Origin: Daejeonella lutea
GTDB taxonomy: Bacteria > Bacteroidota > Bacteroidia > Sphingobacteriales > Sphingobacteriaceae
Direction of reading: 5' to 3'
DNA: 64,000 nt
Assembly: GCF_900168015.1 (NCBI RefSeq)
Contig: NZ_FUYR01000001.1
Coordinates: 33,968 to 97,967, forward strand
This document shows, piece after piece, positions 1 to 64,000 of this stretch. A program made the translations under genes and the position numbers. The notes under the pieces are model-generated. The model saw nothing but the letters and a program-made list of their open reading frames with translations, did no database searches and was not told the origin of the DNA. Positions within the stretch are counted from its first letter, which is position 1. Every line of letters starts with the position of its first letter.

Positions 1-48
1 AAGGCGCGATGAGGAGCAGTCGAAGCTGCGAGTCATCGCGCCTTTTTT
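1..48 (+). terminator. Rho-independent terminator of a gene left of the window
   Basis: Bases 1-12 are the exact reverse complement of 33-44. The 3' arm runs into a T-tract at 43-48. The 20-base loop holds a smaller possible hairpin. This is a typical intrinsic terminator for a plus-strand gene ending before the window. Confidence 0.7.
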
Positions 49-135
49 ACTGAAAGGTGATCGTCATGTGTTAATGGAGAAGTGAGAATTGAGAGTGGAG
101 AATTACTAGACGCCGAGTCAATTGAGAGTGGATTC

Positions 136-297
136 GAGATTGCTTCGTCGTGCCTCCTCGCAATGACAGGCTCTTCGTGTAGGATAGTCGGGCGGGAAAA
201 AAGCAACGCAGCGCTTTTTTCCCGCCCGACCCCTTATCGTAATGAGCCTGTCATTGCGAGCCTGCCTGCCGGTAGGCAGGCGCAGCGAAGCAATCTC
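136..297. repeat. Compound nested palindrome (REP-like intergenic repeat)
   Basis: Three nested inverted repeats are visible. The outer arms are 157-173 and 244-260 (17 bp, exact). The core pairs 187-204 with 213-230 (18 bp, exact, 8-base loop). A third palindrome, 260-281, lies inside the right arm. The outer-arm words (CTCGCAATGACAGGCT and GAAGCAATCTC) resemble an intergenic palindrome that I recall from many unrelated bacterial genomes. The open frame across it is not a gene. There is no transposase, so this is a non-autonomous repeat. Confidence 0.75.
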
Positions 298-482
298 TCT
301 GGATACGGCTGAATTTGACTGATTTTAGGCGGCAGTGGGGAATGACAGTTAATATAAACTCGGAACGAGCTGACAGTTGACGGTTGGCAACCGTTGACAG
401 TTAATTTATGCTCCGAGATTGTGCCTGCTCTTTAGCACCACTGTTTATCCGCCCAGACGTAAAACGTATAACGTACAACTCC
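298..482. other. Gene-free spacer with short repeat words
   Basis: This spacer lies between the compound palindrome and the end of the amidase gene. It holds a tight inverted repeat, 381-386 with 388-393, flanked by the direct repeat TGACAGTT at 371 and 395. At 461-478 it has ACGTATAACGTAC-type words like those downstream of rny. I see no gene. Bases 49-135, left of the palindrome, hold purine-rich GAGAATTGAG-type words. Confidence 0.5.
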
Positions 483-1301
483 CTACAGCTCCACTTGTCT
501 CTTATACGTCTTTATGGCGTTAACGATATTGCTTACGATCTCAGCCTGGCCTTCCGGAGAGTTGATATAATCTTCTTCCGTTGGGTTGGAGATGAAACCG
601 ATCTCGGTCAGGACAGCTGGCATGGTTGCCGTCCTTAATACTGCAAGACTTAGTTCCTGAACACCACGATTTACGCGGCCTGAAGCGATGTATTCGTTCT
701 GGATGAACGTGGCTAGTTTTATGCTTTGCTCACGCAGGGTGTTTTTTACCAGGGAAACGAAAATTTCAGTGGCTGGGTCTATTGCAGCTGCGTCCTTTTC
801 GTCTAATTTATATTCCTCCTCCATGGCCATGTATTCTTTGATGGCGGCATCCTGCTCATTTAAGCGGGCAAAGCCGGCAACAAAGGTTTCTACACCCCGT
901 ACCGACGTTCTGTTCTTTGTATTTGAGCCCATGGAATTACAGTGAACGGAGATCCACAGATCGGCCTTGGCTTCGTTAGCCATATCAATACGCTTCTTAA
1001 GATCTTTTGAGTTCGATTCTTCGAAATGCATATCCCTGGTACGGGTATACATCACAGTTACATCCTTCATGTTCTCTTCGATGGCCTTGCCTAATTTCAT
1101 GGCCACCTGCAGGGTGACGTCTTTTTCCTTCGAGTATCGGCCTGTTGCACCGGTGTACTTTCCGCCATGACCGGCATCAATTACGATGGTCTTGATGCGG
1201 TAGGGCTTGTCGTCGGCAGAAGCTTTGAAAGATGTAAATACTAATAAAAATGCAAGTGGTATTAATGCGGAAATGTATCCGATCAATGGGTTCTTTTTCA
1301 T
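483..1301 (-). CDS. N-acetylmuramoyl-L-alanine amidase (Amidase_3)
   Basis: This is a secreted zinc amidase of the AmiC/CwlV type. It cleaves the amide bond between N-acetylmuramic acid and L-alanine in peptidoglycan. Of 272 residues, about 8-29 form a signal or anchor segment. The metal ligands are visible: His45 in IDAGHGG, Glu59 in the SKEKD stretch, the His of SVHCNS (about 119) and the Glu of LTEIGF near the C-terminus, which is the catalytic glutamate in this family. There is no recognisable wall-binding repeat, so this is a single-domain form. It starts at ATG 1301 and stands alone, with repeat-rich spacers on both sides. A TAAATTTG box on the minus strand (1331-1338) lies 29 bases upstream and may be its promoter. 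Confidence 0.93.
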   Translation of the reverse strand: MKKNPLIGYISALIPLAFLLVFTSFKASADDKPYRIKTIVIDAGHGGKYTGATGRYSKEKDVTLQVAMKLGKAIEENMKDVTVMYTRTRDMHFEESNSKDLKKRIDMANEAKADLWISVHCNSMGSNTKNRTSVRGVETFVAGFARLNEQDAAIKEYMAMEEEYKLDEKDAAAIDPATEIFVSLVKNTLREQSIKLATFIQNEYIASGRVNRGVQELSLAVLRTATMPAVLTEIGFISNPTEEDYINSPEGQAEIVSNIVNAIKTYKRQVEL

Positions 1302-1732
1302 CAGTTTGAGCGTATATTTTAACAGTTAAACAAATTTAATAATCATCATTGAATTAACTAGCTAAATATTAGGTAATTCTGGATAATTTCCCGTGATTCT
1401 AAACCTTTCACGGGGTTGTTATGGTATGAAACTGAAAATTGGGAGATTTATTGTGGGGGATTAGGGGTTAGGCTTTAGGGGTTAGGGTCCACCGGACGTA
1501 TAGGACGAAGGTGGGATGATATTTTCACCGGCTCAGACCTAATACCTAAAGCCTAATACCTACTCGGACGTTAGGCTTTAGGCGTTAGGGTCCACTGACC
1601 GTACAGTATGAAGGAGGGATAATATCTTCACCCCGGCTCAGTCCTTATCCCTAATGCCTAAAGCCTATAACCCATTCAACCGTTGCCAACCCAATCCTCA
1701 TTTACTACATTTACACTTAAACACGACACACC
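1302..1732. other. Gene-free spacer between divergent amidase and GH18-like genes
   Basis: This 431-base spacer contains the likely promoters of both flanking genes and two tandem copies of a hairpin element (annotated separately). On the plus strand, TTG at 1683-1685 is followed 20 bases later by TACATTTA at 1706-1713. This is close to the Bacteroidota TTG/TAnnTTTG promoter and lies 19 bases before the ATG at 1733. No coding sequence is apparent. Confidence 0.5.
1460..1672. repeat. Tandemly duplicated TTAGGCTTTAGG hairpin
   Basis: Two copies of an approximately 103-bp unit lie at about 1460-1563 and 1571-1672. Each has a left arm of degenerate TTAGG(C/G)TTTAGG words and a right arm with the reverse complement (CCTAAAGCCTAATACC). 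The loops are alike too: both start GGGTCCAC and contain GGCTCAG (1530 and 1635). The copies have diverged by many substitutions. The same arm word recurs after the Mpo1-like gene near 49310. Confidence 0.75.
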
Positions 1733-2788
1733 ATGCTAAAAAGATTCACTCTACTAATCGTCCTACTCATAACCTATGCCGGGGCTAATTCCCAAACCCG
1801 CTCCGAAAACCTGTTCTACATGGTCAATACCCCCGAATCCTTTGAGAGCTTCCGGGCGAACGTGAGCCAGATCTCGATCGTTTGTCCGCAGACGTTTTTG
1901 GTGAGTAAGGAGGGCACGCTTTCGGGTACGGTTGATCAGCGGGTGCTGGCGCTGGCGAAGGCGAATAATGTAAAGGTGATGCCGTTGATTGTTAACAGCG
2001 GTTTTGATCAGAAGTTGCTCCATGATATCGTGACCAACCCGGTGGCTCGCAAGCGGTCGATTGAGATGATGCTGGAATATGCTAAAAAGTATGATCTGGA
2101 CGGCTGGCAATTCGACCTGGAAGGTTTGAGTATACGTGATATGGCTGATTTTACGCTGTACTTCAAAGAGACAGCGGAAGCGCTGCATAAAAACAAGCTG
2201 CAATTATCTGCTGCGTTGGTACATGCTACGGAGAATGTGGGCGGCTCGAGTGCATACCATTTGTTCCTGTATGAGAACTGGCGGGCGGGCTATGACTTTA
2301 AAGCATTAGCGGAGATCGGGGATTTTATCTCGATCATGACCTACGATCAACACACGCGCCGCACGCCGCCGGGACCTGTTGCTAGTCCGGAATGGATGGA
2401 AAAGGTGATCAAGCATTTACTAGCCCAGGGCGTAAAGCCTGAAAAGCTTTCCATGGGCATCCCGAACTATTCGGTGCACTGGTTTACTGACTTTACTGCA
2501 GAACGGGGTGGCTTTGCTAACGGCCGCAGTGCGAAATACCCGATGGTGCAGCAACTGCTGGGACAGAATAATGCGAAGAAAATGTGGCACGAGAAAGGCC
2601 AGGTGAACTGGGCAACCTGGGATAATGAGGGCGTGTATGAATACCTGTTTATTGAAGATGCACAATCGCTTAAGCCCAAGCTCGACCTGCTGAAGAAATA
2701 TAAGCTGAGAGGTATTTCGGTATGGGTGCTGGGCGGCGAAGATCCTGAATGGTTTACCGTGCTGAAAAAAGAAACGGTACGAAAGTGA
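1733..2788 (+). CDS. Secreted glycoside hydrolase family 18-like protein
   Basis: This 351-residue protein has an N-terminal signal peptide (about 1-20, ending NSQT) followed by a GH18-type (beta/alpha)8 barrel. The active-site strand reads DGWQFDLE, residues 123-130. It matches the DGxxxDxE signature, and the terminal Glu is the family's acid/base catalyst. ISIMTYDQH follows the MxYD substrate-loop pattern. Likely substrates are chitin or N-acetylglucosamine-containing glycans in the periplasm or outside the cell. It could also belong to the spore-germination (YaaH-like) branch of the fold. There are no carbohydrate-binding modules or LysM domains. The next gene starts 41 bases downstream, so the two may be co-transcribed. 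Confidence 0.88.
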   Translation: MLKRFTLLIVLLITYAGANSQTRSENLFYMVNTPESFESFRANVSQISIVCPQTFLVSKEGTLSGTVDQRVLALAKANNVKVMPLIVNSGFDQKLLHDIVTNPVARKRSIEMMLEYAKKYDLDGWQFDLEGLSIRDMADFTLYFKETAEALHKNKLQLSAALVHATENVGGSSAYHLFLYENWRAGYDFKALAEIGDFISIMTYDQHTRRTPPGPVASPEWMEKVIKHLLAQGVKPEKLSMGIPNYSVHWFTDFTAERGGFANGRSAKYPMVQQLLGQNNAKKMWHEKGQVNWATWDNEGVYEYLFIEDAQSLKPKLDLLKKYKLRGISVWVLGGEDPEWFTVLKKETVRK

Positions 2789-2829
2789 GAGTGATCAGGG
2801 CATTTCAAACAATCAAATTTTATTAAGGC

Positions 2830-3735
2830 GTGCTGAAAATAGGTGTCATTGGGTTAGGCGATATCGCCCAGAAAGCATATCTGCCGGTATTGTGCAACAG
2901 GGAACTGGAACTCCATTTGTATACCCGCGATTTGGAGAAGCTCTTCCGCATTGGAAGGGAATATCGCTTTCAGAATCTCCATCAGAGCTTTGAGTCTATC
3001 CTGAACAGCGGAATACAGGCGGCATTTGTCCATACTTCGACTGGCAGTCATGTGGAAATAGTCCAGATGCTGCTGATGCATAACATTCATGTGTACGTGG
3101 ATAAGCCCGTTACGTATGATTATGCATCAACGAAGCGCTTATTGGAGTTAGCGGAAAGCAAGAACCTGCTCCTGATGGTGGGTTTTAACAGAAGATATGC
3201 GCCTGCGTACCGGGAATTAAAACAGGTTGTGAATCCGAATATGATCATCATGCAAAAGAACCGGGTTTCCTTGCCGGGTGATGTCCGCACGTTCATCTTT
3301 GATGATTTTATCCATGTGATTGACACGCTGTGCTATTTGTTTCCTTATCCTGTCAAGGAGCTTACGGTGAAAGGCCAGAAGAAAGGCAATTTGCTTTATC
3401 ATGTGGTTGTACAGATGATTGCCGACAATGGTGCGATTGCTATGGGCATTATGAACCGGGATGCGGGGTTGGTAGAAGAGCGGGTGGAAGTGTTTTCATC
3501 CGGGGAGAAGAGAAGTGTGGTGAATTTGTCTTCTTTAAGTGTGCATGTCCACAGGGATGAGACGAATAAAGCGATGGGTGATTGGGATTCGATGTTGTAT
3601 AAGAGGGGCTTTGAGCAGATTATTGGGGATTTTCTACAGGCGGTTAGGGCTGGAGGGAAACCGCAGTTTGCGATTGGGGATTGGCTGAGGACCCACGAAA
3701 TTTGTGAGGAGGTGGTTCTTCGACTTAATAAGTAG
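2830..3735 (+). CDS. Gfo/Idh/MocA family oxidoreductase (cytoplasmic)
   Basis: This 301-residue NAD(P)-dependent oxidoreductase starts at GTG 2830; no ATG gives the conserved N-terminus. The nucleotide-binding motif is IGVIGLGDIA at the very start. The family EKP-like motif appears as VDKPVTYD, followed by the typical LMVGFNRRY segment. The C-terminal half is the substrate-binding alpha/beta domain. There is no signal peptide, unlike the Tat-dependent relative at 62292-63626. The substrate cannot be named from sequence. Placement next to a GH18-like hydrolase suggests sugar metabolism, which is inference only. Confidence 0.88.
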   Translation: MLKIGVIGLGDIAQKAYLPVLCNRELELHLYTRDLEKLFRIGREYRFQNLHQSFESILNSGIQAAFVHTSTGSHVEIVQMLLMHNIHVYVDKPVTYDYASTKRLLELAESKNLLLMVGFNRRYAPAYRELKQVVNPNMIIMQKNRVSLPGDVRTFIFDDFIHVIDTLCYLFPYPVKELTVKGQKKGNLLYHVVVQMIADNGAIAMGIMNRDAGLVEERVEVFSSGEKRSVVNLSSLSVHVHRDETNKAMGDWDSMLYKRGFEQIIGDFLQAVRAGGKPQFAIGDWLRTHEICEEVVLRLNK

Positions 3736-4052
3736 AACGGGGTGCGGTTTTAATGCAGAGGGCGCAGAGGTTTACCTGCCGGCCGGCAGGCAGGCACGAA
3801 GGACATTAAGGAGGGCAAAGTCGCACAGCGTGAATATGGGTAGCGCTAAAGATTTACCGCGGAGAGCACAGAGATTTCCACGGAGAACACAAAGAAAAAA
3901 TGTTAATATTAACATAGAGCGAAAAGTTTTTCACGGATGGCATAGGAGGTCTAGCAGAATTTATCTCTGTGCTCTCCGTGTGTTACTCCGTGCTCTCCGT
4001 GGTTTAATTATACACTTTATAATTATTCCGATACGCAGTATGCCCTCCTCAG
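3736..4052. repeat. Gene-free spacer with two palindromic repeats
   Basis: First, a perfect 16-bp palindrome, CCTGCCGGCCGGCAGG, lies at 3775-3790 and continues into CAGGC. It is related to the palindrome at 260-281, and both produce an LPAGRQA peptide in spurious frames. Second, a long imperfect inverted repeat pairs CGCGGAGAGCACAGAG-type words at 3855-3900 with CTCTGTGCTCTCCGTG-type words at 3962-4004. The CACGGAGAACAC word resembles intergenic repeats that I recall from many phyla. No gene is visible. Confidence 0.7.
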
Positions 4053-4511
4053 TTATTTCCTTCTAAACGCCATTTCATACGTTCCAATCCAATCCTTAAC
4101 ACTCATCTTTTTCATCAACTCCCCAATCAGCTCAAATGGAATATTTTCCGGCTTTTTAAAGCGGATACAGCTTTTGCCCATGTCGAGCTTGGCTTTTGAG
4201 TGTTTCGGGAATTCGGAGGCGAACCAATCCAGGATCTTGGGGTCAGCATACACGCCCATGTGGTAAACGGCAATGAAGTTTTTTTGTGAGGCGATGCTAA
4301 CGAAAGGGAGGGGCAGCTTAGGATCGCAGTGGTAACCGGCTGGATACAAGGCATGGGGAACGACATAGCCGGGCAAGCCGTAGCTCATTTCTTCGGTGAA
4401 CCCTTCCGGGAGGTTATCCTTTATCACCTGCCGCAGCCTGGTCATCGCGGGTTTTCTGTCCTCAGGCAGGGAGTCAAAATATTGGTCGACTGTCTTTATG
4501 TCTGATTGCAT
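4053..4511 (-). CDS. DUF1801 domain protein
   Basis: This 152-residue cytoplasmic protein of the YdhG/YobT-like DUF1801 family has no agreed biochemical role. The family features are an N-terminal YFDSLPEDRKPAMTRLR helix, the central EEMSYGLPGY turn, the strand LPFVSIASQKNFIAVYHMG, and MGKSCIRFKKPENIP near the C-terminus. It begins 6 bases after the moaE stop, so it is probably the last gene of the molybdenum cofactor transcript. Nothing in the protein itself suggests a molybdopterin role, so the link may be positional only. Confidence 0.85.
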   Translation of the reverse strand: MQSDIKTVDQYFDSLPEDRKPAMTRLRQVIKDNLPEGFTEEMSYGLPGYVVPHALYPAGYHCDPKLPLPFVSIASQKNFIAVYHMGVYADPKILDWFASEFPKHSKAKLDMGKSCIRFKKPENIPFELIGELMKKMSVKDWIGTYEMAFRRK

Positions 4512-4517
4512 AGCGTG

Positions 4518-4961
4518 CTATTTATTTACTTTCCACTGGTGAGTTGCACCGGCAATAATCTCTTTGCCCCAGACAGGGAGTTCGGCTTTTAAGCGCTCCA
4601 CCGTCTCCTCGCAAGCATCCATAGCGGCTTTACGGTGGGCAGAGGACGTGAATACGAATAAGCAGATCTCGCCGGCGGCTATGGAACCTAAACTGTGATA
4701 CACATGCATGCAGGTCAGGGGATATTTGGCAAAGATATCCTCGCGGATGACGTGCATGTTGTCCATCGCCAGTTCTTCAAAAGCGGTGTATTCAATGGCT
4801 GATACTACGCCGCCCTCGGTTTCGTCGGCACGTACCTGACCGAGGAAGATACTGTGCCCCCCAATGGCTTTCTGGGTGCTGTGCTTCTGAATACTTTCGG
4901 CGATGAACGATGGGGATATCGGTCCGGTAATGAATATGTTCTTTGGTTTTCTGTCTGACAT
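4518..4961 (-). CDS. moaE: Molybdopterin synthase catalytic subunit
   Basis: MoaE pairs with MoaD and transfers two sulfurs to cyclic pyranopterin monophosphate to make molybdopterin. The protein has 147 residues from ATG 4961 (MSDRKPKN). A longer frame from 5000 would overlap moeB by 38 bases and adds no conserved sequence. Visible family motifs are GHSIFLGQVR, AIEYTAFEELA, HVYHSLGSI, FVFTSSAHRKAA and the active-site lysine segment LKAELPVWGKE. One base separates the moeB stop from this start, which indicates tight coupling in the minus-strand operon. Confidence 0.95.
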   Translation of the reverse strand: MSDRKPKNIFITGPISPSFIAESIQKHSTQKAIGGHSIFLGQVRADETEGGVVSAIEYTAFEELAMDNMHVIREDIFAKYPLTCMHVYHSLGSIAAGEICLFVFTSSAHRKAAMDACEETVERLKAELPVWGKEIIAGATHQWKVNK

Positions 4962-4962
4962 G

Positions 4963-6066
4963 TTAAACTTCCTTGTGATCCTTCCAGGCGAGGATTCCAC
5001 CCTTCAAGCTATAGATTTTTTTTGAATTACCGTAATGGCTTGCAAGTATCCGGGCAGCATTCAGGCTGCGTTTCCCCGACTTGCAGAAGATGACGATCTT
5101 GTTCTCTTTTATCTGATTGACTGATTTTTCAAAGCTGCTTAATGGCAGGCTGAGATAATTAAATTCATTGATCACCGGCGTTTCATTCAGTTCCCGTACA
5201 TCGATAACGGAAAACGATGGGTCCTGCAGCATCTCTTCAAATCGATCGGGATCAATCTGGGTTGCCGATTGACTGGAGCACATCAGTTCGTAATCTTTCG
5301 CCTCAAAGGCAGCAAAGTTAGCCGGTATTAGGGAGTGGCTACCTGCCTGCGGTTGAACCTCCAGATCATACATCTGATTGTTGAGAGAATTATAGGTCAT
5401 CAAGCGATTGATCAGCGGTACGCCTATCTGAGCTATGAGTTTGATAGCTTCATTGGCCATCATTGTGCCGATCATCCCCGGAAGGGTACCGATCACACCG
5501 GCTTCTTCACAGTTTAAGATCTCGTCTTCGGCGGGCGGGTTTGGAAAAACATCGCGGTAGTTACTGCTTCGGCCGTTATTTGTTGCCCAATTAAAAACAG
5601 CTACCTGGCCTTCGAATCTTGAAATGGCGCCATAGACAAGAGGTTTGCCGGCCAGAACGCATGCGTCGTTGATCAGATAGCGGCTGGCGAAGTTATCGGT
5701 GCCGTCCAGAATAATATCGAACTGCGAAATGATATGCTGTGCATTTGTGGTGCTGAGCGATTCGTTAAATGGGATGATGTCTATCTCGGGGTTCAGGGCA
5801 GATAAAATATCAGCGGCTCGTAATGCTTTTGACAGGCCGATATCGTCGGTAGAATACAGGACCTGACGGTGGAGGTTACTCAAGGCAACCCTGTCGTTAT
5901 CCACTATGCCGATGGTACCTACTCCAGCGCCTGCGAGGTACTGAAGAGCAGGACAGCCTAGTCCGCCAGCGCCTATGACCAATACTTTGGCATTATTCAG
6001 CCTGATCTGTCCGGCTTCGCCAAATTCCTTAAGAGAGGTTTGCCGCTGATATCTTGGGTTCTCCAT
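4963..6066 (-). CDS. moeB: MoeB-type adenylyltransferase fused to a rhodanese domain
   Basis: This protein activates the MoaD C-terminus by adenylation so that it can be thiocarboxylated. Residues 1 to about 240 are a ThiF/MoeB/HesA E1-like domain with the ATP site GAGGLGCPALQYLAGAGVG and the DNDRVALSNLHRQ motif. The last 100 or so residues form a rhodanese domain with active-site loop CKSGKRS, which could deliver the sulfur. The zinc-binding CxxC pair after the ATP domain of E. coli MoeB is not seen: the corresponding stretch is DVFPNPPAEDEILNC. ATG 6066 is preferred to the adjacent GTG at 6069. Only two bases separate it from the moaD stop. Confidence 0.92.
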   Translation of the reverse strand: MENPRYQRQTSLKEFGEAGQIRLNNAKVLVIGAGGLGCPALQYLAGAGVGTIGIVDNDRVALSNLHRQVLYSTDDIGLSKALRAADILSALNPEIDIIPFNESLSTTNAQHIISQFDIILDGTDNFASRYLINDACVLAGKPLVYGAISRFEGQVAVFNWATNNGRSSNYRDVFPNPPAEDEILNCEEAGVIGTLPGMIGTMMANEAIKLIAQIGVPLINRLMTYNSLNNQMYDLEVQPQAGSHSLIPANFAAFEAKDYELMCSSQSATQIDPDRFEEMLQDPSFSVIDVRELNETPVINEFNYLSLPLSSFEKSVNQIKENKIVIFCKSGKRSLNAARILASHYGNSKKIYSLKGGILAWKDHKEV

Positions 6067-6068
6067 CA

Positions 6069-6302
6069 CTATCCTCCTGAAAATGGTGGCAACAATGCAA
6101 CGGTACTATTGTCGGTTAAACCAATGTTTTCATTGATTACCTGCTTGTTCACAGCGATCGCATATTTGGAATCTGCAAGTCCGGGGTACTGCCGGTTTAA
6201 TGCAGTAATCAGCTCATCGCGATCCGATACATCGTTCAATTGCAGTTCAGATACACCGGTTATATCTGTCAGCTGCCCGAATATTAAAACCTTAACCTGC
6301 AT
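6069..6302 (-). CDS. moaD: Molybdopterin synthase sulfur carrier subunit
   Basis: This is a 77-residue ubiquitin-like protein. It ends in the obligatory Gly-Gly (LLPPFSGG), whose carboxylate is adenylated by MoeB and converted to a thiocarboxylate. The motifs VKVLIFGQLTDITG and YAIAVNKQVINEN fit the family. Its start directly abuts the stop of the upstream permease (6303), and it is followed at once by moeB and moaE. The order moaD-moeB-moaE puts carrier, activator and synthase on one transcript. Confidence 0.93.
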   Translation of the reverse strand: MQVKVLIFGQLTDITGVSELQLNDVSDRDELITALNRQYPGLADSKYAIAVNKQVINENIGLTDNSTVALLPPFSGG

Positions 6303-7034
6303 TTATGTAAAGATAAGCTTCCAGCCGGCCATCATGAGAACAAGGGCCAGGGTATTTTTTAAGATATTCTGATTAAACTTGAGGGCACCAAGATAGGCGC
6401 CGCACAATCCTCCGGCGAAAGCCACGGCTACATAGCTCAGCATGTCAGGACTGAAACTGATGCCTTTGGTCAGCTGGCCCGCTAATCCCGATAAGGAGTT
6501 AACAAAGATAAACAGGGCACTGATAGCGGCTGTCTGTTTCTGGTTGGTCCATTTCAGCAGTAAGAGGATAGGAGATAGAATTATTCCACCGCCTATGCCG
6601 ATTAGTCCGGAAAGGAAGCCGATTAGTGAGCCGATCAGTACCGACAAGGCGATGTTTGATTTCTTTAATTCGGCGTCGGGGATATTCGCAAAGAAAAGGA
6701 ACCGGATGACCGGGATGAACAAGAGTGAGCCCAGGATCCTCTTATAGATATTGGCGTCCATAGAGATCAGTCCGCCAACAAAAGCCAGAGGTATAGATGC
6801 CAGGGCTAAGGGGAGAAAGATCTTCCATTTGAAATGCTCCCCCCGGTAGAATTGGATGAATGATGTGAGCGAAACGAAGAGGTTAAGAATTAATGCGGTT
6901 GGTTTCATCACCTCAGGTGTGAAAGCGTAAATAGCCATGAGTGCCAGGTAGCCGCTGGCACCGCCATGTCCGACCGATGAATATAACATCGCTACGACGA
7001 AAAGGAGGATATAGAACAGGTAGATGCTATCCAT
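6303..7034 (-). CDS. TSUP (TauE/SafE) family permease
   Basis: This 243-residue integral membrane protein has about seven or eight hydrophobic segments. Family landmarks are VGHGGASGYLALMAIY near the N-terminus and GFLSGLIGIGGGIILSPILLL in the second half. TSUP proteins move small sulfur-containing or organic anions such as sulfite or sulfoacetate. It lies inside the molybdenum cofactor operon, overlaps the end of moeA by 8 bases and abuts moaD. Export or import of a sulfur compound, or of an oxyanion, connected with cofactor sulfuration is therefore conceivable but not shown. No ABC-type molybdate transporter is in the window. Confidence 0.88.
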   Translation of the reverse strand: MDSIYLFYILLFVVAMLYSSVGHGGASGYLALMAIYAFTPEVMKPTALILNLFVSLTSFIQFYRGEHFKWKIFLPLALASIPLAFVGGLISMDANIYKRILGSLLFIPVIRFLFFANIPDAELKKSNIALSVLIGSLIGFLSGLIGIGGGIILSPILLLLKWTNQKQTAAISALFIFVNSLSGLAGQLTKGISFSPDMLSYVAVAFAGGLCGAYLGALKFNQNILKNTLALVLMMAGWKLIFT

Positions 7035-8232
7035 AATACTCAGGTAAAAGGTGAATTTCTACCAGCTCGTTCTCGCTGTATTCTGCCCGGCCTTCTTCTA
7101 ATCTGATCAGGCAATTTGCTTTGGCGAATGAGCTCAGGCGGAAAGATTCCTGTGCTTTGAGATCACTGGCCGAGATTCCATCGTAGTAGCCTTTCAAGAA
7201 CTGAGTCAGCCCGGCTGGCTTTTTTAATGAAGTTTTAAGTGGTGCTGTCCGACTTTCCAGTGCTGTTTTACGCGAGCTCATTTGCCCGAGGGCCGGAAGG
7301 ACATATTCGTAATAGCAGCTTAGTACCGAAGCAGGGTTACCCGGCAAGCCAAATACGACCTTTTGTCCTTTCTTCCCAAAGAACAAAGGTTTACCCGGTT
7401 TCTGTCGGATCTTATGGAAGATCTGTTCCACATCATTTGCCGATGCGGCACGGATCACGAAGTCGTAATCGCCAACGCTTACGCCGCCGGTTAGTAATAC
7501 GACATCTGCCTGGTCAAGAGCCTCCCTGATAACTCCGGTGAGGGCTGCAAGAGTATCTGCTGATGAATAGAATTTGATTTGCGAGACCCCAGCTTGCTTC
7601 AATGCGGCATTGAGCGCAAATGAATTTGATTCATAAACCTGTCCGTGCACGAGCGATTTGCCCGGAGCCTGCAGCTCATCGCCAGTCAGGATAACGGCTA
7701 CGGAAGGCCGGGGATAAGCAGAAATATTTTCAATGCCTACACCAGCAAGATAACCAATGGAAGCGGGTGTCATTAAACTGCCTTTTTCGAGGGCGATGGC
7801 GCCCGACTTGATTTCGCTGCCCTTGGCCCGGAAGTTCAGTCCTTGTACAAGACTTTCATCTTCAATCAAAAGCTTATTACCATCAACCCTAACCTTTTCC
7901 TGCATCACTACCGTATCCGCACCGTCAGGAACAGCAGCTCCGGTAAAGATCCTGGCGGCAGTATGGGCTTGCAGGTATGTGCCACTGGTCGATCCGGCAG
8001 CGACTTCACCGTAGATCGTCAATTCTCCAGTTGCCTGCCAGCCATTATAGTTGATTGCATAGCCGTCCATCGACGATTGATTGAAGGGAGGGACATCGGT
8101 TTTGGCGAAGACATCTTCTGCAATAACGAGTCCGCCTGCATCCATGAGCGACACGTTTACCGGGCTGAGAAGTTGAATATGAGCCTCTATCAGATCCCGT
8201 GCTTCTTGTACTGAAATAAATTCTGACGGCAT
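7027..8232 (-). CDS. moeA: Molybdopterin molybdotransferase
   Basis: MoeA inserts molybdate into adenylylated molybdopterin. The 401-residue protein shows the N-terminal linker PPFNQSSMDGYA, the domain II segment IFTGAAVPDGADTVVMQE and the MPT-binding domain (about 175-320) with ILTGDEL, LTGGVSVGDYDFV and FGLPGNPASVLSCYYEY. The C-terminal domain IV is present. It follows moaA by 8 bases and overlaps the TSUP gene. MogA or MoaB, which supplies its substrate, is not encoded in this window. Confidence 0.95.
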   Translation of the reverse strand: MPSEFISVQEARDLIEAHIQLLSPVNVSLMDAGGLVIAEDVFAKTDVPPFNQSSMDGYAINYNGWQATGELTIYGEVAAGSTSGTYLQAHTAARIFTGAAVPDGADTVVMQEKVRVDGNKLLIEDESLVQGLNFRAKGSEIKSGAIALEKGSLMTPASIGYLAGVGIENISAYPRPSVAVILTGDELQAPGKSLVHGQVYESNSFALNAALKQAGVSQIKFYSSADTLAALTGVIREALDQADVVLLTGGVSVGDYDFVIRAASANDVEQIFHKIRQKPGKPLFFGKKGQKVVFGLPGNPASVLSCYYEYVLPALGQMSSRKTALESRTAPLKTSLKKPAGLTQFLKGYYDGISASDLKAQESFRLSSFAKANCLIRLEEGRAEYSENELVEIHLLPEYYG

Positions 8233-8240
8233 AATTAAAA

Positions 8241-9221
8241 TTATCCTCCAATACTGATCATGCTCCTGTTGTGCAGGTCTTCGGTGTGGATCTTTTCAAA
8301 ATCTTTGGTGAACTGTCCCCCGAGTTCCTTCGCTTTGGAGCCTATACTTTCCAGGATGAGAGGCAGAATATCTTCGTTATTTCTAAGGGCGCCGAGCAGG
8401 TTGGTTTCCTTAGTTGAGAACAGGCAGTTTTTCATTTTCCCGTCGGCGGTGAGTCGCATCCGGTTGCAGCCACTGCAGAATGGGGCACTCATGGTGCTTA
8501 TCACTGAAAAACTGCCCTGGTGCCCTTCGATGCGATACTTCTTATCGGTGTCATTAACACCATCATGAAGCCGCAGAGGAGAATATCTTTCTTCGATCTT
8601 GTCGAGCATATCCTTCCAGGTAAAGACCTGGTTACTGGTCCAGCGATTGCCATCAAAAGGCATAAATTCTATGAAACGAACCTGCACGGGCAAGTCTTTG
8701 GTCCAGGCTATGAAGTCAAGGATTTCACTGTCATTGAGTCCTTTCATCACAACTACGTTCACCTTTACCTTAAAACCGCGGTTGAGCATCAGATGGATAT
8801 TGTCCATTACTTTCTGGAAGCCATCGCGACGGGTGATAATGTTGAACTTATCGGCATCGAGCGTATCCAGACTGATGTTTAAGGATTTCACCTGAGCTTT
8901 TTCCAGCACATCGACAAAATCGTGCAGCCTGGTTGCGTTGGTAGTAAGGCTAAGATCCACGGGTAATTTCGACAGGCGGGTGATGATGTCGGCAGCATCC
9001 TTGCGGACGAGCGGTTCACCACCGGTTAGCCGGATCTTATCTACACCATTTTCAACAAAAGTTCTGGCGATTGCTTCGATTTCATGCGGCTGCATAAGCC
9101 TTGAAGCAGGCGTAAATTCATAATCCTCCTCAGGCATGCAATAGAAGCAGCGAAGGTTGCAATTGTCGGTAAGCGAGATTCGCAAATAATTATGAGCCCT
9201 GTCGAATGAATCAATAAGCAT
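8241..9221 (-). CDS. moaA: GTP 3',8-cyclase
   Basis: This radical SAM enzyme rearranges GTP to 3',8-cyclo-7,8-dihydro-GTP, the first step of molybdenum cofactor synthesis. The N-terminal cluster motif CNLRCFYC binds the SAM iron-sulfur cluster. The C-terminal motif FCSGCNRMRLTADGKMKNC binds the second cluster. The chain ends in Gly-Gly, as needed for activity in characterised MoaA. ATG 9221 gives 326 residues. A longer frame to 9443 would read through the mocA gene and is rejected. The start lies 13 bases after the mocA stop. MoaC, which acts next, is not in the window. Confidence 0.95.
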   Translation of the reverse strand: MLIDSFDRAHNYLRISLTDNCNLRCFYCMPEEDYEFTPASRLMQPHEIEAIARTFVENGVDKIRLTGGEPLVRKDAADIITRLSKLPVDLSLTTNATRLHDFVDVLEKAQVKSLNISLDTLDADKFNIITRRDGFQKVMDNIHLMLNRGFKVKVNVVVMKGLNDSEILDFIAWTKDLPVQVRFIEFMPFDGNRWTSNQVFTWKDMLDKIEERYSPLRLHDGVNDTDKKYRIEGHQGSFSVISTMSAPFCSGCNRMRLTADGKMKNCLFSTKETNLLGALRNNEDILPLILESIGSKAKELGGQFTKDFEKIHTEDLHNRSMISIGG

Positions 9222-9234
9222 TTTTAAAGGTAAG

Positions 9235-9846
9235 TTATTTAGCCAAGTTCTTATAATCCTCAGATGTATCGATGTCGATACCACCTTGCTTAAAGGAAAC
9301 GAAGGAACTGACTTCTTTGTATTTGTCAAAGAGCTTTTTGGCACCGGCATCACCTTCGAGGGATAAAAGATCGGTGAAAAGGCTGGAGTGGAAGAGGGCT
9401 GGAATGCCTTTGGTATCGTCATAGCTGCATCCGACAATCGCATCGCCTGTTTCAGCCTGCTTTGCTAGGAGGGAAATGAGGATGGTAGCATCTGCAAACG
9501 GCTGATCACAGACCATCAGGATAGCGGCATCGAGATTAGGTGAATTACTGTTCAGTGCATTGATCCCTGCTTTAATCGATGAGGCGAGCCCGCTTTGCCA
9601 GTTTGGATTGTCTACCCTAACTATCCCTTTATCATCAATTTGATTGTTAATGAGTTCCTTTACGGCCCCAAGCACAACGAGGGTCTGCTTCGCTTTCGTA
9701 GCCTTTGCGCTGTCGATGGCATGCTGTAAAAGTGTCTTGCCCCTATACGCCAGTAACTGTTTCGGCCTGCCGAGCCTGGACGAGCTGCCGGCGGCCAGGA
9801 TGATTACTGCGTAGCTTTTTATAGTGTAATCTCCCTGGGCTTTCAT
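9235..9846 (-). CDS. mocA: Molybdenum cofactor nucleotidyltransferase (MocA/MobA-like)
   Basis: This 203-residue NTP_transf_3 protein has the nucleotide-binding signature LAAGSSSRLGRPKQLL and the metal-site motif MVCDQPFAD. It most resembles MocA, which adds CMP to Mo-molybdopterin for xanthine dehydrogenase-type enzymes. Its position just after xdhC supports this over the GMP-adding MobA. The two activities are hard to separate by eye. Three bases separate it from xdhC. Confidence 0.85.
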   Translation of the reverse strand: MKAQGDYTIKSYAVIILAAGSSSRLGRPKQLLAYRGKTLLQHAIDSAKATKAKQTLVVLGAVKELINNQIDDKGIVRVDNPNWQSGLASSIKAGINALNSNSPNLDAAILMVCDQPFADATILISLLAKQAETGDAIVGCSYDDTKGIPALFHSSLFTDLLSLEGDAGAKKLFDKYKEVSSFVSFKQGGIDIDTSEDYKNLAK

Positions 9847-9849
9847 ATG

Positions 9850-10965
9850 TCAAGTTCTTGGGTGGATTGGAGTCTCCCTGAATTTAAGAAAATTTCCATT
9901 ACGATTAGCAAAGGCAGCTTTGATACCTGCTGCTAGGGACAGGGCTATCTCCTCAGGTGTAACAGCGCCGATGTCGAGACCAACAGGGGCATGGATGCGG
10001 TCCATTTCCGCTTTGGTTACTGGGTTGCCTTCCTCTGCCAGTTCTTTCCAAATCCTTTCGGAGCGAACCCTCGGTCCGAGCATCCCTATAAATGATGCGC
10101 GGGTTTGAAGTGCTCTTAATAAGTTCTTCTTATCTGTTTTATAATCATGGGACATCAGGACGATAGCTGTATGTTCATCGATGGTTAAACTACTGAATTC
10201 TGATGCTGGGATGATCGTATTGGCATAGTTTCGGATCTGGGGATTGATCTTAAGCACATCTCCGCAAACGCTTACGCGCCAGTCGAGTTCTTTTAACAAC
10301 CTGCTCATGGGATAAACATCGTATTGATGACCCATTAATACCACGCTGATCTCCGGCGGCAGGATTTCGATGAATATTTCAATGGAACTTCTATCAGCAG
10401 AGAATTGGGCTGGTGCAGATTTGTTTTCAGCGATCTGCTGCAAGACGTTATCGAAAATGGCCGTTTCAATGCGCGGGTTTTTTAATGTCGAGAGGCTGTC
10501 GCGGCCTTTATATCTGATCACATCACCAGTCGCCACTTTGTCCCAATTCCCTTCAAGTGCGGTAATGGTTAGAAGAACGTGGGTATCGCGGCTTGCTTCA
10601 AGGCAGGATTTGAGTATTTCTACAGGGTTGTTTTTATCATTCAGATCCAAGGGTGTAAAAAGTACGTCGATCACCCCATTACAGCCGAGGCCCACTCCAA
10701 TCTGGTGCGGGTCATCTTCCGTGGTATCGTAGGTGATTAGGGTAGCGCGGGAATTATTGATTGCCAGTCGGGCACGCTTTAAGGCATCGCCCTCAAGACA
10801 GCCGCCACTTATACCGCCGATCCATGTGCCGTCATCAAATACGAGCATGCGGGCGCCGGTGCGGCGGTAGGATGAGCCTTCTACACGGACGACGGTGGCG
10901 AGGGCTGCGTGGGTGCCGGATGGGATTGTGTTGTAGGCTTTGATTATGGCTTTTATTTCTTTCAT
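9850..10965 (-). CDS. xdhC: XdhC/CoxI family molybdenum cofactor insertion protein
   Basis: XdhC proteins bind the molybdenum cofactor, promote its final sulfuration and hand it to xanthine dehydrogenase or CO dehydrogenase-type hydroxylases. The 371-residue protein has the N-terminal XdhC_CoxI domain with GGISGGCLEGDALKRARL and the C-terminal Rossmann-like domain (about 205-340) with VVLMGHQYD, IVLMSHDYKTD and FIGMLGPRVRSERI. It is the first gene of the minus-strand operon. No hydroxylase subunit genes precede or follow it here, so its client enzyme must be encoded elsewhere. Confidence 0.9.
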   Translation of the reverse strand: MKEIKAIIKAYNTIPSGTHAALATVVRVEGSSYRRTGARMLVFDDGTWIGGISGGCLEGDALKRARLAINNSRATLITYDTTEDDPHQIGVGLGCNGVIDVLFTPLDLNDKNNPVEILKSCLEASRDTHVLLTITALEGNWDKVATGDVIRYKGRDSLSTLKNPRIETAIFDNVLQQIAENKSAPAQFSADRSSIEIFIEILPPEISVVLMGHQYDVYPMSRLLKELDWRVSVCGDVLKINPQIRNYANTIIPASEFSSLTIDEHTAIVLMSHDYKTDKKNLLRALQTRASFIGMLGPRVRSERIWKELAEEGNPVTKAEMDRIHAPVGLDIGAVTPEEIALSLAAGIKAAFANRNGNFLKFRETPIHPRT

Positions 10966-10974
10966 TGATTAGGA

Positions 10975-11064
10975 TAAAAATAGGAGAAAAAATAGGAATA
11001 GGATTCATAGGATGATAGGATTCATAGGATTATTGGAAGGATGTCATCCGATAGCTATCGGATG
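10975..11064. repeat. AGGAT-word repeats and a perfect 20-bp palindrome
   Basis: Upstream of xdhC, 10970-11040 holds degenerate tandem words (ATAGGA, GGATTCATAGGAT). It is followed by the exact palindrome CATCCGATAGCTATCGGATG at 11045-11064. The palindrome is symmetric enough to bind a dimeric regulator. It is also of the kind that recurs as an intergenic repeat, so an operator role for the xdhC operon is only a possibility. Confidence 0.6.
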
Positions 11065-11197
11065 CGAGCGACAGCTGGAACCTCCTCTCGGATTTTAGTA
11101 AATACTCTAAATATTATAACTAATCGATAATGCTAGTTTGACACATTAAGAATCGATCGGCATTTAGTACATTCGTTATGCTTAAATAAAAAGAACT

Positions 11198-11656
11198 ATG
11201 CGAAAAATATTCATGACCGTTGCTTTGCTCGTGTGCTTTGCGGGTGCGCAGGCTCAATCGGACAATCCTAAATTTGACCAGGCTTTGGCGACCAAGGTTG
11301 GTGCGGATGACTATGGGATGAAAATGTATGTGCTGGTGCTGCTGAAGACGGGGACTGCCGGGATCACGGACAAGAAGGTTATCGACAGTTTATTTAAGGG
11401 CCACTTTAATAATATGGAGCGGCTGACGGCGGAGGGAAAGCTAGTTGTTGCGGGTCCGATGGGAAAGAATGATAAGAATTATAGGGGGCTTTTTATTTTA
11501 AATGTCCGGAAAGTGGAAGAGGCGAGGGTGCTGGTTGATACTGATCCGGCGGTAAGGAGTATGATGCTGGATGCGGATTTCCTGCCGTGGTATGGGTCGG
11601 CAGCATTAGGGGAATATTTGCAGTATCATGAGAGGGTGGAAAAGAAGAAGATGTGA
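11198..11656 (+). CDS. Secreted YciI-like protein
   Basis: This 152-residue protein has a clear signal peptide (residues 1-19, cleavage after AGAQA). It is followed by a YCII-related ferredoxin-like fold: YVLVLLKTG, a central HFNNMERLTAEGKLVVAGPMG and FILNVRKVEEARVLVDTDPA. These match the YciI pattern of a strand, a helix with an invariant His, and a glycine-rich turn. YciI proteins are usually cytoplasmic, so an exported version is characteristic of Bacteroidota paralogues. The function is unknown. It is a single gene, divergent from the xdhC operon. Confidence 0.8.
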   Translation: MRKIFMTVALLVCFAGAQAQSDNPKFDQALATKVGADDYGMKMYVLVLLKTGTAGITDKKVIDSLFKGHFNNMERLTAEGKLVVAGPMGKNDKNYRGLFILNVRKVEEARVLVDTDPAVRSMMLDADFLPWYGSAALGEYLQYHERVEKKKM

Positions 11657-11695
11657 TTCGGATAAAAAAACAGCAATAAGCGCCGTATTAGGGGA

Positions 11696-12787
11696 TCAGT
11701 CTTTAAAAGTGATAACGAACCTCGTGCCTTCGTTGATTTTGCTTGTGACGTCGATGGTGCCTTTTAGATTGGTGACGTGATTATACACCAGGTACAGGCC
11801 TATTCCCTTGCTGTCGTTATGATCGTGGAATTTCTGGTTTAGCCCGAAGATCTTATCTTTTACTTTATCCATATCAAATCCCATCCCGTTGTCAGTAAAG
11901 ATGAGTTGTTTGATACCGGAGTTGATCGCTGTTTCGATGGTAATTACTGGGGTTACTCCCGGTCGGGCATATTTGACCGAGTTTGTTATCAGGTTCAGGA
12001 ATATGCTGTCGAGATAAGCGCGGTTAAATTTAACTTGATCAAATGCGGCGAAGTTGGTCGTTAAGTTTACCCGCGACACATCCATAAGAGAATGAATTGA
12101 AATGAGCACGGACTTGAGGCTGTGAGAAATGCAGACCTCCTCGGTGTCAACTGGCAGCCGATCTTTCTTAATCAGGACGTCCACTGAATTATTCAAAACT
12201 TCGCTCAGGCTATCGGTAGTAGTCTTTAACACTTCGATATATTCCCGAATTTCCGGATCGCTAATCTTATCGACATCCAATAGGCTGAACAGGGAAATCA
12301 AATTATTGACCGGGGATCTGAGGTCGTGCGATGTTGTATAACTCAGGTGTTTTAATTCCCTGTTGATCCCTGTCAGATACTCAACATGCTGGTTTCTTTC
12401 TTCCTCAAGCTTTTTCTTTGCTGTAACGTTCTTCGCAATAGCATACACTAATTCATCTTTTGGCGAGGGCATGGAAGTCCAGGATAGCCAAACTATCTCG
12501 CCATCTTTTGTCTGATAACGATTCTCAAAATTTAAAAGCGGAACACTGTTCAATACGACTTCGCGTGACGCTTTGGTTATTATTTTGTCTTCATCGTACA
12601 CAAAATTGCTGATTGGTTGTGACAAGAGTTCTTCATTGGTATACCCGAGAACTTTCGAAACGGCCGGGTTGATTCGTCTGAAATATCCATCGAAACCGGC
12701 AATACACAACAAATCTGGCGACAACTCGAAAAAGTGTTCGAATTTATATAATGGGTCGGATGGCTGGTCTGAGTCATTCATAGGCAA
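11696..12787 (-). CDS. PAS domain sensor histidine kinase
   Basis: This 363-residue cytoplasmic kinase has no membrane segments. Residues about 12-130 form a PAS domain with a PAC-like end (FENRYQTKDGEIVWLSWTS). A coiled linker leads to the HisKA box SYTTSHDLRSPVNNL, with its His at about 155. The HATPase_c domain follows, with N-box NLITNSVKYA, G1 box DNGMGFDMDK and G2 box KGIGLYLVYNHV. No response regulator gene is adjacent, so it is an orphan kinase by position. The ligand of the PAS domain cannot be inferred. Confidence 0.92.
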   Translation of the reverse strand: MPMNDSDQPSDPLYKFEHFFELSPDLLCIAGFDGYFRRINPAVSKVLGYTNEELLSQPISNFVYDEDKIITKASREVVLNSVPLLNFENRYQTKDGEIVWLSWTSMPSPKDELVYAIAKNVTAKKKLEEERNQHVEYLTGINRELKHLSYTTSHDLRSPVNNLISLFSLLDVDKISDPEIREYIEVLKTTTDSLSEVLNNSVDVLIKKDRLPVDTEEVCISHSLKSVLISIHSLMDVSRVNLTTNFAAFDQVKFNRAYLDSIFLNLITNSVKYARPGVTPVITIETAINSGIKQLIFTDNGMGFDMDKVKDKIFGLNQKFHDHNDSKGIGLYLVYNHVTNLKGTIDVTSKINEGTRFVITFKD

Positions 12788-13135
12788 TCTGAAATGATCT
12801 AAAAGTAGATGAATTTACATGATTTCTAAGTAATTTCTGCATATCGTTACGCCTGTAACACACAGAAAATTAAAGTATACGTGTGAAAATTAACTATTAG
12901 TCTAATTATCAGCAGTTAAGGGAAATCGTAAAAATTAAAACTGCAATTAATTTACAGGAAACACTTCAATAAAGAATAACTGCGCAACAATTGCAATACC
13001 GTAACTCACAAGGAAGGCCAGTACGAATTTTAAAATTAGTGGGCAATTTGGTTTAGGCCGTAATTAGTAAAACGAAAGCAACCCTTTTTTGATTGGCGCC
13101 GTACTCCCAATAACCAACTATAACTAAATAATTTT
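12788..13135. other. Gene-free AT-rich spacer between divergent genes
   Basis: This 348-base stretch separates the histidine kinase and the CHRD lipoprotein and must carry both promoters. I see no strong TAnnTTTG box and no hairpin. On the minus strand, 12947-13060 is an open frame that could encode one hydrophobic helix ending in FPVN. It has no start codon and may be the decayed tail of a membrane protein gene or chance. Confidence 0.35.
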
Positions 13136-13621
13136 ATGAAAGCTATTTTTAAAAGCCAATTGATGACAATAATTGCGGTGTGTGCAATATTGATGGGTAC
13201 TGTTTCAGGTTGTAAAAAGGATGATGATCCGGAGGTTGACAATATGAAAAGGGTAACAGTGACTCTGAGCGGGGCTCAGGAAACTCCTGCTGTTCAAAGT
13301 ACCGGTACAGGAACGGCAAAATTAGTTTTTGATCCGGCTCTGAAAACTATTAACTACAATATGACCTGGACATTGGGTTCATCAACCGCAACCACCACTA
13401 ATATGCACTTTCATGGTGCTGAGGATGGTTCTGATCTAAAGAGTTCGGGTGTAGCTATCGGCATCACCGGATTTACAACGGCCAATACGGGAACGATTTC
13501 CGGTACAACTGTGGCATTGACAGATGCTCAGGTTGCGCAACTTTTGGCAGGAAAATGGTATCTGAATATTCATAGCTCGACCGTGCCAGGAGGGGAATTA
13601 AGAGGAAATATCAAATTCTAA
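13136..13621 (+). CDS. CHRD domain lipoprotein
   Basis: This 161-residue lipoprotein has a signal sequence ending in the lipobox VSGC (Cys about 26), followed by an acidic KKDDDPEVD linker. That is typical of surface-directed Bacteroidota lipoproteins. The rest is one CHRD domain: VTLSGAQETPAV at the start, MHFHGAEDG in the middle and WYLNIHSSTVPGGELRGNI at the end. CHRD was defined in chordin. Its bacterial role is unknown, although the histidine pairs hint at metal binding. A clear terminator follows (13644-13682). Confidence 0.9.
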   Translation: MKAIFKSQLMTIIAVCAILMGTVSGCKKDDDPEVDNMKRVTVTLSGAQETPAVQSTGTGTAKLVFDPALKTINYNMTWTLGSSTATTTNMHFHGAEDGSDLKSSGVAIGITGFTTANTGTISGTTVALTDAQVAQLLAGKWYLNIHSSTVPGGELRGNIKF

Positions 13622-13643
13622 AGCCTCTGGCTTTTTGAATTTC

Positions 13644-13682
13644 AATGAGGTGGCAGATTTCATGTTCCTGTCACCTCATTTT
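13644..13682 (+). terminator. Terminator after the CHRD lipoprotein gene
   Basis: Bases 13644-13652 pair with 13672-13680. The stem extends inward through 13653-13656 with 13668-13671, and the 3' arm ends in TTTT. It begins 23 bases after the stop codon. Confidence 0.65.
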
Positions 13683-13791
13683 ATGTGTTTAGTGTGAATT
13701 GGGAATTAGGGATCAGGTTTTAGGCTTGAGGGTCTGACCTAGTTAGGGTCTGACCAAGAAAATTAGACCTGCACGTAACTTTGTCTTCCGA

Positions 13792-14610
13792 TTGAACAAG
13801 TCAATAAGGATTTTTGTGCAGTTATCTTTCGCGTTTTTGTCACTAATCCCGGCAGAAGCGCAGGAATTATTTGTCGCAACAGAGCCAGCAAGCAACCAGC
13901 CCCGGAACTCTGTCAGGGTTAGGCTTTCGAATGAAGGTGTAGCAGAAACCGACCTGAAGAGCAGGACAAGTTTAGGTTTAATGTACGGACTGAACAAGAA
14001 CCTGATGATCAATGCGAATGCTTACATGGCAGATTTTTATCAGCGAAAGCAGCGGATTGGTGGGTACTCATTTTATACAAAATACCGCTTCCTGAATATT
14101 GACAACGCTCAGAAACACTTCCGCGGGGCTGCATTTGCTCACTATTCCACTGTTAAATTTCCAATAATACATGACGAGATAAATCTGGCGGGCGAAAATA
14201 ATGGACTGCAGGGTGGACTGGTTTTCACACAGCTGCTTCATAAACTGGCCTTGTCGGGATCCGTTTCATATACCAAATCACTGGATAAGTTTACTCCGGG
14301 GCATGAGATGCTGCATGATGATGCCCATAACAGCATAGGGTATACTTTCTCAACCGGCTATCTGGTGTTTCCAAAGGAGTATACCAACTACAAGCAGATA
14401 AACACCAATCTTTATGTGGAATTTCTCGGTGACTCACATACCGGCTCGGGCAGGAATTTTATGGATATATCGCCGGCAATTCAATTCATCTTTCACAGTA
14501 AAGTGAGGCTGGACCTATCAAAGCGCCAGCAGCTTTGGGGGAATATGCAGCGAAGATTTAAAAATTTATACCAGGTACGGGTTGAATACAACCTTTTCAA
14601 TGTATTGTAA
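13792..14610 (+). CDS. Putative outer-membrane or secreted protein
   Basis: This 272-residue protein, if begun at TTG 13792, has a good signal peptide (about 1-24, ending PAEAQ). No ATG is available in the open frame upstream. The mature part is rich in alternating aromatic and polar residues, with repeated strand-like segments (YSFYTKYRFLN, LYVEFLGDSHTG, YQVRVEYNLFNVL). It ends in a strand as outer-membrane beta-barrels often do. I do not recognise a specific family. A beta-barrel of unknown role is the best description. A TTAGG-type word stretch precedes it at 13690-13755. Confidence 0.65.
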   Translation: MNKSIRIFVQLSFAFLSLIPAEAQELFVATEPASNQPRNSVRVRLSNEGVAETDLKSRTSLGLMYGLNKNLMINANAYMADFYQRKQRIGGYSFYTKYRFLNIDNAQKHFRGAAFAHYSTVKFPIIHDEINLAGENNGLQGGLVFTQLLHKLALSGSVSYTKSLDKFTPGHEMLHDDAHNSIGYTFSTGYLVFPKEYTNYKQINTNLYVEFLGDSHTGSGRNFMDISPAIQFIFHSKVRLDLSKRQQLWGNMQRRFKNLYQVRVEYNLFNVL

Positions 14611-14652
14611 GTACAGCGGACCCTGCATTTCCACAACAGATGCGCATCCAGG

Positions 14653-15129
14653 TTACCTTATTCGTTTCATGGGGAAAGCCTGACGCTTTACTACACCTTT
14701 GCTGATCCCTGAAATCTCAGCGATCAGCGAATCTTTTGATATTCTTGTATAAGAAATAAGCTGAGGGAAGTCGTGGTTCTTGTTTTCAAAGACGACTTTG
14801 TTGTCGGAGTTACTGATCATGGGAAAACTAACAGGCTGATTATTGTTCTGTCCGTTTACTGTGGGGATGTAGATAAGAAGATTGCTTTTTCTGACAAGCT
14901 GGATGTTCTCAAAAACTACTGTGTCTCGTTCTCGGATCATATAGCTTTTTCCGGCCAGCTCGCTATTGCTCACTTTCTTCCAGGATTCATACATACTGCC
15001 GCGAGAGGTTTTATTTTCCCAGGTTCCAATCAGCCATTCGGCCTCATGAGTTTGAAAATTGCCGCGGGTTCCCATGCTGCTGGCGAGGCTGAAGGCAATG
15101 CAAGTACTTAGAAAGAATTTGATTTTCAT
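14653..15129 (-). CDS. Secreted DUF6265-like protein
   Basis: This 158-residue exported protein from ATG 15129 has a signal peptide of about 20 residues. A longer frame from 15186 lacks a sensible N-terminus. The mature part starts with EAEWLIGTWENKT, then YESWKKVSNSELAGKSY, and carries VVFENKNHDFPQLISY towards the end. These motifs fit the small lipocalin-like DUF6265 family, whose ligand is unknown. A TATGTTTG promoter-like box lies on the minus strand at 15160-15167. It follows the AraC gene on the same strand and may respond to it. Confidence 0.8.
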   Translation of the reverse strand: MKIKFFLSTCIAFSLASSMGTRGNFQTHEAEWLIGTWENKTSRGSMYESWKKVSNSELAGKSYMIRERDTVVFENIQLVRKSNLLIYIPTVNGQNNNQPVSFPMISNSDNKVVFENKNHDFPQLISYTRISKDSLIAEISGISKGVVKRQAFPMKRIR

Positions 15130-15204
15130 ATTACTGGGTTTACTGTTTAAATATGAATGCAAACATAGCTCTGGTGAACTACCCAAAATTGTAAAGATGC
15201 GACC

Positions 15205-16020
15205 TTAATCTATTCCAGAAAAAAATGCAGTCAACTTCAGGTTATCAGAATAGAATTGTTTGGGGCTGAGCCCGGTGAATTCTTTAAAGTCCTTTATAAA
15301 ATGGGCCTGATCATAGTATTCACTCTCATGGGCGATGACAGTGAGGCTGTTTGAGTCGCTGCGTTGAAGTAACTTCAGCGCGGTCTGTAGTCTGATGATC
15401 TTTAGTAGTTGTTTAGGGCTCAGGCCCACAACGACAGCAAACTTTCGCTCTAACTGCCTTCTGTTCACACTCATTTTTACGGAAAGATCCTCGACTGATC
15501 CCTGGCCCTTTAAATTAATTATTTCCTGCACAGTGTTCTTTACTGTTCGATCGATCGTTTCAGGGATAGATAGCCTGCTTAAAAAAAAGGCTTCGATGAT
15601 GCCTATCTTTTCTGGGATTGTTTCTGCAGTAGAAATTGCCTGCCCCACCTCCCGGCCATCATTTTCAAACAGCTCTGTGAGTGGTACCGCTCTGTTGTCC
15701 ATATTCTTTATTGAGATACCAGCCAATGGAGTAAAACCATCCGGGTGGAATCTTACAGCAAAAATGTTTGTGGCACCTGTTGGCTCGATGTCCAACGGAG
15801 AAGTTATTTGTCCGAATACAAAAGCTTTCGGTTGGATCATTTTACTCCCGTCCTTTAGATATTGGACATAACTGTCGCCGAGATGAAAAATCATTTCCAT
15901 ACATCCGTCAGGTACGATGCGCTGCTTTTGAGGCAGGAGTTTTCTCGGGCCCCGGAGAGTCCAGTAACATTTAATAATGGAGGCTAAAACGATACCTGGG
16001 GGAAAGGTTTTGTAATCCAT
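15205..16020 (-). CDS. AraC family transcriptional regulator
   Basis: This 271-residue regulator has an N-terminal sensing domain of the DUF6597 type (residues 1 to about 110, with RIVPDGCMEMIFHLGD and FVFGQITSPL) and a C-terminal AraC double helix-turn-helix (about 170-260). The HTH region includes SVEDLSVKMSVNRRQLERKF and the second-helix signature YYDQAHFIKDFKEFTGLSPKQF. The effector is not predictable. It starts 18 bases after the end of the truncated RluA-like fragment, and a DUF6265 gene lies downstream on the same strand. Confidence 0.9.
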   Translation of the reverse strand: MDYKTFPPGIVLASIIKCYWTLRGPRKLLPQKQRIVPDGCMEMIFHLGDSYVQYLKDGSKMIQPKAFVFGQITSPLDIEPTGATNIFAVRFHPDGFTPLAGISIKNMDNRAVPLTELFENDGREVGQAISTAETIPEKIGIIEAFFLSRLSIPETIDRTVKNTVQEIINLKGQGSVEDLSVKMSVNRRQLERKFAVVVGLSPKQLLKIIRLQTALKLLQRSDSNSLTVIAHESEYYDQAHFIKDFKEFTGLSPKQFYSDNLKLTAFFSGID

Positions 16021-16038
16021 GCTGCAATATCAGGTTAT

Positions 16039-16836
16039 TTAGACTAATCCATTGAGCATGTGGTCGAAAATTGGCTTGCATTTTTCTTTACAGCAGGGAT
16101 AATAATGTCCGTGCTTCCACTGATCAGATTTGGGAGAAAGGCCCCACCAGAATTCTGTCATTGCAAGTGGTTGCAGCTGATGCTGGAAAGCATAATGCAG
16201 GAGTTTCGGTCCGGCGCATTCCCCGGCACCACTTGGCGGATTTTTGTAATTGGCTTTCTTAAATATCTGTGCCAGGCTTTTTTGCTCGCCAGCCTGATTC
16301 AGGAAGAAGTAATGGTCGAATATCTGATGCTGCAGGGAATTCGAATGCATGCGGCGCTTGGATTTCAATAATTTTACCTGTTCTTCGTAGTCCGCTGGTT
16401 TCGACTCTTCTAGAGCTTTGATAAATAAATTGATGCGGGTGAGGGCCTGCATGCCTTCGGTTACAAAACTCTGGTCTGTCAGGCTATCAAATACAGGAGG
16501 GACAAATTTTGTATGATTATTGCCTCCGGCAAGTTTGCCGGAAAATGCTGCGAGGTAGCCAACCTCGTTATTTTTGTCCTTTACTACGAGCACACCAAAC
16601 ATCTTACCTATAATCGCACCCTGCTGACCTTGCGATAACCCAAAGTTGTGTTCCCAATCGGTTTGCGTTTGCAGATAACGTTGAAGATGTTTTGCGGCAA
16701 TTTTTGCTAATGGGTGGGGAGTTTTGTCCAATGTAAAGGTTTCCGGCACCTCGAGTTCGGGCGTTAAGGAAGTTAACGGTATGAAGAACTTATTTGTATG
16801 ATTTGTTTCCGCGCTCAGTTCAATCCCTTTCTTCGT
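16039..16836 (-). pseudogene. RluA-family N-terminal fragment lacking the catalytic domain
   Basis: The open frame encodes the N-terminal region found in long (about 550-residue) Bacteroidota RluA-type pseudouridine synthases. It has HPLAKIAAKHLQRYL, FGVLVVKD, the segment PPSGAGECAGPKLLHYAF, AMTEFWWG and HGHYYPCCKEKCKPI. It stops right after the HMLNGL motif. The catalytic domain with its HRLDxxTSG-type motif should follow, but only 18 bases remain before the AraC gene. The 5' end also looks damaged. Family-like sequence (FFIPLTSL) continues upstream of the only usual start (GTG 16749) to a stop at 16837, with no ATG, GTG or TTG. I infer a gene remnant. A stand-alone domain cannot be excluded. 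Confidence 0.7.
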
Positions 16837-17133
16837 TTATAGTTCCCTGAACTTGAACCCGTACTGCTTCAAAGCTTCTTCCAGTATGGGCAGACTCGCC
16901 TTGCCCATCCCGTGAAAACTTAAAAGTTCTTTCCGGCTCAAGCGGGCAAGTGCTTCAAGAGTAGTAATGCCGTTATTTTCCAGAGCCCTCCTGGCTGGAG
17001 CACTTAATCCAGACAAAAATCCGCTTTCAGGCTTGCGTTGACTTTCACAAACCGGGCAAGTAGGGCAGTCGCTGCTTTTGTAATATGAGTGACCATTAGG
17101 GCAGGTCCTTAATGTCTGTTTATCGCTAGTCAT
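16837..17133 (-). CDS. Zinc-ribbon plus RNA polymerase alpha-CTD-like small protein
   Basis: This 98-residue protein from ATG 17133 has two parts. Residues about 8-32 carry Cys and His residues (TCPNGHSYYKSSDCPTCPVC) that look like a zinc ribbon. Residues about 43-96 (LSAPARRALENNGITTLEAL, then LLSFHGMGKASLPILEEAL) form a helix-hairpin-helix fold like the RNA polymerase alpha C-terminal domain. The start overlaps the stop of the VOC gene by four bases (ATGA), so the two are translationally coupled. It may bind DNA or RNA polymerase. The role is not established. Confidence 0.78.
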   Translation of the reverse strand: MTSDKQTLRTCPNGHSYYKSSDCPTCPVCESQRKPESGFLSGLSAPARRALENNGITTLEALARLSRKELLSFHGMGKASLPILEEALKQYGFKFREL

Positions 17134-17501
17134 TCTGCTTTTGTAAATTCTCCAAAATGCCAAAGTATTCCTGATGGATCGTGAACGAAGCATTCCCTGC
17201 CCCATTCGAGTATTCGAATTGGGGTAAGTTTGATATTCTCATATTTACTTTCCAAATCCAGATCAACAAGTTCTTTCCAAAAATGGCTCACATCTTTGAC
17301 TTCCATGAAAACCATGGTGTTGTCAACCCAATCCTTTACATAGGCGTCCTGTAAATAAAATCCAAACTGTCCGCTTGTAAAGAGAGACATATTTGCAGTT
17401 AGAACGGTTTGCTGGAATCCAAGATCCCGGTAGAAGGAACATGATATTTCAAAGTTTCTTGCTCCGATAAACGGCCGGATGGAAATTGCCTGATGATTCA
17501 T
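17130..17501 (-). CDS. VOC family (glyoxalase/dioxygenase-like) protein
   Basis: This 123-residue protein has the beta-alpha-beta-beta-beta vicinal oxygen chelate fold: ISIRPFIGARNFEISCSFYRDLGF at the start, FGFYLQDAYV in the middle and ECFVHDPSGILWHFGEF at the end. Only some metal-site positions of glyoxalase I are kept, so it may be a binding or resistance-type member rather than an enzyme. A TAACTTTG box on the minus strand (17527-17534) lies 25 bases upstream. It is co-transcribed with the small alpha-CTD-like gene. Confidence 0.85.
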   Translation of the reverse strand: MNHQAISIRPFIGARNFEISCSFYRDLGFQQTVLTANMSLFTSGQFGFYLQDAYVKDWVDNTMVFMEVKDVSHFWKELVDLDLESKYENIKLTPIRILEWGRECFVHDPSGILWHFGEFTKAE

Positions 17502-17656
17502 TGCATTGCTTACCTGGTTTACTCAGCAAAGTTACCGGATAAATCCAAATCTCATAGTTTCAAGCTTAACCATAACGATCTATCATTGTTTAAACTATAT
17601 AGATTTTCTCTATAACGCCATAAATTTTAAGAATAATTACAAGAGGAAGTTTATTG

Positions 17657-17664
17657 TAGATTTG
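17657..17664 (+). promoter_or_regulatory. Candidate katG promoter -7 box
   Basis: TAGATTTG matches the Bacteroidota TAnnTTTG element. It lies 26 bases before the katG ATG and would give a leader of about 20 bases. A matching -33 TTG at the usual spacing is not obvious. The 189-base spacer shared with the VOC gene holds nothing else clear. Confidence 0.5.
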
Positions 17665-17678
17665 GCAAAAGACTTTAA

Positions 17679-19919
<2,241 letters not shown>

Positions 19920-19929
19920 TAGACGGGAA

Positions 19930-20082
19930 TTGGTTATCGGTGATCGGTTATCATTAACCAGTAATCGGTAATCAGTAATCGGTGATCAGTAATCGGTGAT
20001 CAGTAATCAGTATACAGTAATCAGTAATCAGTAATCGGTAATCAGTAATCGATGGGTAACTGATTACTGATTACTTTTTTTT
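19930..20082 (+). repeat. AGTAATCGGT tandem word array forming a terminator
   Basis: About 120 bases of degenerate tandem words (CAGTAATCGGTGAT and variants) follow katG directly. The last words on the plus arm, 20038-20050, are the exact reverse complement of 20062-20074. An uninterrupted T-run follows at 20075-20082. The array therefore ends as a Rho-independent terminator for katG. A further inverted word lies at 20083-20092. Confidence 0.75.
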
Positions 20083-20097
20083 ACTGATTACTTTCTC

Positions 20098-20439
20098 CTA
20101 CGCTTTGCGTACAAACTCAGACTTCAGGGCCATTGAGCCAAATCCGTCAATCTTACAGGAAATGTTATGGTCGCCTTCGCTCAGGCGGATGTTTTTCACC
20201 TTAGTCCCGGCTTTAATAGGTTTTGGGGCGCCCTTGACAGGAAGATCTTTGATCACGATCACAGAATCGCCGTTCTTCAATTCATTGCCGTTTGAGTCGA
20301 GAATTTTCAAGTTGCTTTCGTCAGTGCTTTCCCCATCTGACGGTTTCCATTCATGGAAGCATTGTGAGCAAATCAATTTTTCTCCTTCGGGGTAAGTAAA
20401 TTCTGAATTGCATTCCGGGCAGTGGGTATTTTCGCTCAT
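20098..20439 (-). CDS. PhnA/YjdM-like zinc-ribbon protein
   Basis: This 113-residue protein matches the PhnA (YjdM) family. It has an N-terminal zinc ribbon with CPECNSEF and ICSQCFHEW, then the PhnA domain with [17 protein letters not shown] and the C-terminal [13 protein letters not shown]. Despite its name, this family has no proven role in phosphonate use. No phosphonate genes are present here. A TACTTTTG box on the minus strand (20459-20466) lies 19 bases before the start and is a good promoter candidate. Confidence 0.9.
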
Positions 20440-20478
20440 TCTTTCTACGTTGATGAGCCAAAAGTAGAAAAACTAAAC

Positions 20479-20967
20479 TTATCCGTTTTTGCGATATTTA
20501 GTAAGCTTTATTTCTTTTAATGGGTTTCCGCCATCTAAATATAGTTTTCCGTCCTTTTTAAGGGCTTTTGCAATATTTCTTAGTGATTGGCTTTCTATTT
20601 CCGGGTGCCTGCCGTCCAAAGATCCCACTCGTACGGCTACTGCAAGGTCAAACAATTGTTCTTCTGGCTTGAGTTCGAATTTTTCTATCGCAACATGCCT
20701 ATATGAAAGATTGCCCCGAGATATTTCACTTTGAGAACCAGTAACTGCTTGTTGAATCGCTTTTGCTGAGCGGTCAATTGCCAAAATATGTCCCTTGACA
20801 ATGTGTCTTGAAATCTCTCTGGCCATCGCACCCGGCCCGCAGCCAATTTCCAATACCCTTGTTCCTTCTTTTAACGGCAGGGCAAGTACAATATCCTGTA
20901 ATCGCTTAGATAATTTCATTTCTATTTTTTGCGTAATTGGTTTTTGCAAGAAAGCAAAGCTGAACAA
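20479..20967 (-). CDS. Class I SAM-dependent methyltransferase
   Basis: This 162-residue Rossmann methyltransferase has the SAM-binding motif I VLEIGCGPGAMARE, motif II acidic ILAIDRSAKAI and the motif IV-like LFDLAVAVRVGSLDGRHP. The start may instead be at the internal Met17 (MKLSKRLQDIV), which fits the family better. The substrate is not identifiable. It is short for the class, with little C-terminal substrate domain. Confidence 0.78.
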   Translation of the reverse strand: MFSFAFLQKPITQKIEMKLSKRLQDIVLALPLKEGTRVLEIGCGPGAMAREISRHIVKGHILAIDRSAKAIQQAVTGSQSEISRGNLSYRHVAIEKFELKPEEQLFDLAVAVRVGSLDGRHPEIESQSLRNIAKALKKDGKLYLDGGNPLKEIKLTKYRKNG

Positions 20968-21032
20968 ACCGTCGTTGATAAATGTGACTAATCTTTACGA
21001 ACAAATGGGTTCATTATTGGGTCTCATTGCAT

Positions 21033-21476
21033 TCATTTTGCGTAAATAAGGGGATTGTGGAGTTCCATGTATATTTCAGGGTGAGGAATTTTTTCAAAGC
21101 CGTATTTTTGGTAAAGCCAGTCGGCTGTAGAGGTTAGCAAAATCCAGCGCCTTAAGCCCTGCAAATTAGGGTGATCCATTATGATACTAATGAGTTCTTT
21201 GGAAATTCCTTGTCCACGATACTCCTCTAGAAGATAAACATCTCCAAGATAAGCTATCGTTGAAAAGTCGGATATTATTCTTGCAAAACCGATTTGTTTA
21301 TTGTGATGGAACACCCCAAAATTGAGAGAGTTGTCAATTGATATTTTTACCTTTTCAAACGGGATGTTTTTGCTCCAATCGGAGTGGTTTGCCAGGAAAT
21401 CATGGATAGCATTGATGTCCATTTTAGACTTGTCCGTCGTGTAGAAGTAATCTCCTATTGTCTTTTCAACAAGCAT
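21033..21476 (-). CDS. GNAT family N-acetyltransferase
   Basis: This 147-residue acyl-CoA-dependent acetyltransferase has the acetyl-CoA pyrophosphate-binding loop EYRGQGISKELI, preceded by the beta-4 strand YLGDVYLLEE. The N-terminal half, IHDFLANHSDWSKNIPFEKV, resembles YjgM/ElaA-like small-molecule acetyltransferases. The substrate is unknown. The 256 bases upstream hold no convincing gene. Confidence 0.85.
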   Translation of the reverse strand: MLVEKTIGDYFYTTDKSKMDINAIHDFLANHSDWSKNIPFEKVKISIDNSLNFGVFHHNKQIGFARIISDFSTIAYLGDVYLLEEYRGQGISKELISIIMDHPNLQGLRRWILLTSTADWLYQKYGFEKIPHPEIYMELHNPLIYAK

Positions 21477-21732
21477 AATATATTATTGGGTGTTTTCACT
21501 CGGTATGCTGAAAGGGTATGAAATTTTATTTGTACCAAAATCCGGATCATTCAATACTCTCAGTACCAAAATAAAAAGAAAGTCAGCAGTTTCAAATATT
21601 AGCGACAGTGTTATTGAATTTCTCTTGGGGCGTAGTCTTTCTACATCAACGTAATTTAGTCTTCTTTCGAACAACACTAATAAACGGCAGCACAAGTCTA
21701 TTCAAATGATAGCAGTTCAGATTAGGTACTTT

Positions 21733-22080
21733 TTAAACTTTTCGGACCAGTAAGAAAATTTCCTCTTCGAGCCGCATATAGCCGTAGTTATAACAAAAGA
21801 AGTAAGTGTTGCCATTCTGTGTACAGTGCAGATGAGTATGATAGGTCAGGTCGAAACCAGATCGAATTAGAACTTCTTTCTTTAGTTTGACCTTGTTACT
21901 GGTGCAAAGCTTAGTTAAAATCGAATGGTTTTTGCGGAGGATAGCATTCACCGGCCGAAGTGCTGTCGCAATGCCGGCTTTTATTTGGTTGTTGTAGCTG
22001 CTGCGACACTGATCATCGCAGAATTTCTTATCGGCTCTCCCATGAATAGTTGAGCCGCAATCTAAACATTCACGTACCAT
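21733..22080 (-). CDS. Zinc-ribbon protein (DUF2116-like)
   Basis: This 115-residue protein opens with a treble-clef or zinc-ribbon motif, CLDCGSTIHGRADKKFCDDQC. This pattern is common in small Bacteroidota proteins of the DUF2116 type. The remaining 90 residues are mostly helical, then strand-rich (TYFFCYNYGYMRLE). A nucleic-acid-binding role is plausible because of the zinc ribbon but is not established. It is transcribed divergently from ssb, 166 bases away. Confidence 0.75.
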   Translation of the reverse strand: MVRECLDCGSTIHGRADKKFCDDQCRSSYNNQIKAGIATALRPVNAILRKNHSILTKLCTSNKVKLKKEVLIRSGFDLTYHTHLHCTQNGNTYFFCYNYGYMRLEEEIFLLVRKV

Positions 22081-22195
22081 GTCTGAACGATATTTAGGTG
22101 AAAGTTAGTTCATGTCCTTTTTATCCGGATATAAACGTGTATATCCGTTTATTCTCCGGTTAAATTTTATTCTGTAGCACAATTTTGTTTTGTCG

Positions 22196-22214
22196 CTGAC
22201 CGAGGGCCGGTCAG
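22196..22214. promoter_or_regulatory. Inverted repeat in the ssb upstream region
   Basis: CTGACCG at 22196-22202 and CGGTCAG at 22208-22214 form an exact 7-bp inverted repeat with a 5-base gap, 33 bases before the ssb ATG. It could be an operator or a leader hairpin. Confidence 0.4.
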
Positions 22215-22246
22215 TGTTCGTTAATGAATATTTAAATTTTAACACT

Positions 22247-22582
22247 ATGAGTAATTTAAGAAACAGTGTACGCCTGATGGGATTTTTAGGCACCGAACCT
22301 GAGGTAAAAATTATCGGAGAGAAAAAGAAGCTTGCGAAAATGGCAATTGCCACTAATGATGCCTATAAGAATGATAAGGGCGAAAAGGTCGAAGAAACTC
22401 AGTGGCACAACCTGGTGATGTGGGACGGATTAGCCTCGATTGCCGAGAAATACCTTCACAAAGGTTCTGAAGTAAGTGTTGAGGGTAAACTAACCAGCCG
22501 CTCTTATACTGATAAGGAAGGTGTTAAAAAGTATTTCACCGAGATCGTGGTGAATGAGTTACTCATGCTTGGCAAAAAGTAG
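22247..22582 (+). CDS. ssb: Single-stranded DNA-binding protein
   Basis: This 111-residue OB-fold protein from ATG 22247 (MSNLRNSVRLMGFLG) includes KKLAKMAIATNDAY, TQWHNLVMWDGLASIAEKYLHKGSEVSVEGKL and RSYTDKEGVKKYFTEIVV. All are typical SSB strands and the oligomer interface. It lacks the long acidic C-terminal tail ending DDDIPF of replication SSBs. It is therefore a short paralogue, probably with a role in recombination or competence rather than the main replication SSB. The longer frame from 22190 is not supported. Confidence 0.93.
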   Translation: MSNLRNSVRLMGFLGTEPEVKIIGEKKKLAKMAIATNDAYKNDKGEKVEETQWHNLVMWDGLASIAEKYLHKGSEVSVEGKLTSRSYTDKEGVKKYFTEIVVNELLMLGKK

Positions 22583-22705
22583 GGGTAGATTTAGATGAGA
22601 GGGCAGGGGCTGATGCTCCTGTCCTTATTAAGCTCGATGGATGAGGCAAAAGGCAGGAGGAATGAGGCATGGTGGAGGAGATCCGAGGTATGAGAATGGG
22701 GGAAT

Positions 22706-23179
22706 TCAGAATTTAAAATCCGTTCTCTTATATACTCCCGGACGGGCATGATCGCCCTCTTCAAAATCAAATTCTACTGCTGTAATGCCTTTAAGTTCAG
22801 TAAGGGAATAGGTGGCTTCCGCCAGATAAGCCTGCGCTCCTTCACTTCCTGTTTGCTGGGTTAAATATGTGGCATCAGCAATGCTCACAAGCGCCTTTTC
22901 ACCGTCTAGTTTTACCCATTGTAATTTAATCTCGGGGTATTTTAAGTTTAATGCATCGACAATGTCAGAAGGTTCTAAATTAGTCATATCAGCAGCTGGA
23001 TCTCTTCGGATCTCCAGCGCATTGGTGCTATCACCGATCTGTACATTCCATGGGACCACGAGGGTTTTCTCGCTATCCATAGTCTCCTCCTTTTCTGGTG
23101 CGGTGACATTCTTAGATGGTTCGCTTTGACAGGCAGCAAAGGAAAAGGTGGCGAGGAAGAGATACTTAAATAGTTTCAT
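22706..23179 (-). CDS. Lipoprotein with weak GerMN-like sequence
   Basis: This 157-residue lipoprotein has a lipobox FAAC at Cys17 and an acidic linker. The domain at about 65-150 (LQWVKLDGEKALVSIADATY, then TQQTGSEGAQAYLAEATYSLTEL) recalls the GerMN fold of spore-germination and periplasmic lipoproteins, but the match is weak by eye. It begins 3 bases after the SDR gene, so it is the third gene of the aromatic hydroxylase operon. A link to that enzyme's function is not apparent. Confidence 0.7.
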   Translation of the reverse strand: MKLFKYLFLATFSFAACQSEPSKNVTAPEKEETMDSEKTLVVPWNVQIGDSTNALEIRRDPAADMTNLEPSDIVDALNLKYPEIKLQWVKLDGEKALVSIADATYLTQQTGSEGAQAYLAEATYSLTELKGITAVEFDFEEGDHARPGVYKRTDFKF

Positions 23180-23182
23180 TGC

Positions 23183-23887
23183 TTATGGGGTGCTATGTGC
23201 TACTGGAATAATTTTTCCATTAAAAAATTTGTGTCCAGTGAGGGCAAAATCAGCAATATACTTACCCATTTCGAAAGCCATTACCGGTGATTGGTAATCC
23301 GGGAAAGCTTTTTCCAACATTTCCGTTTGTGCAGAGCCGAGTGCAAGGCAATTAATGCTTATTTCGCGGTCAGCCAATTCAAGTGCAAGGCATTCAGTGA
23401 GGATATGCAAAGCAGCTTTGCTTGCTGAGTATGCTGATAGTCCGGGAAATTTCTCACTTCCCTGAAATCCACCCATGCTTCCAATATTTACGATGTGGCT
23501 TTTTGGAGGCATTAGCGGGGCAATGTTCTGGATCATTTTAACGTGACCAAGAAGATTGTTCTGAAGCATTTCTGCAAAATCGAGCTGAGAAATCTCCATG
23601 AAAGGTTTGTTAATTAAAGATCCGGCATTGTTAATTAGTACATCCACAGTGCCCATACGGTCCTTAATAAAAGGAATAAGTCCTGTTTCATAATCATCGT
23701 GCACAATGTCAAATTTCGCGCTGTACAGAAAACAGTCAGGATTTAGTGCTAGTGCGATTTCCTGTAATTTACTTAATTTATCTTCGGATCTGGCAAGGGC
23801 AACGACTTTGTGAGAGCCGACTCCAGTAAGTTCCAAAACGGATTCAAATCCGACACCACTGCTTGCTCCTGTAATTACAATATTCAT
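23183..23887 (-). CDS. SDR family oxidoreductase
   Basis: This 234-residue short-chain dehydrogenase has the cofactor motif ITGASSGVGFES, the NNAG motif (LINNAGSL), the catalytic Ser of IVNIGSMGG and the YSASK active-site Tyr/Lys. It is 3 bases from the aromatic amino acid hydroxylase stop. Because that enzyme consumes a tetrahydropterin, a pterin-recycling reductase (sepiapterin or dihydropteridine reductase-like) is an attractive but unproven idea. Many SDRs have unrelated substrates. Confidence 0.85.
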   Translation of the reverse strand: MNIVITGASSGVGFESVLELTGVGSHKVVALARSEDKLSKLQEIALALNPDCFLYSAKFDIVHDDYETGLIPFIKDRMGTVDVLINNAGSLINKPFMEISQLDFAEMLQNNLLGHVKMIQNIAPLMPPKSHIVNIGSMGGFQGSEKFPGLSAYSASKAALHILTECLALELADREISINCLALGSAQTEMLEKAFPDYQSPVMAFEMGKYIADFALTGHKFFNGKIIPVAHSTP

Positions 23888-23890
23888 TTC

Positions 23891-25666
23891 TCAATTCGTT
23901 AGTTGGGTCACCGGGTTTTTGATCAGGTGAAAACCATCGTGGATGAGCTTGGTTAAAGTATGCTCATTCGATGCTTTCATCTCCAGGTAAATTCTGATTT
24001 CGCGAGCGGTTGCTTTATGAATATTTTCGTGCTCGAGTATTTCGAGAATTTCCATTGAACAGAGCCAATCTTCTCTGTAATTATCCTGAATTTCTTTCCA
24101 TACAAAAAGTAAATCCTCGTAGTTGGAGTGATGTTCACGGCAGTTCCGGACCTTGCGAAATAGTTCGTGATATTTAATGGTCTCAATGTCGTATTCTGAA
24201 TGATGGGTAGCAGTTTTAGAAACCGGCGCTGCTTCCTCAAAAGAATCTTTGTCGGCAGCACCGCAATAGGCAGAAACAATTTTCTCTCCAACTGCCATGT
24301 CATAGACACCCCATGACGGCTCGAAGAAAATATTACCCTGTTCATCTTTTACGGTGCAGTCAGAGAATGTTATGAGGATTATTTTTCCTTTTTTTCTATT
24401 TATGGATTGAACTAAGCCACTCACTGTCAATCCACTTGTAAATTGAAGAGTTGCCGTTTCGTTGATCATTATACCCAAGCTTTGCAGGTTTTCTTCTGAC
24501 GCATCTTCAAGACCCAAATTTAAATTTTTGAGGCGCCCCACAGGAGATGAGAAGCCATGGGAATGGTATTTTTTGTCGTGTCCATCGAGCTGTTTGTTCT
24601 CAAAAGATAAAGCCGATGGTCCGGTAGTTTTTATGAACTGCAACTCATCGCTTGAGTTCATCCCCATATCAGTGAATATGCCGCTTACCTGTATGCCGGA
24701 ACTATATGTTGCAGTACAAACATTTTTGCATTCAATTGCTTTGAGAATACCCTCAGAACCACCGCGCCTGAAGGCCATCGTATCTGCGAACTGCTCCAAA
24801 ACATTTATGAGGTTTTGGAAATCGGGTGTTACAAATAGTTGGGGTTGAGGTTTGGTAATGTCGAATGGATAGTTGATTGCATCTAAAGTGTACCAGTGTT
24901 TTTTGACCTCCGGAGTCATGCAACTGGTGCTTTCACCAATCGAGGAAAGCAGTCCGGCACCATAGATCTTTGGATCATCCAAAGTTCCGATCAGCCCATA
25001 TTCCACAGTCCACCAATGAAGTCTGCTAAGCAGTGCCATTTCAGAGGGCTCTCCGAGGTTCTTCTGACAAAAATCTACCCTCTTTTCTGCTTTCCTGAGC
25101 AAGCCGGGATCGGCATCATGCATTTCTTTAAGAATCGATAATTCGCGAATAGCTTCGTAAAGTTCAAAATCCTTCGAGGAAAACATGGCTTTTGCCCCGA
25201 TAGATCCGAAATAGCTCAAATATTCGTGATAATCTTTGTCGGCAATAATTGGCGCATGACCGGCACTTTCATGTATAATATCGGGGGCGGGGGTATATTC
25301 AATATGATGAAGCTGGCGAATATCGGCTGCAATAACTAAAACCCGATAAGATTGATACTCCATGAAAGCAGACGGAGGTATAAAGCCATCCACAGTAACA
25401 GCTCCCCATCCGATTTTAGCCAGCGCATTGTTCATTTCCTGTAAATCAGGAACCTTTTCAATTGTCAGTCCTGCAGCCTCCAATCCCGGGATATACGGAT
25501 AATACGCAATGTCTTTCAGATAACTATAGTTTTGGCGCATTACATACCTCCACACGGCATGATCAACCGGTGTATAGTGCTCATAATGTTGTTCAACGAT
25601 AAACTGCCTAAGGTGATTAGGTAGTTGTTTTACCTGCGGATTGTTAAAATCATTAAAGCCTGCCAT
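23891..25666 (-). CDS. Aromatic amino acid (phenylalanine) hydroxylase, long form
   Basis: This iron and pterin-dependent monooxygenase converts phenylalanine to tyrosine. The catalytic domain is residues about 1-290. The iron ligands are His132 and His137 in IIHESAGHAP and Glu222 in WWTVEYGLIG. SIGESTSCMT and FDITKPQPQLFVTPDF are further family motifs. At 591 residues it is about twice the length of proteobacterial PhhA. The C-terminal 300 residues hold beta-rich stretches (TATLQFTSGLTVSGLVQSI) and a helical end, with no domain I recognise. There is no N-terminal ACT domain. The start codon is followed downstream by SDR and lipoprotein genes in one operon. Confidence 0.9.
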   Translation of the reverse strand: MAGFNDFNNPQVKQLPNHLRQFIVEQHYEHYTPVDHAVWRYVMRQNYSYLKDIAYYPYIPGLEAAGLTIEKVPDLQEMNNALAKIGWGAVTVDGFIPPSAFMEYQSYRVLVIAADIRQLHHIEYTPAPDIIHESAGHAPIIADKDYHEYLSYFGSIGAKAMFSSKDFELYEAIRELSILKEMHDADPGLLRKAEKRVDFCQKNLGEPSEMALLSRLHWWTVEYGLIGTLDDPKIYGAGLLSSIGESTSCMTPEVKKHWYTLDAINYPFDITKPQPQLFVTPDFQNLINVLEQFADTMAFRRGGSEGILKAIECKNVCTATYSSGIQVSGIFTDMGMNSSDELQFIKTTGPSALSFENKQLDGHDKKYHSHGFSSPVGRLKNLNLGLEDASEENLQSLGIMINETATLQFTSGLTVSGLVQSINRKKGKIILITFSDCTVKDEQGNIFFEPSWGVYDMAVGEKIVSAYCGAADKDSFEEAAPVSKTATHHSEYDIETIKYHELFRKVRNCREHHSNYEDLLFVWKEIQDNYREDWLCSMEILEILEHENIHKATAREIRIYLEMKASNEHTLTKLIHDGFHLIKNPVTQLTN

Positions 25667-25740
25667 TGTATTGGTTAGTAGAGATAGATGTTTGTAAAGT
25701 TAATGATTTTTCCTGCCTCTTGTTTTTCCAACACGCCTTT

Positions 25741-25775
25741 TTTGCAGTGATAAGATAGATAATTTTGTACTTTTG
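25741..25775 (+). promoter_or_regulatory. Candidate promoter of the UDP-sugar epimerase gene
   Basis: Two TAnnTTTG matches lie back to back, TAATTTTG at 25760-25767 and TACTTTTG at 25768-25775. A TTTG at 25741-25744 could be the -33 element of either (spacing 15 or 23). The epimerase ATG is at 25790. Confidence 0.45.
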
Positions 25776-25789
25776 ACACTGTCAACACT

Positions 25790-26743
25790 ATGAAAAAGCG
25801 AATCCTTATTACTGGCGCTGCAGGCTTTATCGGGAGTAACCTGATCAGCAGTTTATTACGTGAGGGACGCTATTGCGTAATAGGACTTGATAATTTTGAC
25901 AGCTTTTATCCGCGAGCTGAGAAGGAAAAAAACATTAGTCCCTTTACCGACGATAAAAACTTCCGTTTTTACGAAGGTGATATTCGCAATAGAACTGATT
26001 TGGATGCCCTTGATGACATTGATGTCATAGTCCATTTGGCAGCTAAGGCCGGAGTAAGACCGAGTATCAAGGATCCGATTTTGTATCAGGAAGTAAACGT
26101 AGGGGGGACCCAGAATCTCCTTGAGTTTGCCCGTAGAAGAAACATCAAGCAATTTGTGTTTGCATCATCAAGTAGTGTTTATGGGATCAACGAACATCTG
26201 CCCTGGTCAGAGGAAGATAAGCTGATGCCTATAAGCCCTTATGCATCTACAAAACTTTCCTGTGAAATGTTGGGCCATGTGTATAGTCATTTATATGGGA
26301 TTCGATTTCTAGCTCTGCGTTTTTTCACGGTGTATGGTCCCGGACAGCGTCCTGACCTCGCAATCCATAAATTTTTCAAGTCGATTATCAATGGAAAGCC
26401 AATTCCTGTTTTCGGTGATGGCTCGACCAGCCGCGACTATACCTATGTGGAAGACACTGTAAAGGGGATTGAAGCTGCAATTAACTATGAATCTTCGGAT
26501 TTCGAAATAATGAATTTAGGTAACCATCGTACGGTGACTTTGCATAATTTGATTATAGCAATTGAAGATTGTTGCGGTAAAAAAGCTATTATTGATCGCC
26601 AACCTGAACAGGCGGGTGACGTGCCTCAGACCTATGCGGATATCACTAAAGCCAAAAGGTTATTAAGCTACCATCCATCGACAAATCTGAAGAAGGGGCT
26701 GGATAATTTCTATTCCTGGTTTCTCAAAAATCAGGACATCTGA
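25790..26743 (+). CDS. NAD-dependent sugar-nucleotide epimerase (UDP-glucuronate 4-epimerase-like)
   Basis: This 317-residue extended SDR has the NAD motif ITGAAGFIGSNL, FYEGDIRN, HLAAKAGVRPSI, the catalytic FASSSSVYG and the Tyr-Lys motif SPYASTK. LRFFTVYGPGQRPDLAIHKF and FGDGSTSRDYTYVEDT are characteristic of UDP-glucuronate 4-epimerases. UDP-galacturonate or a related sugar for surface polysaccharide or lipid A is the expected product. It converges on a flippase-like gene 26 bases away and heads a region of glycan genes. Confidence 0.88.
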   Translation: MKKRILITGAAGFIGSNLISSLLREGRYCVIGLDNFDSFYPRAEKEKNISPFTDDKNFRFYEGDIRNRTDLDALDDIDVIVHLAAKAGVRPSIKDPILYQEVNVGGTQNLLEFARRRNIKQFVFASSSSVYGINEHLPWSEEDKLMPISPYASTKLSCEMLGHVYSHLYGIRFLALRFFTVYGPGQRPDLAIHKFFKSIINGKPIPVFGDGSTSRDYTYVEDTVKGIEAAINYESSDFEIMNLGNHRTVTLHNLIIAIEDCCGKKAIIDRQPEQAGDVPQTYADITKAKRLLSYHPSTNLKKGLDNFYSWFLKNQDI

Positions 26744-26769
26744 TACGATGTCGTTATTGATTTCAAAAT

Positions 26770-27651
26770 TCAGGCAAGATTGATTTTCTTTTCTCCAAGT
26801 TGCTTTGGATAAAAAACGAAATAGATTCCGCTGAATGATAAAATTGCAGAGATGCAATAAAACAGAAGGCTAATTATAACCGCAAGGTGCTGATCCATCT
26901 GGAAATACTGCGCTCCATATACGAATACAAGTTCTCTGGCACCCAATCCACCAACTGTAAAGGGAAATATCGCTACAAGCGATGACAATAGGAACATGAA
27001 AAGGTAGGGTGCAAATTTACCCTCATGATTTAACGCGTATAAAAGAATTATCACAGACACCACCTGCATGGACTGAACGAGTAATGCTTTGCCGTGAGTT
27101 ATAAAAAAGTTGTAGCTGTAGTCAAGGAAGTACCGACGCATAACAAAATAGTATACAACACTTCCGGTGAGAACAACACTTATGGGTACCCAATTAGGTA
27201 TTCCCAGGTATGGAATGAAGATAATCAGAATAGACGTAATTAGCCCAAGTGCCCATAGCCCGCTTAGCCGATCAAAGAAAATTGCCTGAAACAGCCTTCT
27301 GCCCTTGATAGAGAAGCGTTTCCTTAATAAAAATATTTTATAGCCATCGCCTCCGATTCCTCCAGGAAGAAACAGGTTGTAGAACATTCCGAGCAAATAA
27401 ATCTTGAAATTGTATAAAGCGGAAATATTCAAGCCAATACCCCTAAAGAAGCTATTCAGTCTTGAAGCGGATATTATCTGAGAGATTACAAAGGCAACGA
27501 AGGCAAAGAAGAGAAATAGTGGATTTGATTCACTAAAGGCATCTTTCAGGTCCTTTACCTCTACCTTCCTTGATACCAGGTATAGCGATAAACCTGAGAT
27601 CGATAATTTTAACAGAAGTTTAAAGAATTTCCAGCTTTTCGTTTTGTCCAT
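26770..27651 (-). CDS. Flippase-like (LPG synthase TM domain/UPF0104) membrane protein
   Basis: This 293-residue integral membrane protein has about seven or eight helices. It contains GLNISALYNFKIYLLGMFYNLFLPGGIGGDGYK near the middle and GGLGARELVFVYGAQYF towards the end, both signatures of the lysylphosphatidylglycerol synthase membrane-domain family (AglD, UPF0104). The cytoplasmic aminoacyltransferase domain of MprF is absent. Such proteins often accompany lipid-linked sugar transfer. It overlaps the GT2 gene by 32 bases, a strong sign of co-expression in a GT39-GT2-flippase operon. Confidence 0.87.
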   Translation of the reverse strand: MDKTKSWKFFKLLLKLSISGLSLYLVSRKVEVKDLKDAFSESNPLFLFFAFVAFVISQIISASRLNSFFRGIGLNISALYNFKIYLLGMFYNLFLPGGIGGDGYKIFLLRKRFSIKGRRLFQAIFFDRLSGLWALGLITSILIIFIPYLGIPNWVPISVVLTGSVVYYFVMRRYFLDYSYNFFITHGKALLVQSMQVVSVIILLYALNHEGKFAPYLFMFLLSSLVAIFPFTVGGLGARELVFVYGAQYFQMDQHLAVIISLLFYCISAILSFSGIYFVFYPKQLGEKKINLA

Positions 27652-28576
27652 TAAAAATCCGTCTAACCTGGTAAGTTTTTCTGTTAGTTCCTTCGAAATA
27701 GGTCCGCACGTTTATTTCAGCTAATATTCCGAATGTAATAAGCTGGATGCCGGCAAGTAAAAGTATTAGTCCGAGGATTAATATCGGCTTGCCCCAGATA
27801 TCCTGCCCCATGATTTTCAGTATAAGCAGATAGACATTGATCAGGAGTCCGATACCGAAAGAGATAAAGCCCATTGTGCCAAAGAGGTGCATTGGCTTCT
27901 GAATATATTTCCTAAAAAATACCATGGTTATCAAATCGGCCATTACTTTGAACGTCCGTCCCAAGCCGTACTTTGAGGTTCCATGAATACGGGCGTGATG
28001 TTTTACGTCTACCTGGGTGATGCTCGCCCCCTGGAGTTTGGCCAAAACCGGAATGAAGCGGTGCAGCTCACCATAAATACCCAGATCTTCTGCTATCTCC
28101 CTTTTAAAAATTTTTAAAGTACAACCGTAGTCTTTGATGTATACACCGGTCATACGCCTGATGATAGCATTCGCTATTTTCGACGGGATCTTTCTGAGGA
28201 ACATTCCGTCCTGACGGTTTGCACGGTTACCGGCTACAACATCCCAATCTTCATCTTTCAACTTCTGAAGCATAAATGGTATGTCGGAGGGGTCGTTCTG
28301 GAGATCGCCATCGATCAATGCAATGTATTTACCAGTTGCATGGTCAATACCAGCGGTCATTGCGGTACTCTGACCATAATTTTTACGGAGCTCGACCAGG
28401 TTATTCCTGATATCAGCATGCTCTCTGATCTTCTTTTGAGTGCCATCTGAAGAGCCGTCATCTACAAATATCACTTCATAGTCAATGCCGGTTAAAGCAT
28501 TACGAATCTCCGACAAAAGCGGCTCAATATTATCCCGTTCATTTAAAACGGTGATCACAACAGAGAGTTCTCTCAT
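27620..28576 (-). CDS. GT2 glycosyltransferase (polyprenyl-phosphate sugar transferase)
   Basis: This 318-residue DPM1/ArnC-like enzyme probably transfers a sugar from a nucleotide donor to undecaprenyl phosphate on the cytoplasmic face. The GT-A motifs are VITVLNERDNIEPLL, the metal-site FVDDGSSDGTQ and ALIDGDLQNDP. Two C-terminal transmembrane helices (about 232-295) anchor it. The start overlaps the GT39 stop by four bases (ATGA), so translation is coupled. The lipid-linked sugar would be the donor for the GT39 enzyme, in the logic of the arn lipid A pathway. Confidence 0.9.
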   Translation of the reverse strand: MRELSVVITVLNERDNIEPLLSEIRNALTGIDYEVIFVDDGSSDGTQKKIREHADIRNNLVELRKNYGQSTAMTAGIDHATGKYIALIDGDLQNDPSDIPFMLQKLKDEDWDVVAGNRANRQDGMFLRKIPSKIANAIIRRMTGVYIKDYGCTLKIFKREIAEDLGIYGELHRFIPVLAKLQGASITQVDVKHHARIHGTSKYGLGRTFKVMADLITMVFFRKYIQKPMHLFGTMGFISFGIGLLINVYLLILKIMGQDIWGKPILILGLILLLAGIQLITFGILAEINVRTYFEGTNRKTYQVRRIFNGQNEKLEIL

Positions 28577-30168
28577 TTTACCTCGTAGAATTTTAGGTCG
28601 TGATAAGTTTTTACTAACCTGGCGTTAGGATACTTTAATTCCCGGTCAAATGTAAAATAATAACCTGGCTTCGCCGTATTCTCGGTGAATTTCACTTGTG
28701 CCATGCGCGTTCGCTCAATATAAAATATCAAACGATCATGAAACGGGATTGCGAGCTCTCCGGGATGGTATTGGTAAAAGAAGAAGGACTTCCCTTTACT
28801 GATATTACCCATCTCAATTGCAGCTTGTTTGTAGTAATTCTCGATTTTATGGTGTGCACGATGTGGCAAAACGAAAAGGCTGAAGGCTAACCTAACAGTT
28901 AACAACAAACCGACAAAGCCCAGAAGTTTATGACTTTTAAACCGATAGATCATCCATGCAAACAGGCAGCACATGATGAAAATAAGAATGACTTTCAGCT
29001 CAACAAAGGTAACATATGGCGAAAGATCGAAAAACAATGCTGCCGGCACAGCAAGGCTGACGAGAATAGCTAAAGCGAGAATAGTTCTTTCAAATACGAT
29101 GTTCGTTTTCGGAAGTGCTTCTCTATAGGAGTAATATGCATGGCTCCAGATAATGAATAGGAGGGGATACAACATCATCAGATATCGTGGTCTTGTTTGA
29201 GGTGAAAGCCAGTAAACCCAGATGTTTGCAAGAAAGATAATTGCAATGTATTTTAGAAATGGATGGGTTTTGATTCCCTGAATAAAACCACTATGAAAGC
29301 AAAAAAGTAAAAGTAAACTTGCTGGCAACAGGTGGACTGTATGCTCAAATGGAAAGGAGATCACATGCAGTGCAGTGGCTGCTATCCCAAATTCTGTAGC
29401 AGTCCTTTTGCTGCTCTGATCCCAAATTGTACCTAGATATCCTTCCAGATTTGGATTGTATTGGTAATAATTCAGGAAGTAGATGCCAATTAAACTCAAA
29501 CAGAATATCCCGCTGATAATATGCTGCCAACTAAACAATTTTTTCAAATTCCGGGTATAAGCCAGCAGTGCGAGCAAGGTGAAACCCTGGAAGACAACGG
29601 ATGGCAGGCCCTTGCATAAAAAAGTGATCGCAGTGATCAGATAAGATATAAACAACAGCCAGAACCACTGCTTACGTTCGAAAAAGTAGAATATGAGCAT
29701 AAATGAGCCGAACGTAAGCCAGGAGTAAAAAATATCGATGTGGCCAAGCATTGAATCATAAATAAGCATTCGGCCATTGACAAGAAAAAGCAATCCGCTA
29801 AGGACAGCTACACGCTTGTCCTGAATGAAATACCTTACAGCATAGAAAATCGTTATGGCGAAGAGAAACATAGGGATGATCGCCGGAAGTCGGGTGACAA
29901 ATTCAGAGTAACTGCCAGTCAACTGATATAAGCCTGCAAGAATCCAATTGTAAAACGGGGGCTTGTTGTAATAATATTCGCCGCCGATCGTCGGCACTGA
30001 ATAATTACCTGACAGGATCATCTCCAGCGCTACGTTCGCTCGCGTCGGCTCATCGGCAAAGAGCGGCAGCAGGCCAAGATTAATAAAGAATACAGGCAGG
30101 GCTAATAAAAGCAGAAGGAAAAAGGCCTTTTCAGGATACTGGTTCAGGAATTTTTCAAGTTTCTGCAT
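28573..30168 (-). CDS. GT39 (ArnT/PMT-like) membrane glycosyltransferase
   Basis: This 531-residue polytopic protein has about ten to twelve membrane helices and a soluble C-terminal tail. The first loop contains LFADEPTRANVALEMI, with the acidic residue that acts as catalytic base in this GT-C family, and NKPPFYNWILAGLY. It probably moves a sugar from undecaprenyl phosphate to lipid A, a glycan or protein on the periplasmic side. Its ATG at 30168 lies 8 bases after a TATCTTTG box, and a hairpin terminator of the upstream gene sits just before that. It is the first gene of the three-gene minus-strand operon. Confidence 0.88.
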   Translation of the reverse strand: MQKLEKFLNQYPEKAFFLLLLLALPVFFINLGLLPLFADEPTRANVALEMILSGNYSVPTIGGEYYYNKPPFYNWILAGLYQLTGSYSEFVTRLPAIIPMFLFAITIFYAVRYFIQDKRVAVLSGLLFLVNGRMLIYDSMLGHIDIFYSWLTFGSFMLIFYFFERKQWFWLLFISYLITAITFLCKGLPSVVFQGFTLLALLAYTRNLKKLFSWQHIISGIFCLSLIGIYFLNYYQYNPNLEGYLGTIWDQSSKRTATEFGIAATALHVISFPFEHTVHLLPASLLLLFCFHSGFIQGIKTHPFLKYIAIIFLANIWVYWLSPQTRPRYLMMLYPLLFIIWSHAYYSYREALPKTNIVFERTILALAILVSLAVPAALFFDLSPYVTFVELKVILIFIMCCLFAWMIYRFKSHKLLGFVGLLLTVRLAFSLFVLPHRAHHKIENYYKQAAIEMGNISKGKSFFFYQYHPGELAIPFHDRLIFYIERTRMAQVKFTENTAKPGYYFTFDRELKYPNARLVKTYHDLKFYEVK

Positions 30169-30176
30169 GCGAAAGA

Positions 30177-30184
30177 CAAAGATA
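30177..30184 (-). promoter_or_regulatory. TATCTTTG box just before the GT39 start
   Basis: On the minus strand, TATCTTTG matches TAnnTTTG and ends 8 bases before the ATG at 30168. If used, the transcript leader would be only a few bases. Confidence 0.45.
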
Positions 30185-30192
30185 TAAAAAGC

Positions 30193-30226
30193 AAAAGAGA
30201 GATCTGAATAGACAGATCTCTCTTTT
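30193..30226 (-). terminator. Terminator after the L,D-transpeptidase gene
   Basis: A perfect 14-bp stem pairs 30193-30206 with 30213-30226 around a six-base loop. Read on the minus strand, T-rich sequence follows. It lies 23 bases beyond the L,D-transpeptidase stop and separates it from the GT39 operon. Confidence 0.75.
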
Positions 30227-30248
30227 TAATTCTTTGTGCTGAAGGATA

Positions 30249-31064
30249 TCAGATGCTTGCCTGTACAGTATTTCCAGTGGAAATAAAGTTAGAGGCGGCA
30301 ATATCCGGATCAAGATAGTTTGATGTGTAATCAGTCGCTGGTCCGTTAATGAACATGCAAGTCTGACCTTTGATCGTGTTAATGATTGTCTTAGTCAATT
30401 CTACTGGCAAAGCAGGGCATCCGTGACTTCTGCCCAGGCGGCCGGTTTTATTTATGAATGATTGGCTTACATAATCAGCTCCATGAACAACTACTGCACG
30501 ATCACGAGCATTCGTATTGAAGCCTTTGTCCATTCCTTCCAGTTTCATTGAAAGACCATGTTTACCAAAATAGGTTTCGCTGGTAATATAAAAACCTAGA
30601 CTGCTTTGGTGAGAATTCTCAAGATTTGAAAAGCTGGTCGCCATATCGCCACCGCTACCCTGTCCATGTGCAACAAGGGTGTTGTAAAGCAATTTGTTAC
30701 TCGCAAGATCAACGATCCAAAGACGTTTTTGCGAGCTGCGACGCGTGAAATCAATTATTGTTATGATCTGGCGTGCCGGAGAAACAAGATTTGTTTTTTT
30801 AAGATTATAATATCCCACCAGTGCTTTTCTGAATACCGCAGAATCTAATCCGCTGGCTGCAAGATTGGCTTTTTCGTAGGCAGAATCAATATATTCATCA
30901 AAAATTTGAGTGCTTGACATATTAGTCGTTACCTTAACAGATGCAGAATCTGCAGGCGTATCAAAAAACTGTAGTTGTGATTTTCGCACTGATACCCAAC
31001 TGATAGCAGGTAGGGTTGTCACAAGTAGGAGCATACCAATCGCCCAAATGGTGTGTTTCTTCAT
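30249..31064 (-). CDS. Murein L,D-transpeptidase catalytic domain protein (YkuD_2)
   Basis: This 271-residue secreted protein has an N-terminal signal or anchor (about 6-24). The catalytic region near 195-235 reads RAVVVHGADYVS, then RLGRSHGCPALPVEL. The conserved His and the Ser-His-Gly-Cys nucleophile motif are intact. The family makes 3-3 crosslinks or attaches proteins to peptidoglycan. The upstream spacer is about 150 bases and includes a TATATTTG box on the minus strand at 31165-31172. Confidence 0.88.
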   Translation of the reverse strand: MKKHTIWAIGMLLLVTTLPAISWVSVRKSQLQFFDTPADSASVKVTTNMSSTQIFDEYIDSAYEKANLAASGLDSAVFRKALVGYYNLKKTNLVSPARQIITIIDFTRRSSQKRLWIVDLASNKLLYNTLVAHGQGSGGDMATSFSNLENSHQSSLGFYITSETYFGKHGLSMKLEGMDKGFNTNARDRAVVVHGADYVSQSFINKTGRLGRSHGCPALPVELTKTIINTIKGQTCMFINGPATDYTSNYLDPDIAASNFISTGNTVQASI

Positions 31065-31214
31065 AAATTTCCTCAGTTAATGATTAGTAAACGTTGCAGT
31101 TTATTAAATTATTGTTTCGAGTACGATTTTTGGCACGGTAGGGTATCGGCTTGAACTGTATATACAAATATACAATTTTTCAATAGATTGATTGTCAGAG
31201 AAAAGTAGTAAGAG

Positions 31215-32216
31215 TCAGGAGGTTATGCTCCAGGGGGCGTCGGATAGCTGCCGCATATAACTTTTAGCACTACCAAAATTGTCTACCCAATGGACAATAT
31301 CCGCACAAGAATTATGGAAATTTTTGGACGGGCTGTATTTAAGTTCTCTTTTAATTTTTGAGATGTCAAGCACAGAGTTGTTGGACATGGATCTTAGAAC
31401 AGGCTTGCTGATATAGCTTGCCTGATTGTTCTTGGAATTCAGAAGGAGCAGAATTTTCATCAAGGATGAGGGCAGTGAAATGGGCAATAATTGTCTTTTC
31501 TCTACCGCAGAAGAAAACTCTAGAGCCAGTTCTCTTAAAAAGTAGGGCTGTTCATCAGTAATGTTGAATATTTGGAAGGGGGTTTTTTCCTTTTGATCCA
31601 AATAGAGTTCTATGGCGTATCCAAGATTGTCGACGTGTGTAAGCGAACTTTGGGTTCCTTTCTTGAAAGGACATAGCAAATATTTACCTTTTATTAGTCG
31701 AAGTAATCGAGGTAATAGAATCCTGTCGCCGATACCATAGATAGCCCTTGGCCGCAGGATAAGCCTTTTTTGATGATCAGGAATTTCCAGTTCAACTATA
31801 TCTTCAGCCAAAAGCTTTGTTTCGCCATAATTACTTAGATCTGCATTGATGCTGGCCTCCTCTTCTTTAATCGGATGGTTTTTAAACTGATATACAGACG
31901 ATGAGGATATATGGATAAAGAATCCGCAATTCTTTGCTGCTTCGACAACATTTAAAGTGCCTTCAACATTGCTTAAAATTAAATTTTTGTAGGTATCTGT
32001 ATCAGAAGAAAGGGCTGCTGCATGTATACAAACATCGGCATTAATTGGCTCCATCAGCTCAGTAATGTCTGCCTGTATATATTTCGCAATATTTAGAAGA
32101 TTTTGATTAGGCCTTTCACGGTTGCCTATGGCCTGGATTTCGTGACCTTTTTTATAGAAATAACGGCAAAGTGCTGCACCTACAAACCCATTCGCACCCG
32201 TGATAGCTATCTTCAT
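31215..32216 (-). CDS. NAD-dependent epimerase/dehydratase
   Basis: This 333-residue extended SDR has the cofactor motif AITGANGFVGAAL, the catalytic SSSSVYQF and the SNYGETK Tyr-Lys pair. ILRPRAIYGIGDRILLPRLLRLI resembles the UDP-glucose 4-epimerase and 3-beta-HSD-like groups. The exact sugar cannot be called. It could act in the surface glycan pathway represented by the neighbouring GT2 and GT39 genes, though it is separated from them by the transpeptidase gene. Confidence 0.85.
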   Translation of the reverse strand: MKIAITGANGFVGAALCRYFYKKGHEIQAIGNRERPNQNLLNIAKYIQADITELMEPINADVCIHAAALSSDTDTYKNLILSNVEGTLNVVEAAKNCGFFIHISSSSVYQFKNHPIKEEEASINADLSNYGETKLLAEDIVELEIPDHQKRLILRPRAIYGIGDRILLPRLLRLIKGKYLLCPFKKGTQSSLTHVDNLGYAIELYLDQKEKTPFQIFNITDEQPYFLRELALEFSSAVEKRQLLPISLPSSLMKILLLLNSKNNQASYISKPVLRSMSNNSVLDISKIKRELKYSPSKNFHNSCADIVHWVDNFGSAKSYMRQLSDAPWSITS

Positions 32217-32360
32217 TATTGCGATTAATTTTATAAATGGTCAGGCCGGAATTTAGACTGCGGTTTTGACCAGGAGTACCGAAGTTTCAGTAATTACAAT
32301 ACATACAAAGATTAAGAATGTTTTAAATTATGGGCCTGGATGATAAAGGCAGGGTCAAAA

Positions 32361-32388
32361 AAAACGCCACTCAGAAGAATGGCGTTTT
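32361..32388 (-). terminator. Terminator of glyS
   Basis: Bases 32361-32369 pair with 32380-32388. On the minus strand the 3' arm is followed by eight or more T residues (plus-strand A-run at 32357-32364). It lies about 18 bases after the glyS stop. Confidence 0.75.
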
Positions 32389-32405
32389 GTATTTTGCTGT
32401 AGCAA

Positions 32406-33866
32406 TTATTTTAATAGGTTTTTCCAGCTAACCAAATTTCCGATAATACTTTCCAGTTTATCAGAACTAACACGTTCTTGTTCCATGCTGTCACGGTGTC
32501 TGATTGTTACCGTATTATCTTCTAGAGTTTGGTGGTCAATTGTTATACAGAATGGTGTACCAATAGCGTCTTGCCTGCGATAGCGTTTTCCAATTGAATC
32601 CTTTTCGTCGTATTGGAGGTTAAAATCCAATTTCAGGGCATCCATGATTTCCCGGCCTTTTTCCGGCAAACCGTCTTTTTTTGTAAGCGGTAAAATTGCG
32701 GCCTTTACAGGAGCGAGGCATGGGTGGAGTCGAAGGACGGTTCTTGAGTCCTGTTTGTCGTCGGTACTCAGATCCTGTTCTTCATAGGCATTGCAAAGAG
32801 TCAGCAGGAACATCCTATCTAATCCAATCGAGGTTTCAATAACATAAGGAACATAGTTTTTATTCTCTACTGTGTCAAAATACTGAAGTTTTTTACCCGA
32901 GAATTTTTCATGCTGACTTAGATCAAAATCTGTACGGCTATGAATTCCCTCTACTTCCTTAAAACCAAATGGGAACTCGAACTCGATGTCTACTGCTGCA
33001 TTGGCATAATGTGCTAGCTTGACATGATCATGAAATCTGTATTTATCCGGAGTTGTTCCCACTGCGAGATGCCATTTTAATCGCGCTTCTTTCCAATGCT
33101 GATACCACTCCATTTCCGTACCCGGTTTAACAAAGAATTGCATTTCCATTTGCTCAAACTCACGCATTCGCATAATGAACTGGCGTGCAATTACTTCATT
33201 CCTGAAGGCTTTCCCAATCTGTGCTATACCGAAAGGAATTCGCATCCGCCCAGACTTCTGAACATTCAGAAAATTGACGAAGATACCTTGTGCAGTTTCT
33301 GGTCTCAGATAAACCTGATCTGAATCCTCAGCCATGGCACCCATTTGAGTTGAGAACATCAAATTGAACTGCCTTACATCTGTCCAGTTACGGGTACCTG
33401 AAACCGGGCAAACTATTTCATGCTCCTCGATCAGAGCCTTTAGTGCCGGTAGGTTATCCGCCCCCAGGGCAGCATCCATATCACTTTGGAGTTTATTTGC
33501 CTTGTCGGTTTTGCCGTCTTTTGCATAACGCGCTATTTTATCCTCAATCAGATTGTCGGCGCGGTATCTCTTTTTTGAATCTTTGTTATCGATCATCGGA
33601 TCGGCAAAACCATCAACGTGGCCGCTTGCTTTCCAGATTTTGGGATGCATGAAAATAGCAGAGTCGAGGCCGACAATATTTTCATTTAGCTGAACCATGC
33701 TTTTCCACCAATAAGTTTTGATGTTATTTTTCAACTCGGCCCCAAGTTGTCCATAGTCATATACAGCACTTAAACCATCGTAAATTTCGCTTGAAGGGAA
33801 CACAAAACCATATTCTTTTGTGTGGGATATAACATTTTTAAAAAGTTCGTCGTTGTTTTTGCTCAT
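32406..33866 (-). CDS. glyS: Glycine-tRNA ligase (single-chain, dimeric type)
   Basis: This class II synthetase charges tRNA-Gly. It has 486 residues from ATG 33866 (MSKNNDELFKN); a longer frame to 34016 runs into the divergent gldA and lacks conserved sequence. Visible motifs are GFVFPSSEIYDGLSAVYDYG, FNLMFSTQMG, the motif 2 region IPFGIAQIGKAFRNEV with RMREFEQMEMQFF, and motif 3 in ETSIGLDRMFL. The anticodon-binding domain at the C-terminus starts near LAPVKAAILPL. A TATCTTTG box lies immediately upstream, in a 15-base element shared with pheT. Confidence 0.96.
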   Translation of the reverse strand: MSKNNDELFKNVISHTKEYGFVFPSSEIYDGLSAVYDYGQLGAELKNNIKTYWWKSMVQLNENIVGLDSAIFMHPKIWKASGHVDGFADPMIDNKDSKKRYRADNLIEDKIARYAKDGKTDKANKLQSDMDAALGADNLPALKALIEEHEIVCPVSGTRNWTDVRQFNLMFSTQMGAMAEDSDQVYLRPETAQGIFVNFLNVQKSGRMRIPFGIAQIGKAFRNEVIARQFIMRMREFEQMEMQFFVKPGTEMEWYQHWKEARLKWHLAVGTTPDKYRFHDHVKLAHYANAAVDIEFEFPFGFKEVEGIHSRTDFDLSQHEKFSGKKLQYFDTVENKNYVPYVIETSIGLDRMFLLTLCNAYEEQDLSTDDKQDSRTVLRLHPCLAPVKAAILPLTKKDGLPEKGREIMDALKLDFNLQYDEKDSIGKRYRRQDAIGTPFCITIDHQTLEDNTVTIRHRDSMEQERVSSDKLESIIGNLVSWKNLLK

Positions 33867-33870
33867 AACG

Positions 33871-33885
33871 CGACAAAGATAGTAA
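33871..33885 (-). promoter_or_regulatory. glyS upstream element with TATCTTTG box, shared with pheT
   Basis: On the minus strand this reads TTACTATCTTTGTCG, identical to 43781-43795 before pheT. It contains the TAnnTTTG match TATCTTTG, ending 7 bases before the glyS ATG. Confidence 0.6.
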
Positions 33886-33955
33886 CGAGATGTGAGAAAC
33901 GAGAAGCGACACAGTCTAAAATATCTCGCGTCGCGTATCACCTTTCTCGCTTCTA
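33886..33955. repeat. GAGAAACGAGAAGCGA word hairpin between glyS and gldA
   Basis: The left arm 33889-33909 (GAGAAACGAGAAGCGA) is partly complementary to the right arm 33922-33954 (TCTCGCGTCGCG, TTCTCGCTTCT). The same words occur before pheT at 43694-43780. Confidence 0.6.
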
Positions 33956-33959
33956 TACG

Positions 33960-33967
33960 TAACTTTG
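33960..33967 (+). promoter_or_regulatory. TAACTTTG box touching the gldA start
   Basis: TAACTTTG matches TAnnTTTG and ends 4 bases before the gldA ATG at 33972. A -33 TTTG at the expected place is not seen. Confidence 0.4.
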
Positions 33968-33971
33968 AACC

Positions 33972-34721
33972 ATGAGCATCTCTGTATCGAACCTGACCAA
34001 GGATTATGGAAAGCATACTGCATTAAACGGGATCTCTTTCGAAGCATCGGCAGGGAAAGTGCTCGGTTTTTTGGGGCCAAATGGTGCTGGGAAATCAACT
34101 ACGATGAAGATTTTGACCTGTTTTATACCGCAAACGTCCGGTAAAGCCAGTGTTTGTGGTTTTGATGTGGTGGAGGCTCCTCTTGATGTAAGAAGAGTTA
34201 TAGGCTATTTGCCTGAACATAACCCGCTTTACCTGGAGATGTATGTAAAGGAAGCCCTTGGTTTCATATGTGATATCCATAAGATTGCAAATAAACAGGA
34301 GCGAATTAAGGAAGTTATTGAACTGACCGGCCTTGACAACGAACAGTTTAAAAAGATAGGAGCATTATCTAAAGGCTATCGCCAGCGTGTCGGCTTAGCT
34401 CAGGCTATATTACCCGATCCGCAGGTGCTGATCCTTGACGAGCCAACGTCGGGGCTTGATCCCAATCAGGTGGTAGGGATCAGGAGCCTGATTCGGAAGT
34501 TAGGGAAAACTAAAACTGTGATTCTCTCCACGCATATCATGCAGGAAGTTGAAGCAGTATGTGACCATGTTATCATTATTAACAAAGGCGAGATAGTGGC
34601 GAATAGCGACCTGAATGATTTAAGGAGTAAATATCCAGACAAGAGCCTTGAGAAGATTTTTATTACATTGACAAATTCGAATCAGGATGGAATATCGGGT
34701 CGGGAAGCTGGCTTAAATTGA
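33972..34721 (+). CDS. gldA: GldA-type ABC transporter ATP-binding protein
   Basis: This 249-residue ATPase has Walker A GPNGAGKST, a Q-loop region, the signature LSKGYRQRV and Walker B VLILDEPTSGLDP, followed by the switch His in LSTHIMQEVE. With GldF and GldG it forms an ABC transporter. In Flavobacterium johnsoniae this transporter is needed for gliding motility, though its substrate is unknown. The order gldA-gldF-gldG, with 13-base and overlapping junctions, supports the assignment over a generic ABC ATPase. Confidence 0.9.
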   Translation: MSISVSNLTKDYGKHTALNGISFEASAGKVLGFLGPNGAGKSTTMKILTCFIPQTSGKASVCGFDVVEAPLDVRRVIGYLPEHNPLYLEMYVKEALGFICDIHKIANKQERIKEVIELTGLDNEQFKKIGALSKGYRQRVGLAQAILPDPQVLILDEPTSGLDPNQVVGIRSLIRKLGKTKTVILSTHIMQEVEAVCDHVIIINKGEIVANSDLNDLRSKYPDKSLEKIFITLTNSNQDGISGREAGLN

Positions 34722-34734
34722 AAGTAAAAAAAAC

Positions 34735-35463
34735 GTGTTAGCTATATTATATAAAGAAATATCAGGCTTTTTCAGTTCACTTGTGGCCTACATTACAATT
34801 GCGGCCTTTCTTATTGTAACCGGCCTTTTCTTGTTTGTTTTCCCTGAATCAAGTATCCTCGATTATGGATATGCCGGCTTAGATAGCTTTTTCAATATCG
34901 CCCCATATATTTTTATGTTTCTCATCCCGGCAATTACGATGCGGTCGCTGGCCGAGGAAAGGAAAGACGGAACGTTTGAACTGCTGGCAACCCGGCCGAT
35001 CACTGAATGGGATATCGTCATTGGGAAATTCCTGGCATCGGTAGCGATAGTACTACTCACGCTGATTCCAACGCTCATATATTATTTTTCGGTGTATCAG
35101 TTGGGCGTAATAAAAGGAAATGTCGATACCGGCGCGGTTATCGGATCATATATTGGCTTGCTTTTATTGGGTTCTGCATTTGTTAGCTTAGGACTTTTTG
35201 CGTCGTCGCTGGGAAAAAATCAGGTAATTGCATTTACAATAGCTGTTTTTCTTTGTTTCTTCTTTTTTAGCGGGTTTGATTCTATCAGCCAGATCCTTTC
35301 CTTCCAAAGTGTTAGCAGTTATCTGATGGCTATCGGAATTAATCAGCACTATCAGTCGATAAGCCGGGGTGTGTTAGATACCAGAGACCTGGTTTATTTC
35401 CTTAGCTTTTCAGCAGTCTTCCTATTATTCACTAAAACTATTTTGGGAGGTAGGAAATGGTAG
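34735..35463 (+). CDS. gldF: GldF ABC transporter permease
   Basis: This 242-residue membrane protein has six hydrophobic segments. Its start is GTG 34735, since no ATG is placed to give the family N-terminus (LAILYKEISGFFSSLVAY). FLIPAITMRSLAEERKDGTFELLATRPI is the characteristic loop of the ABC-2 GldF family. It pairs with GldA at the inner membrane. The stop overlaps the gldG start by seven bases. Confidence 0.9.
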   Translation: MLAILYKEISGFFSSLVAYITIAAFLIVTGLFLFVFPESSILDYGYAGLDSFFNIAPYIFMFLIPAITMRSLAEERKDGTFELLATRPITEWDIVIGKFLASVAIVLLTLIPTLIYYFSVYQLGVIKGNVDTGAVIGSYIGLLLLGSAFVSLGLFASSLGKNQVIAFTIAVFLCFFFFSGFDSISQILSFQSVSSYLMAIGINQHYQSISRGVLDTRDLVYFLSFSAVFLLFTKTILGGRKW

Positions 35464-37142
35464 AACATCGTAGAAAAGATCTGATCACACTGCTGTTTTC
35501 CTTAATAGCAATTATTATAATCAATATTCTTGCCTCGCATTTTTTTACCCGAATAGATTTTACTGCTGAAAAGAGATATACCCTTTCGCCGATCACGAAG
35601 GATATTCTGAAAAACCTCGATGACAACATTCAGATAACAGTTTACCTTGAGGGAGATGAATTCCCTCCTGCTTTCAGGCGCCTGAGGAGTTCTACTTTCG
35701 ACGTTCTCGCGGATTTTAAAGCATATTCAGGTAATAAGCTAAGTATTGATTTCGTAAATCCAATGGCAGGTGATCAGCGAGCTCAGCAGGAAAACTACCA
35801 AAAGCTGATGGAGACAGGTATCGAACCCACGAATTTGAACGTAACAACCGAAAGTGGGAACTCTCAGAAAATCATTTTTCCTGCCGCTTTAGTGACCTAT
35901 AAAGGTGTGCAGATCCCCGTTAAATTATTACAGACACAGAAGGGAGTAGACCCGCAGGAAGTTTTAAACAATTCTATTCAGAATCTCGAGTATGCATTTG
36001 CCAGCACGATCAAAAAGGCAAGCAGCGGCGGGCGCCAACGTATTGGTTTGACAGAGGGCCATGGTGAGCTGACTGATTTACAACTGAGTGATGCAATGAA
36101 TTCGCTTGCTGATTGGTCGGAAGTTGGCCGGGTGGACCTTGGTACAATTAGTTTTGAGGGCCTTGATAAATTACGACTTCTGATCATTGCAAAGCCCGAT
36201 AGGCAATTTACAGAAGCGGAAAAATACAAGATTGATTATTTTGTGATGCGGGGTGGAAGAGTCTTATGGGCCATTGATCAGGTGAGTGCTGAACTGGATA
36301 GCCTGCGTGGTGCCGGAGAACAGTTAGCCTTCGGCAAGAAGCTCAATCTTGACGATATGCTTTTCAGATATGGGGCCAGAATTAATTACGATCTGATAGC
36401 CGATTTAAATAGCGCGCAAATTCCATTGAATGTAGGTGCGGTGGCCGGACAACCTCAAATCCAGCTTTTGCCGTGGATGTTCTACCCTATTTTTATGCCT
36501 GTTTCAACCCATCCGCTGGTAAAAAATCTGGATGGTATCCGTTCCGAGTTTCCTTCCACTATCGATCTTATAGATGTTAAAGGTATTAGGGGAGAGGTAG
36601 TATTAGCGTCATCGCCATACAATCGAAAAATTGACGTACCAACGATGTTGTCGCTTCAAATGGTGGAACAGGAGCCTGATCCAAAGTTGTTTCAAGGAGC
36701 TCCGAAAGCCGCCGGAGTTCTTCTTGAAGGCGAATTTCCTTCAGTTTTTCGAAACCGTGCGAGGCCTGTGGGAGTAAGCGGTGCTGCTGTTATTCCACCG
36801 GTAAGTAAGCCAGGCAAGATGCTTGTTATCGCTGATGGTGATATTCTGAAGAATCAGATTAACGCATCTGATGGCTCCCACTATCCTTTGGGTTTCGATC
36901 GATACACGCAGGAGCAATACGCAAACAAGAACTTCCTGCTTAATGCTGCTGATTACCTGATGGATGATTCGGGCATTATCGGATTACGCAATAAGGAAAT
37001 TAAATTACGCCTGTTAGACCGCACAAAGATCAGGGCAGAAAAGACCTTTTGGCAGGTAGTAAATCTCGGTTTGCCCCTTATAATGTTGATAGCCTGTGGT
37101 ATTTTTCAACATTACTTCCGTATCAGGAAGTATGCTCGTTAA
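35457..37142 (+). CDS. gldG: GldG transporter accessory protein
   Basis: This 561-residue protein has an N-terminal membrane helix (about 10-31), a large periplasmic region of the GldG/Gldg-family type (TVYLEGDEFPPAFRRLR, LTEGHGELTD, DYFVMRGGRVLWAIDQV) and a C-terminal helix (about 534-554) with a short basic tail. It completes the GldAFG complex. The presence of these genes does not by itself prove gliding. The remaining gld/spr motility and T9SS genes are not in the window. Confidence 0.9.
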   Translation: MVEHRRKDLITLLFSLIAIIIINILASHFFTRIDFTAEKRYTLSPITKDILKNLDDNIQITVYLEGDEFPPAFRRLRSSTFDVLADFKAYSGNKLSIDFVNPMAGDQRAQQENYQKLMETGIEPTNLNVTTESGNSQKIIFPAALVTYKGVQIPVKLLQTQKGVDPQEVLNNSIQNLEYAFASTIKKASSGGRQRIGLTEGHGELTDLQLSDAMNSLADWSEVGRVDLGTISFEGLDKLRLLIIAKPDRQFTEAEKYKIDYFVMRGGRVLWAIDQVSAELDSLRGAGEQLAFGKKLNLDDMLFRYGARINYDLIADLNSAQIPLNVGAVAGQPQIQLLPWMFYPIFMPVSTHPLVKNLDGIRSEFPSTIDLIDVKGIRGEVVLASSPYNRKIDVPTMLSLQMVEQEPDPKLFQGAPKAAGVLLEGEFPSVFRNRARPVGVSGAAVIPPVSKPGKMLVIADGDILKNQINASDGSHYPLGFDRYTQEQYANKNFLLNAADYLMDDSGIIGLRNKEIKLRLLDRTKIRAEKTFWQVVNLGLPLIMLIACGIFQHYFRIRKYAR

Positions 37143-37244
37143 ATTGTATATTTTTACAGGAAATTATTAATAATTTACCTGATTATTATCGTTTAATAGC
37201 TGATTAGGAACTACCAAAAAGCTTTACTATTATTGTTTTTCAGA

Positions 37245-37252
37245 TATTTTTG
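37245..37252 (+). promoter_or_regulatory. TATTTTTG box touching the dnaN start
   Basis: TATTTTTG matches TAnnTTTG. TTTA at 37223-37226, 18 bases upstream, could be a weak -33 element. The box ends three bases before the dnaN ATG, so a transcript from it would have essentially no leader. Confidence 0.4.
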
Positions 37253-37255
37253 AAT

Positions 37256-38380
37256 ATGAGATTTATAGTTTCTACATCTACATTATTAAAACAACTGCTT
37301 GCTGTGAATGGCGCATCGAGCAGCAGTACCGTTTTGCCAATACTTGAGAATTTTCTATTTGAAATTAAAGATGGAACGCTAACCGTTTCAGCTACGGATC
37401 TTCAAACCAGTATGACCACTTCTTTGGCTGTTGAGTCGAAAGAAGATGGCAAGGTTGCCATACCTTCGAAAATTTTGCTTGAAACTTTGAAGACTCTGCC
37501 AGATCAGCCAATCTCATTTTCTGTAGATGATAAGACTTTCTCTATTGAAATAAGCGCGGGTGATGGAAAATATAAATTAAGCGGTGAGAACGGAGAGGAT
37601 TTTCCAAAGATTCCTGTGGTTGAGAACGCTTCATCAGTAGCTATGCCAGCATCAGTTTTGGGCGAGGCGATCAATAAAACACTATTTGCGGTAAGCAGCG
37701 ATGAGCTTCGCCCGGCAATGACCGGCGTTTATTGCCAGTTAAGCCCGGAACACATAACCTTCGTAGCTACAGATGCCCATAAATTGGTTAGGTACAGGAG
37801 GCTAGACACTAAGTCGGAATCGGCTACCACATTCATTCTTCCAAAGAAGGCTTTAACCCTTCTTAAATCATCATTGCCATCCGACGATGTCCATGTTGCG
37901 ATCGAATACAACAACACTAGTGCTTTCTTTAGGTTCGGGAATATTAACCTTATTTGTCGCCTTATCGATGAAAGGTATCCGGATTATGAAGCAGTTATCC
38001 CAAAAGATAATCCCAATAAGCTAGTTATCGATAGAGCACTTTTCCTGAACTGCCTGCGCAGGGTTGTAATCTTTGCTAATAAAACAACACACCAGGTACG
38101 CTTGAAAATAAGTGGAAGCGAACTGAATATTTCTTCCGAAGACATTGATTTTGCTAATGAAGCACATGAGCGATTAAGCTGTCAGTATGAAGGTGAAGAC
38201 ATGGAGATCGGCTTTAATGCTAAATTCCTGATTGAAATGCTTAATAATCTTGGCGGCGAAGAAGTTCTTCTGGAAATGAGCAGCCCGAATCGTGCCGGCT
38301 TATTAATGCCTCAAACACACGACGATCAGGAAGACGTTTTGATGCTCGTTATGCCGGTGATGCTTAATACCTACGCCTGA
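37256..38380 (+). CDS. dnaN: DNA polymerase III beta subunit (sliding clamp)
   Basis: DnaN forms the ring-shaped dimer that tethers the replicative polymerase to DNA. The 374-residue protein from ATG 37256 (MRFIVST) shows three repeated clamp domains. Landmarks are NGASSSSTVLPILENFLF, FAVSSDELRPAMTGVY, FVATDAHKLVRYR and the C-terminal VLMLVMPVML. A TTG two codons upstream is less likely as the start. The gene is not next to dnaA or an origin, as is common in Bacteroidota. It is followed by a strong terminator. Confidence 0.96.
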   Translation: MRFIVSTSTLLKQLLAVNGASSSSTVLPILENFLFEIKDGTLTVSATDLQTSMTTSLAVESKEDGKVAIPSKILLETLKTLPDQPISFSVDDKTFSIEISAGDGKYKLSGENGEDFPKIPVVENASSVAMPASVLGEAINKTLFAVSSDELRPAMTGVYCQLSPEHITFVATDAHKLVRYRRLDTKSESATTFILPKKALTLLKSSLPSDDVHVAIEYNNTSAFFRFGNINLICRLIDERYPDYEAVIPKDNPNKLVIDRALFLNCLRRVVIFANKTTHQVRLKISGSELNISSEDIDFANEAHERLSCQYEGEDMEIGFNAKFLIEMLNNLGGEEVLLEMSSPNRAGLLMPQTHDDQEDVLMLVMPVMLNTYA

Positions 38381-38415
38381 TTAATTTCATAGAAACTTAA
38401 AAAGATTTTGTAAAA

Positions 38416-38440
38416 GCCCGGTTCGTAAACCGGGTTTTTT
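38416..38440 (+). terminator. Terminator of dnaN
   Basis: The stem CCCGGTT (38417-38423) pairs with AACCGGG (38428-38434), followed by six T residues. It lies 37 bases after the stop codon. Confidence 0.85.
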
Positions 38441-38504
38441 GTTGTACGCGTTGTAATATTTTACCATTTCAAAGCGTATTCATATATATCTATTTAAATA
38501 AATT

Positions 38505-39209
38505 ATGAAAGCATTAAATCAATTAGGAAAGATCAGGCTCGTAAAATCATTGGTGACTCTGGTTGCGGTGACGGTTTTTTTCTCTGCATGTAGTAAAGAT
38601 GATAATGATGACATACTTAGCGGTGAAGCGAAAGTGATGATCGTAAATTCAGCGTCCGGATCAGCCGCTCAGGATTTTTATCTTGACAACACAAAGGTTA
38701 ACGCTCAGGCGGTTGCATACTCCCAAAGTACTGCGTATATTGCTACTCCGGCGGGGTATAGCCGGAAAGGGGAATTCAAAAATTCTGGTTCGACAACGGC
38801 CAATTTCACCGGCTATGTAGACGTCCTTCCAAACAAAAGCTACACATTTTTCTACACGACAAAGGCGGATGGTTCTGGAAACAGCAGTGCTGTATTTCAG
38901 GATGAAACGACAACCTCATCTACTACTAGGGCAAGAGTTCGTTTTGTAAACCTGGCCTCAGGATTCAACTCCGCTAATTTTTTGATCACTGGCGGAACTA
39001 CCCTGGCTTCAAATGTTGCTTTTGCTGCAGCTTCAACATACAATGATGTTGATCCCGGAACTATTTTATTACAAACGTCACTTGCAACGGGTGGAACAGC
39101 CTCGGCCAATTTAGGAAGCTTTACTTTGCAGGCTGGAAAGATTTACACCATTTATACAAGCGGTTCTTTGACAGCAACGGTTTCGGCTGGATTAATCACA
39201 CATAATTAA
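38505..39209 (+). CDS. DUF4397 domain lipoprotein
   Basis: This 234-residue lipoprotein has a signal sequence to about residue 29 and the lipobox FSAC, then an acidic KDDNDD linker. The mature part holds two DUF4397-type repeats that begin AKVMIVNSASGSAAQDFYLD and RARVRFVNLASGFNSANFLI. Each carries a following YVDVLPNKSYTFFYT or LQAGKIYTIYTSG strand. The family occurs on bacterial surfaces and its function is unknown. It is a single gene between two terminators. Confidence 0.9.
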   Translation: MKALNQLGKIRLVKSLVTLVAVTVFFSACSKDDNDDILSGEAKVMIVNSASGSAAQDFYLDNTKVNAQAVAYSQSTAYIATPAGYSRKGEFKNSGSTTANFTGYVDVLPNKSYTFFYTTKADGSGNSSAVFQDETTTSSTTRARVRFVNLASGFNSANFLITGGTTLASNVAFAAASTYNDVDPGTILLQTSLATGGTASANLGSFTLQAGKIYTIYTSGSLTATVSAGLITHN

Positions 39210-39226
39210 TATAATTCATTTGCAAT

Positions 39227-39270
39227 AAAATAGAAAACTCGGGTCTTTTAGCCTGAGTTTTCTATTTTTG
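39227..39270 (+). terminator. Long terminator hairpin after the DUF4397 gene
   Basis: Fourteen bases (39227-39240) pair with 39255-39268, with a T-run at the 3' end. The 3' arm contains TATTTTTG (39263-39270), a TAnnTTTG match 21 bases before the first dedA start. The terminator of one gene may thus overlap the promoter of the next. Confidence 0.75.
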
Positions 39271-39291
39271 TGGAAATTTTAAAAGCGCAAT

Positions 39292-39945
39292 TTGGAACTA
39301 ATTCAGCAGCTTCTCGATTTCATCCTTCATATCGACAAGCATTTAATTGAAATTGTTCAGGACTATCAGACCTGGACCTATCTGATCCTTTTCCTTATTA
39401 TTTTTGCTGAGACGGGTTTTGTTGTTACTCCTTTTCTTCCTGGTGATTCTCTTTTATTTGCAGCCGGAGCAATAATTGCTAAACCGGAAAGCGGTCTTAA
39501 TATATTCCTGATGTGCTTGCTCCTTATTGTAGCAGCTGTGCTGGGTGACCTGGTGAATTACCATATTGGAAATTATATCGGCCCAAAGGCTTTCAGCGGA
39601 AAGTATAAATGGCTTAAGACTGAATATCTTGAAAAGACCCAACAGTTTTATAATAAGCACGGGGGTAAAACCATAATCTATGCCCGCTTCATTCCGATTG
39701 TTAGAACCTTTGCACCATTTGTGGCTGGCATTGGAACGATGAGTTATTCTAAGTTTGCTTCCTATAATGTTGTAGGTGGGGTTTTATGGGTGGTTTCGTT
39801 TTTGTTCCTTGGATACTTCTTCGGCGGACTGCCCGTCATAAAGGATAATTTCACCTATGTCATCTTTGGCATTATTATTCTCTCCATACTGCCACCCATT
39901 ATTGAATTGATCCGAGAGAAGCGTAAAAGGTCTTCGGAGCTTTGA
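39292..39945 (+). CDS. DedA family membrane protein (copy 1)
   Basis: This 217-residue protein with about five or six membrane segments belongs to the DedA/SNARE-associated family, now linked to lipid carrier recycling (undecaprenyl phosphate flipping) in other bacteria. Conserved features are FAETGFVVTPFLPGDSLLF and the basic motif YARFIPIVRTFAPFVAG. It starts at TTG 39292; there is no ATG at a suitable place. A close paralogue follows 35 bases downstream, also with a TTG start. Confidence 0.9.
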   Translation: MELIQQLLDFILHIDKHLIEIVQDYQTWTYLILFLIIFAETGFVVTPFLPGDSLLFAAGAIIAKPESGLNIFLMCLLLIVAAVLGDLVNYHIGNYIGPKAFSGKYKWLKTEYLEKTQQFYNKHGGKTIIYARFIPIVRTFAPFVAGIGTMSYSKFASYNVVGGVLWVVSFLFLGYFFGGLPVIKDNFTYVIFGIIILSILPPIIELIREKRKRSSEL

Positions 39946-39980
39946 TTTTTCTTTAACTATTACACCTTCACACATACACA

Positions 39981-40637
39981 TTGGAATTTATAACCGAAAT
40001 TTTTGATATTATTCTTCATATAGATAAATACCTAGTTAAAATTGTAAGCGACTACCGTACCTGGACTTACCTGATTATATTTCTAGTGATTTTTGCAGAG
40101 ACCGGTTTTGTCGTCACTCCGTTTCTTCCCGGCGATTCGCTGCTCTTTGCGGTTGGAGCACTGATAGCAAAAGGAGATACCGGCCTTGATATTTATTTGA
40201 TGGGTCTTCTGTTGATTGCGGGGGCGATAATGGGGAATACTGTTAATTATTTTCTTGGCAATTACTTTGGTCCAAAAGTCTTTAAACCGGAAAACCGGAT
40301 CCTCAAGGTTGACTATTACAATAAAACACAGGACTATTTTGATAAAAAAGGTGGCAGTATGTTAATAATAAGCCGCTTTATGCCAATTTTCAGGACGGTG
40401 GCCCCCTTTGTTGCAGGTGTTGGGAAGATGAATTTTGGCCAGTTTACTTATTATAATATTGTTGGTGGTGTTCTTTGGATAGTGAGTTTTCTGGGTATCG
40501 GATTTATTTTTGGAAACATTCCTTTCATTAAAGACAACTTCACGTATGTCATGCTGGTGATCATCGTATTAACCATTCTCCCGGCTGTATTCGCAGCAGT
40601 AAAAGCGAGGCGAACCATGAATAAGGGAGAAATTTAA
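39981..40637 (+). CDS. DedA family membrane protein (copy 2)
   Basis: This 218-residue paralogue is collinear with copy 1 over its full length. It shares the FAETGFVVTPFLPGDSLLF segment and has SRFMPIFRTVAPFVAG as its conserved basic motif. It also starts at TTG (39981). The pair looks like a tandem duplication that has diverged to perhaps 60 per cent identity by eye. The 3' end overlaps the convergent gene at 40634 by four bases. Confidence 0.9.
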   Translation: MEFITEIFDIILHIDKYLVKIVSDYRTWTYLIIFLVIFAETGFVVTPFLPGDSLLFAVGALIAKGDTGLDIYLMGLLLIAGAIMGNTVNYFLGNYFGPKVFKPENRILKVDYYNKTQDYFDKKGGSMLIISRFMPIFRTVAPFVAGVGKMNFGQFTYYNIVGGVLWIVSFLGIGFIFGNIPFIKDNFTYVMLVIIVLTILPAVFAAVKARRTMNKGEI

Positions 40638-41596
40638 TTTTCATCTCTCCCAATAATTTTACCTTTTTCATAAGACTGGCGTTCTTTTTCCTGCGCCTCT
40701 TTTTCCTCAGTTGTAATTTCAATTTTGATTAGTCCTTTGAGATCAGGTTGCCCGGCATCAACCCATGCAGAGAACCAGTAGCTGCCTGTTTTCCACACAG
40801 ATGAGCGCATCTGTGCTTCAACCATACCATTCATTGCATCGTGGTAAGCCCTAGAATAGGCTTCGGAATACTGTCGCTCCAGCCGTCCATTACGCTCGCT
40901 AAACGAGAATTTCTGACTTGAAGGAAACGTGTTATTCAACCGCGCCTCAATTAGTAAAACTGAATCCTTATGAGACTGAGCTTTCCTGACGATAGCCCAT
41001 GCATCTTTTAAGGGGTCGGAAATATATTGTGCGCGGCCAACCAGAAAATCATACTCTTTATGGAACAATTCCGGAAGGCGACTTTCCCAAAAGCCATGAA
41101 TACCAGTCTGACCGGTGAGTTGACCATTATAATTTTCCGTAGTGTGTAACGGGACATGTGCATCCCCAATATAATGACCGAGATCAGCAGATAATCTAAG
41201 AATCCGTATCGAATCACGCATTACGAATGCCCGGACCAGTGCATAGTAAGTTCTTTCAATTTGCCATGGAACAATTCCATTTTCGAAGAGAGTGTGCTCG
41301 GTATATTTATTAGCAGCATCTTTCCATTTCTGAGGAATGCTATCGAAAGGGGCATTGCCATACCTGTCCGTGTCGATGAAATGGCGGGCCGCCTCTGCTG
41401 TATCAGCATATCTCCGTTTATCAGGGTCAACCGCATGTTCGGTGATATATTGAATATTGTTTTTGTAGAACCGTATCATCCCTGATGGTAAGGTGTAAAC
41501 TGCAAGGCGGTTTATATTTTGATGCGCAAAGAATCCCCAGGTAAAACCCAGCATTAAAGGCGTGATCAGAATGAACAGTAGATACTTCCTTCTCAT
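40634..41596 (-). CDS. Zinc-dependent phospholipase C/S1-P1 nuclease-like secreted protein
   Basis: This 320-residue protein has a signal peptide (about 1-20). The mature N-terminus is WGFFAHQNINRLAVYTLP, where the Trp and His are typical first zinc ligands of this fold. Later ligands lie in AARHFIDTDRYG, RLSADLGHYIGDAHVPLHT and GIHGFWESRLPELF. The pattern fits the phospholipase C/P1 nuclease superfamily. Phospholipase or nuclease activity cannot be told apart by eye. It converges on the second dedA gene. Confidence 0.85.
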   Translation of the reverse strand: MRRKYLLFILITPLMLGFTWGFFAHQNINRLAVYTLPSGMIRFYKNNIQYITEHAVDPDKRRYADTAEAARHFIDTDRYGNAPFDSIPQKWKDAANKYTEHTLFENGIVPWQIERTYYALVRAFVMRDSIRILRLSADLGHYIGDAHVPLHTTENYNGQLTGQTGIHGFWESRLPELFHKEYDFLVGRAQYISDPLKDAWAIVRKAQSHKDSVLLIEARLNNTFPSSQKFSFSERNGRLERQYSEAYSRAYHDAMNGMVEAQMRSSVWKTGSYWFSAWVDAGQPDLKGLIKIEITTEEKEAQEKERQSYEKGKIIGRDEN

Positions 41597-41730
41597 GAAT
41601 TTAAATTACTCAGCATATTTTGAATCTTTGAGTGAAGGCTTAAACGAATGAGTTATCGGTTATCTTGAAAAATAGCCCTTTGCGAGGTTTATTAGAGGAA
41701 TTTAGATAATATGATTTTTTTAATTTTAGC

Positions 41731-41761
41731 TTTGTATTTTAAATAAATCGGCATATATTTG
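41731..41761 (+). promoter_or_regulatory. rpsT promoter
   Basis: TTTG at 41731-41734 and TATATTTG at 41754-41761 are separated by 19 bases. This is a textbook match to the Bacteroidota promoter. Transcription would begin near 41766, about 37 bases before the ATG. Confidence 0.8.
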
Positions 41762-41802
41762 CAGTCCTTAAAAGAGGGACGCAAAAAACACAAGCTTAAG
41801 AA

Positions 41803-42057
41803 ATGGCAAATCATAAATCATCGATAAAAAGAATAAGATCAAACGCAGCTAAGCGTTTACGTAATCGTTACCAGGCAAAAACTACCAGAAGTGCTATCAA
41901 AAGATTACGTACTACAACTGATAAATCAGAAGCAACTCCGCTTTTGGGTAAAGTGATCTCTATGCTTGATCGTTTGGCAAAAAAGAACATCATACACAAG
42001 AATAAAGCTTCTAACAATAAATCGAAACTTACAAAGTTCGTTAACGGGTTAAAATAA
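41803..42057 (+). CDS. rpsT: 30S ribosomal protein S20
   Basis: This is an 84-residue, very basic helical protein that binds 16S rRNA early in small subunit assembly. The start [23 protein letters not shown] and the ending [13 protein letters not shown] are diagnostic. It is a single gene with a strong promoter upstream and a strong terminator at 42082-42114. Confidence 0.97.
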
Positions 42058-42081
42058 GACCTTTAATAAAGACCTTTAAAT

Positions 42082-42114
42082 AAAGGGTTCCGAGCATATC
42101 GGGACCCTTTTTTT
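42082..42114 (+). terminator. Terminator of rpsT
   Basis: A 12-bp stem (42082-42093 with 42099-42110, one G-T pair) and a T-run to 42114 lie 25 bases beyond the rpsT stop. Confidence 0.85.
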
Positions 42115-42144
42115 GTTTTGGTCCGAATCCATTTAAGTTTAGTT

Positions 42145-42846
42145 ATGGAAACGTATAAGGAGAAAATAACTATCAAGCTATGGGCGGAAGAAGATCGTCC
42201 CCGCGAGAAACTTAGCATGCTCGGAAGACGCAGCCTCAGTGATGCGGAACTGCTGGCAATACTCATCGGCTCTGGCAGCAGGAATGAAAGCGCCGTGGAA
42301 TTAAGTAAACGTATTCTTCATGGTTGCGAAACTGACTTAAACCAGCTGGCTAAACTGAGTGTAAAGGAGCTTTCCAGATTTAAGGGAATCGGGGAAGCAA
42401 AAGCGATCACCATCATTGCTGCATTGGAGCTAGGCAGACGCAGAAAGGACATCGTTCCAGTCCAGCCTGTACAGATCAGCACCAGTATCGATGTTTACGA
42501 GGTGATTGCGTCGCAGTTCAAGGACCTGAATCACGAAGAATTCTGGATTCTGCTATTGAATCGAGCAAACAGGGTAACTTCAAAGCATTTGATAAGCAAG
42601 GGTGGGCAGGCCGGAACGATAGCCGATCCTAAGATCATTTTCAATATTGCACTTGAAAATCATGCAGCTTCCATTATCTTAGCCCACAATCATCCGTCAG
42701 GGAACTTGAAACCCAGCCAATCTGATCTTGATTTAACAAAAAAACTCAGGTCTGCAGGCCAGTTTTTAGACCTTCCAGTGTTAGATCACCTGATCATTGC
42801 AGATCAAGGCTTTCTAAGTTTTGCAGATGAAGGGATACTAACATAA
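42145..42846 (+). CDS. radC: RadC family JAB1/MPN domain protein
   Basis: This 233-residue protein from ATG 42145 (METYKEKITIKLW) has an N-terminal UPF0758 region with a helix-hairpin-helix (LSRFKGIGEAKAITIIAALELG). A JAMM metalloprotease-like domain follows with the metal ligands in HNHPSG and SQSDLDLT. Its historic link to DNA repair is doubtful and the biochemical role is unsettled. A TTG start at 42118 would run into the rpsT terminator and is rejected. The next gene begins 7 bases downstream. Confidence 0.93.
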   Translation: METYKEKITIKLWAEEDRPREKLSMLGRRSLSDAELLAILIGSGSRNESAVELSKRILHGCETDLNQLAKLSVKELSRFKGIGEAKAITIIAALELGRRRKDIVPVQPVQISTSIDVYEVIASQFKDLNHEEFWILLLNRANRVTSKHLISKGGQAGTIADPKIIFNIALENHAASIILAHNHPSGNLKPSQSDLDLTKKLRSAGQFLDLPVLDHLIIADQGFLSFADEGILT

Positions 42847-42853
42847 ATTATTC

Positions 42854-43696
42854 ATGAAAAAAATCATCTTACTTTTTATTCTGATAAACTTTTCAGCTGA
42901 GATACGTGCTCAGCAAAATAAATACGGATCTTTAAACGTGTTGAGCTATAATATCCGGTATAACAATCCACGTGATAGCGTAAATGCCTGGCCGAATCGT
43001 AAGGAATGGGTAAAGTCGCTGGTGAAATTTTACGACACCGATATACTTTGTATACAGGAGGGTTTGAGCGATCAGGTTGACTTCCTGCAAACGGCCACAG
43101 GCTTCGCTGTCGAAGGTGTGGGACGCGATGATGGAAAGAGGGCAGGCGAATTTGCAGCTATTTACTACAACCCAAATCGTTTCGTTAAAAGAGTCTCTGG
43201 CCACTTCTGGCTTTCCGAGACGCCTGAGGTGCCTTCGAAAGGTTGGGATGCTGCAATAGTAAGACTTTGTACCTGGGTTCGTTTATATGACAAAGAGCGC
43301 AAGCAGGAGTTTTTCGTTTTCAATACACACTATGATCATATGGGGGCTGTAGCGAGGCTCAGATCTTCAGAGTTGATTCAGAAGCAGATTCCTCTCATTG
43401 CGGGTGATCTCCCGGTAATCCTGACCGGAGATCTTAATGTAACTCCAGAAACCGAATCTGTAGCTACGATTAAAACATTCCTAAGCGATGCACGTGAGGT
43501 GTCAATGGAGCCGCCTTATGGTCCTCAGGGCTCGTTTAATGCATTTAATTTCAATGCGCCGCTTAAAGAGCGCATCGACTACATATTTACCAGCAGGCAA
43601 TTCAAAGTGCTTAAATATGGCATACTTTCCGATTCAAAAGATCAACGCTATCCATCAGACCATTTGCCGGTGTTGGCGAGGGTGAGGATTGAGTAG
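42854..43696 (+). CDS. Secreted endonuclease/exonuclease/phosphatase family protein
   Basis: This 280-residue protein has a signal peptide (about 1-19, ending IRAQ) and an EEP fold. Active-site elements are LSYNIRYNN, the Glu of LCIQEGLSD, HYDHMGAVAR, LTGDLNVTPE and the final SDHLPVLARV. Secreted members in Bacteroidota act on sugar phosphates, phospholipids or nucleic acids; the substrate here is open. It follows radC by 7 bases. Confidence 0.9.
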   Translation: MKKIILLFILINFSAEIRAQQNKYGSLNVLSYNIRYNNPRDSVNAWPNRKEWVKSLVKFYDTDILCIQEGLSDQVDFLQTATGFAVEGVGRDDGKRAGEFAAIYYNPNRFVKRVSGHFWLSETPEVPSKGWDAAIVRLCTWVRLYDKERKQEFFVFNTHYDHMGAVARLRSSELIQKQIPLIAGDLPVILTGDLNVTPETESVATIKTFLSDAREVSMEPPYGPQGSFNAFNFNAPLKERIDYIFTSRQFKVLKYGILSDSKDQRYPSDHLPVLARVRIE

Positions 43697-43780
43697 CGAC
43701 GAGAAGCGAGCAGCAAGAAACGAGGCCGGGGTAGATTGTGGCCTGAAATCTCGTTTCTCGCATCTCAATTCTCGCATCTC
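43694..43780. repeat. CGAGAAGCGAG word hairpin upstream of pheT
   Basis: The left arm 43694-43725 (GCGACGAGAAGCGAG, AAGAAACGAGG) and the right arm 43748-43780 (ATCTCGTTTCTCGCATCTC) are imperfect reverse complements. The word matches the element between glyS and gldA. Confidence 0.65.
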
Positions 43781-43795
43781 TTACTATCTTTGTCG
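43781..43795 (+). promoter_or_regulatory. pheT upstream element with TATCTTTG box, shared with glyS
   Basis: TTACTATCTTTGTCG is identical to the glyS element on the minus strand at 33871-33885. The TATCTTTG core (43785-43792) ends 20 bases before the pheT ATG. Confidence 0.6.
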
Positions 43796-43812
43796 TTCAT
43801 CATTTTTAGAAC

Positions 43813-46212
43813 ATGAAGATCTCTTACAAGTGGCTGCAGCAATTCATACAAACCGATAAAACTCCGGAGGAACTTTCTCTGATCCTGACCAATATAGGGT
43901 TGGAAGTGGAGAGCCTTGAAAAGGTACAAAGTGTCCCGGGAGGCTTGGAAGGCCTTGTGATCGGATTTGTGAAAGAATGTGCACAGCACCCCAACGCCGA
44001 TCGCCTAAAGGTGACCAAAGTTGATGTAGGTGGAAGTGAAGATCTTCAAATAGTGTGCGGAGCTAATAATGTCGCCGCTGGCCAGAAAGTCGTAGTAGCA
44101 ACTGTTAATACCACTGTGCATCCAGTTTCTGGAGAACCCTTCAAGATCAATAAATCAAAAATCCGGGGCGAAGTATCAGAGGGGATGATCTGTGCTGAAG
44201 ATGAAATTGGACTCGGACATGATCATGACGGGATTATGGTTCTTGATCCGGACGCGAAGGTGGGACGAGCTGCCAAGGATTATTTCAATCTTCAGGATGA
44301 TTTTGTATTTGAGATCGGGCTGACTCCAAACAGGGCAGATGCCGCTTCCCATCTGGGTGTTGCTCGTGATCTTGCTGGCTTCCTTCAAATTCCGCTACTG
44401 ATGCCTGATGTTTCCGGCTTTAAGGTGAAGGAGCAGTCGCTAACAATACCGGTTACTGTAGAGGATGTGGAGGCTTGTCCCCGCTATTCTTCCGTGTCCA
44501 TCAGCGGTATAAAGGTAGAGCAGTCGCCCGAGTGGTTGAAAGAGAAATTAAATGCAATAGGAGTTCGTCCCATAAACAATGTGGTTGACGCAACCAATTA
44601 TATACTCCATGATCTTGGTCAGCCATTGCATGCTTTTGACGCCGATGCAATCAAGGGAAATAAAGTGACAGTTAAAACGTGTCCCGAGAATACGGTCTTT
44701 AAAACACTGGATGAAGTCGAACGCAAACTATCGGCGGATGACCTGATGATCTGCAATGCAGAAGATCCCATGTGTATAGCGGGAGTGTTTGGCGGTATCT
44801 CATCAGGTGTTAATCTCAATACAAGCAAAATATTCCTTGAAAGTGCATGGTTCAATGCGGTTTCTGTTAGGAAGACTTCAAAACGCCACGGCCTTAAGAC
44901 AGATGCGTCGTTCCGCTTTGAGCGAGGTACTGATCCTGAAATGACCGTGCTTGCCCTGAAGAAGGCTGCAATGCTGATCGCTGAACTTGGCGGCGGATTT
45001 ATATCATCAGAAATATCTGATCTTTACCCTTCTCCGGCTAAGCCTTTCGAAATTGAGATATCTTTCAAAAATGTAGATCGACTGATAGGTAAAACTATTT
45101 CTGTTGATGAACTTCGTTCGACTTTGAGCGGACTGGGGATAAGTATTGTATCTGAGACTGCAGAGGGAATGTCTCTGCAAGTTCCAGCATATAAGGTTGA
45201 TGTCACGCGTGAGGTTGATATCATTGAAGAAATCCTTCGTATCCATGGATATGATAATATTGAGATCCCAACGCAGATCAAAGCATCGTTAAATTATACG
45301 GCTAAACCTGATAAAGAAGTTCTGCAAAATCAGATAGCAGATATGCTGACTGGAAATGGTTTTCTGGAAATACTGAGCAACTCCCTTACTAAATTAAGCT
45401 ATTCGGCACAGCCAGAGCTGGCCGTGAAAATATTAAACCCGCTCAGCAGTGATTTAGACGTAATGCGACAGAGCTTGCTTTTCTCAGGGCTTGAAGCTAT
45501 ATCATACAATCAAAATCGTAAAAATCCCGACCTGAAGCTTTATGAATTTGGAAAAGTGTACAGCCTGGCTGCTGAAGGTTACAACGAAAATCAGCGTCTT
45601 TCTTTGTTTATTACAGGCGCGAACGACAGCGAAAACTGGGGCTCTAAAGCAACACAATCCGGCTTTTATAATTTGAAATCGGCAGTTGACTTAATTATTT
45701 CCAGACTAAACATTAAAGGGTTGGCATCATCTGAAACCATCAGTACTAACTTCTCTGCGGGCATAGTCTACCGAAAAGGGGAGAAAAACCTGGTTGAATT
45801 TGGTACCGTTTCTAAAGCAACATTGAAGAAACTTGATATTTCCGGCGAGGTGTTTTACGCCGACTTTGACTGGGATCTGGTTATCCGTTCGGTAAGAAAC
45901 AATAAGATAGCATACAAGGAAGTGTCTAAGTTCCCGTCAGTACGGCGTGACCTATCGATGTTGCTAAATAAGGAAGTGTCGTTTGACCAATTAAAGCAAA
46001 TCGCACTCAAAACGGAAAAGGGACTTTTGAAAGAAGTGAATGTATTTGACGTTTATGTAGGGGATAAGCTTCCTGCCGGAAAGAAATCCTATGCTTTAAG
46101 CTTTTTGCTGCAGGACGAAGAAAAAACTCTTGCCGATAAGCAAATTGAAGCAATCATGCAGAAATTAATTCTTAATTTCGAGAAGCAGGCAGGAGCGGAG
46201 ATTAGAAAATAA
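43813..46212 (+). CDS. pheT: Phenylalanine-tRNA ligase beta subunit
   Basis: This 799-residue beta chain pairs with PheS to charge tRNA-Phe. Domains in order are an N-terminal tRNA-binding OB fold (about 40-150; VKECAQHPNADRLKVTKVDVG), the B3/B4 editing region (LGVARDLAGFL, NNVVDATNYILHDLGQPLHAFDA), B5 (FKNVDRLIGKTISVDELRSTL), the catalytic-like core (IEEILRIHGYDNIEIP) and the C-terminal ferredoxin-like anticodon-binding domain (KFPSVRRDLSMLL). pheS is not adjacent and must lie elsewhere. Confidence 0.97.
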   Translation: MKISYKWLQQFIQTDKTPEELSLILTNIGLEVESLEKVQSVPGGLEGLVIGFVKECAQHPNADRLKVTKVDVGGSEDLQIVCGANNVAAGQKVVVATVNTTVHPVSGEPFKINKSKIRGEVSEGMICAEDEIGLGHDHDGIMVLDPDAKVGRAAKDYFNLQDDFVFEIGLTPNRADAASHLGVARDLAGFLQIPLLMPDVSGFKVKEQSLTIPVTVEDVEACPRYSSVSISGIKVEQSPEWLKEKLNAIGVRPINNVVDATNYILHDLGQPLHAFDADAIKGNKVTVKTCPENTVFKTLDEVERKLSADDLMICNAEDPMCIAGVFGGISSGVNLNTSKIFLESAWFNAVSVRKTSKRHGLKTDASFRFERGTDPEMTVLALKKAAMLIAELGGGFISSEISDLYPSPAKPFEIEISFKNVDRLIGKTISVDELRSTLSGLGISIVSETAEGMSLQVPAYKVDVTREVDIIEEILRIHGYDNIEIPTQIKASLNYTAKPDKEVLQNQIADMLTGNGFLEILSNSLTKLSYSAQPELAVKILNPLSSDLDVMRQSLLFSGLEAISYNQNRKNPDLKLYEFGKVYSLAAEGYNENQRLSLFITGANDSENWGSKATQSGFYNLKSAVDLIISRLNIKGLASSETISTNFSAGIVYRKGEKNLVEFGTVSKATLKKLDISGEVFYADFDWDLVIRSVRNNKIAYKEVSKFPSVRRDLSMLLNKEVSFDQLKQIALKTEKGLLKEVNVFDVYVGDKLPAGKKSYALSFLLQDEEKTLADKQIEAIMQKLILNFEKQAGAEIRK

Positions 46213-46326
46213 AGTTATAGGTTGTAGGTTATAAGTTTTAAAGCTCTTGTCGACGGTCAATAGGAAAAGCCACAGGCTCGCAATCAACACCCTACTTACA
46301 ACTTATTACTTATAACTTACAACTCA
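46213..46326. repeat. GTTATAGGTTGTAGG word hairpin after pheT
   Basis: The left arm (46213-46245, GTTATAGGTTGTAGGTTATAAG) is an imperfect reverse complement of the right arm (46289-46326, ACTTACAACTTATTACTTAT). The same word pair recurs at 58645-58750. It separates pheT from the zapA operon. Confidence 0.65.
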
Positions 46327-46328
46327 AT

Positions 46329-46637
46329 ATGAGCGTCGCTGATCAACTTAGTAAAGTAGTAGATAAAACCGGGAGGCTTATAGACCTTTGCGTGGCTTTA
46401 CAGGAGGAGAATGATCTGTTGAAGCGTGAGAACGAATCTCAGAAGAAGATTGTATTGAGCTCCGACAGCAGAATAAAAGATTTAGAAGAAAAACTGCGTG
46501 TTCTGACGCTTGCGAGGTCGCTGGAGGGGATGCCGTCAAATGAATTGGGGATGAGTGAAAAAACTCTTGACATAAAGCAAAAAATTACCGAATTTGTACG
46601 CGAAATAGATAAGTGTATTGTATTGCTAAAAAAGTAA
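46329..46637 (+). CDS. Small coiled-coil protein upstream of zapA
   Basis: This 102-residue, mostly helical protein has a heptad-like stretch at about 18-62 (LCVALQEENDLLKREN, IKDLEEKLRVL). I do not recognise a named family. Small coiled-coil proteins encoded just before zapA are a recurring arrangement in Bacteroidota, and by analogy with ZapB a divisome role is reasonable. It ends 6 bases before the zapA start. Confidence 0.75.
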   Translation: MSVADQLSKVVDKTGRLIDLCVALQEENDLLKRENESQKKIVLSSDSRIKDLEEKLRVLTLARSLEGMPSNELGMSEKTLDIKQKITEFVREIDKCIVLLKK

Positions 46638-46643
46638 TACATA

Positions 46644-46949
46644 GTGAATCAAGCTCAAATGGGAGAAATCTCCATAAAAATAAATATTGCTGATCGAGTT
46701 TACCCCTTAAAGGTAAACATGGAAGAGGAAGAGGTTATACGAAGGGCAGCTAAAATAATAAATGACCGCATAAAAGAATACCAGGACAATTATGCGGTTC
46801 GGGATAAACAGGATTTGTTATCCATGTGTGTGTTACATTATGCCACGGCGACTCTGAAAGCAGAGAAGAAGGTAATGAATGTTGATACAGATGTGGCGGA
46901 GAAAGTTTACGAATTAGACCAGCTGTTAACTGATTTTTTTTCAAAGTAG
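46644..46949 (+). CDS. zapA: Cell division protein ZapA
   Basis: ZapA bundles FtsZ protofilaments at mid-cell. The 101-residue protein has the typical strand-helix N-terminal head (ISIKINIADRVYPLKV), IRRAAKIINDRIKEYQ, and a C-terminal helix for the dimeric coiled coil (VAEKVYELDQLLTDFF). GTG 46644 opens the frame. ATG 46659 (MGEISIKIN) is an equally good start. Downstream lies the 6S-like RNA, then rny. Confidence 0.92.
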   Translation: MNQAQMGEISIKINIADRVYPLKVNMEEEEVIRRAAKIINDRIKEYQDNYAVRDKQDLLSMCVLHYATATLKAEKKVMNVDTDVAEKVYELDQLLTDFFSK

Positions 46950-46980
46950 TATCGTTCTTTATACATAGAGCAGTAAAGAT

Positions 46981-47141
46981 TTAACCGCAGTTAAATTTTT
47001 AAGTTTCACTATTTAAAGCTTAACACTTCAATATTGGAGGGTTAAAGGTCGATCATTTGCTTAGGCACCTGATCAATACCGGTACCCTATTAATGAACGA
47101 AGCTTATAATACATGATGCTTAAATTTAGTTGCGGTTTTTT
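46981..47141 (+). ncRNA. ssrS: 6S-like structured RNA between zapA and rny
   Basis: The 207-base gap between zapA and rny folds like 6S RNA. A closing stem pairs 46983-46998 with 47122-47137 (7 bp, a 2-base internal mismatch, then 7 bp) and ends in a T-run (47136-47142) that would terminate transcription. Inside are two long, A/T-rich strands that could form the central bubble (47001-47036 and 47088-47120). An apical hairpin follows, with AGGGT (47038-47042) pairing with ACCCT (47084-47088) and GATCA (47051-47055) with TGATC (47070-47074). In gammaproteobacteria ssrS also follows zapA. 6S-type RNAs (6S-Flavo) are known in Bacteroidota. The assignment rests on structure and synteny, not a covariance search. 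Confidence 0.65.
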
Positions 47142-47156
47142 TATACACAGACAAAT

Positions 47157-48719
47157 ATGACTATACTACAGACAATACTTTATGTTTTACTTGGACTAGC
47201 CGCTGGCGTTGTCATTGGAAGATTTCTTCTCAGGAAGCTTCTCAAGAATCAGGAAGTAGGTGCACAGAATAAAGCCAAAAAGATTCTTAAGGATGCCGAA
47301 ACGAGCGCGGAGATATTGAGAAAAGATAAGCTTCTGGAAGCTAAGGAAAAGTTCCTTCAGATGAAAGCAGATCACGAGCAGGAGATAAACAACAAAAATA
47401 ATGCGATCAATCAACGCGAGAATTCAGTTAAGCAGAAAGAGCAATCTATCAACCAAAAACTGGATAACCTGAGCCGTAAAGAGCAGGACCTGGACGGCGT
47501 AAAAGCAAATCTTGAAAAACAGATCGAGCTGATGAAATCCAAGCAGGAAGAAGTGGATGCATTAAAAAATCAGCATATCCAGCAAATGGAAACTATTGCG
47601 GGCCTTTCTGCAGAAGATGCAAAGAACCAATTGATTGATTCGCTGCGTGAAGAAGCCCGTACTCAAGCCATGATCCAGATCAAGGACATTGTAGACGAGG
47701 CGAAGCTAACGGCAAGTAAAGAGGCTAAGAAAGTTGTTATTCAAACAATTCAGCGGACTGCTACCGAAAGCGCTATTGAGAATACTGTATCCATTTTCAA
47801 CATTGAGAATGATGAGATTAAGGGGCGGGTTATTGGTCGCGAAGGCCGTAATATCCGTGCTCTTGAAGCCGCTACAGGTATTGAGATCATTGTTGATGAT
47901 ACACCAGAAGCAATCATTCTTTCTGGCTTTGATCCGGTAAGGCGTGAGATAGCTCGTTTAGCTTTACACCGCCTTGTGACTGACGGCCGGATTCACCCGG
48001 CACGAATTGAGGAAGTGGTGGCGAAAACCAAGAAACAGATCGAAGATGAGATAGTGGAGATTGGTGAGCGTACTGTTATTGATTTAGGAATACACGGACT
48101 ACATCCTGAGCTAATTCGAATGGTAGGAAGAATGCGCTACCGTTCGTCTTATGGCCAGAACCTGTTGCAGCACTCGCGTGAGGTTGCAAACTTTTGTGCT
48201 ACCATGGCGGCAGAACTAGGACTGAACGTTAAGATGGCCAAACGTGCGGGCCTGCTCCACGATATAGGCAAAGTTCCTGATGATAATCCGGAATTACCAC
48301 ACGCTATTCTTGGAATGCAGCTTGCTGAAAAGTATAAGGAACACCCTGAAGTTTGTAATGCCATTGGCGCCCACCACGATGAAGTGGAGATGACGTCCAT
48401 GATATCTCCAATAATACAGGCTTGTGATGCGATTTCAGGAGCAAGGCCAGGTGCACGACGTGAAGTGGTTGAAAGTTACATCCGCAGACTGAAAGAGCTA
48501 GAAGCACTTGCTTTATCTTATCCGGGTGTAGAAAAGACTTTCGCCATCCAGGCCGGAAGAGAATTACGTGTGGTTGTAGAAAGTGAGCGAATCACTGATG
48601 CGGCTGCAGAAATACTCGCAGCGGATATCTCTAACAGAATTCAGACTGAGATGACCTACCCGGGACAGATCAAGGTGACTGTGATTAGGGAGACCAGGTC
48701 GGTGTCTTATGCTAAATAG
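47157..48719 (+). CDS. rny: Ribonuclease Y
   Basis: RNase Y is a membrane-bound endoribonuclease that starts mRNA decay. The protein has 520 residues from ATG 47157 ([13 protein letters not shown]); the TTG at 47130 lies in the stem of the upstream RNA and is rejected. An N-terminal membrane helix (about 5-22) is followed by a long coiled coil (about 35-180), a KH domain ([19 protein letters not shown]) and an HD domain with GLLHDIGKV and [10 protein letters not shown]. All expected domains are present and in order. Confidence 0.96.
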
Positions 48720-48805
48720 TTTTACGTAGTACGTTATACGTTCTACGTTTTCCTAAACGCTGTGTTATCCGTTCAGACGTATAACGGATAACGTGAAACG
48801 TATCA
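48720..48805. repeat. ACGTTATACGTT word hairpin after rny
   Basis: The left arm (48721-48752, ACGTAGTACGTTATACGTTC) faces right-arm words (48763-48805, CGTATAACGGATAACGTG), giving an imperfect hairpin. The same words occur at 461-478. Confidence 0.55.
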
Positions 48806-48810
48806 CTTAT

Positions 48811-49317
48811 ATGAAAAGTCAATCCACGAAACGCCCCATTGATGCCTACTTCGACAAATACGCCGAAAGCCATCAAAACCATACGAACGAGGTAATTCAT
48901 TGGATCTGTGTTCCCTTGATCGTGTTCAGTTTGTTTGGATTGATTTGGGCAATTCCTTTCCCTCACTTAGAATTTTTGGGAAAGTACAATGGCTACGTTA
49001 ATTGGGCATCATTTCTAATCGCCTTTGCGATTTACTACTACTACAAACTTTCTCCTGTCTTATCCTATGTGATGCTGCTGATCATGATGTTTTTCAGTGC
49101 CGGCATTGTTGGACTGGAGAAACTACATCGCCTTAACGGCTGGCCAGAGATGTGGCAGGTCTGCCTGATCATCTTCGTAGTGTCCTGGATCGGGCAGTTT
49201 ATTGGCCATAAGATAGAGGGGAAGAAACCATCATTCCTTGACGATATCAAATTTTTGTTGATCGGGCCGATATGGTTGCTGCATTTTGTGTTTAAGAAGG
49301 TAGGGATTAGGTATTAG
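48811..49317 (+). CDS. Mpo1-like (DUF962) membrane protein
   Basis: This 168-residue protein from ATG 48811 (MKSQSTKRPIDAYF) has four membrane helices. HQNHTNEVIHWICVPLIVFS and the C-terminal WIGQFIGHKIEGKKP match the DUF962 family. The yeast member Mpo1 is an iron-dependent dioxygenase for alpha-oxidation of 2-hydroxy fatty acids. The conserved histidines in these two segments are candidate iron ligands. Bacteroidota contain hydroxylated sphingolipids and fatty acids, so a lipid role fits. The GTG at 48793 is a less likely start. Confidence 0.88.
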   Translation: MKSQSTKRPIDAYFDKYAESHQNHTNEVIHWICVPLIVFSLFGLIWAIPFPHLEFLGKYNGYVNWASFLIAFAIYYYYKLSPVLSYVMLLIMMFFSAGIVGLEKLHRLNGWPEMWQVCLIIFVVSWIGQFIGHKIEGKKPSFLDDIKFLLIGPIWLLHFVFKKVGIRY

Positions 49318-49365
49318 GCTTTAGGCCTTAGGTCATACCCTAATGCCTAATGCCCAACGCCTAAG
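49309..49365. repeat. TTAGGCTTTAGG word hairpin after the Mpo1-like gene
   Basis: The left arm ATTAGGTATTAGGCTTTAGG (from 49310) and right arm CCTAATGCCTAATGCCCAACG (from 49338) are imperfect reverse complements. The word is the same as in the duplicated element at 1460-1672. Confidence 0.6.
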
Positions 49366-49448
49366 TTAACATTCCCTTAACCTCCTTAACCTTAATTTCA
49401 CCTAACCTTAAAGCTTGCTTAACCCTAATAGCACAATGAGTTAATACT
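49366..49448 (+). promoter_or_regulatory. TTAAC direct repeats upstream of the TonB-dependent receptor
   Basis: TTAAC occurs at least four times in this spacer (from 49366, 49377, 49386 and near 49421), some about one helical turn apart. Such spacing resembles Pho-box-like response regulator sites, but the match is only suggestive. Confidence 0.35.
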
Positions 49449-52274
49449 GTGGTAATACTTTTGTTGAAATTAAAACTCAACAAAGTGAAACACAACGTAT
49501 TTCCGCCGAAACTAAGCTTCTTACTTCTCTTTATTTTAATTTCACAATTAGTTTACAGTCAGCAGCCGGGTAAGATTACCGGAAAGGTTACTGATAGCAG
49601 TAACGGCGAAACGCTTATCGGCTTAACAATTAAATTAGGCACTACCGGTGGGGTTTCAACTGATGTGGAAGGCCGCTACAATTTCGGCAATCTTCAACCG
49701 GGGATGTATCAGCTGACTTTCACCTATATAGGCTACAAAGCAAAATCGATAACTGATGTAGAAGTTAAGGCCGGGCAGGTTACCATGCTCGATGTGGCAA
49801 TGCAGGAAGATACAGGTATGGCCCTCGATGAGGTAGTAATTACTGTAACCGCAAGGCAGGAAAGTATCGGCGCTCTATACGCACAACAAAAGAACAGCGT
49901 CAGTATTTCAAGTGGTATTGCTGCTGATCAGATCAAGAGATCACCAGATAAGAATACTTCCGAAGTGCTTAAGCGCGTTAGTGGCGCCAGTGTTCAGGAT
50001 AACAAGTTTATCATAGTTCGCGGACTGGCAGACAGATACAATGTCGCACTTATTAACAATGCGATATTGCCGAGCAGTGAGCCAGACAGAAGAGCGTTTT
50101 CATTTGATATCATTCCTTCTAACCTTATCGATAAGGTAATCATCAACAAGACTGCTCGTCCTGATCTTCCGGGAGATTTTGCAGGTGGTGTTACCCAGAT
50201 CGTTACTAAAGATGTTCCTGATCAGAACTTCCTGAGTTTTGCAATTACGGGGGGATACAACACACAGAGCACCTTTAAAAATTTTGTATCGAATGGAAGG
50301 AATAGTACAGACTTTCTGGGATTTGATGATGGTACCAGACAGATGCCTTCGGGATTTCCATCCACAAGACAGCGCTATAACGCAGCGTCTACAGATCGCA
50401 AGATAGGATTCACTAAGCTTCTGCCTAACTCATTTGGTGAACGGACATCAACAGCATTGCCTGTACAAAGCTATCAGCTGAACTGGGGTAATTTGAAGGA
50501 CTTCGAAAAAGGAGGGTCGTTTGGGAGCATTATTTCTGTTACCTATCGTAATTCACAAAACTATCTCGATGCTAACCGGGAAGCATATGACGGGGCCAAC
50601 TTTGCATATCAGTTCCAGGACGAAAATTATCGCTACTCAACCAACTTAGGTGGTGTGGCCAACTTTACCTATAAGAAAGGTAGCAACAAGCTATCACTCA
50701 AAAACCTTTTTAATCAATCCTTTGAAGACAGCTATATAAGCCGTACAGGTTATAATCAGAATCAGAACAGCGATATTGAGTTCAGTTCTTCTGAGTTAAG
50801 TCAGAAGAGCCTGTTCAATAGTCAGCTGGAAGGCGAGCATTTACTAGGCAAAATTAAGCTTAAACTTGACTGGAACCTGAACTATGCACTCCTGTTAAGA
50901 GATCAGCCCGACCTGAGAAGCGTGATGTACTTGAGACAGTTTAATGCAACAGGACCTTTTGAAATGGTAGACGATTACAGTCGCCGCTTCTTTTCTCAAC
51001 TTACAGAAAACAATTATGGAGGAAACTTTGCCCTGACTCTTCCCATAGGCAGAAACAATAGCCTGAAAGCAGGTGGAATGAAGCAATTCAGACAACGTGA
51101 TTTTTCTGCGAGGAACTTCTTGTACGAGCCTGCATCCGTACAATTCGACGATTCAAAGCTCACACTACCAAAAGATGTGATATTCTCAGAACCTAATATC
51201 AGTACAACGGGATTTGCATTTAATGAGATTACGAACAACAACGATAAGTATTTCGGAGAGTCTGATCTGAATGCAGGATTCTTGATGCTAGACAATAATA
51301 TTGGAAGGAATTTACGTGTAGTTTGGGGAACAAGGGTCGAGTCGTACTATCAATATCTTGATGCTAGAGATCTTGCCAATAAGAAAGTAAAGGCCGAAGA
51401 AACCTATCTCGATATTCTACCATCTGCGAACTTTACTTATGCCCTTAATCCGAAAACTAATTTGCGCCTTTCAGGATCAAGGACGGTTTCCCGTCCTGAA
51501 TTCCGCGAGTTGGCACCATTTGCTTTCTTCAATCAGGAGGAAAGCGCTCAGGTTACTGGTAACCCAGACCTGTTGAGGAGCCAGAATACAAACGCAGATT
51601 TGCGTTGGGAAACCTATCCTTCGAACGGAGAAGTGTTATCTGCAGCTGTGTTTTACAAGAACTTCCAGAATCCGATTGAACAAGTTGTTAGTTCATCTTC
51701 AACACCAGATAACCTCAAATTTGGATATGCCAATGCATCAACCGCGTACTCATATGGAATCGAGTTTGAGCTTCGTAAAAAGCTTAGCTTTCTTTCTGCT
51801 TCGTCGCCATGGCTGGAGAACATGATCGCTTTTGCGAATTTTACTTACATCAAATCAGAAGTGGATATTAACCAGGCCGGTCAGGAGAAACGTGCTCTGC
51901 AGGGACAATCGCCATACCTAATTAATGCAGGACTACAATATAAGGCAGTGAAATCTGGAATTATGCTCAGTACCCTGTACAACAAAGTGGGTGCTCGTAT
52001 TTCTAAGGTGGGCAATCCTTTAGCTGGGGTAGAAAACTTCTACGAGAACGGCCGGGATGTAGTTGACTTTCAGATCGCCAAGCGGATCATGAAAGATCGT
52101 GCTGAAATTAAACTTAACATTTCAGACATCCTGAATCAAAAGCAGGTGTTCTATCAGAACTATGATGGCAATAAGGTCTACAACTCTGGCAAGGATATCG
52201 AGTTTTATGGCTACCGCATTGGCACCAATTTGTCCCTGGGATTTTCATACGACCTGAAATTACACAGCAAGTAA
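49449..52274 (+). CDS. TonB-dependent receptor with carboxypeptidase-like N-terminal domain
   Basis: This is an outer-membrane active transporter of about 941 residues. GTG 49449 opens the frame; GTG 49485 (VKHNVFPP) gives a neater signal peptide ending LVYSQ. After it comes a carboxypeptidase-like regulatory domain (ITGKVTDSSNGETLIGLTI, VEGRYNFGNLQPGMYQL). The plug follows, with a TonB-box-like LDEVVITVTA and FIIVRGLADRYNVALINNAILPS. A 22-stranded barrel then ends LSLGFSYDLKL. There is no SusD partner. Instead a beta-helix lipoprotein follows 96 bases downstream, so this is not a classic SusCD pair. The substrate is unknown. Confidence 0.92.
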   Translation: MVILLLKLKLNKVKHNVFPPKLSFLLLFILISQLVYSQQPGKITGKVTDSSNGETLIGLTIKLGTTGGVSTDVEGRYNFGNLQPGMYQLTFTYIGYKAKSITDVEVKAGQVTMLDVAMQEDTGMALDEVVITVTARQESIGALYAQQKNSVSISSGIAADQIKRSPDKNTSEVLKRVSGASVQDNKFIIVRGLADRYNVALINNAILPSSEPDRRAFSFDIIPSNLIDKVIINKTARPDLPGDFAGGVTQIVTKDVPDQNFLSFAITGGYNTQSTFKNFVSNGRNSTDFLGFDDGTRQMPSGFPSTRQRYNAASTDRKIGFTKLLPNSFGERTSTALPVQSYQLNWGNLKDFEKGGSFGSIISVTYRNSQNYLDANREAYDGANFAYQFQDENYRYSTNLGGVANFTYKKGSNKLSLKNLFNQSFEDSYISRTGYNQNQNSDIEFSSSELSQKSLFNSQLEGEHLLGKIKLKLDWNLNYALLLRDQPDLRSVMYLRQFNATGPFEMVDDYSRRFFSQLTENNYGGNFALTLPIGRNNSLKAGGMKQFRQRDFSARNFLYEPASVQFDDSKLTLPKDVIFSEPNISTTGFAFNEITNNNDKYFGESDLNAGFLMLDNNIGRNLRVVWGTRVESYYQYLDARDLANKKVKAEETYLDILPSANFTYALNPKTNLRLSGSRTVSRPEFRELAPFAFFNQEESAQVTGNPDLLRSQNTNADLRWETYPSNGEVLSAAVFYKNFQNPIEQVVSSSSTPDNLKFGYANASTAYSYGIEFELRKKLSFLSASSPWLENMIAFANFTYIKSEVDINQAGQEKRALQGQSPYLINAGLQYKAVKSGIMLSTLYNKVGARISKVGNPLAGVENFYENGRDVVDFQIAKRIMKDRAEIKLNISDILNQKQVFYQNYDGNKVYNSGKDIEFYGYRIGTNLSLGFSYDLKLHSK

Positions 52275-52370
52275 CATTAACTTAACAAAAATGCCTGTAT
52301 AAGTTAATTACGACTTGATCGTGCCGTAATATACAAAGGCTTGTTTTGTGTAAAAAAAAAATCAAGAACC

Positions 52371-53720
52371 ATGAATAAATTGAAATTTCTAAATGTACTT
52401 CTCGCAGCACTATTGGTATTGACTGCATGTCAACGAAATAATAATGATGATGATGAGGAGATCATACTTCAGCCTGAAGTAATCCCTTCTCAAATAACAG
52501 CAAACAAAACGTTAACAAACGACCGAGTTTGGATCCTTAAAGGATATACTTACGTAAGCAGTAATTCAACGCTGACCATTGAAGCGGGAACTGTTATTAA
52601 AAGTGATGTTACTGAAAAAGGGGCTTTAATTATTGACAAAGGTTCTAAGCTAAATGCTACCGGAACAGCTGACAGGCCAATTATATTCACGTCTGGCAAA
52701 CCAGCTGGGCAAAGGCAGCCTGGAGATTGGGGTGGTATTGTAATAATCGGAGATGCGCCTACGAATCGACCTTCATTAGCTGACTGCGAGGGTGGTATTA
52801 ATCGCCAGTACGGCCTTGGCCAGAATGCATCAGATAATTCAGGTGTGCTGAAATATGTGAGATTAGAATACGCAGGGATCTCAGCTTCTCAGGGTTCTGA
52901 AGTGAATGCGCTGACTTTCTATTCAGTTGGTTCCGGAACTGTGATCGAAAATATCATGGTAGCTTACGCAAAGGACGACGCTTATGAGTTCTTTGGAGGT
53001 ACCGTTAATGGTAAAAATATGATCGCCTACGCTACTGCTGATGACGATTTCGATTTCGACTTAGGTTATACTGGCAGCATCCAGTTCGGGCTTGTTTTAA
53101 GACATCCGGAATTTGTTGATGCGGGTGATGCAGGTAATGGTATTGAGTGTGATAATGAGCCAACCATCCCCGGTGCCGGACCGTCATCTCCAAGAACTAA
53201 GCCTTCATTGTCTAACTTTACACTTGTTGGAACTAACGGTGCGACTGGAGAAAAAGAGCAGCACAATTTTGCCAACAGATGGAGAAAAGCTACTCAGTTT
53301 ATCCTTAACAACTCGATCTTAATTGGCTTTAAGAAAGGCGGCTTTGCAATGGAAACAGCGCAAACTGTAAACGACTACCTTGCAGGAACTTCTCAATTTA
53401 AGAACAACCTGGTTCATGCAGTAACTAATCCATACCTCTTAAATGATGCACCTGCACAGGGAGCAAGTACAAATGCAGCGATCAAGACTAAAGTTGAAGC
53501 TGATGGTGGTGTTACTTTGGCAACTGCTGCTGATGCCAAGCTGACCAGTCCTTTCGCATTCACTACACCAAACTTCTTACCGGCAATAGGATCGCCAGCT
53601 TTAGCAGGTACCTGGGCTACAACACCGGGAGCAACACAAGTTACTTACCGCGGAGCATTTGGCACCACGAATTGGGCTGCGGGATGGACTAACTGGGATC
53701 CGCAAAACACAACATATTAA
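52371..53720 (+). CDS. Beta-helix-like lipoprotein paired with the TonB-dependent receptor
   Basis: This 449-residue lipoprotein from ATG 52371 has the lipobox LTAC and an asparagine and aspartate-rich linker (RNNNDDDEE). The body reads like a right-handed beta-helix: repeated turns such as WILKGYTYVSSNSTLTIEAGTVI, GALIIDKGSKLNATGTADRPIIF, GDWGGIVIIGDAPTN and YVRLEYAGISASQGSEVNAL. Acidic clusters (DDDFDFDLGYTGSI) suggest calcium or cation binding. I know of this gene as a regular neighbour of such receptors in Bacteroidota but not its function. A capture protein for the receptor is a fair inference. A terminator follows. Confidence 0.8.
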   Translation: MNKLKFLNVLLAALLVLTACQRNNNDDDEEIILQPEVIPSQITANKTLTNDRVWILKGYTYVSSNSTLTIEAGTVIKSDVTEKGALIIDKGSKLNATGTADRPIIFTSGKPAGQRQPGDWGGIVIIGDAPTNRPSLADCEGGINRQYGLGQNASDNSGVLKYVRLEYAGISASQGSEVNALTFYSVGSGTVIENIMVAYAKDDAYEFFGGTVNGKNMIAYATADDDFDFDLGYTGSIQFGLVLRHPEFVDAGDAGNGIECDNEPTIPGAGPSSPRTKPSLSNFTLVGTNGATGEKEQHNFANRWRKATQFILNNSILIGFKKGGFAMETAQTVNDYLAGTSQFKNNLVHAVTNPYLLNDAPAQGASTNAAIKTKVEADGGVTLATAADAKLTSPFAFTTPNFLPAIGSPALAGTWATTPGATQVTYRGAFGTTNWAAGWTNWDPQNTTY

Positions 53721-53742
53721 TTGGTTAGTACATAGATTGAAG

Positions 53743-53772
53743 AAGCTCTTTGCGAAAGCAAAGGGCTTTTTT
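53743..53772. terminator. Bidirectional terminator
   Basis: An 11-bp stem with one G-T pair (53743-53753 with 53758-53768) has a GAAA tetraloop and a T-run. It separates the convergent beta-helix lipoprotein and transglutaminase-like genes. Confidence 0.8.
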
Positions 53773-53776
53773 CGTA

Positions 53777-54991
53777 TTAGTTAGCTCTTTGTACTAACGG
53801 ATCGTACTGATAAACTACGCTGTAAGGGGCTTTGCGTAAATTTGAAGAGATCTGACCGATACGCAGATCCTCTGACTGTGGGGTAGCTTCGCATACGGAA
53901 TACTTCTGTCCTTTGTAAGTTATAGACGCTCCTACAGGTTTATCAAAGCGAACCGCCATGGTAATATGCGTAGGATAAAGCAGTGCAATCATAGGCAAAT
54001 CGTAGATCTCCCTGACAAGATAAAAGAACAAGGCAGCACGATCATCACAGTCACTGTAACTTGAGAGGAGCGTTTGTTCTGGGGACAGCCGCTTTTCACG
54101 TCCAAAATTATCATCATCATTCTCGTAGAGGAAGGCATATCGCGTAAAGCGCATCAGGTAGTCGATCCCTTTTTTCTGGCTCATTCCCTCAACATTCTTT
54201 GTCAGTAGCGGTATCAGCGACCCGTGTGTTTCTTTGCTGAGAGGGATATTAAAGTAAGTTTCAAAGTCGACACCCGGATAGTTGGCAAACATGCCCTCTA
54301 CCGCCGGATTGAGCTTCAGCTGGAAATGGTACGACTTCTGGTCATAATCAAATTTCAGTTCCTTTTGAGTATATGTATCCGGTTTAAAATCTGGCATCCT
54401 TGTTACTTTGTATGAGAAAGAATTTGAAGCTCCGGGCACATTTGTCGCAATAGGTATCATTGGTTCGTTGCTCAGATCAGGATAACCGTAGTCGTGGATA
54501 TTCAGACACATGTACTTGTTGCCGCCCTCTATGAAAAAAGGGATATCATTAATGTTTTCGTTATTGCGGACGTAAAAAATCAGCCGGTCATTTGCAATCC
54601 CCAACCGGGCATCGTAGCCAGATTTGGCTAACAGAAACCATTTATATAAGGTGTATCTATTGTAATTTTCCGCTTTCGGACTGATCTGCTGTGCCGTTTT
54701 CCGGATCAGTTGATAGTAGATCCAGTCGTTCAACTCGTGTTTTTCTTTGTAGTCTAATAACTTGTTCACCAGTGGCTCATGTTCACCTGATTCCATGGCG
54801 ATGTAGAAGTCGGCAACAGATTTTTTAGATAAAATCCCCTCAAACTTGACATTGGATGACTGGTTGAGCTCAAAGTTAAAGGTGCCATCATAAAATTCGA
54901 AGCTGCGATTCTGAGCAATGGCAGGAATTCCCGCTAATGTTAGAAAAGCAATCAGAAAGATTTTACAGCTGAATTTGATCACTGAATACAC
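53777..54991 (-). CDS. Secreted transglutaminase-like protein
   Basis: This 404-residue exported protein starts at GTG 54991. Signal peptide residues about 1-26 end IPAIAQ. The C-terminal third contains a transglutaminase or cysteine-protease-like core. The Cys lies in SSYSDCDDRAALFFYLVRE and the His in YPTHITMAVRF, and an acidic residue in the following EATPQSED segment could complete the triad. The N-terminal 250 residues have no domain I recognise. Two TTAACA copies 11 bases apart lie immediately before the start, and a six-copy 11-bp array lies 155-220 bases upstream. Confidence 0.78.
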   Translation of the reverse strand: MYSVIKFSCKIFLIAFLTLAGIPAIAQNRSFEFYDGTFNFELNQSSNVKFEGILSKKSVADFYIAMESGEHEPLVNKLLDYKEKHELNDWIYYQLIRKTAQQISPKAENYNRYTLYKWFLLAKSGYDARLGIANDRLIFYVRNNENINDIPFFIEGGNKYMCLNIHDYGYPDLSNEPMIPIATNVPGASNSFSYKVTRMPDFKPDTYTQKELKFDYDQKSYHFQLKLNPAVEGMFANYPGVDFETYFNIPLSKETHGSLIPLLTKNVEGMSQKKGIDYLMRFTRYAFLYENDDDNFGREKRLSPEQTLLSSYSDCDDRAALFFYLVREIYDLPMIALLYPTHITMAVRFDKPVGASITYKGQKYSVCEATPQSEDLRIGQISSNLRKAPYSVVYQYDPLVQRAN

Positions 54992-55303
54992 TTGTTAACA
55001 AAAAGTTAACATTAAATATACGAAAAATTAACCTCCGGTGCAAATTTGCCATTCAATTACTGATCTAACCTCTAGTTCTGTACTGATATGCTATGTTGAA
55101 GCCAATGATTGGTGCTTGGTTGACTAAGGGATAGCTAATCTTCGAACGTAGGATAAACGTAGGATAAACGTAGGATAAACGTAAGATAAACGTAGGATAA
55201 ACGTAGGATGGAGCCGGCTTAGTGAAGGCATATCAATATGATCAGCGAGGATATATTACTTGATTGAAAGTTAACTGTGAGCTTAACAAGCCTTATAAGT
55301 GGT
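54992..55303. other. Gene-free spacer with phased repeats
   Basis: This 312-base spacer lies between the transglutaminase-like gene and the 3' end of the OlsF-like gene. It holds TTAACAAAAAGTTAACA next to the GTG start (54995-55011), the 11-bp array at 55146-55211 and another TTAAC pair at 55272-55287. It should contain the promoter of the minus-strand transglutaminase-like gene. No gene is visible. Confidence 0.5.
55146..55211. repeat. Six-copy 11-bp direct repeat (ACGTAGGATAA)
   Basis: Six consecutive 11-base units start at 55146, 55157, 55168, 55179, 55190 and 55201. Copy 4 has one change (ACGTAAGATAA) and the last ends GG instead of AA. The period is close to one DNA helical turn, so all copies face the same side of the helix. 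Confidence 0.9.
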
Positions 55304-57055
55304 TTAAAAGTTCTTTCCAATCTTCTCCAGCATCTCCGCCGGGATCTTTTCTAGATCGACAACAAGGAAGCCATCCAAACTGTCGGAGAACTTTGGATCG
55401 ATATTAAAGCAAATGATCTTGGCGTTAAGCGCGATATATTGACGCAGCAGGACCGGCACCTTTAAATGGGTCGTTTCAACTTCCGAAATAAGGCTATCCA
55501 GGTCTTTCAGACTTTCGCTCGGTTCCATGAGTAGATCTTTGTCAATTTTGGAAAAGTCGACTTTGAACTCCTTTCGCGGCCTGACATATTGAGCCAGCTC
55601 ATGATCGAAATGATGATTGCTGATATAATCAACGATCAGGGATTTGGAAAATTTAGAAAAACTGTTGCTGATGCTAACCGGTCCAATGAGGTAACGGTAG
55701 TGAGGGTTGTCCAGAAGATACTTCAGAATTCCTTTCCATAGAAGGAAAAGGGGAAGCGGTTTAAGCTGGTATTCTTTCCTGATCCATGACCGCCCCAACT
55801 CCAGGCTTTTCCTTAAGATAGGATAGAACTGGTCCCTGATTTTGAACAGTTCTGCGATATAGAATCCTCGTTTACCTCTGCTGTAAAAGATCTCATCACC
55901 GTTGCCTATACGGTAGGCACCGACGATCATTTGTGTATCAGTATCCCAGATAAAAAGGTGATTGTAATAGATGTCGTATTCATCCAGGTCGGTTTGCTTA
56001 TTCGTTCCTTCACCTACCTCCCTGAATGTAATTTCCCGCAGGCGTCCGATTTCTTTGATGATGTTTGGAATGTCGGAAGTGGGGCAAATGTAAACTTCAT
56101 AATTCTTTTCCGTCCATACTTTGAAATCCTGCAGGCCGCTTATTTCTTTTTCTATAACAGCTGGCGGAATTGCATCCACTATATGTTTGGGGGTTTTGCC
56201 GATCTTGAATATATTCCTCGGATTAAAGATCTTCTTCTCATTTTCCAGGCCCGTGCCAAGAGCATAGGTTTTGGCACGAAGGAAATCGAGGAGTTTGGTG
56301 GTATTGTTACCAAACGATATATCAGAGGGAAGAATAGGCTTTCCAATCCTTACCCTGATCTTATGTCCGCGTTTGTTAAAAATCTCGGACGGAAGTTTGG
56401 CTGTTCGTAAAGTTGGATGAATGAAGCTTAGCAGGTTAAATAGCAAACCATTGTTGCCGTGGAAATAAACGGGCACCACGGGTACGTTTGCTTTAGCGAT
56501 GATTTTTCCAACTACGGGGTGCCAAAGCTTATCCGTTATTTGCTGTGTTTCGAATTTGAAGGTAGATACCTCGCCGGCAGGAAATATCCCAATAGGTGTT
56601 CCTGAATTCAATAGTTCAAGGGTGTTTTTGATTCCACTTATACTTGAAGAATGCTCCACATTCTCAAATGGGTTTACCGCGATAAAGTAGTCACTCAGGT
56701 TAGGGATCTTTTTAAGAAGGAAGTTCGCCATCAGCTTAGCGTCGGGACGCACCATGCACAGGAGCTTTAATAACACTAAGCCTTCAATTCCGCCATATGG
56801 ATGGTTGGCGATGGCTATAAATGCTCCTTCCTTTGGGATGTTCTTTAAGTCGTTTTCGTCAAAATCAATCGAGACTCCAATGATCTGCAAGATCTTATCG
56901 ACGAACGTAGGGCCTTGAAGATGTTCAGCCTTTTGAAATACTTCATTCACTTCGTTAATTTTCATTACTTCCATTAGCAGGGAAGCGAGTCCTGGCAGGT
57001 GGAGCTTATCGAGGTTGGCAGCTTTCGAGAAATCTTCTTTTGTAATGATCTTCAT
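55304..57055 (-). CDS. OlsF-like fused acyltransferase for aminolipid synthesis
   Basis: This 583-residue cytoplasmic, membrane-associated protein has two acyltransferase halves. Residues about 70-270 are PlsC/OlsA-like, with the acyltransferase motif NHPYGGIEGL and IFPAGEVSTF. Residues about 310-520 are an OlsB/Acetyltransf_5-like N-acyltransferase (REITFREVGEGTNKQTDLDEYD, FYIAELFKIRDQFYP, GPVSISNSFSKFSK). This order is that of OlsF, which makes ornithine lipids. Related fused or paired enzymes in Bacteroidota make glycine lipids. The amino acid used cannot be told from sequence. It is a single gene. Confidence 0.87.
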   Translation of the reverse strand: MKIITKEDFSKAANLDKLHLPGLASLLMEVMKINEVNEVFQKAEHLQGPTFVDKILQIIGVSIDFDENDLKNIPKEGAFIAIANHPYGGIEGLVLLKLLCMVRPDAKLMANFLLKKIPNLSDYFIAVNPFENVEHSSSISGIKNTLELLNSGTPIGIFPAGEVSTFKFETQQITDKLWHPVVGKIIAKANVPVVPVYFHGNNGLLFNLLSFIHPTLRTAKLPSEIFNKRGHKIRVRIGKPILPSDISFGNNTTKLLDFLRAKTYALGTGLENEKKIFNPRNIFKIGKTPKHIVDAIPPAVIEKEISGLQDFKVWTEKNYEVYICPTSDIPNIIKEIGRLREITFREVGEGTNKQTDLDEYDIYYNHLFIWDTDTQMIVGAYRIGNGDEIFYSRGKRGFYIAELFKIRDQFYPILRKSLELGRSWIRKEYQLKPLPLFLLWKGILKYLLDNPHYRYLIGPVSISNSFSKFSKSLIVDYISNHHFDHELAQYVRPRKEFKVDFSKIDKDLLMEPSESLKDLDSLISEVETTHLKVPVLLRQYIALNAKIICFNIDPKFSDSLDGFLVVDLEKIPAEMLEKIGKNF

Positions 57056-57205
57056 TTCTGGTACGGCAAATAAGTATGAATCAAATTTCTCAAATTATTC
57101 CGTTATATTCAGCGCTCATCTACTTCTATTTCCCTGAACATCTGTATTAGGACATGCAGATTACATTCCTGATATAGGGCCTGGCAGAGCTTTAAATAGT
57201 TTGCC

Positions 57206-58120
57206 ATGAAAAAACAAGTCACATCCTATTTCAGCTTTTCCAAGAAAGAATTGAACGGCATCCTCGTCCTGCTGGGAGTCATCATGATGAGCCTGTCATT
57301 CTCCTCGTTCTACGGTTATTTTGATGAGCCCGAAACCTACGATTTGACAAGCTTTCAAAAGGAAATTGCATTGTTTCGTGCCTCAGCGGTTGAAAGGAAG
57401 AAGGGCTATACGTTCCTGAAAGATAAGATAGAAGATAGGGAAATGGAGCCAGAGTATTTCGAATTTGATCCAAACACTGCATCAGTTTTAGACTGGAAAA
57501 AATTAGGACTATCAGCAAAGCAAATAAAGATCCTGAACAATTACCGCTCTAAGGGAGGGAAGTTCTTCAAGAAAGAAGATCTGAAAAGGATTTACTCCAT
57601 TACAGAGAAGCAATTCGATGGCCTGGAGCCGTACATAAAAATTAAGTTTGCAGCACATAAGCCGTTTAGCGAACGGAAACTACCGGCAAGCCCACTTGAA
57701 AGAACAAAGAAGGAAGTTATTATCATAGAGCTCAATTCAGCCGATTCTGTAATGTTGGATCAGCTCCGCGGTATAGGGCCTGCATTTGCCTCAAGAATAA
57801 TCCGTTTTAGAAACCGGCTTGGTGGCTTTCACAACAAAGAGCAAGTCAAAGAGGTTTACGGGATGGATTCTCTGCGATACGCACTTATTTCGAATCAAAT
57901 TAAAATAGATGCATCATCATTAAGAAAAGTTAGTATTAACACCGCCACTTTCGAGGATTTGAGAAACCATCCTTATTTGAACTTTAAACAAATCAACGCT
58001 ATCATCCATTATCGCAAACAGCATGGGAAGTATTCGTCATCTGCGGATTTAAAGAAAGTTCTTATCCTGAATGAAGAAATTATCCGTAAAATTGAACCAT
58101 ACTTATCTTTTGATCCATGA
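57206..58120 (+). CDS. Helix-hairpin-helix (ComEA-like) membrane-anchored protein
   Basis: This 304-residue protein has an N-terminal membrane anchor (about 14-36) and three helix-hairpin-helix units: about 93-150 (LSAKQIKILNNYRSKGGKF), 172-232 (LRGIGPAFASRIIRFRNRLGGF) and 238-300 (NFKQINAIIHYRKQHGKY). ComEA-type proteins bind double-stranded DNA during uptake; ComEA has only one or two such motifs. A periplasmic DNA-binding or scaffold role is likely, but competence in this organism is not shown. It overlaps apt by four bases (ATGA). Confidence 0.88.
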   Translation: MKKQVTSYFSFSKKELNGILVLLGVIMMSLSFSSFYGYFDEPETYDLTSFQKEIALFRASAVERKKGYTFLKDKIEDREMEPEYFEFDPNTASVLDWKKLGLSAKQIKILNNYRSKGGKFFKKEDLKRIYSITEKQFDGLEPYIKIKFAAHKPFSERKLPASPLERTKKEVIIIELNSADSVMLDQLRGIGPAFASRIIRFRNRLGGFHNKEQVKEVYGMDSLRYALISNQIKIDASSLRKVSINTATFEDLRNHPYLNFKQINAIIHYRKQHGKYSSSADLKKVLILNEEIIRKIEPYLSFDP

Positions 58121-58644
58121 TCAGTACCAAATTGAAAAATGCTATTCGCGACATTCCGGATTTCCCTAAACCAGGAATAATCTTCAAAGACATTACGCCG
58201 ATATTAAAGGACGCGGGGCTATGCTCAGAAGTGATCGAAGCATTTGTTTTGGAAATGAAAGGAGATAAGATTGATGTCATAGCCGGGATAGAAAGCAGAG
58301 GTTTTTTGTTCGGTCTTATGCTGGCTAACAGATTACAGATTCCTTTTGTGCCGATCAGAAAGCAGGGTAAGCTTCCTGCTAAAACAATTCAGGAGCCCTG
58401 TGAGCTTGAGTATGGGTCAGCTATACTTGAATTGCACCAAGATGCCCTGATTGCAGGTCAACGTGTAATGATTCATGATGACTTGCTGGCGACAGGCGGA
58501 ACAGTTTCTGCCGCAACACGGCTTGTTCAGAAGATAGGCGGGGTTGTTGCAGGTTATTCTTTTGTGATAAGCCTCGACTTTCTGAATGGTAAAGAAAAGC
58601 TCAGAGGTGATTCTGAAAATATCATTACACTGGCTTCTTATTGA
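58117..58644 (+). CDS. apt: Adenine phosphoribosyltransferase
   Basis: Apt salvages adenine with PRPP to make AMP. The 175-residue protein carries DFPKPGIIFKDITPIL, the base-binding GIESRGFLFG, FVPIRKQGKLP and the PRPP-binding loop MIHDDLLATGGTVSAA. It is full length. The start is fused by a four-base overlap to the HhH gene, although the two functions have no evident link. Confidence 0.96.
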   Translation: MISTKLKNAIRDIPDFPKPGIIFKDITPILKDAGLCSEVIEAFVLEMKGDKIDVIAGIESRGFLFGLMLANRLQIPFVPIRKQGKLPAKTIQEPCELEYGSAILELHQDALIAGQRVMIHDDLLATGGTVSAATRLVQKIGGVVAGYSFVISLDFLNGKEKLRGDSENIITLASY

Positions 58645-58750
58645 GTTTATAAGTTGTGGGTTATAGGTTGTACGTTTGGGCGCATACGTCAAGTCTAGAA
58701 ATACTTATAGCTTATCACTTATAACATACAACCTACCACTTACAACTCAA
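58645..58750. repeat. GTTATAGGTTGTA word hairpin after apt
   Basis: The left arm begins ATTGAGTTTATAAGTTGTGG (58642) and the right arm ends CCACTTACAACTCAAT (58735-58750), so the outer ends pair well. The word is shared with 46213-46326. Confidence 0.65.
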
Positions 58751-58757
58751 TTTGGTG

Positions 58758-58791
58758 TTATAATTGCTACATTGCGTGCAACCAATTATAA
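58758..58791. promoter_or_regulatory. Inverted repeat before the acyl-CoA dehydrogenase gene
   Basis: TTATAATTG (58758-58766) and CAATTATAA (58783-58791) are exact reverse complements 16 bases apart and end 6 bases before the ATG. The geometry fits a dimeric repressor site, but no adjacent regulator is seen. Confidence 0.4.
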
Positions 58792-58797
58792 TTCTAT

Positions 58798-59970
58798 ATG
58801 CAATCAACACTTACTCCTGAACAGGGAGGGATAAATTTCCATTTATCCGAAAATCAGCAAATGGTGATAGACATGGTTCGTAATTTTGCTGAGAAGCATA
58901 TTCGTCCGCATGTAATGGAATGGGATGAGGAGCAAACCTTTCCTGTTGAAACGTTTAAGAAATTAGGAGAACTGGGCTTGATGGGCGTCCTGGTTCCCGA
59001 AGAATACGGAGGTTCAGGCTTGGGATACCAGGAATATGTTCATGTGATATCCGAGATATCTAAGGTCTGCGGTTCTATCGGACTTTCCGTTGCGGCTCAT
59101 AACTCTTTATGTACGGGTCATATCCTGGCTTTTGCAAATGACGAGCAAAAGAAACGATGGCTTCCAAAACTAGCTACAGCGGAATGGATCGGCTCATGGG
59201 GGCTGACTGAAGCTAACACCGGTTCGGACGCGATGGGAATGAATACTACAGCGGTATTAGATGGTGATCATTACGTTGTAAATGGCTCTAAGAATTGGAT
59301 CACTCACGGAAAGTCGGGTAATGTAGCTGTCGTAATGGTCCGCACCGGCGATAAGGGCGATTCTAAAGGTATTTCTGCGATCGTTATTGAAAAAGGCACT
59401 CCCGGATTCACTCATGGTAAGAAAGAAAATAAGCTTGGCATGCGTGCGTCAGAAACAACTGAGCTGATCTTTGACAATTGCCGTGTTCCAAAAGAAAACC
59501 TGCTTGGTAAAGAGGGCGAAGGATTCAAGCAGGCAATGTATATTCTTGACGGAGGAAGAATTTCAATAGCGGCCTTGTCACTCGGTATGGCTAAAGGCGC
59601 CTTGAAAGCATCGGTTGAATATTCGAAGCAAAGGTTTCAGTTTGGTCAACCCATCTCCAATTTCCAGGGTATTTCCTTTAAGATAGCTGATATGGCTACA
59701 GAAATTGAAGCTGCAGAGCTTCTGATCATGAGTGCTGCTGATCTAAAGAATCAGGGCAAGAGCGTAACGAAGCAATCGGCAATGGCTAAATACTTCGCAT
59801 CCGAGGTTTGTGTTAGAACGGCTACTGAAGCAGTGCAGATCTTTGGAGGATACGGTTATACCAAAGACTTTCCGGTCGAGAAATTCTACCGGGATTCTAA
59901 ACTATGTACGATAGGTGAAGGAACATCTGAGATTCAGAAGATCGTGATAGCCAGGGAAATAATGCGGTAA
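58798..59970 (+). CDS. Acyl-CoA dehydrogenase (short-chain/butyryl-CoA type)
   Basis: This 390-residue FAD enzyme introduces the trans-2 double bond into acyl-CoA in beta-oxidation or branched-chain amino acid breakdown. Motifs are the N-terminal helix domain FAEKHIRPHVMEWD, the FAD/substrate signature GSWGLTEANTGSDAMGMNTTA, and the C-terminal AVQIFGGYGYTKDFPVEKFYRDSK with the catalytic Glu in TIGEGTSEIQKIVIAR. No electron transfer flavoprotein genes are adjacent. A 9-bp inverted repeat precedes the start. Confidence 0.94.
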   Translation: MQSTLTPEQGGINFHLSENQQMVIDMVRNFAEKHIRPHVMEWDEEQTFPVETFKKLGELGLMGVLVPEEYGGSGLGYQEYVHVISEISKVCGSIGLSVAAHNSLCTGHILAFANDEQKKRWLPKLATAEWIGSWGLTEANTGSDAMGMNTTAVLDGDHYVVNGSKNWITHGKSGNVAVVMVRTGDKGDSKGISAIVIEKGTPGFTHGKKENKLGMRASETTELIFDNCRVPKENLLGKEGEGFKQAMYILDGGRISIAALSLGMAKGALKASVEYSKQRFQFGQPISNFQGISFKIADMATEIEAAELLIMSAADLKNQGKSVTKQSAMAKYFASEVCVRTATEAVQIFGGYGYTKDFPVEKFYRDSKLCTIGEGTSEIQKIVIAREIMR

Positions 59971-60029
59971 GTTAAAAGTTTCGATAACTAATATTCCTTA
60001 AATTAGTTATCGAAACTAAAACCGTATTG

Positions 60030-60626
60030 ATGATTAAGCTCTCGCTAATAATTTTCCTTTTTTATCCTTTATTTCTTTTCGCGCAAAGCGGAACGACTTC
60101 AGCTCCTAAACAGTTTGTTCTGTTTGATGTCGAATACACTTATACAAAAGCTGATGCGGATAATTCTACGCCGAGTAAATCCCATTATTATGTGAAGGGC
60201 GACAAGCTTACTGCCCAGCCGCAGGATTGGACTTCGCCGGTTGACTACCGTAACGGTACTGTTCACATTCGTCTTGAAGTTATCGAAAAACCTGTGGGCA
60301 GTGCACCTACCACCTGGACGTTGTGCTACATTCCTAACAAAGGACAAAAAAATGGTTACGGGTGTACTGGAACGACTGTGTATCTTGAAAAAGGAATTTA
60401 CGAGCTTGATGTCCCTATGACGTCGTTCTGGGAAAATGATTCCATTATATGGTCTGAGGGCATCAAACAAATGGATCTGGTTATAAAAGACGACAGTGGA
60501 GGTGCCGGTCATGCGCACAAAAGGGACGATCATGAACGGTTTTTTCCTACTAAAGTCAGGATCACCATGGTTCAGGTTGCGGCAGGCGAGAAATATGATG
60601 CACAATTAATACCGCGCATGAATTAG
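60030..60626 (+). CDS. Secreted protein of unknown function
   Basis: This 198-residue exported protein from ATG 60030 has a signal peptide of about 19 residues ending LFAQ. The mature part contains VLFDVEYTYTKADADN, strand-rich segments (TVHIRLEVIEKPVGS, TTVYLEKGIYELDVPM) and a histidine and aspartate-rich stretch near the end (GGAGHAHKRDDHERFFPTKV). I do not recognise a family. The His/Asp-rich segment suggests metal binding, which is inference. It stands alone. Confidence 0.7.
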   Translation: MIKLSLIIFLFYPLFLFAQSGTTSAPKQFVLFDVEYTYTKADADNSTPSKSHYYVKGDKLTAQPQDWTSPVDYRNGTVHIRLEVIEKPVGSAPTTWTLCYIPNKGQKNGYGCTGTTVYLEKGIYELDVPMTSFWENDSIIWSEGIKQMDLVIKDDSGGAGHAHKRDDHERFFPTKVRITMVQVAAGEKYDAQLIPRMN

Positions 60627-60763
60627 TAAATATTATGGGTTAGAATATATTAACCTGGGGAAATAATTTTATAAAGACTGTAAAATATCAGGCATTAAAA
60701 TTAATTTTAACCCCTGGTGCGCTAGCAGCATGCTGTTGCATCTTTATAGCCAAACATCACTGA

Positions 60764-61504
60764 ATGAAGAATACAAAGATAGCAGACAAGGTTTTTAGCG
60801 AGGAAATTAAAAAACCATCCGACTTTAAGTTCGGCGCTACAGTGGCGAACGCCTTCGACGACATGGTTGAGCGCTCGGTACCTTATTATAATGAAATCCA
60901 GCGGATGATTATTGAGCAGGCGATTGAGCATGCAGAGCCGGGAACGAATGTGATTGATCTGGGTTGTTCGACAGGTACTACAATGATTGGACTAAATCCA
61001 TATGTTGATGAATCAATTAAATTTATTGGCATTGATGATTCAGCAGATATGCTCAAGAAATGCGATCTGAAGCTAAAGGAAGCAAACTTTACAAGACCTT
61101 ATAAACTCGTCCTTGGAGACCTTCACGAAGATGTGAAGATTGAAAACGCCTCCGTGGTGATTTTATGCTTAACACTGCAATTTGTTCGGCCCATCTACAG
61201 AGAAAAACTTATCAAAAGAATATTTGATGGACTTAATAAAGGAGGTGTGCTCATCGTTTCGGAGAAGATTCTTGCCGAGGACAGCCTGTTCAACCGGAAC
61301 TTTATCAAGTATTATTACGATTATAAGAGAAGGAATAATTACAGTGAAATGGAAATCTCGCAGAAGAGGGAGGCACTGGAAAATGTGTTAATTCCTTATA
61401 AATTGAGTGAGAACGTTAAAATGTTCAGGGAAGCAGGTTTTTCGCACATAGAGACATTCTTTAAATGGTACAATTTTTCAGGGTTTATAGCGATAAAGAA
61501 CTAG
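60764..61504 (+). CDS. cmoA: Carboxy-SAM synthase-like methyltransferase
   Basis: This 246-residue protein closely follows CmoA, which makes carboxy-S-adenosylmethionine from SAM and prephenate. Motifs are FDDMVERSVPYYNEIQRM, the SAM-binding IDLGCSTGTT, IGIDDSADML and CLTLQFVRPIYREKLIKRI with GLNKGGVLIVSEK. In E. coli CmoB then uses the product to modify tRNA wobble uridine. No cmoB is next to it here. A membrane methyltransferase gene follows after one base and is probably co-transcribed. Confidence 0.88.
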   Translation: MKNTKIADKVFSEEIKKPSDFKFGATVANAFDDMVERSVPYYNEIQRMIIEQAIEHAEPGTNVIDLGCSTGTTMIGLNPYVDESIKFIGIDDSADMLKKCDLKLKEANFTRPYKLVLGDLHEDVKIENASVVILCLTLQFVRPIYREKLIKRIFDGLNKGGVLIVSEKILAEDSLFNRNFIKYYYDYKRRNNYSEMEISQKREALENVLIPYKLSENVKMFREAGFSHIETFFKWYNFSGFIAIKN

Positions 61505-61505
61505 G

Positions 61506-62228
61506 ATGCTGACAATAGGAAACTTTTTTTTCAGATACAGGAACCTGCTTTTCGTCTTTCTGTATCTCGCATTGTTTATTCCTTCGTCGGAGATATTCCG
61601 TGAGGAAAACCTGGGTCCTGACTATTATTTATATCCATTGATTCTGGGCTTGTCCATAACCATCCTAGGACAGCTTATCCGGGGCGTTACAATTGCCTTG
61701 AAATATATTGTTAGGGGAGGGAAGAATAAAGAAGTTTATGCAGATGATCTGATTACCGAGGGGATTTTTAATCATTGCAGGAACCCACTTTATGTCGGAA
61801 ATATTCTTATGCTGGTCGGTGTGGGGATATTAATTAACTCGCTGTTGTTTGTAGCTGTTTTTATCCCGCTTTTCTTATTTATCTACCAGGCTATAGTTCT
61901 TGCAGAAGAGCAGTTTCTTCGAAATAAATTTAAAGGGCAATTTGATGCCTATTGCAGCAAGGTTAGCCGATGGTGGATTAACCTCAATGGAATAGGTAAA
62001 ACTATATCGGGGATGGATTTCAACGGGAAGAGATGGCTGATAAAGGAATACAATACGCAGACTGTATGGGCGACCGGAATCGTGGTAATCCTTCTGTTCT
62101 ACTATCCACAGTTAACGAATTATAATACAGATCTAAGGGATAAGATATTTATAGTTTCATTAATTGTGCTTGGAATCTACTATTTCAGCATCAGGTATCT
62201 GAAGAAAAGCGGCACATGGAAAGGATAA
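61506..62228 (+). CDS. Membrane methyltransferase (ICMT/PEMT-like)
   Basis: This 240-residue integral membrane protein has about five or six helices. The SAM-binding segment GIFNHCRNPLYVGNILMLVGVGILI and the following AEEQFLRNKFKGQFDAYCSKVSRWW are the signature of the isoprenylcysteine carboxyl methyltransferase and phospholipid methyltransferase group. The bacterial substrates are mostly unknown lipids. It starts one base after the cmoA stop. A bidirectional terminator (62258-62284) follows. Confidence 0.87.
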   Translation: MLTIGNFFFRYRNLLFVFLYLALFIPSSEIFREENLGPDYYLYPLILGLSITILGQLIRGVTIALKYIVRGGKNKEVYADDLITEGIFNHCRNPLYVGNILMLVGVGILINSLLFVAVFIPLFLFIYQAIVLAEEQFLRNKFKGQFDAYCSKVSRWWINLNGIGKTISGMDFNGKRWLIKEYNTQTVWATGIVVILLFYYPQLTNYNTDLRDKIFIVSLIVLGIYYFSIRYLKKSGTWKG

Positions 62229-62257
62229 TTTGTTGAGGTAAAGTGAGTTTAAAAAGA

Positions 62258-62284
62258 AACCTCCCCAATTTACATGGGGAGGTT
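62258..62284. terminator. Bidirectional terminator
   Basis: A perfect 10-bp stem (62258-62267 with 62275-62284) has a T-run on the plus side and an A-run on the other. It lies between the convergent methyltransferase and oxidoreductase genes. Confidence 0.85.
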
Positions 62285-62291
62285 TTTTTAA

Positions 62292-63626
62292 CTACACCGC
62301 TTTGGATTTACCAGGGATGGCAAAAGGATAAAATCCGTTTGCATCTGGCAGTACTTTTGGCTGCGCATCCCAGGCCAGTGTGTCGGGCATGAGGTTGATT
62401 TGAGAATTTAGCGCATCATCCCATTTAACTTCTTTCCCTGAATAAGTAGCATATCGCCCTAGTAACGCAGTAAGAGTGCTTTTCGCTACCCGTTCGGCAT
62501 CGGCGAACTTATATTCCCCTTTGTCGATTGCTTCAAACAGTTCATCATGTTCACTTTGATAAGGATTTGGATCACCCTTGCCTGCATGATTGAATAAGAC
62601 GTTCCCTTTTGTATCCCACAATTTGCCGGAGTTTGTATTTGCATTTAAATACACTCTACCTTTGGTTCCCTGGAAGCTTTCGTCAACACGGTTCAAAGTT
62701 CCTTCATGGTGACGGCATTGGCTCTGGATTACAGATCCATCGGCATAAATAAACTCTACAGTGTGATTGTCGAAGATTTCTCCATGGTCCTTTCCAGTTC
62801 GGAGAAAGCGGCTCCCGGTACCTTGTGCAGATATGGGATAAGCATTCTTTACCCAATTGGCGACATCGATATTGTGAACATGCTGTTCATTGATGTGATC
62901 GCCGCAAAGCCAGTTGAAATAATACCAGTTACGCATCTGGTACTCCATTTCAGTTTGTCCGGCCACACGTGGCCTGACCCAAACACCTCCGCTGTTCCAA
63001 TATACCTGTCCGGATACTATATCGCCGGCGACACCGTCTTCAATGCGTTTTATGGTCTCCCTGTAAGTCTTTTGGTACCTACGCTGTAAACCAACAACCA
63101 CGTTTAATTTCTTTCGCTTTGCCTCTTCGGCAGTCGCCAAAACACTGCGAATGCCGGGCGAATCAGTGGCAACCGGTTTCTCCATAAAGACATGTTTGTT
63201 TTGCTTTATTGCTTCTGCAAAATGAACGGGCCTGAATCCGGGAGGCGTGACAAGCAATACCACATCAGCTTCAGCAATTGCCTGTTTATAACCGTCAAAC
63301 CCAACAAATTTCTTGTCCTCCGGAACATCAACTTTGTCTTTGCCAAACTTTTTAAATGCGGCATCATAGCTCTTGTCGAGACGGTCACGAAAAGCATCCG
63401 CCATGGCTACTACTTTTAAATTGTATTTAGTGTTTAGGGCCTGAAACAGTGCACCGGTTCCTCGTTCTCCACAACCTATCAATGCTATCTTTATTGTTCC
63501 TCCTTCTTCAGCATAAACACCGGAAAAGGGGATGTTACTCAACACTGCTCCGCCTGCAATTATTGCCGAAGTTTTCAGGAAGGATCGGCGCTGAGGCTGA
63601 CTTGTAGATTTTTTGTTATTGCTCAT
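62292..63626 (-). CDS. Tat-exported Gfo/Idh/MocA family oxidoreductase
   Basis: This 444-residue protein has a twin-arginine signal (QRRSFLKTS, then a hydrophobic stretch to about residue 40), so it is exported folded with its cofactor. The NAD-binding motif IALIGCGERGTGAL, FMEKPVATD (the EKP motif) and VVGLQRRYQKTYRETI define the family. GDHINEQHVHNIDVANW carries active-site histidines. Exported members in Bacteroidota and Planctomycetes act on sugars or glycans. The gene lies 11 bases after the formylglycine-generating-enzyme-like gene. Confidence 0.92.
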   Translation of the reverse strand: MSNNKKSTSQPQRRSFLKTSAIIAGGAVLSNIPFSGVYAEEGGTIKIALIGCGERGTGALFQALNTKYNLKVVAMADAFRDRLDKSYDAAFKKFGKDKVDVPEDKKFVGFDGYKQAIAEADVVLLVTPPGFRPVHFAEAIKQNKHVFMEKPVATDSPGIRSVLATAEEAKRKKLNVVVGLQRRYQKTYRETIKRIEDGVAGDIVSGQVYWNSGGVWVRPRVAGQTEMEYQMRNWYYFNWLCGDHINEQHVHNIDVANWVKNAYPISAQGTGSRFLRTGKDHGEIFDNHTVEFIYADGSVIQSQCRHHEGTLNRVDESFQGTKGRVYLNANTNSGKLWDTKGNVLFNHAGKGDPNPYQSEHDELFEAIDKGEYKFADAERVAKSTLTALLGRYATYSGKEVKWDDALNSQINLMPDTLAWDAQPKVLPDANGFYPFAIPGKSKAV

Positions 63627-63637
63627 TTGTTAAATAT

Positions 63638-64000
63638 TTAATAGTCTGCAATGGGTTTCTGATTATAAAATTCTTCAATTTCTTGTTTGGATGGAACGAT
63701 AAATGGTCTGACCAGCCGAATTCCCACAAAAGGAGCTTCCGGAAACCACCAGTTACTTTTCGGTATCTGCGGATCGATTCGTTTCCAGTTGGGATCTGAG
63801 CCGCGGCGTGCAGCCGATCTAAGGCCCGATGCCTCGTCTTCAAAAGAGCCACCGCGAACACTGTGAGGATAGAGTTTCTCAGGTTTCGCAATTGGATCGA
63901 TGCTATATTTTTCCAATTTTGAATAATCCGGAAGATATTGGTCTAGTGTCCACTCGGCAACGTTTCCATGCATGTCAAACAGGCCCCATGGATTTGGCTT
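63638..64000 (-). CDS. Formylglycine-generating enzyme-like (SUMF1) protein, 3' part
   Basis: Only the C-terminal 120 or so residues are in the window; the gene continues past 64000. The sequence WGLFDMHGNVAEWTLDQY, SVRGGSFEDEASGLRSAARRG and FVGIRLVRP is the conserved end of the SUMF1/FGE-sulfatase domain. Members activate sulfatases, act as EgtB-like iron enzymes or, as GldK and GldJ, serve as structural lipoproteins. The fragment does not allow a choice. A following Tat oxidoreductase would suit a glycan or sulfatase locus. Confidence 0.85.
   Translation of the reverse strand, partial: KPNPWGLFDMHGNVAEWTLDQYLPDYSKLEKYSIDPIAKPEKLYPHSVRGGSFEDEASGLRSAARRGSDPNWKRIDPQIPKSNWWFPEAPFVGIRLVRPFIVPSKQEIEEFYNQKPIADY

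Follow-up and report, generated by a model that had tools for sequence, protein, structure and literature searches.

6S RNA is a global regulator of transcription whose sequence diverges until a family can seem to be without one. The classical family (RF00013; ssrS of Escherichia coli) is a long hairpin composed of a closing stem, a central bubble and an apical stem, the layout also found in the RNA described below. In the phylum Bacteroidota two further Rfam families are relevant: 6S-Flavo (RF01685) and Bacteroidales-1 (RF01693), for which Rfam suggests the reading 6S-Bacteroidales RNA. The ssrS gene of E. coli K-12 begins 41 nt after zapA and is followed by fau, not rny. Excerpts of the published record document a 6S RNA and its product RNAs in Bacteroides thetaiotaomicron (PMC7366714), a 6S RNA in Flavobacterium psychrophilum (PMC9723704), and the counting of 6S-Flavo among RNAs that share their function with a validated class (PMC2864571). 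An excerpt of a further survey places the zapA–ssrS array in beta- and gammaproteobacteria; in alphaproteobacteria ssrS is not found with zapA (PMC7641849). Our literature search found no report of 6S RNA for taxa with Sphingobacteri- in their names (a 2014 survey of 6S RNA across bacteria may already contain candidates), and nothing that joins ssrS with both zapA and rny. The terms 6S RNA and Pedobacter together returned PMC2864571 only, where in the excerpt available Pedobacter names another motif, and 6S RNA with Bacteroidetes and zapA returned PMC7641849 only, likewise available as an excerpt.

The window analysed here is a stretch of 64,000 nt from Daejeonella lutea (Sphingobacteriaceae). 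An earlier note, made from the sequence alone, proposed that the gap between zapA and rny encodes a 6S-like regulatory RNA. Synteny, a 6S-Flavo profile and covariation among relatives support that proposal: the RNA of this gap (hereafter gap RNA) is very probably the 6S RNA of D. lutea, an RNA polymerase brake that Rfam misses. The genes named as its neighbours are both recognized by Pfam (Table 1); the open reading frame upstream of zapA, at the position of zapB, matches no Pfam family above its cut-off.

Table 1. Features of the zapA–rny locus of D. lutea, numbered from the first nucleotide of the window
Feature	Position	Strand	Basis or remark
zapB-position ORF, 102 aa	46329–46637	+	upstream of zapA; zapB label by position only
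zapA, cell division protein ZapA	46659–46949	+	Pfam PF05164, E 4.5e-18
boxA-like element CGTTCTTTA	46953–46961	+	directly 3' of zapA stop codon
gap RNA, probable 6S RNA orthologue, ~165 nt	46977–47142	+	5' end approximate, 3' end = T-run; fold z-score, models R1 and R2, covariation
closing stem, 5' arm AACCGCAGTTAAATTT	46983–46998	+	sequence, fold, covariation
closing stem, 3' arm AAATTTAGTTGCGGTT	47122–47137	+	runs into T-run; sequence, fold, covariation
central helix GCTT	47018–47021	+	partner AAGC at 47100–47103; paired in window fold; covariation
central bubble, 5' strand AACACTTCAATATT	47022–47035	+	conserved; resembles AACACTAA of 6S-Flavo
apical stem-loop	47051–47074 (about)	+	variable among relatives; fold and alignment
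conserved TACATG, 3' strand	47110–47115	+	alignment of relatives
T-run after closing stem	47136–47142	+	sequence
rny, RNase Y	47157–48719	+	Pfam RNase_Y_N (E 5.4e-41), HD, KH

The predicted minimum free energy of the gap (46950–47156) is −55.2 kcal/mol, compared to −32.6 ± 3.8 kcal/mol for 200 dinucleotide shuffles (z = −5.9), none of which folds as well. The arms of the closing stem lie exactly where the earlier note had placed them, the apical stem is present in the fold, and the T-run ends 14 nt before the ATG of rny (15 bases had been given). The internal mismatch that the same note ascribed to the closing stem disappears when the sequence is read as RNA: the positions concerned form two tandem G-U wobbles (46990–47130 and 46991–47129) that are paired in the predicted fold. 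Of the two strands described as unpaired, parts are indeed unpaired, and short helices cross the remainder in the single-sequence fold; one of these helices has covariation support in relatives, and the 5' strand adjoining it is highly conserved in sequence. Since its 3' arm runs into the T-run, the closing stem also looks like an intrinsic terminator.

No Rfam family, RF01685, RF00013 and RF01693 included, reaches its gathering cut-off anywhere in the window. With E values up to 10 the only matches in the gap itself are three to unrelated families, all scoring far under their cut-offs, and none is to a 6S family; the comparison with the 6S and 6S-Flavo models that had been suggested is thus negative at both thresholds, and gap RNA falls outside all three families as they are thresholded. 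At E 0.001, none of RF01685, RF01693 and RF00013 matched the D. lutea genome (the last two searched with stricter filters), and the eight relatives scored best by our 6S-Flavo model (R2, below) gave no match to an Rfam 6S family even at E 10. If it is a 6S RNA, gap RNA is invisible to Rfam 15.

Relatives of the locus were the best 80 of 365 obtained from a scan with zapA: judged by title, these are mostly Mucilaginibacter, Daejeonella, Pedobacter and unclassified Sphingobacteriales or Bacteroidetes bins. rny is present in all 81 loci (these 80 plus the window), and the distance from the zapA stop codon to the rny ATG is 199–299 nt (median 224) in the 78 of the 81 for which it was taken. Gap RNA aligns over 79 of the 80 relatives and the window (alignment A1, with the diverged locus L060 left out): about 165 nt are conserved, including near-invariant interior stretches, and across the 80 aligned sequences most positions of the 5' strand of the central bubble are at least 90% conserved. 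The omitted locus, from a Mucilaginibacter metagenome-assembled genome, carries a strongly diverged gap RNA (24.9 bits with the own-family model R1, below) and is without the boxA-like motif. In a separate measurement, fourteen of the 80 loci have a longer zapA–rny gap of 286–375 nt (L021, L027, L031, L032, L035, L040, L041, L043, L048, L050, L062, L068, L069 and L072); in L021 and L068, which were aligned, the extra stretch sits downstream of the boxA-like motif and upstream of the RNA. In Pedobacter cryophilus an Rfam Flavo-1 RNA (RF01705) lies above cut-off downstream of the locus (L071, 4160–4256, minus strand).

The earlier note had named, as one outcome that would refute its proposal, a closing stem that does not covary in related loci; covariation was found. 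RNAalifold predicts 17 pairs on the alignment, eight of them changed on both sides. In a fuller structure of 25 pairs, 96.6% of cells are paired and nine pairs are changed on both sides, eight of these belonging to the outer two stems. In 500 shuffles no value as high as the observed one was obtained on any of five measures, a comparison that favours the structure, since it was chosen on the same alignment that tests it, and that relatedness among the sequences can inflate. Sliding the partner by one to three columns reduces pairing from 96.6% to 29–57%; the slide of +2 also gives nine pairs changed on both sides, but on the strength of 12 cells versus 23. At the central-helix position, a pattern search over the 80 sequences gave A-T in 58, G-C in 15 and G-T in 3, to which reading added G-C in the window and in L001. 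The structure of the gap is real: it folds far better than shuffles and is conserved with compensatory changes in relatives.

Could this be a strong, conserved terminator hairpin 3' of zapA and nothing more? Gap RNA does end like an intrinsic terminator, close after zapA, and in two loci of other Bacteroidia (L122 and L123) inspection by eye suggests that the short gap contains no more than one inverted repeat before a T-run. Conservation of the ~165 nt, however, extends beyond the outer stem into near-invariant interior stretches, and the 6S-Flavo model aligns from end to end; we consider this explanation very improbable.

The locus can be compared with those of recognized 6S families. Across 296 genomes of the phylum RF01685 matches 36 times, with 12 of the matches over cut-off; among the 30 of these for which the places of both match and rny are listed, the match lies 45–150 nt upstream of rny and on the same strand in 29. 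The lone exception, G037, is the weakest RF01685 match. It is a sub-cut-off match of 38 bits (L142, 754–902, minus strand) on a contig other than that of rny; the stretch upstream of rny in this genome gave no zapA match, and the 6S-Flavo match may be a relocated 6S RNA or a chance match. All 20 fetched 6S-Flavo loci show zapA, 6S RNA and rny in this order and in frame. RF00013 has 24 matches in 198 genomes (one over cut-off), 22 of them in a single family (f17). In the three distant families that hold these matches, rny lies downstream and a short open reading frame upstream in 24 of 24 loci fetched, and the upstream frame is ZapA by Pfam in the four of four tested; short frames similar to that at 46329–46637 precede the zapA-like frame. 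The earlier note had suggested, with gammaproteobacteria in mind, that linkage of zapA and ssrS is conserved across phyla. Outside Proteobacteria we examined three RNAs of this phylum (RF01685, RF00013 and gap RNA) and find the linkage for each; because the RF01685, RF00013 and E. coli loci share it, linkage across phyla is upheld in these groups. The position of gap RNA is orthologous to theirs.

The arrangement is not universal in Bacteroidia, as neither of our models fully matched any of 22 rny-upstream stretches from other families of the class (f2 and f5–f11): R2 gave no match at E 1 and R1 gave two weak matches, of 13.6 bits and 11.3 bits. By eye, seven loci from distant families (L130, L133, L134, L135, L136, L137 and L139) have a common 6S-like stretch before rny, which reads GCAGGCCTCACC ... 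CAGTGGAAG ... CCCACTGTG ... GGTTCTT; Rfam matched only the last of these seven (RF00013, 32.7 bits, below cut-off).

Proximity to rny admits a second explanation, in which the gap serves rny as a cis-regulatory leader. It would then be a conserved terminator or attenuator, responsive to RNase Y or to the state of RNA decay, and would yield no free RNA. The distance from T-run to rny ATG is only 11–38 nt (median 18) in 78 of the 81 loci (the best 80 of 365 plus the window; L010, L060 and L068 are left out of this count), hardly enough space for rny to have a promoter of its own, and an rny transcript arriving from upstream must cross this terminator. RF01685 or RF00013 6S RNAs nevertheless occupy the same slot in other families, and strong conservation is found in the interior strands, not in the outer stem only. 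We consider a leader of this kind unlikely.

Homology was assessed with two covariance models. R2 is a full-length 6S-Flavo model built from 20 RF01685 matches (12 over cut-off and eight just below) plus the weaker L109 and L110, in which the RF01693 model overlaps the RF01685 matches. Against the 80 relatives and the window, R2 gave 39 matches to E 10, of which 26 fall on gap RNA and on its strand, from 26 of the 81 sources; the 16 best of the 39 are all on gap RNA (best E 6.1e-4). With default filters the remaining 55 sources, the window included, gave no on-site match at E 10. With filters off and 3.2 kb searched, R2 matches the window at 46970–47144 (22.3 bits, E 4.2e-4), the next match scoring 10.7 bits. 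R1 is a model of gap RNA made from own-family (Sphingobacteriaceae) sequences, the window among them. At E 1e-3 it matches eight of eight genomes of the own family and, among the 288 others, none (296 genomes in all), the former figure being partly by construction, since the window is in the model and two of the genomes (G122 and G099) are apparently model members (L008 and L055); three others (G002, G080 and G138) still score 90–95 bits. On the 6S-Flavo loci R1 matches on site in three of 20 (17.6–19.6 bits, against 16.4 bits for the best chance match). Gap RNA is thus homologous to an accepted 6S family by R2, a test of low sensitivity that is weak in the reverse direction. The two families share a core made up of AAACTYAACRCT in the 5' strand and RAGTTT..ATACA in the 3' strand, and the central helix GCTT/AAGC of gap RNA is aligned with AAACTC/GAGTTT of 6S-Flavo (R2 match in L036). 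Their closing-stem sequences are without resemblance.

The last of these observations would be expected if an unrelated structured RNA had replaced 6S RNA in the Sphingobacteriaceae and kept its place, and the weakness of R1 on 6S-Flavo loci and the 55 of 81 sources missed by R2 point the same way. The shared core and the on-site profile matches argue against such a replacement, which we regard as extremely improbable. Orthology of gap RNA and 6S-Flavo is supported by position and by the 6S-Flavo profile, and less by the reverse profile. Together, synteny, the R2 matches and the family specificity of R1 indicate a 6S lineage, invisible to Rfam, in a zapA–6S–rny locus.

A further feature of the locus is the boxA-like element. 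The motif [CT]GTTCTT[TA] is found within 25 nt of the zapA stop codon in 76 of the 81 loci (the best 80 of 365 relatives plus the window), and GTTC[TA]TT is found upstream of the RNA in all 20 6S-Flavo loci. The 16S leader of D. lutea carries CCGTTCTTTAAAGA, which includes the same 9-mer CGTTCTTTA, and GTTCTT[TA] occurs in six of the seven own-family rRNA leaders fetched, the seventh being cut by a contig end; the element is the motif of this genome's own rRNA leaders. We take the name boxA from the E. coli consensus and from the match to the 16S leader. The motif is not enriched in the D. lutea genome (13 matches, the same number as in the reversed control); the grounds for reading it as boxA are therefore its position and its conservation. 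Nor does the motif track the rRNA leader of each lineage exactly: leaders of family f4 show GTTCAT in five of seven fetched (two are cut by contig ends), and the 20 6S-Flavo loci read GTTCTTT in 17 and GTTCATT in three (15 and five by script, which counts a copy inside the RNA in two loci). In family f3 the 6S-Flavo RNA is present without the boxA-like motif. No publication joining 6S RNA with boxA was found in our literature search, the matches being, by title, on other subjects.

The exact promoter consensus TAnnTTTG is absent from the window between 700 nt before the end of zapA and rny, and in the same region it occurs in eight of the 81 loci (the best 80 of 365 plus the window, some having less than 700 nt upstream). 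Given this absence and the short distance from T-run to rny, cotranscription with zapA and read-through into rny is the simplest reading. We are confident, though short of certain, of the explanation as a whole: that 46977–47142 encodes a 6S RNA, orthologous to 6S-Flavo and too diverged for the Rfam model, which would work as follows. Gap RNA would most likely be cotranscribed with zapA, the transcript passing a boxA-like site directly after the zapA stop codon. The long hairpin would then form, its closing stem doubling as a terminator, and the transcript would presumably be trimmed to about 165 nt. Beyond the structure, conservation, locus and 6S-Flavo homology observed here, the RNA may mimic an open promoter, holding the housekeeping RNA polymerase during nutrient shortage, and may be set free when a short product RNA is synthesized, an action we infer by analogy with known 6S RNAs.

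A more specific scheme may be put forward tentatively, and we think it rather doubtful: that 6S RNA lacks a dedicated promoter in the Sphingobacteriaceae and in family f4 of 6S-Flavo (presumably Flavobacteriaceae) and is an operon member behind zapA, that rRNA-style boxA antitermination shields it from Rho, and that its closing stem, as a terminator, limits how much transcription reads through into rny. If true, one transcript would tie together cell division, the brake on RNA polymerase and the decay of RNA. A way for an untranslated RNA within an operon to escape Rho is suggested by the boxA-like element.

The position of the locus has thus rescued what is in all probability a 6S RNA missed by Rfam. 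With the zapA–6S neighbourhood common to Bacteroidota and E. coli, ancestral versus selected linkage becomes testable. Among known systems, Bacteroidales-1 belongs to the same phylum, but a search of the D. lutea genome with RF01693 at E 0.001 gave nothing. Classical 6S RNA resembles gap RNA in following zapA, both in E. coli and in distant families of the phylum, and differs in that gap RNA is without an Rfam match and that the downstream gene in E. coli is fau. The boxA of rRNA leaders offers a parallel in the 9-mer shared with the 16S leader, whereas the element in the gap, a putative site for NusB and S10, precedes a probable 6S RNA, not rRNA. The closest counterpart is 6S-Flavo. Gap RNA is not recognized by RF01685 at either threshold, its closing stem has a different sequence, and its model R1 stays within its own family among the 296 genomes sampled; yet both RNAs lie between zapA and rny on the same strand, downstream of a boxA-like element (in the 20 6S-Flavo loci read), and both are T-run-ended hairpins built around the same core.
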